Part shown: piece after piece, positions 1 through 33,866 of the stretch
How positions within the stretch are numbered: the first letter of the stretch is position 1
How the letters are laid out: every line of letters starts with the position of its first letter
DNA from: a virus
Strand: one strand, 5' to 3'
IMG/VR virus record: IMGVR_UViG_3300025687_004614
Location: 1 to 33,866 of that record
DNA: 33,866 nucleotides
The notes under the pieces: generated by a model
What the model was told of the DNA's origin: nothing
The model's input: the letters and a program-made list of their open reading frames with translations, nothing else
The model's database searches: none
Translations under genes and position numbers: made by a program

Positions 1-10
1 ATTCCTTGGT

Positions 11-256
11 ATGGAAGATGATAATGAAAACGAGCGCGAAAAACTCTGGGTAGGAATGCCTGAGTTTATTCAGAAAGACAATCCTCCATTCAAGACAATC
101 TATTTGCATTTCCGCAATCAGCAAGATTTTGATGAGTTTGTGGCTAAGTATAAGTCTGTTGATGATGAGCAGACGATTTCAAAGAAAACAAAAAGCATGT
201 GGTATCCTCATCTTGATAAGGATGAGAACTCCTTAAAGAGGTGGTTTGAAGAATGA
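11..256 (+). CDS. Hypothetical phage protein, possibly 5'-truncated
   Basis: A short acidic protein of 81 residues if translation starts at the first ATG. The frame is open to the left edge of the window and no ribosome binding site is visible in the ten bases before the ATG, so the gene may begin outside the window. The middle has a WVGMPEF motif and the C-terminal part a KTKSMWYP motif. I associate this pairing with small uncharacterised proteins of T4-like phages, but I cannot name a family. Its stop overlaps the start of the next gene (ATGA), so it is probably cotranscribed and translationally coupled with the FkbM methyltransferase. Function unknown. Confidence 0.6.
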   Translation: MEDDNENEREKLWVGMPEFIQKDNPPFKTIYLHFRNQQDFDEFVAKYKSVDDEQTISKKTKSMWYPHLDKDENSLKRWFEE

Positions 257-936
257 CAGTCAAGACAATAACTTATAGAGACATTCAAGCAGAAGTAAGA
301 GAAGGTACCTCAGATGAATTTGTAGTTCATGAGGTATTTTCTGGTGAGTACAATAAGCTACAGATCAAGCCTGATGATGTTGTAGTAGACTTTGGTTTGA
401 ATATCGGAATGTTTACAACATTTGCATTGAAGAAAGGTGCAGCACTTGTTCATGGATACGAACCTGATATTGACAATTATAATCTCGCATGTAAAAATGT
501 GGCAATGAATATTCCAGACACAAGCAAGTATGTACTACACAACGAAGCTGTTATCGGTAACAATGATAAGACACGCGACTTTTCTATCAATCTAAAGAAG
601 AACAAAGGCGCACACTCTCTTGTTGCAAAACGAGGCAGAGATACAGTTACAGTCAATTGTACCAATATCAACTATGTCTTTGAGACTGTTAAGCCTACAG
701 TAGTCAAGATGGACATTGAAGGTGGTGAACTAGAGTGTTTGCCCGCAATCAATAACTGGTACAATATTCGTGAGTTCATCATGGAGTTTCATCATGCTCA
801 CTTGAATGATCTAAAGACACATGAGAAGTATAATGACACTCTTGATCTTCTTCGCAAGCATTTTGGTTATGTTCAGGCCAGAGAAGACACAAAGGGTGCA
901 TGGGTAAACATTGTTTATTGTAGGAATGGAGAATGA
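253..936 (+). CDS. FkbM-family SAM-dependent methyltransferase
   Basis: Predicted class I methyltransferase of the FkbM type (227 aa), a family that usually O-methylates sugars or other small molecules. The SAM-binding motif I is visible as VVVDFGLNIGMF (about residues 43-54), followed by an acidic residue after strand beta-2 (GYEPD). The FkbM signature VVKMDIEGGE lies at about residues 150-159. The gene overlaps both neighbours by 4 nt (ATGA at each end), so it forms one translational unit with the glycosyltransferase-like gene downstream. The substrate is unknown; a sugar added by the downstream enzyme is a reasonable guess (inference). Confidence 0.85.
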   Translation: MTVKTITYRDIQAEVREGTSDEFVVHEVFSGEYNKLQIKPDDVVVDFGLNIGMFTTFALKKGAALVHGYEPDIDNYNLACKNVAMNIPDTSKYVLHNEAVIGNNDKTRDFSINLKKNKGAHSLVAKRGRDTVTVNCTNINYVFETVKPTVVKMDIEGGELECLPAINNWYNIREFIMEFHHAHLNDLKTHEKYNDTLDLLRKHFGYVQAREDTKGAWVNIVYCRNGE

Positions 937-1886
937 CTAATCCAACACATCCAGTATACATTATCTCTAAGGGTAGACATGAAACGATGTATACCTCGCG
1001 CTCTCTCGCGCGTATGAAGATACCACATTACATTGCTATTGAACCACAAGATGAAGAGAACTATGAAAATGCGCTGGATAACTTTAGCATTCGCGATTAT
1101 GTTATCCTTCTTGTTGCTCCTTTTTCTAACCACGGTGACGGTCCTGGTCGTGCGAGAAACTGGTGTTGGGATCACTCAATCTCTATAGGTGCTGAGAAGC
1201 ATTGGGTGTGTGATGATAACATTCAAGACTTCTATAGACTACATCTCAATCAGCGTATTCGTGTGGAGTCTGGTGCAATGTTCAAAGCATGTGAAGACTT
1301 TGTTGATAGATTTGAGAATGTACCCATATCTGGTCTACAGTATCGGTTCTTCATTGCACCTAATCAGCATTACTATCCTTTCGTGCTGAATACTCGTATC
1401 TATTCCACACTGCTAATCTCTAATGATTGCAAGCATAGATGGCGTGGTCGTTACAATGAGGACACTGACATTTGCCTTCGTGTATTGAAAGATGGTGATT
1501 GCACGATTCAGTTCAATAACTTTCTGCAAGGCAAAGCTGCAACTCAAACTGTCAAGGGTGGTAACACTGCGGAGTTTTATCACGCTGAGGGTGATCTTGA
1601 CAAGAGCAAGTGGCGTGATGGTCAGTTGAACGCAACAGGTACAATAAATAAGTCTCAGATGCTAGTGGATATGCATCCAGATGTGGCTCGAATCGTCTGG
1701 AAATATGGACGCTGGCATCATTATGTGAACTATGAGCCTTTTCAGAATCTCAACCATCCGTTGAGAAGACAGCTTGGTTTGGGACCAGAGGATAATAAGC
1801 TGAGATTGAAACCAGGAGTTGATCTGAAGAGTTTCCCTAAGGTCAACAATTATGGGATGGTTCTGCGAAAGATATCAAAGACTTAG
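933..1886 (+). CDS. Glycosyltransferase-like protein, TET-associated (TAGT) type
   Basis: Predicted GT-A-fold glycosyltransferase of 317 aa. The N-terminus VYIISKGR, the RARNWCWDHSI segment and the acidic metal-binding stretch HWVCDDNIQDF resemble the TET-associated glycosyltransferase family described in phages, whose members are proposed to add sugars to oxidised pyrimidines in DNA. A second conserved stretch, RGRYNEDTDICLRVL, looks like the acceptor or catalytic region with an ED pair. No TET/JBP dioxygenase is visible in this window, so the DNA-modification role is an inference from family resemblance. It could equally be a GT2-type enzyme acting on glycans. The start overlaps the upstream methyltransferase stop (ATGA). 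Confidence 0.7.
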   Translation: MTNPTHPVYIISKGRHETMYTSRSLARMKIPHYIAIEPQDEENYENALDNFSIRDYVILLVAPFSNHGDGPGRARNWCWDHSISIGAEKHWVCDDNIQDFYRLHLNQRIRVESGAMFKACEDFVDRFENVPISGLQYRFFIAPNQHYYPFVLNTRIYSTLLISNDCKHRWRGRYNEDTDICLRVLKDGDCTIQFNNFLQGKAATQTVKGGNTAEFYHAEGDLDKSKWRDGQLNATGTINKSQMLVDMHPDVARIVWKYGRWHHYVNYEPFQNLNHPLRRQLGLGPEDNKLRLKPGVDLKSFPKVNNYGMVLRKISKT

Positions 1887-1916
1887 CCGAACCTAATAAA
1901 ATCAAGCATTTAGCCA

Positions 1917-1945
1917 ACCAGCTATGTGTCCATCGCATAGCTGGT
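1917..1945 (+). other. 10-bp perfect hairpin after the glycosyltransferase gene
   Basis: Inverted repeat ACCAGCTATG / CATAGCTGGT with a 9-nt loop, 30 nt after the stop of the preceding gene. There is no proper T-run after the stem (TATGCATTTG follows), so it is a weak intrinsic terminator at best. It may instead protect the 3' end of the mRNA. Confidence 0.6.
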
Positions 1946-1995
1946 ATGCATTTGTGCCACTTGAAAAACCGACTTGCAATCCCCATCTATAGTAT

Positions 1996-2133
1996 ATGAT
2001 GAAACGCTCCCTCTATGCTCTTGAACAGTTCCTTGCAACCCAATCCGTGTTTGCAAGATATCCCCTCAATCTGTATGCTCTCAAATCACAGATTCGTCTG
2101 CATAAGATGTTTCCTAAGTATTTTAACGATTGA
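1996..2133 (+). CDS. Small basic ORF, 45 aa, hypothetical
   Basis: A 45-residue ORF with tandem ATG ATG at its start, encoding a basic protein (MMKRSLYALEQF at the N-terminus, PKYFND at the C-terminus). Two facts favour it being real: it fills most of an otherwise empty 295-bp gap, and its TGA stop lies inside the -35 box of the next promoter, exactly as seen for other genes in this window. Against it, no clear Shine-Dalgarno sequence precedes the start. A TATAGT box at 1988-1993 would place transcription initiation close to the ATG, so a leaderless message is possible. Function unknown. Confidence 0.4.
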   Translation: MMKRSLYALEQFLATQSVFARYPLNLYALKSQIRLHKMFPKYFND

Positions 2134-2158
2134 CACTTGAACTGATTCAGTTTAAGAT
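2130..2158 (+). promoter_or_regulatory. sigma70-type promoter for the CobT-like gene
   Basis: TTGACA at 2130-2135 and TAAGAT at 2153-2158 with a 17-nt spacer. It lies 24 nt upstream of the CobT-like start codon. The TGA stop of the preceding small ORF is contained within the -35 box. Confidence 0.8.
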
Positions 2159-2181
2159 ATGTCCATAATCAAGAGGACACT

Positions 2182-4410
2182 ATGGAAATAGTACACAATC
2201 ACAATGCTAAGTCCCAGCTAGCCAAGTTGCTGGCTACGGAAAACATTACGGTACAGCACTCGGCCGCCGCACAAACTGCTATGTTTGATGTGGTTAAGCG
2301 TGTTCTGATTCTCCCTATCTGGCGCGAAATGTCCAATGACCTGTATGATATGCTGGTTGTTCACGAGGTTGGTCATGCTCTTGACACACCCTCTGACGGC
2401 TGGCTTGACGCATTGTCTGACATTGCAAAGCGAGTCACTGGTGCGGCTTCCAATCGTGCTATGGGTGCAGTCAAGGGCTTTCTGAACGTCATTGAAGACG
2501 CCCGCATTGACAAGCGCCAGAAGCGGCGCTTCCCTGGCTCTCGCCGCAACTATGTCAAGGGCTACGCCGAACTCATTGAACGCGACTTCTTTGGTACCAA
2601 GTCCAAGGACGTTAACTCTATGGCTTTCATTGACCGCTTGAATATCTACTTCAAGGGCGGTGCAATGTCTGGTATCAAGTTCTCGGCCGAAGAAAAGGCA
2701 ATGGTCGCTAAGGTTGAAGCGGCTGAGACTTTTGATGAGGTGCTTGCACTCACCGAGGAAATCTTCGGTTGGTCTAAGTCTAAGCAGGAACAGGACGAGC
2801 CTGAAACTGACTCGGACGATATTCGTGCTAAGGGTGGAATGTCCGACGAGGACGACTATGACTTTTCCGACGAGTCTGATGAGGAAGATTTCGGCGATGA
2901 TGATGAGGAAGAAAACTATACCTCTGGTCGCGGCGATGACGACTCTGATGATGAGGAAGAGGACGATGGTGAGTCTGACTCGGACGACACCGAAGCTGGT
3001 GACGGCGATGACAAGCGCGACTCTGATGATCCGATAAACGTCGGTGCAAAGTCTGATGATGACATTCCCGAGTCTGAAACTGAAAAGGCTTGGCAGAAAA
3101 ATCAGGAAGACCTTGTCATCAAGTCGGACGAGGAATATGTTTACGTCAAGATCCCTCGCCCTGTCAAGTATGAACAGGTTGTAAATGATTACAAGATTGT
3201 TCTTGCTGACCAGCGCAAATGTATTGCTGGCTTCTGGAACCAGGATTGGCTCAAAGCTGTTCGTGAGGAACTCCAGAAGTTCAAGGCTAATGAAAAAGCT
3301 TCAATCTCTTTCATGGTGAAGGAGTTTGAGATGCGGAAATCGGCTGATGAGTACAGCCGCACTAGCATCTCCAAAACTGGTGTGATTGACACAAACAAGC
3401 TTCATTCATACAAGTATAATGATGACCTGTTCCGTCGTATCACCACTGTTGCTTCTGGTAAGAACCACGGCTTTGTCATGTTCATTGACTGGTCTGGCTC
3501 CATGGACATTCATCTTAAGAAGACTGTAAAGCAGCTTCTTTCGCTGACCATGTTCTGTAAGCAGGTTCAGATTCCGTTTGAAGTCTACTCATTCCGTAGT
3601 ACCACTGGCTTTGATGTTGATGAGGGTCGTATCAACGGCGCTTCGTTTACTCAGAACCAGAATGAACTGTACTTTGACAATTTCGTGGCTCGTAACTTGC
3701 TTTCATCGCGGATGAATGTTGCAGAATTCAATGACGCAATGTTCCATCTGTATGTGATGGCTTGTAATGGGCATCTTCGGTGTGACAGTCTCCAGTCCAC
3801 TCCGCTTAACGAGTGTATTGGTGTAGCTGACATGATTGTCAATCGGTTCAAGGCTAAGTCTCGGGTTCAGATTGTTAACACAATCTTCCTGACTGACGGT
3901 GATTCTGATCCAATTCACATGGTTCACGGTTTGCATTCGTCTTGGAAGAAGCGCAAGTATATTCTTCAGGATGATATCACCAAGAAGACTTATGAGATTC
4001 GGTCTGAGATTAAGAACTCGTATTATCATCGGGACCCTTACTCTGATAAGGCTATGACTGGTTTGCTTCTCCGTGTTCTCAAGGACCGGACTGGCTGCAA
4101 TCTGATTGGCTTCTACATCACCTCGTATGGCTTCAATCAATCTTACAGCCGTGTCAACGGTCAGTCTGGTGAAGCTTACAAGAAAGCTTCGGCTGATTGG
4201 AAAACAAACGGGTTCTTCAGTGCAACTACCTCTGGTTACGATGAATACTATATCATCAACCAGAAGACGTTTGATGTTTCGACTGGAAATCTTAACATCA
4301 AGTCCGATATGACCAAGAAAAAGATGGCATCGGAATTCATCAAGTTTTCGGAAAAGAAAGCTGTGTCCCGCGTTCTACTCTCTCGGTTTGTCAAGCGAAT
4401 TGCCGCTTGA
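2182..4410 (+). CDS. CobT-like protein: HExxH metallopeptidase-like N-terminus plus VWA domain
   Basis: A 742-aa protein with three recognisable parts. Near residues 56-72 is VVHEVGHALD, a HExxH zinc-metallopeptidase motif, followed by an IEDARID segment that could supply a further ligand. Residues of about 200-310 are a low-complexity Asp/Glu/Ser-rich linker. The C-terminal half is a von Willebrand factor A domain with the MIDAS motif DWSGS (D436, S438, S440). This arrangement matches CobT-like partners of MoxR/CobS AAA+ ATPases, and the CobS-like ATPase is the next gene. In cobaltochelatase the pair is a metal-insertion chaperone, but no cobalamin genes are present here, so in a phage the target is unknown. 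It has its own promoter and a GAGGA ribosome binding site. Codon use is richer in C-ending codons than in the flanking genes. Confidence 0.85.
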   Translation: MEIVHNHNAKSQLAKLLATENITVQHSAAAQTAMFDVVKRVLILPIWREMSNDLYDMLVVHEVGHALDTPSDGWLDALSDIAKRVTGAASNRAMGAVKGFLNVIEDARIDKRQKRRFPGSRRNYVKGYAELIERDFFGTKSKDVNSMAFIDRLNIYFKGGAMSGIKFSAEEKAMVAKVEAAETFDEVLALTEEIFGWSKSKQEQDEPETDSDDIRAKGGMSDEDDYDFSDESDEEDFGDDDEEENYTSGRGDDDSDDEEEDDGESDSDDTEAGDGDDKRDSDDPINVGAKSDDDIPESETEKAWQKNQEDLVIKSDEEYVYVKIPRPVKYEQVVNDYKIVLADQRKCIAGFWNQDWLKAVREELQKFKANEKASISFMVKEFEMRKSADEYSRTSISKTGVIDTNKLHSYKYNDDLFRRITTVASGKNHGFVMFIDWSGSMDIHLKKTVKQLLSLTMFCKQVQIPFEVYSFRSTTGFDVDEGRINGASFTQNQNELYFDNFVARNLLSSRMNVAEFNDAMFHLYVMACNGHLRCDSLQSTPLNECIGVADMIVNRFKAKSRVQIVNTIFLTDGDSDPIHMVHGLHSSWKKRKYILQDDITKKTYEIRSEIKNSYYHRDPYSDKAMTGLLLRVLKDRTGCNLIGFYITSYGFNQSYSRVNGQSGEAYKKASADWKTNGFFSATTSGYDEYYIINQKTFDVSTGNLNIKSDMTKKKMASEFIKFSEKKAVSRVLLSRFVKRIAA

Positions 4411-4435
4411 CAACCACCTCTTCCTAGACTATAAT
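4407..4435 (+). promoter_or_regulatory. Consensus sigma70 promoter for the CobS-like gene
   Basis: Perfect TTGACA (4407-4412) and perfect TATAAT (4430-4435) with a 17-nt spacer, 37 nt before the next start codon. The stop codon of the CobT-like gene lies inside the -35 box. Confidence 0.92.
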
Positions 4436-4472
4436 ATACACATAATCCAAAACACACACAAGGAAAGTTCTA

Positions 4473-5711
4473 ATGGCTAAGTCCGTTGATAAGAGTGCCT
4501 TTTTCGCCGCTGTCAAGGCCGAGTATGGTGATATCAAGACCATCACTCGCCAGCAGTTGGTTCATCTTTATGATAACTGCGATGTTTCCTATCCGACGTG
4601 GCTTGTCAAAGACGAATCGCGCCGCATTGGTCGCGGTGTCTATACTCTTGACGACTCTGGCGTTACGGCTCAGACTGTGGCTAAGTCTGCTAAGGTTGTG
4701 AAGCGGGCTAAAAATGTCATCGCTGCTTCCGAGATTGCTTCGGAAGTTCCCGTTGCGCCGAATACAGCGATTGCTGTTGCTAATCAGGAAGACTTGAATA
4801 TGGCTGCTCTTCACACTTCCGAAGCTATTACTCTGGTACCGTCCAAAGCTAAGGGCTATGTCCCGTTCGGTCACTTTTCCGATGTTCGCATGATCATCAA
4901 GTCTGGTAAGTTCTATCCGACTTATGTGACTGGTCTGTCTGGCAACGGTAAGACCATGATGATTGAACAGATTTGCGCCCAGGAAGGTCGTGAACTTGTT
5001 CGTGCTAACATCACCAAAGAAACGGACGAGGATGATCTGATCGGTGGTTTCCGTCTTATTGACGGCAAGACTGTCTGGCAGAACGGCCCTGTTATCGTGG
5101 CTATGGAACGCGGTGCGATTCTGCTTCTGGACGAGGTTGATCTTGGTGACGCCAAGCTTATGTGTCTCCAGCCTGTCCTCGAGGGCAAGCCGATTTACCT
5201 TAAGAAGATCAATCGTGTTATCACGCCTGCGGCTGGCTTTAACATCCTTGCTACCGCTAACACCAAGGGTAAGGGTTCGGACGATGGCCGCTTCATCGGT
5301 ACCAATGTCATGAATGAAGCTTTCCTTGAGCGGTTCAGCATCACCTTTGAGCAGGAATACCCGCCGCTCAAGACCGAAGCCAAGATCCTTAACAATGTGC
5401 TTCAGGCCTCTGGCATTGAAGACAAGGACTTTGCTGACAAGCTAGTCAACTGGGCTGACATGATCCGTAAAGCTTTCTATGATGGTGCTGTGTCCGACAT
5501 TATCTCGACCCGTCGACTCGTCCACATCTGCGAAGCGTTCGCAATCTTCGGTCGTGACCGTGAAAAGGCTATCAAGCTTTGTCTGAACCGCTTTGATGTT
5601 GATACCAAGAACGGCTTCATGGATCTCTACCTGAAGCTGGACGAGACTGTCAATCCTCAGCCGGTTAAGACCGAAGAAGCTGCGGTTTCCGATGCTGAGA
5701 TTGCTTTTTAG
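4473..5711 (+). CDS. CobS/MoxR-like AAA+ ATPase
   Basis: A 412-aa AAA+ ATPase of the CobS/MoxR type. Walker A is GLSGNGKT at residues 154-161, Walker B is ILLLDEVD near residues 216-223, and sensor 1 is seen in FNILATANT. The arginine-containing FLERFSITF segment fits the arginine-finger region of the family. Residues 1-70 form a separate N-terminal region before a linker. It follows the CobT-like VWA/metallopeptidase gene. AAA+ and VWA pairs of this type act together as chaperones or remodelling machines, the ATPase acting on a substrate presented through the VWA MIDAS site. It has its own consensus promoter and an AAGGAAA ribosome binding site, so its level can be set independently. The codon bias shared with its partner suggests a common origin or high expression. 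Confidence 0.88.
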   Translation: MAKSVDKSAFFAAVKAEYGDIKTITRQQLVHLYDNCDVSYPTWLVKDESRRIGRGVYTLDDSGVTAQTVAKSAKVVKRAKNVIAASEIASEVPVAPNTAIAVANQEDLNMAALHTSEAITLVPSKAKGYVPFGHFSDVRMIIKSGKFYPTYVTGLSGNGKTMMIEQICAQEGRELVRANITKETDEDDLIGGFRLIDGKTVWQNGPVIVAMERGAILLLDEVDLGDAKLMCLQPVLEGKPIYLKKINRVITPAAGFNILATANTKGKGSDDGRFIGTNVMNEAFLERFSITFEQEYPPLKTEAKILNNVLQASGIEDKDFADKLVNWADMIRKAFYDGAVSDIISTRRLVHICEAFAIFGRDREKAIKLCLNRFDVDTKNGFMDLYLKLDETVNPQPVKTEEAAVSDAEIAF

Positions 5712-5723
5712 TTAACAAGAATG

Positions 5724-5752
5724 CGGTCGGAGAATTGAGCCCTCTCCGACCG
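5724..5752 (+). other. 10-bp perfect GC-rich hairpin after the CobS-like gene
   Basis: CGGTCGGAGA / TCTCCGACCG with a 9-nt loop, 13 nt after the stop codon. It is followed by TCCAATTG rather than a T-run, so it is not a classical intrinsic terminator. It probably forms a stable mRNA 3' end or partial terminator. Confidence 0.65.
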
Positions 5753-5794
5753 TCCAATTGTATCGGCTCATAACTTTTAATATGGAGTATTTGA

Positions 5795-6007
5795 ATGTCT
5801 CATCTTTCCCGAGTTGCCAAGGTTCTTCGTCGTAATACAAAGGGCGCTGGCATTACAGCAGGTCGTTTGGCCCAGCTTTCTGGTTTGTCAAAGAACGCTG
5901 TTTATAAGCGTGTGTATGATCTACGCACTCTTGAGGGCAAGACCATTTACAGCAACTACCGCACTGTGAATGGCAAGCGCAAGATGTTTTATCGTTTTGC
6001 TGCCTAA
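5795..6007 (+). CDS. Small winged-helix DNA-binding protein
   Basis: A basic 70-aa protein. Residues of about 20-45 (ITAGRLAQLSGLSKNAVYKR) read as a helix-turn-helix, and the following YSNYRTVNGKRKMFYRF looks like the beta-wing of a winged-helix domain. It is probably a sequence-specific DNA-binding regulator. A GGAG ribosome binding site lies 9 nt before the ATG. It sits between the CobS-like ATPase and a promoter/terminator unit, and no partner is evident. Its target may be phage promoters (inference). Confidence 0.7.
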   Translation: MSHLSRVAKVLRRNTKGAGITAGRLAQLSGLSKNAVYKRVYDLRTLEGKTIYSNYRTVNGKRKMFYRFAA

Positions 6008-6013
6008 TTTTTA

Positions 6014-6042
6014 TTGACACCCTCAAAAAGGGATGCTATATA
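6014..6042 (+). promoter_or_regulatory. sigma70-type promoter embedded in a terminator
   Basis: TTGACA (6014-6019), 17-nt spacer, TATATA (6037-6042). The -10 box lies in the loop of the terminator hairpin at 6025-6064, so transcripts starting here at about 6049 contain only the 3' arm and cannot form the terminator. It drives the glycosyltransferase and dNMP kinase genes. Confidence 0.85.
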
Positions 6043-6064
6043 GTTCTGTAGCGTCCCTTTTTTT
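6025..6064 (+). terminator. Intrinsic terminator overlapping a promoter
   Basis: Stem AAAAAGGGATGC / GCGTCCCTTTTT (12 pairs including one T-G wobble), 14-nt loop, then a run of T residues to 6064. It would end transcription coming from the winged-helix gene. Confidence 0.82.
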
Positions 6065-6079
6065 ATCATGGAGTATACA

Positions 6080-6973
6080 ATGCAACTACAAATAAAAGTA
6101 GAAGATTTGAGAAAGACAAAGCTATTCGTGGCTACGCCAATGTATGGCGGACAAAATGTTGGTATGTATATGAAAGCTTGCCTTGATCTTCAAGGCATTT
6201 GTATGCAGTATGGCATTGAAATTCGATTCTCTTTTCTATTCAATGAATCTCTAATCACTCGCGCACGAAACTATCTTGTTGACGAGTTCTTGCGCTCAGG
6301 TTATACACATTTACTCTTCATCGATTCTGATATTCATTTTGATCCTAACGATGTTCTTGCGCTTATTGCTTTGAACAAAGATGTTATCGGTGCACCTTAT
6401 CCAAAGAAGTCCATTAATTGGAAAAACATTGCAACAGCAATGGCAAAGAATCCAACAATCACTCCAGGTGAGTTGGATGCATTAACTGGTGATTATGTGT
6501 TCAATCCAATTCCAGGAACAAAGCAGTTCAAGGTAACTGAGCCTCTTGAAGTCATGGAAATCGGAACAGGCTATATGCTCATCAAGCGTGAAGTGTTTGA
6601 GAAGTTCGCTCAGGCTTATCCTAAGCAGAACTATAAGCCTGATCATGTCGGACAGGCTAATTTTGATGGTTCGCGTTACATTCATGCGTACTTTGATACA
6701 GTCATTGATAATGGATATACATTTGATGATGTCCATGCGCTTATGGAAAAAGCAGCAAAGGGTGATGCTGTTCAAGAGGAATTCACAAAGCTTCTTGAGA
6801 TTGAAAAGAATGCATCCCATCGCTATCTTTCCGAAGACTACATGTTCTGTCAGTATTGGAGAAAGATTGGCGGTTCAATCTGGTTGTGTCCGTGGATGAA
6901 GACTCAACATGTCGGCACATATGCTTTCACTGGTAACATGCAGAAGATCGCAGAACATACAGGAAATCTATAA
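6080..6973 (+). CDS. Glycosyltransferase-like protein (GT-A type)
   Basis: Predicted glycosyltransferase of 297 aa. After an N-terminal strand LFVATPMYGG there is the acidic metal-binding motif THLLFIDSDIHFDPNDV (a DxD-type motif), then GAPYPKKSINW. This pattern is common in uncharacterised glycosyltransferase-like proteins of T4-like aquatic phages. I chose the ATG at 6080 rather than 6068 because GGAG lies 6 nt upstream of it. The gene is the first in a short transcription unit started by the promoter at 6014. It overlaps the dNMP kinase start by one base. The acceptor could be glycan or modified DNA; the sequence does not say. Confidence 0.7.
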   Translation: MQLQIKVEDLRKTKLFVATPMYGGQNVGMYMKACLDLQGICMQYGIEIRFSFLFNESLITRARNYLVDEFLRSGYTHLLFIDSDIHFDPNDVLALIALNKDVIGAPYPKKSINWKNIATAMAKNPTITPGELDALTGDYVFNPIPGTKQFKVTEPLEVMEIGTGYMLIKREVFEKFAQAYPKQNYKPDHVGQANFDGSRYIHAYFDTVIDNGYTFDDVHALMEKAAKGDAVQEEFTKLLEIEKNASHRYLSEDYMFCQYWRKIGGSIWLCPWMKTQHVGTYAFTGNMQKIAEHTGNL

Positions 6974-7692
6974 TGATCATAGGTGTTGTTGGATTTATCG
7001 GTTCAGGCAAGGGAACTGTCGCTGACATTCTTGTCCAGAAACATAACTTCACAAAACTGTCATTTGCAGACTCGCTAAAGGACGCTACAGCGGCCATCTT
7101 TGGATGGCCGCGAAATCTTCTAGAGGGTGAGACTGATGAAAGCCGTGCATGGCGTGAAGAAAAGGATGAATGGTGGTCTGAAAAGACTGGCAAGCATATC
7201 ACTCCACGAAACATGCTTCAGATGATGGGTACAGAAGTCGGGCGTGATATGCTTGATCCAAACATTTGGATATATTCACTTGAACGGAAGATGAATCTTT
7301 ATCCAAATGTAGTCATTGCTGATGTTCGCTTTCCAAATGAAATCAAGTTCATCCAAGACAAGGGTGGATTTGTCATTCGTGTAAAGCGTGGTCCTGATCC
7401 TGAGTGGTATGATATTGCTAAGGCAGCAAATGATCCTATGTTCCTTCATGCGCCAGAAGCACATGATGAACTTATCAAGACTGTTCACTATTCAGAATGG
7501 GCATGGATTGGACAGAACTTTGACTATCAACTGGACAATGTTGGTCCACTTTCTATGCTGGACGGTGATGTTGCTCACATGCTGAAAGTTTTTTCGGGTC
7601 CAATAGGACCTCTAAATCACTTTTACGGTAAAACACACACCGAGGAAACAAGGGAAAAGATACGCACCAACATGCGAAAAAATAACTTGTAA
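6973..7692 (+). CDS. Deoxynucleoside monophosphate kinase (T4 gp1-like) with NUMOD3-like tail
   Basis: A 239-aa P-loop kinase that should phosphorylate dNMPs to dNDPs for phage DNA synthesis. The P-loop GFIGSGKGT covers residues 7-15. The order LSFADSLKDA, then MLQMMGTEVGRDML and VIADVRFPNE, matches phage dNMP kinases. Unusually, the C-terminal residues of about 209-239 read GPLNHFYGKTHTEETREKIR, which closely resembles NUMOD3, a DNA-binding module normally found in homing endonucleases. The tail looks like an add-on and may be a remnant of an inserted homing endonuclease. The stop codon TAA lies inside the -35 element of the gp45 promoter. Confidence 0.85.
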   Translation: MIIGVVGFIGSGKGTVADILVQKHNFTKLSFADSLKDATAAIFGWPRNLLEGETDESRAWREEKDEWWSEKTGKHITPRNMLQMMGTEVGRDMLDPNIWIYSLERKMNLYPNVVIADVRFPNEIKFIQDKGGFVIRVKRGPDPEWYDIAKAANDPMFLHAPEAHDELIKTVHYSEWAWIGQNFDYQLDNVGPLSMLDGDVAHMLKVFSGPIGPLNHFYGKTHTEETREKIRTNMRKNNL

Positions 7693-7715
7693 GGCCCGCA
7701 AAAGCCTGCTACAAT
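7687..7715 (+). promoter_or_regulatory. sigma70-type promoter for the clamp and clamp-loader operon
   Basis: TTGTAA (7687-7692) and TACAAT (7710-7715), 17-nt spacer, 32 nt before the gp45 start. The -35 box contains the stop codon of the kinase gene. Confidence 0.72.
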
Positions 7716-7746
7716 AGCTGCCTAAACTATATTATGAGGTAAACAA

Positions 7747-8412
7747 ATGAAGTTGAGTGAAAACACCCTGAGTGTTCTTAAGAACTTTTCCGCAATCAAT
7801 TCTGGACTTGTTCTTCAGAAGGGAAAAACCCAGAAGACTATTTCCCCTGAGAAGTCCATTCTTGTTGAGGTAGAAATTGATGATTCTCTGCCTGAACAGT
7901 TTGGCATCTATGATCTAAATCAGTTCCTTGGTAATATCAGCACATTGAATAGCCCAGAACTCACATTCTCGGATAGTGCTGTCATCATGAATGATGGCGA
8001 GATTAGCTTTAACTATTACTCATGTTCTACCAATCTGATCGTATCACCGCCTGACAAGGAACTCAAGCTGAAGCAGACGGATGTTAGCTTTACTCTGACA
8101 AATGCTGTTATGACAAAGCTTCTTCGCCTTGCGTCTATGAACAATCTTACTCATTTGTCCGTTGTTGGTCAGAACGGCGAGATTCGTTTGCAGACACATG
8201 AAAAGGCTAACGACACTTCCAATCATGCGTCATTCAAGCTTAACGATTACAACGGTGAAGACTTCATCGCATCGTTCAAGGTTGATAACATCAAGTTGAT
8301 CCCAGGAGACTATGATGTTGAAATTCAGCTTGGTGCATTTGCTAAGTTCACTGCATCGGCTGGCGCATTCAAGGACAAGATCAAGTATTTCATCGCACTG
8401 GAGAGCAAGTAA
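7747..8412 (+). CDS. 45: DNA polymerase sliding clamp (gp45)
   Basis: A 221-aa homologue of the T4 gp45 processivity clamp (T4: 228 aa), a trimeric ring that tethers the polymerase to DNA and, in T4, also activates late transcription. The N-terminus MKLSENTLSVLKNFSAIN, the FGIYDLNQFLG segment near residue 55 and the C-terminal KIKYFIALE fit the family. The GAGG ribosome binding site and the promoter at 7687 make it the first gene of the replication operon, followed by clamp loader and RegA as in T4. The stop overlaps the next start by one base. Confidence 0.93.
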   Translation: MKLSENTLSVLKNFSAINSGLVLQKGKTQKTISPEKSILVEVEIDDSLPEQFGIYDLNQFLGNISTLNSPELTFSDSAVIMNDGEISFNYYSCSTNLIVSPPDKELKLKQTDVSFTLTNAVMTKLLRLASMNNLTHLSVVGQNGEIRLQTHEKANDTSNHASFKLNDYNGEDFIASFKVDNIKLIPGDYDVEIQLGAFAKFTASAGAFKDKIKYFIALESK

Positions 8413-8696
8413 TGGCTGGTATTGGGCACAATCAAAACTTCGTTAGCATTAACTCCCTTTCTGATTCTCAGAAGAAAGAACTCAAGGAAGCTATTGTTCA
8501 GTTGAATGATAGTCTCACGCGCGTAGCTTCTGAACGAGACTATCAGAAGGACTCTATCAATACAATCTCTGACAAGACTGGTGTTGATAAGAAGATCATT
8601 CGTCGTATGGCTAAGGTTTACTTCCGTGCAAACTACGCTCAGGAACAGGAAGAGAATCGTCAGTTTGAAGACTTCTACGATGGTGTCATGAAGTGA
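8412..8696 (+). CDS. GapR/DUF2312-like small coiled-coil protein
   Basis: A 94-aa protein. It begins MAGIGHNQ, an N-terminus often seen in GapR/DUF2312-type proteins of alphaproteobacteria. The rest is a predicted long helix with the pattern SERDYQKDSINTISDKTGVD, then KKIIRRMAKVYFRANYAQEQ, similar in spacing to GapR (helix, G-x-D-x-K, basic helix). GapR binds overtwisted DNA and helps topoisomerases ahead of the replication fork. Placement between clamp and clamp loader would fit a replication accessory, but the resemblance is by eye only and the function remains inferred. Translation is coupled to gp45 by a one-base overlap. Confidence 0.6.
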   Translation: MAGIGHNQNFVSINSLSDSQKKELKEAIVQLNDSLTRVASERDYQKDSINTISDKTGVDKKIIRRMAKVYFRANYAQEQEENRQFEDFYDGVMK

Positions 8697-8950
8697 CAAA
8701 GAAGGACAAGCAAGACATTATTCAACGCATGGAAGAACTCATGAAGCCTATTGACAGGCAGATCATGATGTGCGATAATGTTCAAGACATACTAATGTTA
8801 GCTTCCAACATGCTGGTTACCGCCAAGAGTATCTATGTTCAGAACCTTGGCGGTGCTGGCACCAAAGAACTCCTTCAAAGAATGGTAGACGAAATTGATG
8901 ACCGAATCTTTCCTATGGGTGGAAAAGTACCGCCCCTCAACGATCAATGA
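8693..8950 (+). CDS. Hypothetical protein between gp45 and gp44
   Basis: An 85-aa, mostly helical protein starting with GTG that overlaps the preceding stop (GTGA). The sequence has no motif I recognise; it includes the stretch ASNMLVTAKSIYVQNLGG. Its 3' end overlaps the gp44 start by 53 nt, an unusually long overlap that suggests translational coupling. Position implies a role in, or at least co-expression with, the replisome. Confidence 0.55.
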   Translation: MTKKDKQDIIQRMEELMKPIDRQIMMCDNVQDILMLASNMLVTAKSIYVQNLGGAGTKELLQRMVDEIDDRIFPMGGKVPPLNDQ

Positions 8951-9836
8951 TTGTATTCTTCCTGATCGGTTGAAGAAGCCGTTTCAAGAGTATGTAAACA
9001 ACAAAGAGATTCCAAATCTCATGCTGACTGGTACAGCAGGTGTCGGTAAGACAACTGTTGCACGGGCCATGTGTGATGAGATTGGTATCAACCACTTGTA
9101 TATCAATGCTTCTGAAAATCGTGGCATTGATGTTCTGAGAACTACCATTCGTAACTATGCTTCAACAGTGTCCCTAACTGGTGGTAAGAAAGTTATCATT
9201 CTAGACGAAGCAGACTATATGACTCCAGATGCACAAGCAGCAATGCGTGGTGCAATTGAAGAGTTTGCTGCGAATTGTACTTTCATCTTCACTTGTAACT
9301 TCAAATCCAAGCTGATTGATGCTATTCATTCACGTTGTTCTGTCATTGACTTCGCTCTTCGGAATGATGAGAAAGCAAAGATGGCTTCACAGTTGATGAA
9401 GCGCATGGAATACATTCTCACACAAGAGAATGTAACATACGATAAAGCGGTTCTAGCTAAGATCATTGAAAAGTATTTTCCTGACTATCGTCGCACTCTT
9501 AATGAGTTGCAGCGTTATAGTTCTTCTGGTTCTCTTGATGCAGGCATTGTTGCTCAACTGTCCGATGTAAGAAAGATTGGTGATCTAGTCAAGCATCTGA
9601 AGGATAAGAATTTCAGCGAAATGCGGAAATGGTGTGTAGCTAATTCTGACATTGAGCCTGCAAGAATTTATCGTAAGATTTACGACGGCCTGTATGAGTA
9701 TATGAAGCCACACAGCATTCCTCAAGCTGTAGTGACTATCGGAAAGTATCAGTATCAGTCTGCATTTGTTGCGGATCAAGAAATCAATCTTGTTGCTTGT
9801 TTGACAGAACTCATGGTAGAATGTGAGTATACCTAA
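8898..9836 (+). CDS. 44: Clamp-loader ATPase subunit (gp44)
   Basis: A 312-aa AAA+ ATPase homologous to T4 gp44, the large clamp-loader subunit that opens the gp45 ring and loads it on primer-template DNA. Motifs in order: VEKYRPSTINDCILP near the N-terminus, Walker A GTAGVGKTT near residue 50, Walker B VIILDEAD near residue 98, sensor 1 FIFTCNF, and the SRC arginine-finger motif in IHSRCSVIDF. I chose ATG 8898; a TTG one codon earlier is possible. It overlaps the preceding small gene, and its stop overlaps the following GIY-YIG-like ORF by one base. Confidence 0.93.
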   Translation: MTESFLWVEKYRPSTINDCILPDRLKKPFQEYVNNKEIPNLMLTGTAGVGKTTVARAMCDEIGINHLYINASENRGIDVLRTTIRNYASTVSLTGGKKVIILDEADYMTPDAQAAMRGAIEEFAANCTFIFTCNFKSKLIDAIHSRCSVIDFALRNDEKAKMASQLMKRMEYILTQENVTYDKAVLAKIIEKYFPDYRRTLNELQRYSSSGSLDAGIVAQLSDVRKIGDLVKHLKDKNFSEMRKWCVANSDIEPARIYRKIYDGLYEYMKPHSIPQAVVTIGKYQYQSAFVADQEINLVACLTELMVECEYT

Positions 9837-10456
9837 TGCATTTGGATCTTATTAAACTGAATTGTGAAAATCTTGGTTGGAACAAGATGAGTGATCTTGT
9901 GAAAATCAAGAATGTTCCGTTCGGTGTGTATTCTCTCACTAGTCCGCTTACACATAAGCCGAATGATAATCTATTTCCTCATGAGTATGAGAATACACTA
10001 TACTTCGGTATGGCAGGTAAGTCATATAATACATCTGAGTTCTATCACGACAAAAAGAGAAGTGATGGTAAACAGTTTTGGATGTGTAGTAAACTCTATA
10101 AGAGAATAAATGAGCATCGTAAAAACTTGATAAGAACAAATATTTCCAAAACGTATGATACATCATACAACATCTTTTACGAAAATTATGGAAGCGGTCA
10201 TGATCTTATGGAAAACGTTTACTTCAATGTTTTGATTCCCAAAGTAAAGATAAGTGATAATCTGGTACGGTCATGGCTTCTCATGATTGAGAGTACAGCA
10301 ATCTACGAATATTCATGCATGTTCAATCGTCAGCCAATCATGCAATTAGCGCATATGACAGATATTGGTAAAAACAATATTGATCAATCTTCTTACTGTC
10401 AGAAAAGACAGAAGAGTATTGAAAACAATGACCTAACGAGATTTATGAATGGCTGA
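9836..10456 (+). CDS. Divergent GIY-YIG endonuclease-like protein
   Basis: A 206-aa basic protein located between gp44 and gp62, a pair that is adjacent in T4. It shows a degenerate GIY-YIG pattern: G30-V31-Y32, then Y56-F57-G58, then R90 and E93/H94 in KLYKRINEHRKNL, and a glutamate in LLMIESTAIYEY (E152) where the family has its metal-binding Glu. This fits a free-standing homing endonuclease invading a conserved replication operon, as Seg-type enzymes do in T4. An internal ATG at residue 18 is an alternative start. The alignment is by eye, and loss of activity cannot be excluded. Confidence 0.6.
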   Translation: MHLDLIKLNCENLGWNKMSDLVKIKNVPFGVYSLTSPLTHKPNDNLFPHEYENTLYFGMAGKSYNTSEFYHDKKRSDGKQFWMCSKLYKRINEHRKNLIRTNISKTYDTSYNIFYENYGSGHDLMENVYFNVLIPKVKISDNLVRSWLLMIESTAIYEYSCMFNRQPIMQLAHMTDIGKNNIDQSSYCQKRQKSIENNDLTRFMNG

Positions 10457-10874
10457 TCTTTTCAAAGATATCATACCTTCTATCCAGCAAACCAAGAAAG
10501 TGGTCGTGACACAAGAGAATGAACGGGATTATGTCCCGTTCGTCGTTAACCGTTCACTGTCATTCCACCATGATATTGTAATGTTTGCTAATGAGATGAA
10601 CAAGCACCCTAGCATTGATCCTCTTCTACAATACCACTATTTGCTAAATACTGTACGGGGATATAAGCGCCCGTTTCAGAAATGGCAAAAGCGTGAGATT
10701 GTTGAGGACTTGGAAGCAGTGAAGGAATACTTTGGCTATTCCAATGAAAAGGCCAAAGAAGCAATTTCCCTTTTGTCTGACAAACAGATCGAACAGATCA
10801 AAAAGACGCTAAACAAAGGTGGTTTGAATGTTAGACATAAGAGAATTAGTGGAGGTAACACTACCAAATCCTGA
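10449..10874 (+). CDS. 62: Clamp-loader small subunit (gp62)
   Basis: A 141-aa protein matching the short gp62 form of T4-like aquatic phages (T4 gp62 is longer, 187 aa). The conserved central part YVPFVVNRSLSFHHD, the ANEMNKHP segment and KEYFGYSNEKAKEAISLL are the features I recognise. gp62 combines with gp44 as a 4:1 clamp loader. It overlaps the GIY-YIG-like gene by 8 nt and regA by 47 nt. An 8-bp hairpin (GAACGGGA / TCCCGTTC, 10521-10541) lies within its codons. Confidence 0.85.
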   Translation: MADLFKDIIPSIQQTKKVVVTQENERDYVPFVVNRSLSFHHDIVMFANEMNKHPSIDPLLQYHYLLNTVRGYKRPFQKWQKREIVEDLEAVKEYFGYSNEKAKEAISLLSDKQIEQIKKTLNKGGLNVRHKRISGGNTTKS

Positions 10875-11232
10875 CAACTTTTTAAAAGTTCGTGAGACAC
10901 TTTCGCGTATTGGAGTAGCCTCAAAGAAAGACAAGACGCTGTTTCAGTCCTGTCACATACTACACAAGCAGGGCAAATATTACATAGTGCATTTTAAGCA
11001 GTTATTTTTACTAGACGGGAAGCAGTCAGACTTCACAGAAGATGACCGCGCCCGTCTTAATTCTATTGCCAATCTGCTAGATGAGTGGGAATTAGTAGAA
11101 TTAGTAGACGCTCAGAAAAGTTCAGACCCTGTTGCTCCATTATCCCAAATCAAGATTATCTCTCACAAAGAAAAGTCTGAATGGAATCTTGTAGCTAAAT
11201 ATAATATAGGCAAGAAGCGCAAGGAAGAATAG
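10828..11232 (+). CDS. regA: RegA translational repressor
   Basis: A 134-aa homologue of T4 RegA (122 aa), an RNA-binding protein that represses translation of many early mRNAs, including its own and clamp-loader genes, by binding near start codons. Diagnostic stretches are KVRETLSRIGVASKKDK, FQSCHILHKQGKYYIVHFKQ near residues 39-58, and SEWNLVAKYNIG near the C-terminus. The ATG at 10828 is preceded by AAAGGTGG; a GTG seven codons later would give an N-terminus closer to T4. It ends the replication operon. Confidence 0.95.
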   Translation: MLDIRELVEVTLPNPDNFLKVRETLSRIGVASKKDKTLFQSCHILHKQGKYYIVHFKQLFLLDGKQSDFTEDDRARLNSIANLLDEWELVELVDAQKSSDPVAPLSQIKIISHKEKSEWNLVAKYNIGKKRKEE

Positions 11233-11233
11233 C

Positions 11234-12547
11234 ATGGCACAGTTCCGTAAAGATACTCACCAATATCTCGGTGATGGCAAAACAATTTTCGAAGTTGTAA
11301 TGCTATCCGATCAATACGGCAATCTTGTTGGTCCAGCAAATCCCTCAGGCACAGCAGTTGACGCATTTGGTCGTGCGAGAATTTCATTACCATTTACGAT
11401 GTTTGATTCATCACATAGGTATGCAGATAATGGTGAATGGGTAACATCAAACACGGCTGGTTCAACATACACACACAATGCAAATGCTGGTCTTATTGAA
11501 CTCACTGTTGATACAACAGCCAACACAGAAATTATACGAGAAACTAAGAAAGTTTTTTCTTATCAGCCAGGTAAATCGCTTAATAATTTAAACACTTTCG
11601 TATTCAATCCTGCAAAAGCAAACCTTAGACAACGTGTTGGTTACTTTGGAACGCAAAACGGCATCTATCTTGAATTAGATGGTTCAACATTATCTTTTGT
11701 GGAGCGTTCATATGTCACAGGTTCTTTGACAGAAACCCGTGCAGCACAATCTAGTTGGAATGTTGATAAATTAGATGGTACTGGACCATCCTTATTAACA
11801 CTTGATATTTCAAAAGCACAAATTTTCTGGATGGATATTGAATGGTTAGGTCTTGGTACCGTTCGTTGTGGTTTTATTATCAACGGACAACTAATTCATT
11901 GCCATTCATTCCATCACGCTAACTTAATTACATCAACATATATTACAACAGCTTCATTACCGTTAAGATATGAAATTAAAAATACTGGCGCTACTGCAAA
12001 CAATAGCACACTAAAGCAAATTTGTTCTACTGTTATCTCTGAAGGTGGTTACGAACTTAGAGGCACGCAACAATCAATTGGAACAGATATTACTGCTGGT
12101 AAAACATTAACAACAGCAGGAACATTTTACCCTGTAGTTGCATTAAGATTAAAATCATCGCCTGATCGTTTAGACGCTATTGTCATTCTAACCGCCTTGT
12201 CTCTATTAGGGACAGGTAATGGCATTAACTATAAGTGGCGTGTTATTCAAAACTGCACAGTAAGTGGTGGCACATGGACATCTGCTGGAACAAATTCGTC
12301 TGTTGAATATAGTTTGGACAGCACGGCTGTCGATCAGACGAATGCCAGAACTCTCGCAGGTGGATTCTTAAATTCATCGAACCAAGGCTCTCCAACATTA
12401 AACGTGCTAAAAGAAGAATTATTTGCTTTCCAATTAGAAAGAAATGGATTAACATCTACTCCATATACGCTTGCACTAATTGTTACATCGGATACTGATA
12501 CTAAAACTGTATTTGGTTCGTTGGATTGGGAAGAGATCTCAAGATAA
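11234..12547 (+). CDS. Virion structural protein (predicted)
   Basis: A 437-aa, beta-rich, Ser/Thr/Asn-rich protein typical of phage appendage or structural proteins. The segment AFGRARISLPFTMFDSSHRY (about residues 44-63) is one I associate with virion proteins of T4-like cyanophages and marine phages. No enzymatic motif is seen. It uses many TTA leucine and ACA threonine codons compared with the replication genes just upstream, which could mean separate acquisition. It starts one base after the regA stop and is followed by dUTPase and a PAAR protein, so a structural or baseplate role fits. The exact location in the virion is unknown. Confidence 0.6.
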   Translation: MAQFRKDTHQYLGDGKTIFEVVMLSDQYGNLVGPANPSGTAVDAFGRARISLPFTMFDSSHRYADNGEWVTSNTAGSTYTHNANAGLIELTVDTTANTEIIRETKKVFSYQPGKSLNNLNTFVFNPAKANLRQRVGYFGTQNGIYLELDGSTLSFVERSYVTGSLTETRAAQSSWNVDKLDGTGPSLLTLDISKAQIFWMDIEWLGLGTVRCGFIINGQLIHCHSFHHANLITSTYITTASLPLRYEIKNTGATANNSTLKQICSTVISEGGYELRGTQQSIGTDITAGKTLTTAGTFYPVVALRLKSSPDRLDAIVILTALSLLGTGNGINYKWRVIQNCTVSGGTWTSAGTNSSVEYSLDSTAVDQTNARTLAGGFLNSSNQGSPTLNVLKEELFAFQLERNGLTSTPYTLALIVTSDTDTKTVFGSLDWEEISR

Positions 12548-12564
12548 TGACAACGGAGTATATT

Positions 12565-13137
12565 ATGAATAGATTGAACATTTACAAGACTCATCCAGAT
12601 ATCGTATTACCAAAGTTTGGCACAAAGCAAGCAGCATGTTTTGACTTGTCGTTTCAGTCAGCGGGAAAGATTGAGTACTCTGGATACAATGCATTCAATG
12701 CACAGTTCACAAGATTAATTCACGAAGGCAAAATTGTACTAATGCCGGGTGATCGTATCATGATTCCTACTGGATTGATCTTTGATATTCCTGTTGGTTA
12801 TTCAGTTCGCATTCATCCACGATCTGGTCTATCATATAAGCAGGGATTGGTGTTAGCTAATCTTGAAGCTGTTATTGACTCTGATTATGTTCATGAAACA
12901 TTTGTCCTTCTCACAAACACATCCGAGAATCCTATCACTATAAATAATGGTGATCGTATCGCACAGGCTGAAATGATCAAGAGTGAAGAATATGTGCTTT
13001 GGGAAATTTTTGAAGCTCCTACTCAGAAGACAGATAGAGTTGGTGGATTAGGTTCAACAGGTATAACTCTTGCTGGTGATCTAGAGGTTGTTGAACCCAT
13101 CAAGCGAGGTAGAGGAAGACCAAGAAAGATAGCATAA
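12565..13137 (+). CDS. dut: dUTPase with C-terminal AT-hook
   Basis: A trimeric-type dUTP pyrophosphatase (190 aa) that removes dUTP and supplies dUMP for dTMP synthesis. The five motifs are visible: I AACFDLSF, II HPRSGLSYK, III LEAVIDSDYVHE with the catalytic Asp, IV NGDRIAQAEM, and V DRVGGLGSTG. After motif V there is an extension of about 25 residues ending in KRGRGRPRK, a textbook AT-hook that binds the minor groove of AT-rich DNA. The start at 12565 is chosen for its ACGGAG site at 6 nt. A longer form from TTG 12526 is unlikely. Confidence 0.92.
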   Translation: MNRLNIYKTHPDIVLPKFGTKQAACFDLSFQSAGKIEYSGYNAFNAQFTRLIHEGKIVLMPGDRIMIPTGLIFDIPVGYSVRIHPRSGLSYKQGLVLANLEAVIDSDYVHETFVLLTNTSENPITINNGDRIAQAEMIKSEEYVLWEIFEAPTQKTDRVGGLGSTGITLAGDLEVVEPIKRGRGRPRKIA

Positions 13138-13499
13138 TGCCAGCAGTAGCAAGAAAAGATGGTGTAGACACAGTAGCAGCGCCAGATGGCGCACCAGGAA
13201 CTCCATGTGTTCTTGATTATAAGTGTGATGCACCGTCAACCCAATATACCGATACAGGATCTAGCACAGTTTTCGTAGGAGGTATTGGAGTAGTTAGAGA
13301 AGGTGATACAATGACACCTCATACTACAATATTTTGTGGTTGCCCTATTCATGTTCCTCCAATGGTTTCTTGCTCTGCATTTATTAGTGTAGAAGGTAAA
13401 AGATTGGCTAGATTGGGCGATCTTTACATTCTTGATGGTGTATCACATCCTATATCGTCAGGTTTAGATACAGTCTCAGATGGTAGTCCAAGGGTATAA
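13137..13499 (+). CDS. PAAR-domain spike-tip protein
   Basis: A 120-aa PAAR-type protein. PAAR proteins cap the central spike of contractile tails and bind a metal at the tip. Visible are the N-terminal MPAVARKDGVD, GGIGVVREGDTMTPH with a His, the Cys/His-rich FCGCPIHVPP, and SVEGKRLARLGD. It is probably the membrane-piercing tip of this myovirus, like T4 gp5.4. The start overlaps the dUTPase stop by one base (TAATG). Confidence 0.88.
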   Translation: MPAVARKDGVDTVAAPDGAPGTPCVLDYKCDAPSTQYTDTGSSTVFVGGIGVVREGDTMTPHTTIFCGCPIHVPPMVSCSAFISVEGKRLARLGDLYILDGVSHPISSGLDTVSDGSPRV

Positions 13500-13513
13500 A
13501 ATATATAAAAATA
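13495..13513 (+). promoter_or_regulatory. Possible T4-type late promoter
   Basis: Two TATAAATA-like boxes in tandem, TATAAAATA (13495-13503) and TATAAAAATA (13504-13513), 25-43 nt before the next start codon. T4 late promoters need only TATAAATA at -10. No perfect match is present, and the region is simply A/T-rich, so this is tentative. Confidence 0.35.
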
Positions 13514-13537
13514 TACTACTCATTTAAGGAAATCGTT

Positions 13538-14509
13538 ATGAAAAATTTTGCGAAAATAACGCTAGATTCTGGCGGTACTATAAAACCACTTCTTATTAAT
13601 TCTGATATTACAAACGGAACTGGTCTATTCAATCCGAGCGTATATGTGGATGATGATAAAATCTATGTGAACGTTAGACATTGCCAGTATACTTTGTATC
13701 ATGCTGAACTAAACAAGCATGAACATCCTTGGGGTCCTCTACTCTATTTCAATCCTGAAAACGATATATCCCTTACCACAACAAACTTTTTCGGTAAACT
13801 TGACTCCAATCTAAACATGATGTATACTGAAAGAGTTGATACATCTAAATTGGATGTAAAACCTATTTGGGAATTTGTCGGTCTTGAAGATGCGCGTATT
13901 GTAAAGTGGAATGACAAAATATATCTTTCAGGCGTTCGTAGAGATACAACACCAAATGGTCAAGGTCGCATGGAACTTTCTGAACTTGATATTAAAGATA
14001 CCGTTAAGGAAGTTTCAAGATTTAGAATTCCAGCTCCAGCACCAGATACTTCATACTGTGAAAAAAACTGGATGCCTATTGTTGATATGCCATATCATTA
14101 TCTCAAGTGGTGTAACCCTGTTGAGATTGTTAAAGTTGATCCTGAGAAGAAGACATGTGAAACTGTGTTTCTAGGCAATCAAATGTATTTCAATTGGGAC
14201 CTTCGAGGTGGCGGACAAGTTATTCCATTTGAAGATGGTTATTTAACTCTCACTCATGAAACAGATTTATATAATAGTGAGCAAGGTCGTAAGGATGCAA
14301 CGTATCGTCATCGCTTTGTATATTGGAACAAAGATTGGATTCCATTAGCGCGGTCAGAACTGTTCTCTTTTATGGGAGCAAAAATTGAGTTTGCTTGCGG
14401 TCTAGCTAATTATGGAAATAACTTGCTTATTACTTTTGGTTTCCAAGATAATGCAGCATATGTACTAAAGTGCCCTAAGAAGATTGTAAAGGATATGATG
14501 AATGCTTGA
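13538..14509 (+). CDS. GH130-like five-bladed beta-propeller protein
   Basis: A 323-aa protein that looks like the GH130 / beta-fructosidase-like propeller fold. Recognisable elements are FNPSVYVDDDKIYVNVRH (residues 31-48), GLEDARIV (115-122, the EDxR signature), EKNWMPI (175-181), RGGGQVIP (223-230), YLTLTHE (235-241) and YRHRF (256-260). GH130 enzymes phosphorolyse or hydrolyse beta-mannosides, and phosphorolysis yields mannose-1-phosphate. Whether this phage member is active is unknown. It is followed, with an 8-nt overlap, by the TPR/methyltransferase/oxygenase fusion. The ribosome binding site is AAGGAAA. Confidence 0.65.
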   Translation: MKNFAKITLDSGGTIKPLLINSDITNGTGLFNPSVYVDDDKIYVNVRHCQYTLYHAELNKHEHPWGPLLYFNPENDISLTTTNFFGKLDSNLNMMYTERVDTSKLDVKPIWEFVGLEDARIVKWNDKIYLSGVRRDTTPNGQGRMELSELDIKDTVKEVSRFRIPAPAPDTSYCEKNWMPIVDMPYHYLKWCNPVEIVKVDPEKKTCETVFLGNQMYFNWDLRGGGQVIPFEDGYLTLTHETDLYNSEQGRKDATYRHRFVYWNKDWIPLARSELFSFMGAKIEFACGLANYGNNLLITFGFQDNAAYVLKCPKKIVKDMMNA

Positions 14510-16358
14510 ACAGCTTATTATTGATTATGTGAACGATTCAGAAAATCCAATCAAGAATTATAATTTGGCCAGAGAATATCATAAAATCGGACAAACGGCA
14601 GCAGCAATCTCATATTATCTGAGAGCGTCCGAGAGAACTGATGATGACAATCTATCTTATGATTGTCTTGTATTGATTGGTATGTGTTTTGATAGGCAGG
14701 GTAATCGCAACTATACAGTGAAGAGCATGTATAATGCTGCTATCACTCTTATTCCTAGCAGACCAGAAGCATACTATCATCTAGCTAGAAAACTTGAATG
14801 GGAAAAACTTTACTTTGAAAGCTATACAAATGTTGAGATTGCTTTAAAAATGACTACTGTTGATAGTTCAGATGAGACTCTTGAGTATCCTGGTAAGTGG
14901 GCAATGCTGTTTCAAAAAGCTGTTGCAGCTTGGTGGCGCGGCAGAGGCATGGAAGCAAGAAAAATATTTCAAGTTTTGCTGAATGAATACTGGTCTGAAA
15001 TTGATGAACAACATAAGAGTTCTATTGAACAAAACATAGTCAGATTAGGTTCTGGTCCTGATTCTTATGCATTTAGAATATATGATAAGAAGATGTATTC
15101 AAAACTAAGATATAAGTTTCCAGGTTCAAGTATCATTGAACAAAACTATTCTCAAGTATATCAAGACCTTTTTATTTTGTCTGTATTGAAAGGCAAGCGT
15201 AACGGTACATTCTTAGAAGTTGGTGGTGCGGGACCTGGAAAAGGTAACAATACAACCCTACTTGAATATAAGTTTGATTGGAAAGGTGTGTCGATTGAAT
15301 ATGATGAAAAGTTTATCAATGAATATCGCGCGGCTCGACCAAAAACAACCTTGCTTCATCAAGACGCATTAAAGACAGATTATTCTCATCTGCTGAAAAC
15401 ACACTTTACTAATAATGTGATTGACTACCTTCAACTAGATATTGAACCTGCAAGCAACACTTATAAATGCTTATTGAAAATTCCTTTTGATGAATATAAA
15501 TTTAGAGTCATCACATATGAACATGATTATTATGCAGATATCTCACGATCATATCGTGAGAAGTCGCGAGATTATTTACGTTCAAAAGGATATATTCTTG
15601 TAGTAAACGATGTGTCACCTGATGGTATATGCACTTTTGAAGATTGGTGGATACATCCTGATCTGGTAGACAAAGAAGCACTAGAAAAAATGATGTGCAT
15701 CACTGATGGTATAACAGATTCGACAAAATATATTTTGTCTGGTAATGAAAATGAAACAGAGAAAAGCAATATGACTTTTATGATAAACACAAATTTTAAG
15801 AAGCGGGCTTTCGTAGTTGATAACTTTTATAGCGATCCGATGGCTGTACGAAAGTTCGCACAAGAACAGGAATATATTGACGGTGGTCTTGGCCGTGGAT
15901 TTATTGGTAAGAGAACATACAATCAATATCTTTTTTCTGGTATTAAAGAAGCATTTGAAAGCATTATGGGTAAGCGAATTACAAAGTGGGAAGAGCATGG
16001 CATGAACGGTAGATTCCAGCTTAACATTGCCGGCGAACCCATTGTCTATCACTGTGATGACCAAGATTATGCTGCCATGATCTATCTAACGCCAGACGCA
16101 CCATCAAGTTGCGGAACATCTACTTTTAGACATAGAGCAACCAAGATTTATCATAAAGAAGATCCTAATATTCGTTCAGCGTTTAACTATAAGACATTTT
16201 TGGATGCAACTCCATATGAGAAAGTTGATCAGTTTGGCAACATGTTCAATAGACTTGTTATCTTTGATGCTGGTTCTATTCATGGAGCAAACGAATATTT
16301 TGGAACAGATATGGAAGATGGTAGATTGTGGCACATGTTTTTCTTTGATGCTGAATAA
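14502..16358 (+). CDS. TPR / FkbM-like methyltransferase / 2OG-Fe(II) oxygenase fusion protein
   Basis: A 618-aa multidomain protein. Residues 1-190 contain helical TPR-like repeats (for example PIKNYNLAREYHKIGQTAAA and PEAYYHLARKLEWEKLYFES). Residues of about 215-390 form an FkbM-like methyltransferase: YSQVYQDLFIL, then GTFLEVGGAGPGKGNNTTLL (SAM motif I), SIEYD, and LQLDIEP. Residues of about 425-618 look like a double-stranded beta-helix dioxygenase with H517-x-D519, a distal H594 and R608 as candidate Fe(II) and 2-oxoglutarate ligands. The combination suggests successive modification of one acceptor, perhaps a glycan or virion protein. Each domain is assigned by eye; the third resembles DUF6445-type proteins. 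Confidence 0.7.
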   Translation: MLEQLIIDYVNDSENPIKNYNLAREYHKIGQTAAAISYYLRASERTDDDNLSYDCLVLIGMCFDRQGNRNYTVKSMYNAAITLIPSRPEAYYHLARKLEWEKLYFESYTNVEIALKMTTVDSSDETLEYPGKWAMLFQKAVAAWWRGRGMEARKIFQVLLNEYWSEIDEQHKSSIEQNIVRLGSGPDSYAFRIYDKKMYSKLRYKFPGSSIIEQNYSQVYQDLFILSVLKGKRNGTFLEVGGAGPGKGNNTTLLEYKFDWKGVSIEYDEKFINEYRAARPKTTLLHQDALKTDYSHLLKTHFTNNVIDYLQLDIEPASNTYKCLLKIPFDEYKFRVITYEHDYYADISRSYREKSRDYLRSKGYILVVNDVSPDGICTFEDWWIHPDLVDKEALEKMMCITDGITDSTKYILSGNENETEKSNMTFMINTNFKKRAFVVDNFYSDPMAVRKFAQEQEYIDGGLGRGFIGKRTYNQYLFSGIKEAFESIMGKRITKWEEHGMNGRFQLNIAGEPIVYHCDDQDYAAMIYLTPDAPSSCGTSTFRHRATKIYHKEDPNIRSAFNYKTFLDATPYEKVDQFGNMFNRLVIFDAGSIHGANEYFGTDMEDGRLWHMFFFDAE

Positions 16359-16364
16359 TATTTC

Positions 16365-16393
16365 TTGACATTTGACTTGTGAAGTATTATATA
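16365..16393 (+). promoter_or_regulatory. sigma70-type promoter for hsp20
   Basis: TTGACA (16365-16370) and TATATA (16388-16393), 17-nt spacer. Transcription from about 16400 gives a 60-nt leader that begins with the hairpin at 16405-16425. Confidence 0.85.
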
Positions 16394-16404
16394 TAGAGAT
16401 GTAA

Positions 16405-16425
16405 GTTCTCGCCTAATGGGAGAAC
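16405..16425 (+). other. 5' leader hairpin of hsp20 mRNA
   Basis: GTTCTC / GAGAAC stem with CC/GG pairing extending it across a bulge and a TAAT loop, a few bases after the predicted transcription start. It could stabilise the mRNA. It is too far from the ribosome binding site (AGGAG at about 16450) to mask it directly. Confidence 0.45.
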
Positions 16426-16462
16426 AAGCATAAAATAACTTGCTAATATAGGAGTTAACAAC

Positions 16463-16963
16463 ATGACTATCAACAAAATTCCCTATTTTGATCCTTTCTC
16501 TTTCTCCAAGCTTAACACAACAGTTGGTTTTGAACCAATGCTTAAAAAGCTTGCGGAAATTTCTGAAACACTTCCCAAGATGCAGACTTATCCTCCATAC
16601 AACATCAAACAAGTTGATGAGAACAAGTATGTGATTGAAATGGCCGTTGCTGGCTTTGGTCGTCACGATCTTGAACTTGAACTTCAAGATGGCGTTTTGA
16701 CCATCAAAGGTTCACTAACATCCGACGAGGGTGAGTATCTTCACAAGGGAATAGCAGATCGTGCGTTTACCCGCAAGTTTACTCTTGCTGATACAGTGGA
16801 AGTCAAGAATGCAGACTTGATCAATGGTATGCTCAAGATTTGGCTTGAACGCTTCATTCCTGAAGAGAAAAAGCCAAAGAAGATCAACATTGGTGAAGCT
16901 GAAACTGCACATAACGGTGAGCCGACTAAGCAGTTTCTATCTGAGAAGTATGGTGAAAAATAA
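16463..16963 (+). CDS. hsp20: Small heat-shock protein, Hsp20/IbpA family
   Basis: A 166-aa alpha-crystallin-type chaperone that would hold unfolding proteins during infection. The domain starts at YPPYNIKQVDENKYVIEMAV (about residues 43-62), followed by GFGRHDLELEL, GVLTIKG, EYLHKGIADRAFTRKFTLAD, and ends with the conserved stretch NGMLKIWLERFIPEEKKPKKI. This is closest to proteobacterial IbpA-like proteins; Hsp20 genes are common in T4-like aquatic phages. The gene has its own promoter and an AGGAG site. Its TAA overlaps the ATG of the next small ORF. Confidence 0.93.
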   Translation: MTINKIPYFDPFSFSKLNTTVGFEPMLKKLAEISETLPKMQTYPPYNIKQVDENKYVIEMAVAGFGRHDLELELQDGVLTIKGSLTSDEGEYLHKGIADRAFTRKFTLADTVEVKNADLINGMLKIWLERFIPEEKKPKKINIGEAETAHNGEPTKQFLSEKYGEK

Positions 16964-17112
16964 TGTTAGATTTTCTAAAGAGATTGTTTTCACCACGAAC
17001 TAATGAAGAGCGTATGCAAAATTTTCTGAGTCAGGCTACGGACCGAGTACATCTTGAGTGTCTTCAGCGTGAATGGGATCGTATGTCTCATGAACAAAAG
17101 AGTAACTGGTAA
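16963..17112 (+). CDS. Small DUF3563-like protein
   Basis: A 49-aa ORF starting at the TAATG overlap with hsp20. The N-terminus MLDFLKRLFSPRTNEER and the central FLSQATDRVHLECLQREWDR follow the pattern of DUF3563, a short proteobacterial family of unknown function (hydrophobic start, then a helix with D-x-x-x-LE-x-x-x-RE). The match is by eye. Tight coupling with hsp20 and the preserved reading frame support it being translated. Confidence 0.6.
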   Translation: MLDFLKRLFSPRTNEERMQNFLSQATDRVHLECLQREWDRMSHEQKSNW

Positions 17113-17159
17113 TGATACCGTATACTGACGAAGAAGCTGACTGGTTATCTGGTCAGTAA
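17112..17159 (+). CDS. Very short ORF (15 codons), possibly a leader peptide
   Basis: Begins at another TAATG overlap and encodes MIPYTDEEADWLSGQ. It lies in the region before pstS, across the candidate Pho-box-like repeats. It may be only chance; the repeated TAATG arrangement is the sole reason to list it. Confidence 0.25.
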   Translation: MIPYTDEEADWLSGQ

Positions 17160-17170
17160 CACTATATACT
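17125..17170 (+). promoter_or_regulatory. Candidate phosphate-responsive promoter upstream of pstS
   Basis: Three CTG-containing repeats at a 12-nt period: CTGACGA (17125), CTGACTG (17137), CTGGTCA (17149). They are followed by TATACT at 17165-17170. No good -35 box lies 17 nt upstream (TGGTTA), as expected of an activator-dependent promoter. Pho boxes are CTGTCAT repeats at an 11-nt period, so the match is imperfect. Confidence 0.35.
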
Positions 17171-17196
17171 GAGGGAGAATGAACTCCCTCAGTTTT
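17168..17196 (+). terminator. Intrinsic terminator overlapping the pstS -10 box
   Basis: Perfect 10-bp stem ACTGAGGGAG / CTCCCTCAGT, 6-nt loop, then TTTTCATT. It would end transcripts from hsp20. The last three bases of the candidate -10 box (TATACT) fall in its 5' arm, so pstS transcripts would lack that arm. Confidence 0.85.
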
Positions 17197-17211
17197 CATT
17201 ATGGAGAGACT

Positions 17212-18180
17212 ATGAATAAAATTATGTTATCTTTAGCTGCTGCTTTGTTTGCTTTTGGTACAAGCACAGCATATGCATCCCGTGATCAAATCCGTATCGT
17301 CGGATCATCTACAGTTTATCCCTTCACAACTGCCGTAGCAGAACAGTTTGGTAAGAAGACTGGTTCTAAGACACCAATCGTTGAATCAACTGGTACTGGT
17401 GGCGGTTTCAAGTTGTTCTGTGCTGGCACTGGCGAAGGCCATCCTGACGCAACAAATGCTTCACGCGCAATCAAGGAAGTTGAACTTGAAGACTGTAAGA
17501 AGAATGGTGTAACTGTTACAGAACTTGCAGTTGGTATTGACGCAATCGTGTTGTCAAGAGCAGCATCAAATGATGATATGTCATTGACAACTGAAATGCT
17601 TTATAGATCATTAGCTAAGTGGGTCATCGTTGATGGTGAAATCGTAGATAATCCATACAAGACTTGGGCAGATGTTGATTCTTCACTGCCTGCTATTAAG
17701 ATTGAAGTTCTTGGACCACCGCCAACTTCTGGTACACGCGACTCGTTTGTCGAGTTGGTAATGGAAAAGGAATGTAAGGCTGCTATCAAATCTAACGCAC
17801 TTACTGTTACAGAAGACGAAGAAAAGTCTCTTTGTAAGTCAATGCGTGAAGATGGAGCATTCATTGAAGCTGGTGAAAATGACAACATAATCGTTAACAA
17901 GCTTCAATCTAATCCAAACGCTTTCGGCATTTTTGGTTATTCATTCCTTGATGAGAACCGTAGTTCATTAAAGGGTGCTACAATCAATGGTGTTGTTCCT
18001 GAGTATGAAAGCATTAAGTCAGGAAATTATGCTATCTCTCGTCCGTTGTTTGTGTATTTTAAGAACGAACACTTTGATGTAATTCCAAATCTTCGTGAGT
18101 TTATGGAAGAGTATAAGAGTGAAGATGCAATCGGTGAAGAAGGCTACTTGACTGAAAAGGGCCTTATCTCTCTAAACTGA
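17212..18180 (+). CDS. pstS: Phosphate-binding periplasmic protein PstS
   Basis: A 322-aa phosphate ABC-transporter substrate-binding protein. Residues 1-22 are a Sec signal peptide (MNKIMLSLAAALFAFG, then cleavage after AYA). The mature protein starts SRDQIRIVGSSTVYPF, and the phosphate-binding STGTGGGFKLFC and NASRAI segments follow. Phage-borne pstS is known from cyanophages and pelagiphages and is thought to keep phosphate uptake running in starved hosts. The start is at ATG 17212 (GGAGA 6 nt upstream), not the upstream in-frame codon at 17179. It is monocistronic between a terminator and a promoter/terminator unit. Confidence 0.94.
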   Translation: MNKIMLSLAAALFAFGTSTAYASRDQIRIVGSSTVYPFTTAVAEQFGKKTGSKTPIVESTGTGGGFKLFCAGTGEGHPDATNASRAIKEVELEDCKKNGVTVTELAVGIDAIVLSRAASNDDMSLTTEMLYRSLAKWVIVDGEIVDNPYKTWADVDSSLPAIKIEVLGPPPTSGTRDSFVELVMEKECKAAIKSNALTVTEDEEKSLCKSMREDGAFIEAGENDNIIVNKLQSNPNAFGIFGYSFLDENRSSLKGATINGVVPEYESIKSGNYAISRPLFVYFKNEHFDVIPNLREFMEEYKSEDAIGEEGYLTEKGLISLN

Positions 18181-18182
18181 TA

Positions 18183-18211
18183 TTGACATTACAGAGAGGA
18201 TGCTATATACT
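18183..18211 (+). promoter_or_regulatory. sigma70-type promoter of the glycan cassette
   Basis: TTGACA (18183-18188), 17-nt spacer, TATACT (18206-18211). The -10 box lies in the loop of the terminator at 18193-18226. It is the only strong promoter seen ahead of the 10.5-kb cassette. Confidence 0.88.
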
Positions 18212-18226
18212 AGTGTCCTCTCTTTT
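18193..18226 (+). terminator. Intrinsic terminator after pstS, overlapping a promoter
   Basis: AGAGAGGA / TCCTCTCT stem (8 bp), 15-nt loop holding the -10 box, followed by T residues (the last T of the stem plus three more, then ATTATA). It ends pstS transcription while new transcripts start inside it. Confidence 0.82.
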
Positions 18227-18240
18227 ATTATAGGTATATT

Positions 18241-18996
18241 ATGAAACTCATTATTGAAAGATCGGTTGTCGTTATCACACCCACTATCGGTTCCCAAAAA
18301 CTCAAAGATGCTGTCCTCAGCGTTCAAAAGCAAACATATTCTAATCTTGAACATTTGATTGTTGTAGATGGATATGAGTATGAAGATCCTATGAATGATG
18401 CTCTACGTGCCGCTTGGCAAGAAATGCCAGATGGTAATGAGCGATTGCCAATGGCAATGGTTCTTCCATTCAATACAGGCGCAAATGGATTCTATGGTCA
18501 TCGCATCTATGCTGGTATTCCTCATCTAGTCAATGCTGATTATGTCTTCTTTCTTGATGAAGACAACTGGTATGAACCAAACCATGTTGCTTCACTTGTA
18601 GAAGTATTAGATCGTGATAATGACTTTGCACATTCACTTCGTAAGATTTATCAACCAGACAAGACATATGTGTGTGATGATAATTGTGAAGCACTTGGTA
18701 AATGGCCGATCTATTTCTCACACAATGATCCACAATATCTTGTAGATACATCTTCGTTCGCGTTCAATAGAAAATTTCTAGAAAAGACTTGTCACTTATG
18801 GCATTCTGGCTGGGGTGGTGATAGAAGATATCTATACTCTGTCATGCAGAATGCAAAGTGGGATACAAGTCGTAAGCACACACTATGCTATCGTCTTGAT
18901 GGAAATCCTGGTTCAGTAACTGCTGATTTCTTTATCAAAGGCAATGAAGAACAATTGAAACATTATAATGGAGAACTGCCATGGCTAAAAATCTAA
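18241..18996 (+). CDS. Family 2-type glycosyltransferase
   Basis: A 251-aa GT-A glycosyltransferase. It shows the GT2 opening VVVITPTIGSQKLKDAVLSV (residues 9-28), LEHLIVVDG with the nucleotide-binding Asp, the metal-binding motif VFFLDEDNWYEPNHV (about residues 101-115) and a possible acceptor-side GGDRRYL. It is first in the glycan cassette, 30 nt downstream of the promoter core. The donor and acceptor are not evident. The 3' end overlaps the next gene by 16 nt. Confidence 0.85.
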   Translation: MKLIIERSVVVITPTIGSQKLKDAVLSVQKQTYSNLEHLIVVDGYEYEDPMNDALRAAWQEMPDGNERLPMAMVLPFNTGANGFYGHRIYAGIPHLVNADYVFFLDEDNWYEPNHVASLVEVLDRDNDFAHSLRKIYQPDKTYVCDDNCEALGKWPIYFSHNDPQYLVDTSSFAFNRKFLEKTCHLWHSGWGGDRRYLYSVMQNAKWDTSRKHTLCYRLDGNPGSVTADFFIKGNEEQLKHYNGELPWLKI

Positions 18997-19871
18997 TCAT
19001 CGGCGGCGCAGCAAACTACAAATATGATGATGTAAAATACTGGATCAACTCAATCAAGAAGTCTGGTTTTGATGGTGATGTTGTTCTGGTTGTAACAAAT
19101 ATGAAGAATGATGAACTGGCAAAAATTGCTGAAAGGGGTGTTCAACTTCTTGCATATGGTCAAAAAGACAATGAAGGCAACTATGTGAGTAACAGTGGAA
19201 TGCCGCCCCATGTAGAACGGTTCTTTCATATATGGAACTTTCTCAATACGACAACAGAAGAATATGATTTCGTGATTACAACTGATGTTCGTGATGTTGT
19301 ATTCCAAAAAAATCCTTCGGACTTCTTAGATGAAGATGACTTCTGTGATTTTGTTGCTGCTGGTGAAGGACTAGCGTATGAAGATGAACCATGGGGCAAC
19401 AATAACTATCTACAAGCATTTGGTCCATTCTTCCACAATCTCATAAAAAAGAATGAAATATACAATGTTGGTGTCATGGCAGGGCGTTTAGATGTTGTTC
19501 GTGACATTATACTTTTGATCTTGCAATTGAGCATCAATCGTCCAATATCAATTGTCGATCAAGCTGTGTATAACTTCATTCTAAACACAGGTCTTGTGAA
19601 AAGTAGAACAGAGTTTTTTGGTAACAACTCAGGCTGGGCATGTAATCTAGGAACAACTCTTGCGGCAATTCAGTCTGGCGCTGGTGATATTGGACAGAAA
19701 AATGATCCAACTGCACAAATCATGTATCAGACAAAATATCTTTATTCACAACCCACATTCAAAGATGATGGCACTGTCTGTAACAGTCATGATATTCCTT
19801 TTTGTATCGTTCATCAATATGATAGAGTTGCAGACTTAGCAGATAAGATCAGGATCAAGTATAATGACTAA
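18981..19871 (+). CDS. Putative glycosyltransferase (GT-A type)
   Basis: A 296-aa protein. Its N-terminal strand KNLIIGGAANYKYDDVKYWI and the motif YDFVITTDVRDVVFQKNP (acidic D-x-R-D in place of DxD) point to a GT-A fold. NVGVMAGRLDVVRDI and IVDQAVYNFIL resemble the part around the catalytic region of processive or capsule-type transferases. The family is not firmly recognised. It overlaps the GT10-like gene by 8 nt. Confidence 0.65.
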   Translation: MAKNLIIGGAANYKYDDVKYWINSIKKSGFDGDVVLVVTNMKNDELAKIAERGVQLLAYGQKDNEGNYVSNSGMPPHVERFFHIWNFLNTTTEEYDFVITTDVRDVVFQKNPSDFLDEDDFCDFVAAGEGLAYEDEPWGNNNYLQAFGPFFHNLIKKNEIYNVGVMAGRLDVVRDIILLILQLSINRPISIVDQAVYNFILNTGLVKSRTEFFGNNSGWACNLGTTLAAIQSGAGDIGQKNDPTAQIMYQTKYLYSQPTFKDDGTVCNSHDIPFCIVHQYDRVADLADKIRIKYND

Positions 19872-20745
19872 GCCAAAACTAAGATTGGGATTTACGGATT
19901 ATTATCCTACACTAGATGAGTTCTTTCTTGACACTCTTTCTTCAAGATTTGATATTACTAGAGATGATGATCATCCAACATATTTAATTTTTGCGGATGA
20001 AACATTTGGAAAAAACAATCTGAATTACGATCACAATAAAGTAATCAAGATTTTTTTCACTGGTGAAAACAGAAGACCACAAAACTATGTGTGTCATTTT
20101 GCCATAACATTCGATCATCTTGATAGTGATCGTTTCTATCGTTTGCCTTTATACATTCTTGACAATTGGAATGCCGAGCATATGGGTCTTACTTCCTTAT
20201 ATGAAGCAAACACGAACCGAACTTTTACTACAGATGATTGGCATAAACGCACAGAATTTTGTGGTTTCATTTCAGGCAATGGTGGTAGTCTTGATAGAAA
20301 CAACATGTTCCACATTCTATCAGAGTACAAAAGAGTTGACAGTGCTGGTCCTTTGTTCAATAATATTGGACATATTATTCCTCGAGGGCACGAAGCACAA
20401 AAACATAAGATGGAATTTCTATCTAATTACAGATTCAATCTTTGCTATGAGAACAGTTCTTATCCCGGGTATGTAACAGAAAAGTTGCCACATGCATTTG
20501 TTTCAGGCACTGTACCTATATACTGGGGTAGTCCTGTGGTAGATGTTGACTTCAATACAGATGCTTTTGTCAACAGACACGATTTTGAAACTGATGCGGA
20601 TATGGTCAAATATATAATTGAGATAGACAATAACATGTACCTGTGGTTAGAAATTATGAATCGACCGTTCTTCAATCCAAAAAACAAGTTTATTGATCTT
20701 GATCGATTTAGAAACTGGTTCATTCGTAATGTATATAGAGGTTGA
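19864..20745 (+). CDS. Alpha-1,3-fucosyltransferase-like enzyme (GT10)
   Basis: A 293-aa GT-B enzyme of family GT10, which transfers L-fucose from GDP-fucose to N-acetylglucosamine or glucose residues. The diagnostic donor-binding stretch YRFNLCYENSSYPGYVTEKL, continuing as PHAFVSGTVPIYWGSP, covers residues 189-224. FFTGENRRP (64-72) is the second family motif. The cassette also encodes the GDP-6-deoxysugar pathway, so donor synthesis and transfer are on the same phage transcript. With the ColD-like enzyme present, the donor may be GDP-L-colitose (3-deoxy-fucose) rather than fucose (inference). Confidence 0.88.
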   Translation: MTKPKLRLGFTDYYPTLDEFFLDTLSSRFDITRDDDHPTYLIFADETFGKNNLNYDHNKVIKIFFTGENRRPQNYVCHFAITFDHLDSDRFYRLPLYILDNWNAEHMGLTSLYEANTNRTFTTDDWHKRTEFCGFISGNGGSLDRNNMFHILSEYKRVDSAGPLFNNIGHIIPRGHEAQKHKMEFLSNYRFNLCYENSSYPGYVTEKLPHAFVSGTVPIYWGSPVVDVDFNTDAFVNRHDFETDADMVKYIIEIDNNMYLWLEIMNRPFFNPKNKFIDLDRFRNWFIRNVYRG

Positions 20746-20747
20746 TA

Positions 20748-21371
20748 ATGCAACTCACATATAATTTTTTAGTTGCCAACAATATAAAATCTGTTCTTGA
20801 TATTGGAGCAAATGTTGGTAACTTTTCACTAACAATGAAGCGCAACATACCTCATTTGGATATCTTCATGCTAGAAGCAAATCCTTTCTGTGATACTATG
20901 CTCAAAAGAACGGATATACCTTATGAGATAGCATGTTTGTCTAATGAGAAGAAAGAGGTAAAGCTGTATGTAAATCGTAAGAATATGATTTGCACAGGTG
21001 TATCGTATTACCAAGAGCAAACTATACACTATAGTCCGGAAGATTATATGTTAGCAGAAACAAAGCTTTTGGATGATGTTATATTAAAACAATTCGGAGA
21101 ACAAAAAGCTTTCGAGTTCATCAAAATGGACACTCAAGGTTCTGAACTGGACATTATTCGTGGTGGTATGAAGACTATTGAACAAGCGAAACATATTCAG
21201 ATTGAGACAACTCTGATTGAATACAATAAAGGTTCACCACTCAAAGACGATGTTGTTGAGTTTATGGACAATCTCGGTTTTAAGCAAAACGAAAAGGTAG
21301 AAGTCCATTATAAAGAGCATAACCCAGCTACAGGAATAGTAATACAAGAGGATTGGATTTTTTCAAGATGA
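20748..21371 (+). CDS. FkbM-family methyltransferase
   Basis: A 207-aa SAM-dependent methyltransferase. SAM motif I is SVLDIGANVGNFSLTM near residues 16-31, MLEANP is the beta-2 acidic loop, and the FkbM signature is FIKMDTQGSELDIIRGG near residues 125-141. It probably O-methylates a sugar of the glycan made by the cassette. ATG 20748 is chosen over the TTG two codons upstream. The stop overlaps the next start (ATGA). Confidence 0.88.
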   Translation: MQLTYNFLVANNIKSVLDIGANVGNFSLTMKRNIPHLDIFMLEANPFCDTMLKRTDIPYEIACLSNEKKEVKLYVNRKNMICTGVSYYQEQTIHYSPEDYMLAETKLLDDVILKQFGEQKAFEFIKMDTQGSELDIIRGGMKTIEQAKHIQIETTLIEYNKGSPLKDDVVEFMDNLGFKQNEKVEVHYKEHNPATGIVIQEDWIFSR

Positions 21372-22072
21372 AGATAGCACTATGTTTGTCGGGTCAACCC
21401 CGTTCGTTTGAAAAGGGTTATGAATATCACAAGAAGAATCTTTTTGATCATTATGATGTTGATGTATTCATACACTCATGGCATTATCAGGAAGAGTTAT
21501 TGGATAAGATTGAAACACTTTACAAGCCTAGGGATGTAAACTATGAATTACCATTAAATGAAAATTTCTTCAAGAAGTATAGTGTGGGCAATGCACAGTA
21601 TCCTGCATACAATACAACACAAATGTTCTATGGTGTATTCATGGCAAATCAGCTATGTAAGAAGTATTCTCAGACATTGAACATTGAGTATGATGTTGTC
21701 ATTCGATCTAGATTTGATTTTGCTTTAAACACAAAATTGAACTATGAAGAAGTACAAGATGGAATGATTTATGTACCAAATTGCAGACAGAATTCGGAAC
21801 ACACCGTAGCAAACGATCAGTATGCTTATGGGCAACATTACGCTATGAACCTTTATGCTCAAACATATAACAACATAGACTTCTTACATAGAAATGGTTG
21901 CCCATATAATGGTGAAGAACTCATGTGTGCAAATCTGCATATGTACGGGTTAACAGGAAATAATCTTGTATATGTTGATGTAAATCATCCATTTATGCCA
22001 GATAGATATGGTAGTATGAGACATTCACTCATACGCGATGACTTTAGTGAATGGAACAAATTGAGAGGTTGA
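21368..22072 (+). CDS. Putative glycosyltransferase-like protein
   Basis: A 234-aa protein with the N-terminus MKIALCLSGQPRSFEKGYEY and a central VVIRSRFDFAL, a combination I have seen in uncharacterised glycosyltransferase-like proteins of phages and bacterial capsule loci. RFDF may take the place of the DxD metal site. Position in the cassette supports a sugar-transfer role. The exact family is not recognised. The start overlaps the FkbM stop (ATGA). Confidence 0.55.
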   Translation: MKIALCLSGQPRSFEKGYEYHKKNLFDHYDVDVFIHSWHYQEELLDKIETLYKPRDVNYELPLNENFFKKYSVGNAQYPAYNTTQMFYGVFMANQLCKKYSQTLNIEYDVVIRSRFDFALNTKLNYEEVQDGMIYVPNCRQNSEHTVANDQYAYGQHYAMNLYAQTYNNIDFLHRNGCPYNGEELMCANLHMYGLTGNNLVYVDVNHPFMPDRYGSMRHSLIRDDFSEWNKLRG

Positions 22073-22073
22073 T

Positions 22074-22793
22074 ATGCAAATACTTTTACCTATGGCAGGC
22101 GCTGGTAAGCGTTTTGCAGAATGTGGATATGAAGACCCAAAGCCATTAGTAGATGTGCTTGGTAAGCCCATGATCGAACGTGTTATCGAAAATATGGGAT
22201 ACGAAAACGATTATGTGTTTTTGATTCAGGAAGCACATATGAAGCAGTATGGTGATAGATTAAAGAAAGCCTTCAACAGAGTCAATTCATATAAGATCGT
22301 TGAGATTAATGGATTGACTGATGGCGCAGCTTGTACTGCAATGTTAGGCAAACATGCTATCAATCTTGATGCTCCGCTAATGATTGCTAATACAGATCAG
22401 ATTATGGAATACCATCGTGAAGATTTCTATGACTGGTTCTATACAAATGACATGGATGGTGCTATTTTTACATTCAGAAGTCTTGACAAAAAGCACAGTT
22501 ATGCTAAAATGGACGAATTAGGTAAGTATGTAACTGAGGTAGCAGAAAAGGTTGTTATTAGCAATGTAGCAACTGTTGGTGTATACACATGGAAGAGAGC
22601 ATATGATTTCTTCGCATCCGCTAAAGAGATGATTAGAAGAAATATCAGAACAAACAATGAGTTCTATATTTGCCCAACATACAATATGATGATTGAGAAT
22701 GATGCAAAGATTGAAATCTATGATATCAAGCGTCATCATCCAATTGGTACACCAGAAGATTTACAAAAATATTTGAGATATAAAGGAGCATAA
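22074..22793 (+). CDS. Sugar-phosphate nucleotidyltransferase
   Basis: A 239-aa NTP_transferase-fold enzyme. The nucleotide-binding loop LPMAGAGKRFAECGYEDPKP (residues 4-23) is followed by LVDVLGKPMIERV. DGAACTAML contacts the base in this family, and IANTDQIM carries the metal-binding Asp. The closing HPIGTPEDLQKYL is also family-typical. It should activate a sugar phosphate (or similar) with CTP, GTP or UTP. It lies one base after the previous gene and directly abuts the RuBisCO-like gene, so those two products may act in the same pathway. Supply of GDP-mannose is another possibility. Confidence 0.85.
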   Translation: MQILLPMAGAGKRFAECGYEDPKPLVDVLGKPMIERVIENMGYENDYVFLIQEAHMKQYGDRLKKAFNRVNSYKIVEINGLTDGAACTAMLGKHAINLDAPLMIANTDQIMEYHREDFYDWFYTNDMDGAIFTFRSLDKKHSYAKMDELGKYVTEVAEKVVISNVATVGVYTWKRAYDFFASAKEMIRRNIRTNNEFYICPTYNMMIENDAKIEIYDIKRHHPIGTPEDLQKYLRYKGA

Positions 22794-23942
22794 ATGGACA
22801 TCGTTGTTAGAAAGAAGAATGAAAAAAAGTATTTCTGGGCAAAGTATTATCTCGAATCCAAGACAACTCTTTTAGAAGCAGCGAAAGAACTTGCTATTGG
22901 ACAAAGCATCGGTAATCCAAACGCACGAAGCGTTTGGGAAACACAAGAAATGTATGACAAACATACAGCTAAAATTTTGAAGACTGATGAGTTCAATAAC
23001 AAGTCTGGACATGTATGGATTGGTTTTCCTTATGCTAATATCAATTGGAAAACTGATGGTATTGCACATCTGATTTGTATGCTTATGGGCGGGCAAATGG
23101 ATATTGATAACATTACAGCATGTCATTTAATCGATCTTGAAATTGATACAAAGAAGACAGACTTCAAAGGACCTCAACATGGCATTACTGGTATGCGAGA
23201 GTTTACAGGATCGCACAACAAGCCACTGTTTGGAGGTATTGTAAAACCTAAGACAGGAATGAGCCCTCAACAGCTTCTTGATATGGTCAAAGAAATGGTT
23301 GAGGGTGGTGTTGATTTTATCAAAGAAGATGAAATCATGTCAAACCCTAAAGTTTGTCCACTAAAAGATCGTGTTCCTCTTATTGCTGAATATCTGAAGA
23401 ATAGTGATAGAAAAGTTGTTTATACTTTCTGCATCAATGGTGATCCTGATACTATAGCAAAGAAGGTAAAGTTCATTGCAAAGTATAATGATGAATATGG
23501 TGGTCTTGGTATTCATATCAATATCTGGTCAGGTCTTGGATCATACAAGACTATAAGAAATATGAATTCAGGTCTTTTCATTCACTATCAAAAGAGTGGT
23601 GATAAAGTTCTAACAGAGAAGACACATCGCTATCATATTGATTGGTCTGTACTCTGTTATCTCGCAGGACTTTGTGGCGTAGATACTATTCATGCAGGAA
23701 TGATTGGTGGATATCTCAGTGATGATGAAGAAGAAATGAAGAATGTCATTCGTGTTCTTCATCAACATAATGTTGTACCTGCTCTGTCGTGTGGTATGAA
23801 ACCGGATCTTGTTCAACCAATTTCCAATATTGTTGGTGTTGATTGGATGGCAAATGTTGGTGGATATATTCATTCACATGAAGGTGGCACAAAAGCAGGA
23901 TCACTTGAAATGCGTAAAGCTGTGGATGCTATAACAGTATGA
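22794..23942 (+). CDS. RuBisCO-like protein (large-subunit superfamily, form IV-like)
   Basis: A 382-aa protein of the RuBisCO large-subunit superfamily. The N-terminal domain shows AKYYLESKTTLLEAAKELA and HVWIGFPYANINWKTDGIAH. The barrel starts FGGIVKPKTGMSP with K151 and K153 (spinach K175, K177), then GGVDFIKEDEIMSNP with K177, D179 and E180 (spinach K201, D203, E204, the carbamate/Mg site). H300 in DTIHAG fits H327, S332 fits S379, and GG at 356-357 fits the phosphate loop. By eye, T173, R295, K334 and N123 are replaced, and the N-terminal TW motif is absent. So it is probably an enolase/isomerase/decarboxylase-like RLP on a sugar phosphate, not a CO2-fixing enzyme. It lies between a nucleotidyltransferase and a GDPD-like gene. 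Confidence 0.88.
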   Translation: MDIVVRKKNEKKYFWAKYYLESKTTLLEAAKELAIGQSIGNPNARSVWETQEMYDKHTAKILKTDEFNNKSGHVWIGFPYANINWKTDGIAHLICMLMGGQMDIDNITACHLIDLEIDTKKTDFKGPQHGITGMREFTGSHNKPLFGGIVKPKTGMSPQQLLDMVKEMVEGGVDFIKEDEIMSNPKVCPLKDRVPLIAEYLKNSDRKVVYTFCINGDPDTIAKKVKFIAKYNDEYGGLGIHINIWSGLGSYKTIRNMNSGLFIHYQKSGDKVLTEKTHRYHIDWSVLCYLAGLCGVDTIHAGMIGGYLSDDEEEMKNVIRVLHQHNVVPALSCGMKPDLVQPISNIVGVDWMANVGGYIHSHEGGTKAGSLEMRKAVDAITV

Positions 23943-24439
23943 GAATTATATCTCACAGAGGCAATCTCACGGGACCAGAAAAGTCCCGTGAGAATCAAGA
24001 GTTTGCTTTAATTGAATCTCTTGAAAGAGGTTTTGATGTTGAGTTTGATCTATGGTGTATGGGAGATAGATTTTGGTTAGGACATGATGTTCCTCAAAAG
24101 ACATTCTCAATAGACACTCTAGTTCATTGGACTTCAAGATATTCCAATCAAAAAATGTATGTTCATTGTAAGAATGTTTGGGCAATGGAAAAAATGACAT
24201 ACTTTGTCATATCTAATATGATTCCCTTTTTTCATGATGCCGATCAATGCATACTTTTGAGAGACAATACAATTTGGGTACATCCAAATGCAATATATAC
24301 TTGTTCTTCAAAAGAGAAGAGCATTGCTGTATATCCCTCTTGCAAAAAAACAGAATATGATGTATCATTAGACATCAACATGTCTGGATTTTATGGTATA
24401 TGTACTGATTATCCAGTTGATTTGAGGAATTCATTATGA
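23939..24439 (+). CDS. Short GDPD-like phosphodiesterase
   Basis: A 166-aa protein with the glycerophosphodiester phosphodiesterase signature: ISHRGN (H6, R7), EN (18-19), FDVEFDLW with E35 and D37, and WLGHD (H49, D50), then HCKN where GDPDs have a lysine. It is shorter than typical GDPDs (about 240-300 aa), so part of the barrel is reduced. It may hydrolyse or form a phosphodiester on the glycan or a nucleotide-activated intermediate made by the two preceding genes (inference). It overlaps the RLP stop by 4 nt and gmd by 4 nt. Confidence 0.75.
23965..23993 (+). other. Perfect 11-bp GC-rich hairpin at the RLP/GDPD gene border
   Basis: TCTCACGGGAC / GTCCCGTGAGA with a 7-nt loop (CAGAAAA), starting 22 nt after the RLP stop and inside codons 9-19 of the GDPD-like gene. 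No T-run follows. It could set the 3' end of a processed RLP message or slow ribosomes or polymerase. Confidence 0.7.
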
Positions 24440-25437
24440 GATTTGTAGCATTAATTACAGGAATTACAGGACAAGACGGTTCGTATCTTGCTGAGTTACT
24501 ATTAGAAAAAGGATATGAAGTTCATGGTATTGTTCGTAGATCCAGTTCGATCAATACTGATCGTATCGATCATATCTATCATCGCGTTAAGCTTCACTAT
24601 GGTGATTTGACTGATAGTTCTTCACTCATTCGACTGATTCAGGAAATCAGACCAACCGAGATTTATAATCTTGCGGCACAATCACATGTGAAAGTGTCAT
24701 TTGAGATTCCTGAATACACCGGACAAGTAGACGCACTTGGCACTCTGAGAATATTGGAAGCTGTGCGTCTACTTGGCATGGAAAAAGACGTTCGTATCTA
24801 TCAAGCGTCTACATCTGAACTCTATGGGCTTGTGCAAGAAACACCACAGTCAGAAACAACTCCATTTTATCCTCGCTCACCTTATGGTGTAGCAAAGCTA
24901 TATGGCTTTTGGATCGTGAAAAACTATCGTGAAGCATATGGTATGCATTGTTCATCAGGCATTCTGTTCAATCATGAAAGTCCTCGCAGAGGTGAAACAT
25001 TTGTAACACGAAAGATTGTACAGGGACTTGCGCGTATCAGCATGGGCGGGCAGAAGATATTTGAACTTGGCAATCTAAATGCAAAGCGCGATTGGGGTCA
25101 CGCAAAAGACTTCGTTGAAGCTATGTGGCTAATGCTGCAAGAACCTGAGCCAGACGATTATGTGATCGCAACAGGTGAACAGTATTCAGTAAAGCAGTTC
25201 GTTGAGACTGCTGCACCTTACTTTGGTATGCATATCAAATGGGAAGGTGAAGGTTTGAATGAAGTAGGCATTGATCAGACAGGTGAAGTTCGCATTCGTG
25301 TGAATGAGCGTTACTTCCGTCCTGCTGAAGTTGAAACGCTGCTTGGTAATCCTGCAAAAGCAAAGAGAAAGCTTGGCTGGCGTCCACAGTTTACATTTGA
25401 AAAGTTGGTAGAGGATATGTGTATTCATGGACAGTAA
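24436..25437 (+). CDS. gmd: GDP-mannose 4,6-dehydratase
   Basis: A 333-aa extended SDR enzyme converting GDP-D-mannose to GDP-4-keto-6-deoxy-D-mannose. The NADP-binding [20 protein letters not shown] is at residues 7-26, the arginine-rich [13 protein letters not shown] loop at 34-46, catalytic STSELYG at 125-131 and Y150-xxx-K154. [17 protein letters not shown] is family-typical. It is the branch point for fucose, colitose, perosamine and rhamnose. The fucose-synthase-like and ColD-like genes follow immediately with overlaps of 11 and 14 nt. Confidence 0.95.
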
Positions 25438-26368
25438 TAGCGGCATTTATATTGCAGGACATAACGGTCTTGTAGGTTCTGCACTCATTCGTCAGTTACA
25501 GACTCAAGGCTATAATAATATTATCACACCGAAGCGACATCTTGATCTTCGTAATCAAGAAACTGTTCATCGCTTCTTTGAACTGAACGAACCTGATTAT
25601 GTGTTTCTAGCTGCTGCAAAAGTTGGTGGTATTGGTTTCAATAAGACATACCCTGCTGACTTCATGTATGACAATCTCATGATTCAAACAAACGTCATAA
25701 ATGCTTGTCAAGAATATGATGTGAAAAAGCTAATGTTCCTTGGCACAGCATGTATATATCCTAAACACGCGCCTGTGCCGATCAAAGAAGAATACTTGAT
25801 GACTGGCCCGCTTGAAGAGACTAACATTGGTTATGCTCTAGCGAAGATTGCCGGTCTTACCATGTGCCAGAAGTATACTGAGCAATATGGTATGCAAACC
25901 GTTTCCGTCATGCCAAATAATCTCTATGGCATTTTCGATAACTTCAGACTGAATGAATGTCATGTTATTCCTGCATTCATCAATCGATTTATCGACGCGA
26001 AAGAAAAGGGTTTGTCGCAAGTGGTGTGCTTTGGTGACGGTACACCTACGCGAGAGTTTCTTTTTGCCGATGATTTGGCTGACGGACTAATTTTCTTGAT
26101 GAACAACTATGATGACCCAAAGCCAATCAACATTGGTCCTAATCGTGAAGTATCAATTCGTTATCTGTCTGAGTTGATTGCTTCACTCGTTGGTTACACA
26201 GGTAATATCATTTGGGATACTACACAACCGAATGGCACACCCAGACGCGCACTAGACACCAGCAAGATGGATGCTCTCGGTTGGAAAGCTAAGACATCAC
26301 TTGAAGATGGATTGAAGATTACGATTGATTGGTTCTTAGAGAATAGGAAAACATATGACCGAGTATAA
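25427..26368 (+). CDS. fcl: GDP-L-fucose synthase-like 3,5-epimerase/4-reductase (Fcl or ColC role)
   Basis: A 313-aa SDR enzyme. The NADPH site is [12 protein letters not shown] (residues 10-21). [10 protein letters not shown] has T107 where E. coli Fcl has S107, while C109, Y136 and K140 are conserved, as is the CHVIPAFI segment. Fcl turns GDP-4-keto-6-deoxymannose into GDP-L-fucose. ColC, a close relative, epimerises and reduces the 3-deoxy product of ColD to GDP-L-colitose. Because the next gene is ColD-like, the ColC role is plausible. It overlaps gmd by 11 nt. Confidence 0.9.
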
Positions 26369-27509
26369 TTGGCCATTGATGAAAGATACACTGACTTGGA
26401 GTGATCGCTTCAAGTTGGCCAAATTTGTAATGACTGCTGATCGTTTTACTCAGGGAAGAAAAGTAGAACAGTTTGAAGAAGCTTGGTCTAAATGGCTCGG
26501 TGTAGAACATTCTCTGTTTGTCACATCTGGTAGCACTGCGAACTTCTTACTGCTTGATGCCGTCAAAGAGATGTATTTCAAGAACAAGAAGAAGATCAAG
26601 GTTCTTGTACCTGCTTGCACTTGGGTAACGAATATCAATCCTGTGATGCAGCTTGGTATGGAACCTGTGTTCTGTGATATCAATCTTGACAATTACAGTT
26701 TTGATCTTGTAGAAGCAGAAAAGATTTCAAAGAAACATGAAATTGATATCGTGTTCACAACACATCTTCTTGGTTTGCCTGCTTGTGTTAACTTGATGAA
26801 AAGCATGTTTCCTAAAGCCATCATGCTTGAGGATGTATGTGAAAGTCATGGTGCAGAGAATGTCTCTGGTAAAGTTGGATCAAAGTATGATGGTTCAACG
26901 TTCAGCTTCTACTTCGGTCATCATATGTCTACCGTTGAAGGTGGTATGGTTTCTACGAACAATAGTCAACTCTACACATTGATGAAGATGAAGCGTTCTC
27001 ATGGTATGTCCAGAGTGGTTAATGATCCACAAGTATTCAACGATCTGTTTCCTGACATTGATCCACAGTTTCTATTTGTGACTGCTGGCTATAACTTCCG
27101 AAACACTGAACTAGGTGCTGTACTTGGACTGTCACAGTTGAAGAGATTGGATCAGTTCATTGATATAAGAAAAAAGAATTTTGACCGATATCATAAGATC
27201 ATTCGTGACAGAAACGATATCTTTCACGTTCCTTTCCCTGACACTGGGAATAGTTCATTCTGTTTTCCGTTCATTGCAAAGAGCAAGAAGATAAAGAACG
27301 ATTTGATACATGAGTTGATCATGAATGGTATTGAGTATCGCCCAGTTGTAGGTGGTAATCTGCTTCGTCAACCATACCTCTCAAAGTATAATACAATATC
27401 ATGCCCTAATGCTGATATTGTGCATGAGAATGGCATATACATAGGCAATAACCAGTTTGTTGGCAAAAAAGAACTGGATCTACTTGAACAGATAATTGGA
27501 GATTTGTGA
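26355..27509 (+). CDS. colD: ColD-like GDP-4-keto-6-deoxymannose 3-dehydratase (DegT fold, PLP Lys replaced by His)
   Basis: A 384-aa fold-type I PLP enzyme of the DegT/DnrJ/EryC1 family. In aminotransferases the motif SFFPxK carries the Schiff-base lysine. Here it reads TFSFYFGHHMSTVEGGM, with H189 at the lysine position. This substitution is the hallmark of sugar 3-dehydratases ColD and RfbH. The length (ColD about 388, RfbH about 437) and absence of an obvious iron-sulfur Cys set favour ColD. Other features are VTSGSTANFL (PLP phosphate) and LEDVCESHGA with D160. Together with gmd and fcl it implies GDP-L-colitose synthesis. Confidence 0.85.
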   Translation: MTEYNWPLMKDTLTWSDRFKLAKFVMTADRFTQGRKVEQFEEAWSKWLGVEHSLFVTSGSTANFLLLDAVKEMYFKNKKKIKVLVPACTWVTNINPVMQLGMEPVFCDINLDNYSFDLVEAEKISKKHEIDIVFTTHLLGLPACVNLMKSMFPKAIMLEDVCESHGAENVSGKVGSKYDGSTFSFYFGHHMSTVEGGMVSTNNSQLYTLMKMKRSHGMSRVVNDPQVFNDLFPDIDPQFLFVTAGYNFRNTELGAVLGLSQLKRLDQFIDIRKKNFDRYHKIIRDRNDIFHVPFPDTGNSSFCFPFIAKSKKIKNDLIHELIMNGIEYRPVVGGNLLRQPYLSKYNTISCPNADIVHENGIYIGNNQFVGKKELDLLEQIIGDL

Positions 27510-27853
27510 TGTTAGCTGCTATACTTGATACCGTTATTCGTGAGCATGTAAATGCTATCCTTGATGAGAGAGATACTATCTATATTGAACCAGTAGATTA
27601 TGCTGCATCAGACAATCTTGGTGAAGTCTTAGAGAAGCTTGCTATTTTACACATTCGTACTTGGCATCTAGAAGATGCAATGCAAGCAGCTAAGACTGAT
27701 GAAGAACTAGCTGATCTAAAGCGCAAGGTTGATATCTGTTTCAAGATCAAGCGTCCAAAGCTTGTTGCTGCATTGAATGCCATCATAGATGACGCTATCA
27801 TTCATGGCAAGTCCCTGCGTGAAGATTCTGTAAAGTTATATAAGGGTGTGTGA
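27509..27853 (+). CDS. DUF4254-like protein
   Basis: A 114-aa helical protein. The pattern LAILHIRTWHLEDAMQA, followed by DLKRKVDICFKIKRPKLVAAL, resembles DUF4254, a family with a conserved W-x-x-E and a K-R-x-ID core that often occurs in lipopolysaccharide gene clusters. Function unknown; cassette context suggests a role in glycan assembly. ATG 27509 overlaps the ColD-like stop (TGATG). Confidence 0.55.
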   Translation: MLAAILDTVIREHVNAILDERDTIYIEPVDYAASDNLGEVLEKLAILHIRTWHLEDAMQAAKTDEELADLKRKVDICFKIKRPKLVAALNAIIDDAIIHGKSLREDSVKLYKGV

Positions 27854-28731
27854 TGAAGAAGATATGTTTTTTCAATCATTATCACAATGGTGATCTATTT
27901 CATGGTAAAGCATTCATTCGTGAGATAATGTATAATGTAGATACTGAATTCTACTACGCACATAGAATGAAGCCTGCTGTTCTTGATGACATGGACATTC
28001 AACATACAGAATTACCTGGTATACCACATAAAGCTAGATATCTTGATTTAGGGGACACATTTCTAATCAATACGTGGATTGGTGCATACTTTGGATATGG
28101 CATTAGATTTGACGGTGAATGTACGTTGAGATTTACTCATCAAATGTATGCAAGAATATATGATCTTATCAATCAGACTTTTCCTGGTACGGATATGGTC
28201 CTCGGTCCTGTAGAAACATATTTTCCATTTGTCAATTATGGCATGGTAGATAAAGCAGGTGTAAACAGATTTGTAGGATCAGATCCAAGAAAGAAGATTC
28301 TGTTTTCAAATGGTAAGTGTCATTCAGGTCAGTGTGAATATAACGGTGATATGAAACCTATCATTGAAGACATTGCATCAAAACATCCTAACAAAGTCTT
28401 AATTGCAACGAAGAACTTTGAAACACAGTTGAAGAATATAAAGTTCACTAACGAAATCATTGATCAGAACAAGAGTTGTGATTTGAACGAGATTTCATAT
28501 CTCTCAACATACTGTGATTTGATTGTAGGAAGAAACTCAGGACCATATTGCTTTACAGTTACAGATACAAATATAAATGATCCAAACAAAACATTCTATG
28601 CATTTGGAACAAGAGAAACTGATTGTTTTGCAATGGGTATTGAAATACCAGCTAAGTTAATTTTTGAGTCTTACACATCACTAAATAATGTGCATAAGTC
28701 AATATCAGATTTGGTATCCAAAATTAGATGA
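27853..28731 (+). CDS. Putative GT-B glycosyltransferase
   Basis: A 292-aa protein opening MKKICFFNHYHNGDLFHGKAFIREI. The layout resembles GT9/heptosyltransferase-like proteins: an N-terminal HxGD-type loop, then a central KKILFSNGKCHSGQ strand-loop, and a C-terminal CDLIVGRNSGPYCF motif where donor nucleotide-sugar binds (compare heptosyltransferase D-T/S-G-x-x-H). It is last in the glycosyltransferase series, overlapping both neighbours. Donor and acceptor unknown. Confidence 0.6.
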   Translation: MKKICFFNHYHNGDLFHGKAFIREIMYNVDTEFYYAHRMKPAVLDDMDIQHTELPGIPHKARYLDLGDTFLINTWIGAYFGYGIRFDGECTLRFTHQMYARIYDLINQTFPGTDMVLGPVETYFPFVNYGMVDKAGVNRFVGSDPRKKILFSNGKCHSGQCEYNGDMKPIIEDIASKHPNKVLIATKNFETQLKNIKFTNEIIDQNKSCDLNEISYLSTYCDLIVGRNSGPYCFTVTDTNINDPNKTFYAFGTRETDCFAMGIEIPAKLIFESYTSLNNVHKSISDLVSKIR

Positions 28732-28964
28732 CAAAATCAATTTGTACAAAGGTATGTGAATATGAAGATGACAGTCAAGGATCATATAGAAGCAACGAAG
28801 AAAAGACTTGCAGAGGCTGCGGCCGCACGGCAAGCGAAATCATCGAGTGGTACTACGCAACCAAAGAAAGAAAGATCGAAATCGCCAAAGCCGCGCGCAA
28901 GCGCACCAAAGACCGCAAGGAAGCCGAGAAACAAAGGAAAATGATTTCTCTTGACTTGATCTGA
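28728..28964 (+). CDS. DUF1289-family zinc-binding-like protein
   Basis: A 78-aa protein with CTKVC (C6, C10) and CRGCGRTASEIIEWY (C28, C31), the signature of DUF1289, a small proteobacterial family with four cysteines that likely bind zinc. The C-terminus is Lys/Arg-rich. Function unknown. The start overlaps the preceding stop (ATGA). Its last codons contain the -35 box of the next promoter. Confidence 0.8.
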   Translation: MTKSICTKVCEYEDDSQGSYRSNEEKTCRGCGRTASEIIEWYYATKERKIEIAKAARKRTKDRKEAEKQRKMISLDLI

Positions 28965-28979
28965 TTCCTATAGTATAGT
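28951..28979 (+). promoter_or_regulatory. sigma70-type promoter upstream of the tRNA region
   Basis: TTGACT (28951-28956), 17-nt spacer, TATAGT (28974-28979), 35 nt before the next start codon. It may also transcribe tRNA-Gly and the phosphomannomutase. Confidence 0.82.
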
Positions 28980-29013
28980 ATACATACTGACACAAACACA
29001 CAGAGGAACACAA

Positions 29014-29235
29014 ATGTCTATGAAGTATATTTCCACGGAAGTTGAAGTTAGCCTTGGTTCATGGAATGATGAGGAACTTCTTGAGGAAATCAAGTATCGC
29101 GGATACAAGATTGGAGAGGAAGAAAATCTGATTGAAGCTTTCCACTATTGGTCGCGCGGCCAGAAAAAGGAAGCACTCATTTTTCTTGAGAGGGAATTTA
29201 ACTGGCTTCGTGGTGTCTCTGATTTGACAAACTAA
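29014..29235 (+). CDS. Hypothetical phage protein
   Basis: A 73-aa protein starting MSMKYISTEVEVSLGSW, with NDEELLEEIKYRG and the C-terminal KKEALIFLEREFNWL. The two short helices resemble a motif found in many small T4-like phage proteins that end in a Lera-like helix. No function known. The AGAGGA ribosome binding site and a dedicated promoter support expression. Confidence 0.65.
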   Translation: MSMKYISTEVEVSLGSWNDEELLEEIKYRGYKIGEEENLIEAFHYWSRGQKKEALIFLEREFNWLRGVSDLTN

Positions 29236-29245
29236 ATACAGACAT

Positions 29246-29319
29246 GCGGGTTTGGTATATGGGTTGTGCCCTAGCCTTCCAAGCTAGTGAAACGGGTTCG
29301 AGTCCCGTACCCCGCTCCA
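29246..29319 (+). tRNA. tRNA-Gly (anticodon TCC)
   Basis: A 74-nt cloverleaf ending in an encoded CCA. Acceptor GCGGGTT / ACCCCGC (one mismatch), a D arm with wobble pairs, anticodon stem CTAGC / GCTAG with loop CTTCCAA (anticodon TCC, reads GGA/GGG), T stem ACGGG / CCCGT with loop TTCGAGT. It is the only tRNA in the window and probably supplements decoding of GGA. Confidence 0.93.
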
Positions 29320-29341
29320 ATTTAAATGATGAGGTATAAAC

Positions 29342-29581
29342 ATGATTTGGTTTATCGTTTTGAATATTGTAATGAACAATGGTGATGTGTATACCGATGT
29401 TCATTATCCAAATTCCCCTCAATATAACAATGAGCGCGAATGCAACGAGGTAGGTCTGGCTCTTGTAGATCAGAAGCAGATTGAAATTGGCACCAATGCA
29501 GGTCGCACATATTACACTTGTATGTCCATTTCAGCAGAACAAATTAGGGCTGCAACAGGAAAATCTGGTAGCAACTCATGA
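29342..29581 (+). CDS. Hypothetical protein with hydrophobic N-terminus
   Basis: A 79-aa protein with an N-terminal hydrophobic stretch MIWFIVLNIVMNNGDVY and two cysteines (C34, C60) that could form a disulfide. It may be membrane-attached or exported. A GAGG site precedes the ATG and the stop overlaps the next gene. No family recognised. Confidence 0.55.
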   Translation: MIWFIVLNIVMNNGDVYTDVHYPNSPQYNNERECNEVGLALVDQKQIEIGTNAGRTYYTCMSISAEQIRAATGKSGSNS

Positions 29582-30261
29582 ACTATGTTTTTGATGTAGA
29601 TGGTACTCTTACTCCATCTAGAGGATTAATCGACTCTACATTCGAAAACTTTTTCCTCGATTTTTGCAGGAAGAATACCGTCTACATCGTCACTGGTTCA
29701 GATTATAAAAAGACAGAAGAACAGTTAGGATCTGATATTTGTTATACTGTACAAGCTGTATATAATTGTTCAGGAAACATGACTGTAAAAAGAGGTGTTG
29801 TTGTAGATAAGAATGATTTCGAGTTATTAGATTCCGAGATTGCTGCATTAGAGAATGAAGCACGAATTTCAGGTTTTAGCGTTCGTACAGGCAATCATAT
29901 TGAAAAGCGCATCGGCACTGTCAACTTTTCTATAGTCGGTCGTAATGCTACCAAAGAACAGCGCCAGTTGTATGTTGATTGGGACATTGCTACAAACGAA
30001 CGCAAAGAAATCTGTGATAGACTAAACAAGATGTTTACACGACTTGAATGTGTCGTTGGTGGTGAGACAGGTATTGATATCTTTCTCAAAGGCAAAGACA
30101 AGTCCCAAATAGCGAAGTATGTGCATCCTTTCACATTCTTTGGTGATAGATGTGAAGTTGGAGGTAATGATCATACAATCTATCTTGTTGCTGATCACTC
30201 ACATTGGGTAAAAGACTGGCAAGATACATATCAAATATTGAAGGACATTGTAGAGCAATGA
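29578..30261 (+). CDS. pmm: Eukaryotic-type phosphomannomutase (HAD fold)
   Basis: A 227-aa HAD-superfamily protein that aligns along its length with eukaryotic PMM rather than bacterial ManB-type mutases. Motif I is FDVDGTLTPSRG (residues 5-16, nucleophile D6, acid D8). Also present are IVTGSDYKKTEEQLG, the cap with GTVNFSIVGRNATKEQR, GGETGIDIFLKG, and FFGDRCEVGGNDHTIYL with motif IV acids. It should interconvert mannose-6-phosphate and mannose-1-phosphate, the first dedicated step to GDP-mannose, and so feeds the gmd/fcl/ColD-like genes. It is 4 kb from gmd and overlaps both neighbours. Confidence 0.9.
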   Translation: MNYVFDVDGTLTPSRGLIDSTFENFFLDFCRKNTVYIVTGSDYKKTEEQLGSDICYTVQAVYNCSGNMTVKRGVVVDKNDFELLDSEIAALENEARISGFSVRTGNHIEKRIGTVNFSIVGRNATKEQRQLYVDWDIATNERKEICDRLNKMFTRLECVVGGETGIDIFLKGKDKSQIAKYVHPFTFFGDRCEVGGNDHTIYLVADHSHWVKDWQDTYQILKDIVEQ

Positions 30262-30947
30262 AAGTATACATCGGACCATACGTAACAACTCGCTACGTTG
30301 CTGATTTTCATTATCAGTATATGAATAAGAAGTATAAGTACAAGTGGAAAAAGAGCAACACTTGGTTTGAGAAGGTTCTTGAGACTCTTGAAAACTGGTG
30401 TCAGAATATTTTTGATATGACAATTAACAAGCTTGTTACCAATCGTAAACGTAAGATCAATGTTCGTATTGACAACTACGATACTTGGTCAATGGATCAC
30501 ACTCTCGCTCATATTGTTCTTCCTATGCTCAGGCAGCTTAGAGATACCAAGCATGGCAGCCCTTTTATTGATAATGAAGACCTTCCTGAAGAACTTCGTC
30601 TGTCCGAAAGAGAAGATGCAGTTTTCAATCACGGCTATTATGACAAGAGCCTGAATGCATCCGAAGAAGAACTTGAAGCAGCAAGCGAGAAGTTTCATTC
30701 GACCTGGGTTTGGGTTCTTGATCAGATGATCTGGAGCTTTGAGCAGGAACTTGATGAGGATGAAGGTGAAAAAAACTATTATGATCCTTATGAACCTGAT
30801 GAACATATAGAAAGCGACGGATTGTTCGATTCTGATCACAAGCGTAAAATGGGTAAGTTCAATACAGAAAAGTATAAAGCGTATCACGCGCGTAAGCAGA
30901 AGGGATTTACTCTTTTTGGTAAGTATTATCAAGCACTGTGGGATTGA
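30258..30947 (+). CDS. Conserved T4-like phage protein of unknown function
   Basis: A 229-aa protein beginning MKVYIGPYVTTRYVADFHYQ. The central NYDTWSMDHTLAHIVLPMLR, then HGSPFIDNEDLPEELR and VWVLDQMIWSFEQEL, form a signature I have seen in many T4-like phages with no assigned role. ATG 30258 overlaps the pmm stop, and I prefer it to an in-frame start 54 nt upstream. The WxxDHTLA segment has acidic/His residues that could bind metal (inference only). Confidence 0.75.
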   Translation: MKVYIGPYVTTRYVADFHYQYMNKKYKYKWKKSNTWFEKVLETLENWCQNIFDMTINKLVTNRKRKINVRIDNYDTWSMDHTLAHIVLPMLRQLRDTKHGSPFIDNEDLPEELRLSEREDAVFNHGYYDKSLNASEEELEAASEKFHSTWVWVLDQMIWSFEQELDEDEGEKNYYDPYEPDEHIESDGLFDSDHKRKMGKFNTEKYKAYHARKQKGFTLFGKYYQALWD

Positions 30948-30950
30948 CAA

Positions 30951-31211
30951 ATGAAGTGCAATACATGTAATACATACTTTGATCGTCTTACAATTCATCC
31001 TGAATATGATCAAGCTGATGGTTGTGCTGCTACTCTGTATCTACATCAGGGTGTTCACTACATTCTTGCTCATTATGGATCACGATTTGATATGCAACGA
31101 TATGCATTGAAGCGTGGTACTCCATATAAATCAGGTAACATCTGCGACAACTGTATAAATAATTTTATCAATGAAGGCAAAGCAGGTCTAATTGAAGACG
31201 GAGTTTGGTAA
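30951..31211 (+). CDS. Small four-cysteine zinc-ribbon-like protein
   Basis: An 86-aa protein with CNTC (C3, C6) and CDNC (C65, C68), a spacing suited to a zinc-ribbon or treble-clef with the 58 residues between forming the body (LYLHQGVHYILAHYGSRFD). Function unknown; similar small zinc proteins are common in T4-like genomes. It follows the preceding stop by 3 nt and its TAA overlaps the next ATG (TAATG). Confidence 0.65.
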   Translation: MKCNTCNTYFDRLTIHPEYDQADGCAATLYLHQGVHYILAHYGSRFDMQRYALKRGTPYKSGNICDNCINNFINEGKAGLIEDGVW

Positions 31212-31372
31212 TGTTAGGTTGGAAGTATAATGAATCTATGCTTCGCACATACATGACAGAACATGCTGAAGATATGGGTAGATTCTGGGCAGAAGTGTTA
31301 AGAGAATCTCCTAAGTTTTATGAGAATTTCATGCGAGGGTTTTTGGAGGAATTTAACAAAAAGAAGGAATAG
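31211..31372 (+). CDS. Small hypothetical protein, 53 aa
   Basis: A 53-residue ORF starting at a TAATG overlap with the zinc-ribbon-like gene. The sequence is amphipathic and helical (AEDMGRFWAEVLRESPKFYE, then FLEEFNKKKE at the C-terminus). It fills the gap before the next gene exactly and leaves a 4-nt spacer, with an AAGGAA site for the following gene inside its last codons. Function unknown. Confidence 0.6.
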   Translation: MLGWKYNESMLRTYMTEHAEDMGRFWAEVLRESPKFYENFMRGFLEEFNKKKE

Positions 31373-31376
31373 AACT

Positions 31377-31577
31377 ATGTCATATCAGACTATTTCCGAA
31401 GAAATTCTAAAGCAAGCGGCCGAAATCATGGGGCCAGACAGTAACTTTCACACAGCACTAAAATGGGGAGAAGAGTATAGACAAGCAGGTATGAACCCTG
31501 TATACTATACAGATGATACCGAAAAAATGGTATTCGTCACAACAGAAGAAAAGATGAACGGTATTAAGTTTAATTGA
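31377..31577 (+). CDS. Small hypothetical protein, 66 aa
   Basis: Starts MSYQTISEEILKQAAEIMGP. The ATG at 31377 is chosen because AGAAGGAA lies 7 nt upstream; an upstream in-frame start at 31320 would overlap the preceding gene. The C-terminal half has a short beta-like run (MNPVYYTDDTEKMVFVTTEE). No family recognised. Confidence 0.6.
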   Translation: MSYQTISEEILKQAAEIMGPDSNFHTALKWGEEYRQAGMNPVYYTDDTEKMVFVTTEEKMNGIKFN

Positions 31578-31589
31578 TTGGAGATAAGA

Positions 31590-31772
31590 ATGAATATTCT
31601 TGAAACACAGTGGAAGCAGAGAGCCTTTGATAGCAAGTGGGAGAAGCTTGCTAAAGTCATGGACTACGATAACAAGTATGTCTATAAGTCCGAGTCGGGT
31701 GGCAATCTGACTTACATTCCCACAAAGTGGGTCACTGTTGGTGTGTTTGATTATGTTGGGGAGCTTGAATGA
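31590..31772 (+). CDS. Small hypothetical protein, 60 aa
   Basis: Starts MNILETQWKQRAFDSKWEKL, with a GGAG site 6 nt upstream; a TTG start at 31578 is possible but would lack a site. The C-terminal half (NKYVYKSESGGNLTYIPTKW) appears beta-rich. The stop overlaps the next gene (ATGA). Function unknown. Confidence 0.6.
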   Translation: MNILETQWKQRAFDSKWEKLAKVMDYDNKYVYKSESGGNLTYIPTKWVTVGVFDYVGELE

Positions 31773-32068
31773 ACATTAAGATTGTGAAGTTGATAAATGG
31801 TGAAGAAATCATCGCTAAGGTTCTTCCATCTTCAGGTTTGATTGTGAAGATTGAGAATCCTGTTCGTATTGTTGTCATGCCAAACAAGCTTGATCCAAAG
31901 ACGCCAAATGTTGGACTTGCACCATGGGCAGAATTCAGTGATGAGAAGGTCTTTGAACTTGACAAATCACATGTATTGTGTATAATGACACCTGTAAAAG
32001 AGTTTGTCAATCAGTACAATTCCATCTTTAGTGGATTAGTACTACCTAACTCTGGATTATTGAAGTGA
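31769..32068 (+). CDS. Sm/LSm-like RNA-binding protein of phage type
   Basis: A 99-aa protein starting MNIKIVKLINGEEIIAKVLP, then IENPVRIVVMP, GLAPWAEFSDEKVFEL, and VKEFVNQYNSIFSGLVLP. This pattern (GEEIIA, NPV, PW-x-F, QYN-x-x-FSG) matches the phage Sm-like family found in cyanophages, for which I recall a solved Sm-like structure. Such proteins could act on mRNA or small RNA as Hfq does. A consensus promoter lies within its codons and is directed at the DNA polymerase gene just downstream. Confidence 0.75.
   Translation: MNIKIVKLINGEEIIAKVLPSSGLIVKIENPVRIVVMPNKLDPKTPNVGLAPWAEFSDEKVFELDKSHVLCIMTPVKEFVNQYNSIFSGLVLPNSGLLK
31959..31986 (+). promoter_or_regulatory. Consensus sigma70-type promoter inside the Sm-like gene, upstream of gp43
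   Basis: Perfect TTGACA (31959-31964) and perfect TATAAT (31981-31986), 16-nt spacer. Transcription from about 31993 would give a leader of about 90 nt before the gp43 start. Confidence 0.75.
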
Positions 32069-32083
32069 TATAGGAGTATACCA

Positions 32084-33866
32084 TTGGATTTTTACACTAA
32101 TGTTCAAGTGTATGGTTCCAGAATTCTTTACAGGGGTGTAGAAAACGGTAGGAAAGTAAGACGCAAGATCGATTACTTTCCTACTTTTTTTGTTCCTGCA
32201 AAAGATAAGACTGACTGGACTACCATTCACGGTGATTATGTATCGGAACTAAAGCCAGGCAACATTCGTGATGCGCGAGACTTCATCAAGCAATACGAAG
32301 ATGTTGATGGCTTCAAAATCTATGGCAACAACAAGTATGAATATGCTTTCATCGGAGATACATTCGCTGATGATGTTGAGTGGGATCTGTCTCAAATCAA
32401 CATTACCAACATTGATATTGAGGTAGGCTCAGAGAATGGTTTCCCTGAGCCTGCAACTGCATCTGAACCTATCACTGCAATCACGTTCAAGAACAAGAAT
32501 AAGTTTGTGGTGTTAGGTTGTGGTGCATTTGATAATCGTCGTGAAGATGTTTGGTATATCAAGTGTCGTGATGAAGCCGATTTGCTAAATAAGTTTCTTG
32601 ATGAGTGGACATTCGATTATCCAGATATCATCACTGGTTGGAATGTCAAGTTCTTCGATATTCCCTATCTCGTCAATCGTATAACGAAGATCCTTGGTGA
32701 AGTAGATGCAAAACGTCTTTCACCGTGGCTTAATCTTGATGAGCGCCGTGTAGTCATCATGGGTCGTGAACAGATTGCATTCGTGCCATCTGGTATCTCG
32801 GTGCTTGACTACATTGAACTCTATAAGAAGTTTGCTCCTGGTGGTCAGTCGCAAGAGTCATACAAGCTTGATGCTATCTGTAATGTAGAACTAGGTGAAC
32901 GAAAGCTTTCGTATGATGAGTATGGTTCACTCCACACTCTCTACAAGACGAACTATCAGAAGTTCATTGAGTATAACATTCGTGACGTGGAACTTGTTGA
33001 CAAGCTTGAAGACAAGCTGAAGCTGATTGAACTTGCGCTAACTCTGGCCTATGATTCCAAGTCTAACTACGATGATGTGTTCACACAGGTGCGTATGTGG
33101 GATAACATCATATATAATTATCTGAAGAAGAAGAGCATGGTCGTGCCGCCAATCACTCGGCACTCCAAAGATGCAGCGTATGTTGGCGCGTTTGTGAAAG
33201 ATCCATTGATTGGTATTCACAATTGGGTCGCAAGCTTTGACTTGAACTCACTGTATCCACATTTGATTATGCAGTACAATATCAGCCCTGATACATTGAT
33301 TGAGCCTGCGAACTATGACGGAGCGATGAGAGAGTTTATCTCACGAAATAATGTGACGATTGACTCACTGCTCAATCAAGAAGTCAATACAAGTGTTCTA
33401 CATGCTGCTAATGTGACATTGACACCGAACGGCCAGTTCTTCACAAAAGAAAAGCACGGGTTCTTGCCCGAAATTATGGAGACAATGTACAATGACCGCA
33501 GCGCATATAAAAAGAAGGCTATTGAAGCTAAGAAAGAACTTGAAAAAGAAACCGACTCCACAAAACGCTATGATATTGAGAAACGCATTGCAAGGTATAA
33601 TAATCTACAACTTGCGAAGAAGGTCTCTCTGAACTCAGCTTACGGTGCCCTCGGCAATGAGTTCTTTCGTTTCTTTGATGTGAGACAGGCTTCTGCTATC
33701 ACAACGGCAGGTCAATTGTCTATTCGCTGGATTGAGAATAAGCTAAATGATTATATGAACAAGCTACTCAAAACGGAGAATGAAGACTATGTTATTGCAT
33801 CGGATACGGATAGCATCTATCTCTCTCTTGATAAACTGGTCAGCAAGACTATTGTTGAACAGAACC
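32084..33866 (+). CDS. 43: DNA polymerase gp43, family B (3' truncated by the window edge)
   Basis: The first 594 codons of a T4 gp43-type polymerase (T4: 898 aa). The start is TTG 32084: AGGAG lies 7 nt upstream, no ATG is in frame nearby, and the N-terminus (M)DFYTNVQVYGSRILYRG aligns with T4 KEFYISIETVGNN. Motifs: Exo I NIDIEVGS, Exo II GWNVKFFDIPYL, Exo III YNIRDVELV, so proofreading should be active. Polymerase motif A is SFDLNSLYPH, motif B KKVSLNSAYGALG, motif C ASDTDSIYL. The rest of the thumb lies beyond the window. The order regA then 43 matches T4, but 21 kb of other genes separates them here. A terminator-like hairpin lies in codons 22-36. Confidence 0.95.
   Translation, partial: MDFYTNVQVYGSRILYRGVENGRKVRRKIDYFPTFFVPAKDKTDWTTIHGDYVSELKPGNIRDARDFIKQYEDVDGFKIYGNNKYEYAFIGDTFADDVEWDLSQINITNIDIEVGSENGFPEPATASEPITAITFKNKNKFVVLGCGAFDNRREDVWYIKCRDEADLLNKFLDEWTFDYPDIITGWNVKFFDIPYLVNRITKILGEVDAKRLSPWLNLDERRVVIMGREQIAFVPSGISVLDYIELYKKFAPGGQSQESYKLDAICNVELGERKLSYDEYGSLHTLYKTNYQKFIEYNIRDVELVDKLEDKLKLIELALTLAYDSKSNYDDVFTQVRMWDNIIYNYLKKKSMVVPPITRHSKDAAYVGAFVKDPLIGIHNWVASFDLNSLYPHLIMQYNISPDTLIEPANYDGAMREFISRNNVTIDSLLNQEVNTSVLHAANVTLTPNGQFFTKEKHGFLPEIMETMYNDRSAYKKKAIEAKKELEKETDSTKRYDIEKRIARYNNLQLAKKVSLNSAYGALGNEFFRFFDVRQASAITTAGQLSIRWIENKLNDYMNKLLKTENEDYVIASDTDSIYLSLDKLVSKTIVEQN
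32148..32191 (+). terminator. Intrinsic terminator-like hairpin inside the gp43 coding region
   Basis: Perfect 12-bp stem GTAGGAAAGTAA / TTACTTTCCTAC (32148-32159, 32173-32184), 13-nt loop, followed directly by seven T residues (32185-32191). It lies 64 nt into gp43. It would be disrupted by a translating ribosome and form if translation is blocked, as in attenuation or polarity control. Confidence 0.75.

Follow-up and report, generated by a model that had tools for sequence, protein, structure and literature searches.

Here we report that a 33,866-nt stretch of viral DNA (IMG/VR record IMGVR_UViG_3300025687_004614, hereafter called the window) carries, at two gene junctions, an element in which a sigma70-type promoter overlaps a terminator-form hairpin, and that this element is very probably a composite terminator/promoter of the PeSL (promoter early stem-loop) kind in a T4-like phage. 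This reading is based on the anatomy of the element, its conservation at orthologous junctions, compensatory changes in the stem at the second junction (site 2) and a geometry shared with elements of phage RB49; that transcription ends and starts here, where precisely it starts and that it does so early are deduced from the sequence. PeSL-type punctuation would thus be extended to a large uncultivated T4-like clade, where the element lies at the border of a phosphate-uptake module that some phage genomes have and others lack.

Anatomy of the two copies

Copy 2 occupies the interval that follows the stop codon of a pstS-like gene and precedes the start codon of a glycosyltransferase gene. The features of this region are:

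17168..17193, + strand: plain terminator ahead of pstS, with CTATATACT immediately before it and no -35 hexamer
17179..18180, + strand: PstS-like phosphate-binding protein, upstream of copy 2 (Pfam PF12849, 2.4e-37; phrog_5385)
18183..18188, + strand: -35 hexamer TTGACA of copy 2
18193..18223, + strand: terminator hairpin of copy 2, with a 13-bp stem and a 5-nt loop, enclosing the -10 (from folding and ortholog covariation)
18198..18209, + strand: core GGATGCTATATA, common to copies 1 and 2
18206..18211, + strand: -10 hexamer TATACT of copy 2, TATAAT in several orthologs
18213..18240, + strand: predicted leader of copy 2's own transcript, with the 3' arm only, then an AGG Shine-Dalgarno sequence
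18224..18231, + strand: T-rich tail TTTATTAT, 3' of the copy-2 hairpin
18241..18996, + strand: glycosyltransferase family 2, with which the downstream glycan operon begins (Pfam PF00535, 5.6e-9)

As the preliminary description had proposed, TTGACA and TATACT are separated by a 17-nt spacer, forming a near-consensus sigma70 promoter (11/12), and complementary arms (AGAGAGGA at 18193-18200 and TCCTCTCT at 18216-18223) are followed by T residues, in a tail that is interrupted (TTTTATTAT). The RNA fold has an energy of -18.5 kcal/mol (z -5.9). The -10 had been placed in the loop of the hairpin. The T-tailed hairpin itself stands, but the -10 does not lie wholly in the loop: positions 18193-18205 pair with 18211-18223, including two G-U pairs, and this 13-bp stem leaves just TATAC unpaired, so that part of the -10 is in the loop and part in the stem.

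Copy 1 (6014-6066), built to the same plan, lies ahead of a second glycosyltransferase-like gene:

6014..6019, + strand: -35 hexamer TTGACA of copy 1
6025..6062, + strand: terminator hairpin of copy 1 (from folding), with a T tail reaching ~6066
6037..6042, + strand: -10 hexamer TATATA of copy 1, at 17-nt spacing
6080..6973, + strand: gene 3' of copy 1, glycosyltransferase-like (phrog_1574; weak Anp1 match)

The copy-1 RNA fold is the stronger of the two, at -21.7 kcal/mol (z -6.3) vs -18.5. The window contains two copies of the core GGATGCTATATA (6031-6042 and 18198-18209) and no third on either strand. A shared core in one and the same geometry had been claimed; the duplication holds, but the register relative to the -35 differs, the core starting 11 nt after TTGACA in copy 1 and 9 nt after it in copy 2. 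Because of this shift, the hexamer found at 17-nt spacing is TATATA in the first copy and TATACT in the second. By eye, contigs that carry both copies gave no sign that the two evolve in concert within a genome.

ATG 6080 is the preferred start of the phrog_1574 gene, owing to a GGAG just upstream; the program-made start at 6068 is probably wrong, and the GGAG site overlaps that earlier ATG. Upstream of pstS, the stretch 17160-17193, comprising CTATATACT and the pre-pstS terminator, resembles half of a composite that lacks the -35; the 167-kb relative G001, ~91% identical over long stretches, has CTACATACT. Further upstream lies a gene for an Hsp20-family small heat-shock protein (16463-16963).

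Chance occurrence

Second-order shuffles of the window, totalling 10.16 Mb, gave rise to 347 promoters matching at least 11/12 consensus positions, and in none of them (0/347) was the -10 covered by a T-tailed hairpin. A looser detector returned 0 or 1 matches per 267 kb control sequence. Promoters of this quality (>=11/12) number 26 in G001 vs 6.3 in its shuffles, and 8 in the window vs 0.33 expected. A chance origin of the element is ruled out by the shuffles together with its conservation at orthologous junctions.

Conservation at orthologous junctions

Scanning IMG/VR for the pattern brought up the composite in at least nine contigs beyond the window's own copies; most of the matches listed were chance promoters without a hairpin. 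Relatives were collected through their neighbouring genes, and the junction upstream of each glycosyltransferase was taken regardless of whether it carried the element. At site 1, a T-tailed hairpin with a CTATAT core was present in 63 of 77 orthologous junctions. At site 2, 40 of 72 junctions had a T-tailed hairpin containing TATA, including every one of the 36 in which pstS lay upstream. The preliminary description had held that the copies represent a repeated regulatory cassette and that a lack of further copies in relatives would speak against it; these abundant copies, the covariation described below and the analogous elements of phages RB49 and GEC-3S sustain that view.

Nine of the 12 distinct site-2 orthologs have an exact TTGACA, and in five the hairpin encloses a 12/12 promoter. 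Both sides have changed in 7 of the 13 stem pairs, and 96.8% of cells remain paired. The covariation score is 0.638, vs 0.408 in shuffles (0/500); slid versions reach no more than 0.371. Since the stem is compensated while the -35 and -10 are kept, selection acts on the same 45 bp at site 2 for the hairpin and the promoter alike.

The pattern at site 1 is different in one respect. TTGACA is exact in only 9 of 29 distinct orthologs, and about half have four or fewer of the six bases, while the hairpin and the CTATATA core persist even where the -35 is degraded. It follows that promoter strength at site 1 may vary or be partly lost, or that the core may have another role. This degradation is one ground for regarding the element as an ordinary intrinsic terminator, its promoter likeness being the incidental resemblance of an AT-rich loop to a -10; another is that a lone terminator suffices in G001. 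We consider this quite unlikely, given the retention of the site-2 -35 and -10 over a changing but compensated stem and the absence of any such hairpin over the chance promoters of the 10 Mb of shuffles. Also, the loops of most other terminators in these phages are unrelated to this one.

A T-rich tail directly follows the stem in nearly all orthologs. This, together with the predicted lack of the hairpin from the element's own leader, argues against a hairpin that serves in the mRNA, stabilising its 3' end or structuring its leader, instead of ending transcription. Some of the RB49 promoter/stem-loop composites do lack a T tail, and to that extent favor an mRNA element; on balance we judge it very improbable.

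Relatives with more divergent glycosyltransferases have a plain hairpin or none at the site-2 junction, so the element is not essential. In a more distant set (L344-L367), a CTAAATA late-type motif and then a hairpin lie upstream of the site-2 glycosyltransferase, with no nested promoter. In three other contigs (L322, L323 and L339), an apparent tRNA gene is found upstream of this glycosyltransferase.

In all IMG/VR contigs, a 19-base core was confined, but for one unrelated match, to this pair of junctions, and the window and genomes G001-G006 have one or two copies each. Broad mobility of the cassette is thereby ruled out: its repetition is real at two fixed junctions and does not extend widely through the genome. 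A bacterial origin was also rejected, as the core had five matches in 84,980 genomes and no T-tailed composite was seen there by eye. Three of the five adjoin the gap (GAPDH) gene of Secundilactobacillus (L293, L294 and L297), where GTGATACTATATA(C/T)TAGTGTCGC stands just upstream of gap, after CTGACA.

The pstS module

Across these related phages, pstS behaves as a presence/absence module and is missing in different ways. The gene-content indel is bordered by the element, pstS being present or absent exactly at the site-2 junction. In G001 both pstS and the element are missing, and the plain pre-pstS terminator stands directly before the glycosyltransferase gene; four contigs (L298, L317, L318 and L331) lack pstS and retain the element. 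The edges of the module, at the preceding terminator and the copy-2 element, thus coincide with predicted transcription signals.

Both this coincidence and the two patterns of absence would be expected if the stem-loop were chiefly a recombination site, with exchange from one PeSL to another moving the pstS module and transcription being secondary. However, the few junctions that were read lie just outside the hairpins: that of L317 at a short TAACTA repeat beside two stop codons, and that of G001 at two start codons. Furthermore, each genome has only two similar copies, at fixed sites. A primary role in recombination therefore seems decidedly improbable.

Promoter class and proposed mechanism

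Upstream of G001 genes, enrichment is seen for ATAAATA and CTAAATA, which correspond to the canonical T4 late promoter. It could be argued that the CTATATA core is itself a T4-type late promoter, read by a phage sigma factor without a -35 and set within the terminator, and the retention of the site-1 core where the -35 is lost would fit such a role. However, a TATAAATA-type -10 was not found, the core being CTATATA, which is not the motif enriched in G001; more distant glycosyltransferase orthologs have CTAAATA at this junction. Since the late motif of the clade is (A/C)TAAATA, we regard a late promoter at the core as extremely unlikely.

Under the composite terminator/promoter reading, polymerase arriving from pstS would copy both arms, and the 13-bp RNA hairpin with the U-rich RNA behind it would end transcription. 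Host sigma70 RNA polymerase would bind TTGACA-17-TATACT in the same DNA and start at ~18213-18218, ~7 nt past the -10 and inside the 3' arm. Because of this start position, the new transcript would lack the 5' arm, form no terminator and read into the glycan operon; predicted leaders with this start are no more stably folded than shuffled sequence. In this manner ~45 bp would both close one transcription unit and open the next.

A more elaborate proposal is that the element acts as a switch: early in infection, polymerase on the nested promoter would block or sharpen pstS termination, and after displacement of host sigma70 the DNA would serve as a terminator only, or be read through. We think this unlikely; if true, one 45-bp element would couple the timing of pstS and the glycan module.

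Relation to known systems

Other T4-like phages are already known to have promoter-in-terminator elements. PeSLs of the T4-like phages RB49 and phi1 were reportedly described by Arbiol et al. in 2010 and Comeau et al. in 2014, and we take the promoter/stem-loop composites that we find in RB49 to be these PeSLs. RB49 has ~21 such composites in three layouts: the -10 between the arms, a hairpin in the spacer (nine times), or a terminator just upstream. The element at 3201 (minus strand) consists of TTGACA, an arm, TATAAT, the second arm and TTTT, and is present in 58 phage records. The spacer-hairpin layout is also seen in G001 at 79470-79560 (L222), after cobS, where the spacer of a perfect promoter, TTGACA-17-TATAAT, is filled by the hairpin GAGGGAC-TAT-GTCCCTC.

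The present elements share with the RB49/phi1 PeSLs a T4-like genome, a strong sigma70-type promoter fused to a stem-loop terminator, a -10 between the arms, and a position adjoining variable, non-core genes. That the genome is T4-like is indicated by a phrog_459 peptidase and cobS-type genes, which are nearest those of T4-like cyanophages and pelagiphage HTVC008M, and by the (A/C)TAAATA late motif in G001. The promoter is strong in the window (11/12) and in several site-2 orthologs (12/12), and at site 1 in only part of the orthologs. The stem-loop has terminator form and overlaps the promoter with the geometry of RB49 and GEC-3S. By predicted structure, then, the present elements are PeSLs, in a sparse and position-fixed form: the many similar copies per genome that are typical of PeSLs, though perhaps not obligatory, were absent from the window and G001-G006. 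In contrast to the ~21 composites of RB49, there are one or two copies here, at two fixed junctions that are both ahead of glycosyltransferase genes, with no sign of exchange between them and in phages of an uncultivated host. PeSLs have been described as mediating the shuffling of genes among T4-like phages (PMC4503421).

Phage GEC-3S (HE978309), which carries the RB49 3201 element, provides an annotated parallel, in which a terminator (3164-3191) overlaps a promoter (3175-3202) so that the -10 (3175-3180) falls inside the terminator; its sequence and its genes are different, the element following the topoisomerase large-subunit gene. The cyanophage pstS is likewise flanked by promoter and terminator signals of its own (PMC3037559); that paper finds no single regulatory solution, and the passages drawn on here mention no nested promoter-terminator. 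Additionally, halovirus HGTV-1 combines a promoter motif (TATA-box) with an inverted repeat, which its authors likened to PeSLs, but the promoter and virus are archaeal and the motif stands before most left-end genes (PMC3950731).

A RuBisCO-like gene in the glycan operon

Within the phage glycan operon, the window encodes a RuBisCO-like protein of 382 aa (22794-23942, + strand; Pfam RuBisCO_large, 7.7e-33), for which the nearest solved sequence is 2cwx (E 5e-32). In the alignment, the K-x-D-E motif is retained (KEDE) and the loop-6 lysine is apparently absent, a combination that suggests a form IV-like enzyme. None of 50,697 phage records matched the protein. At the DNA level, the region is conserved in contig L212.
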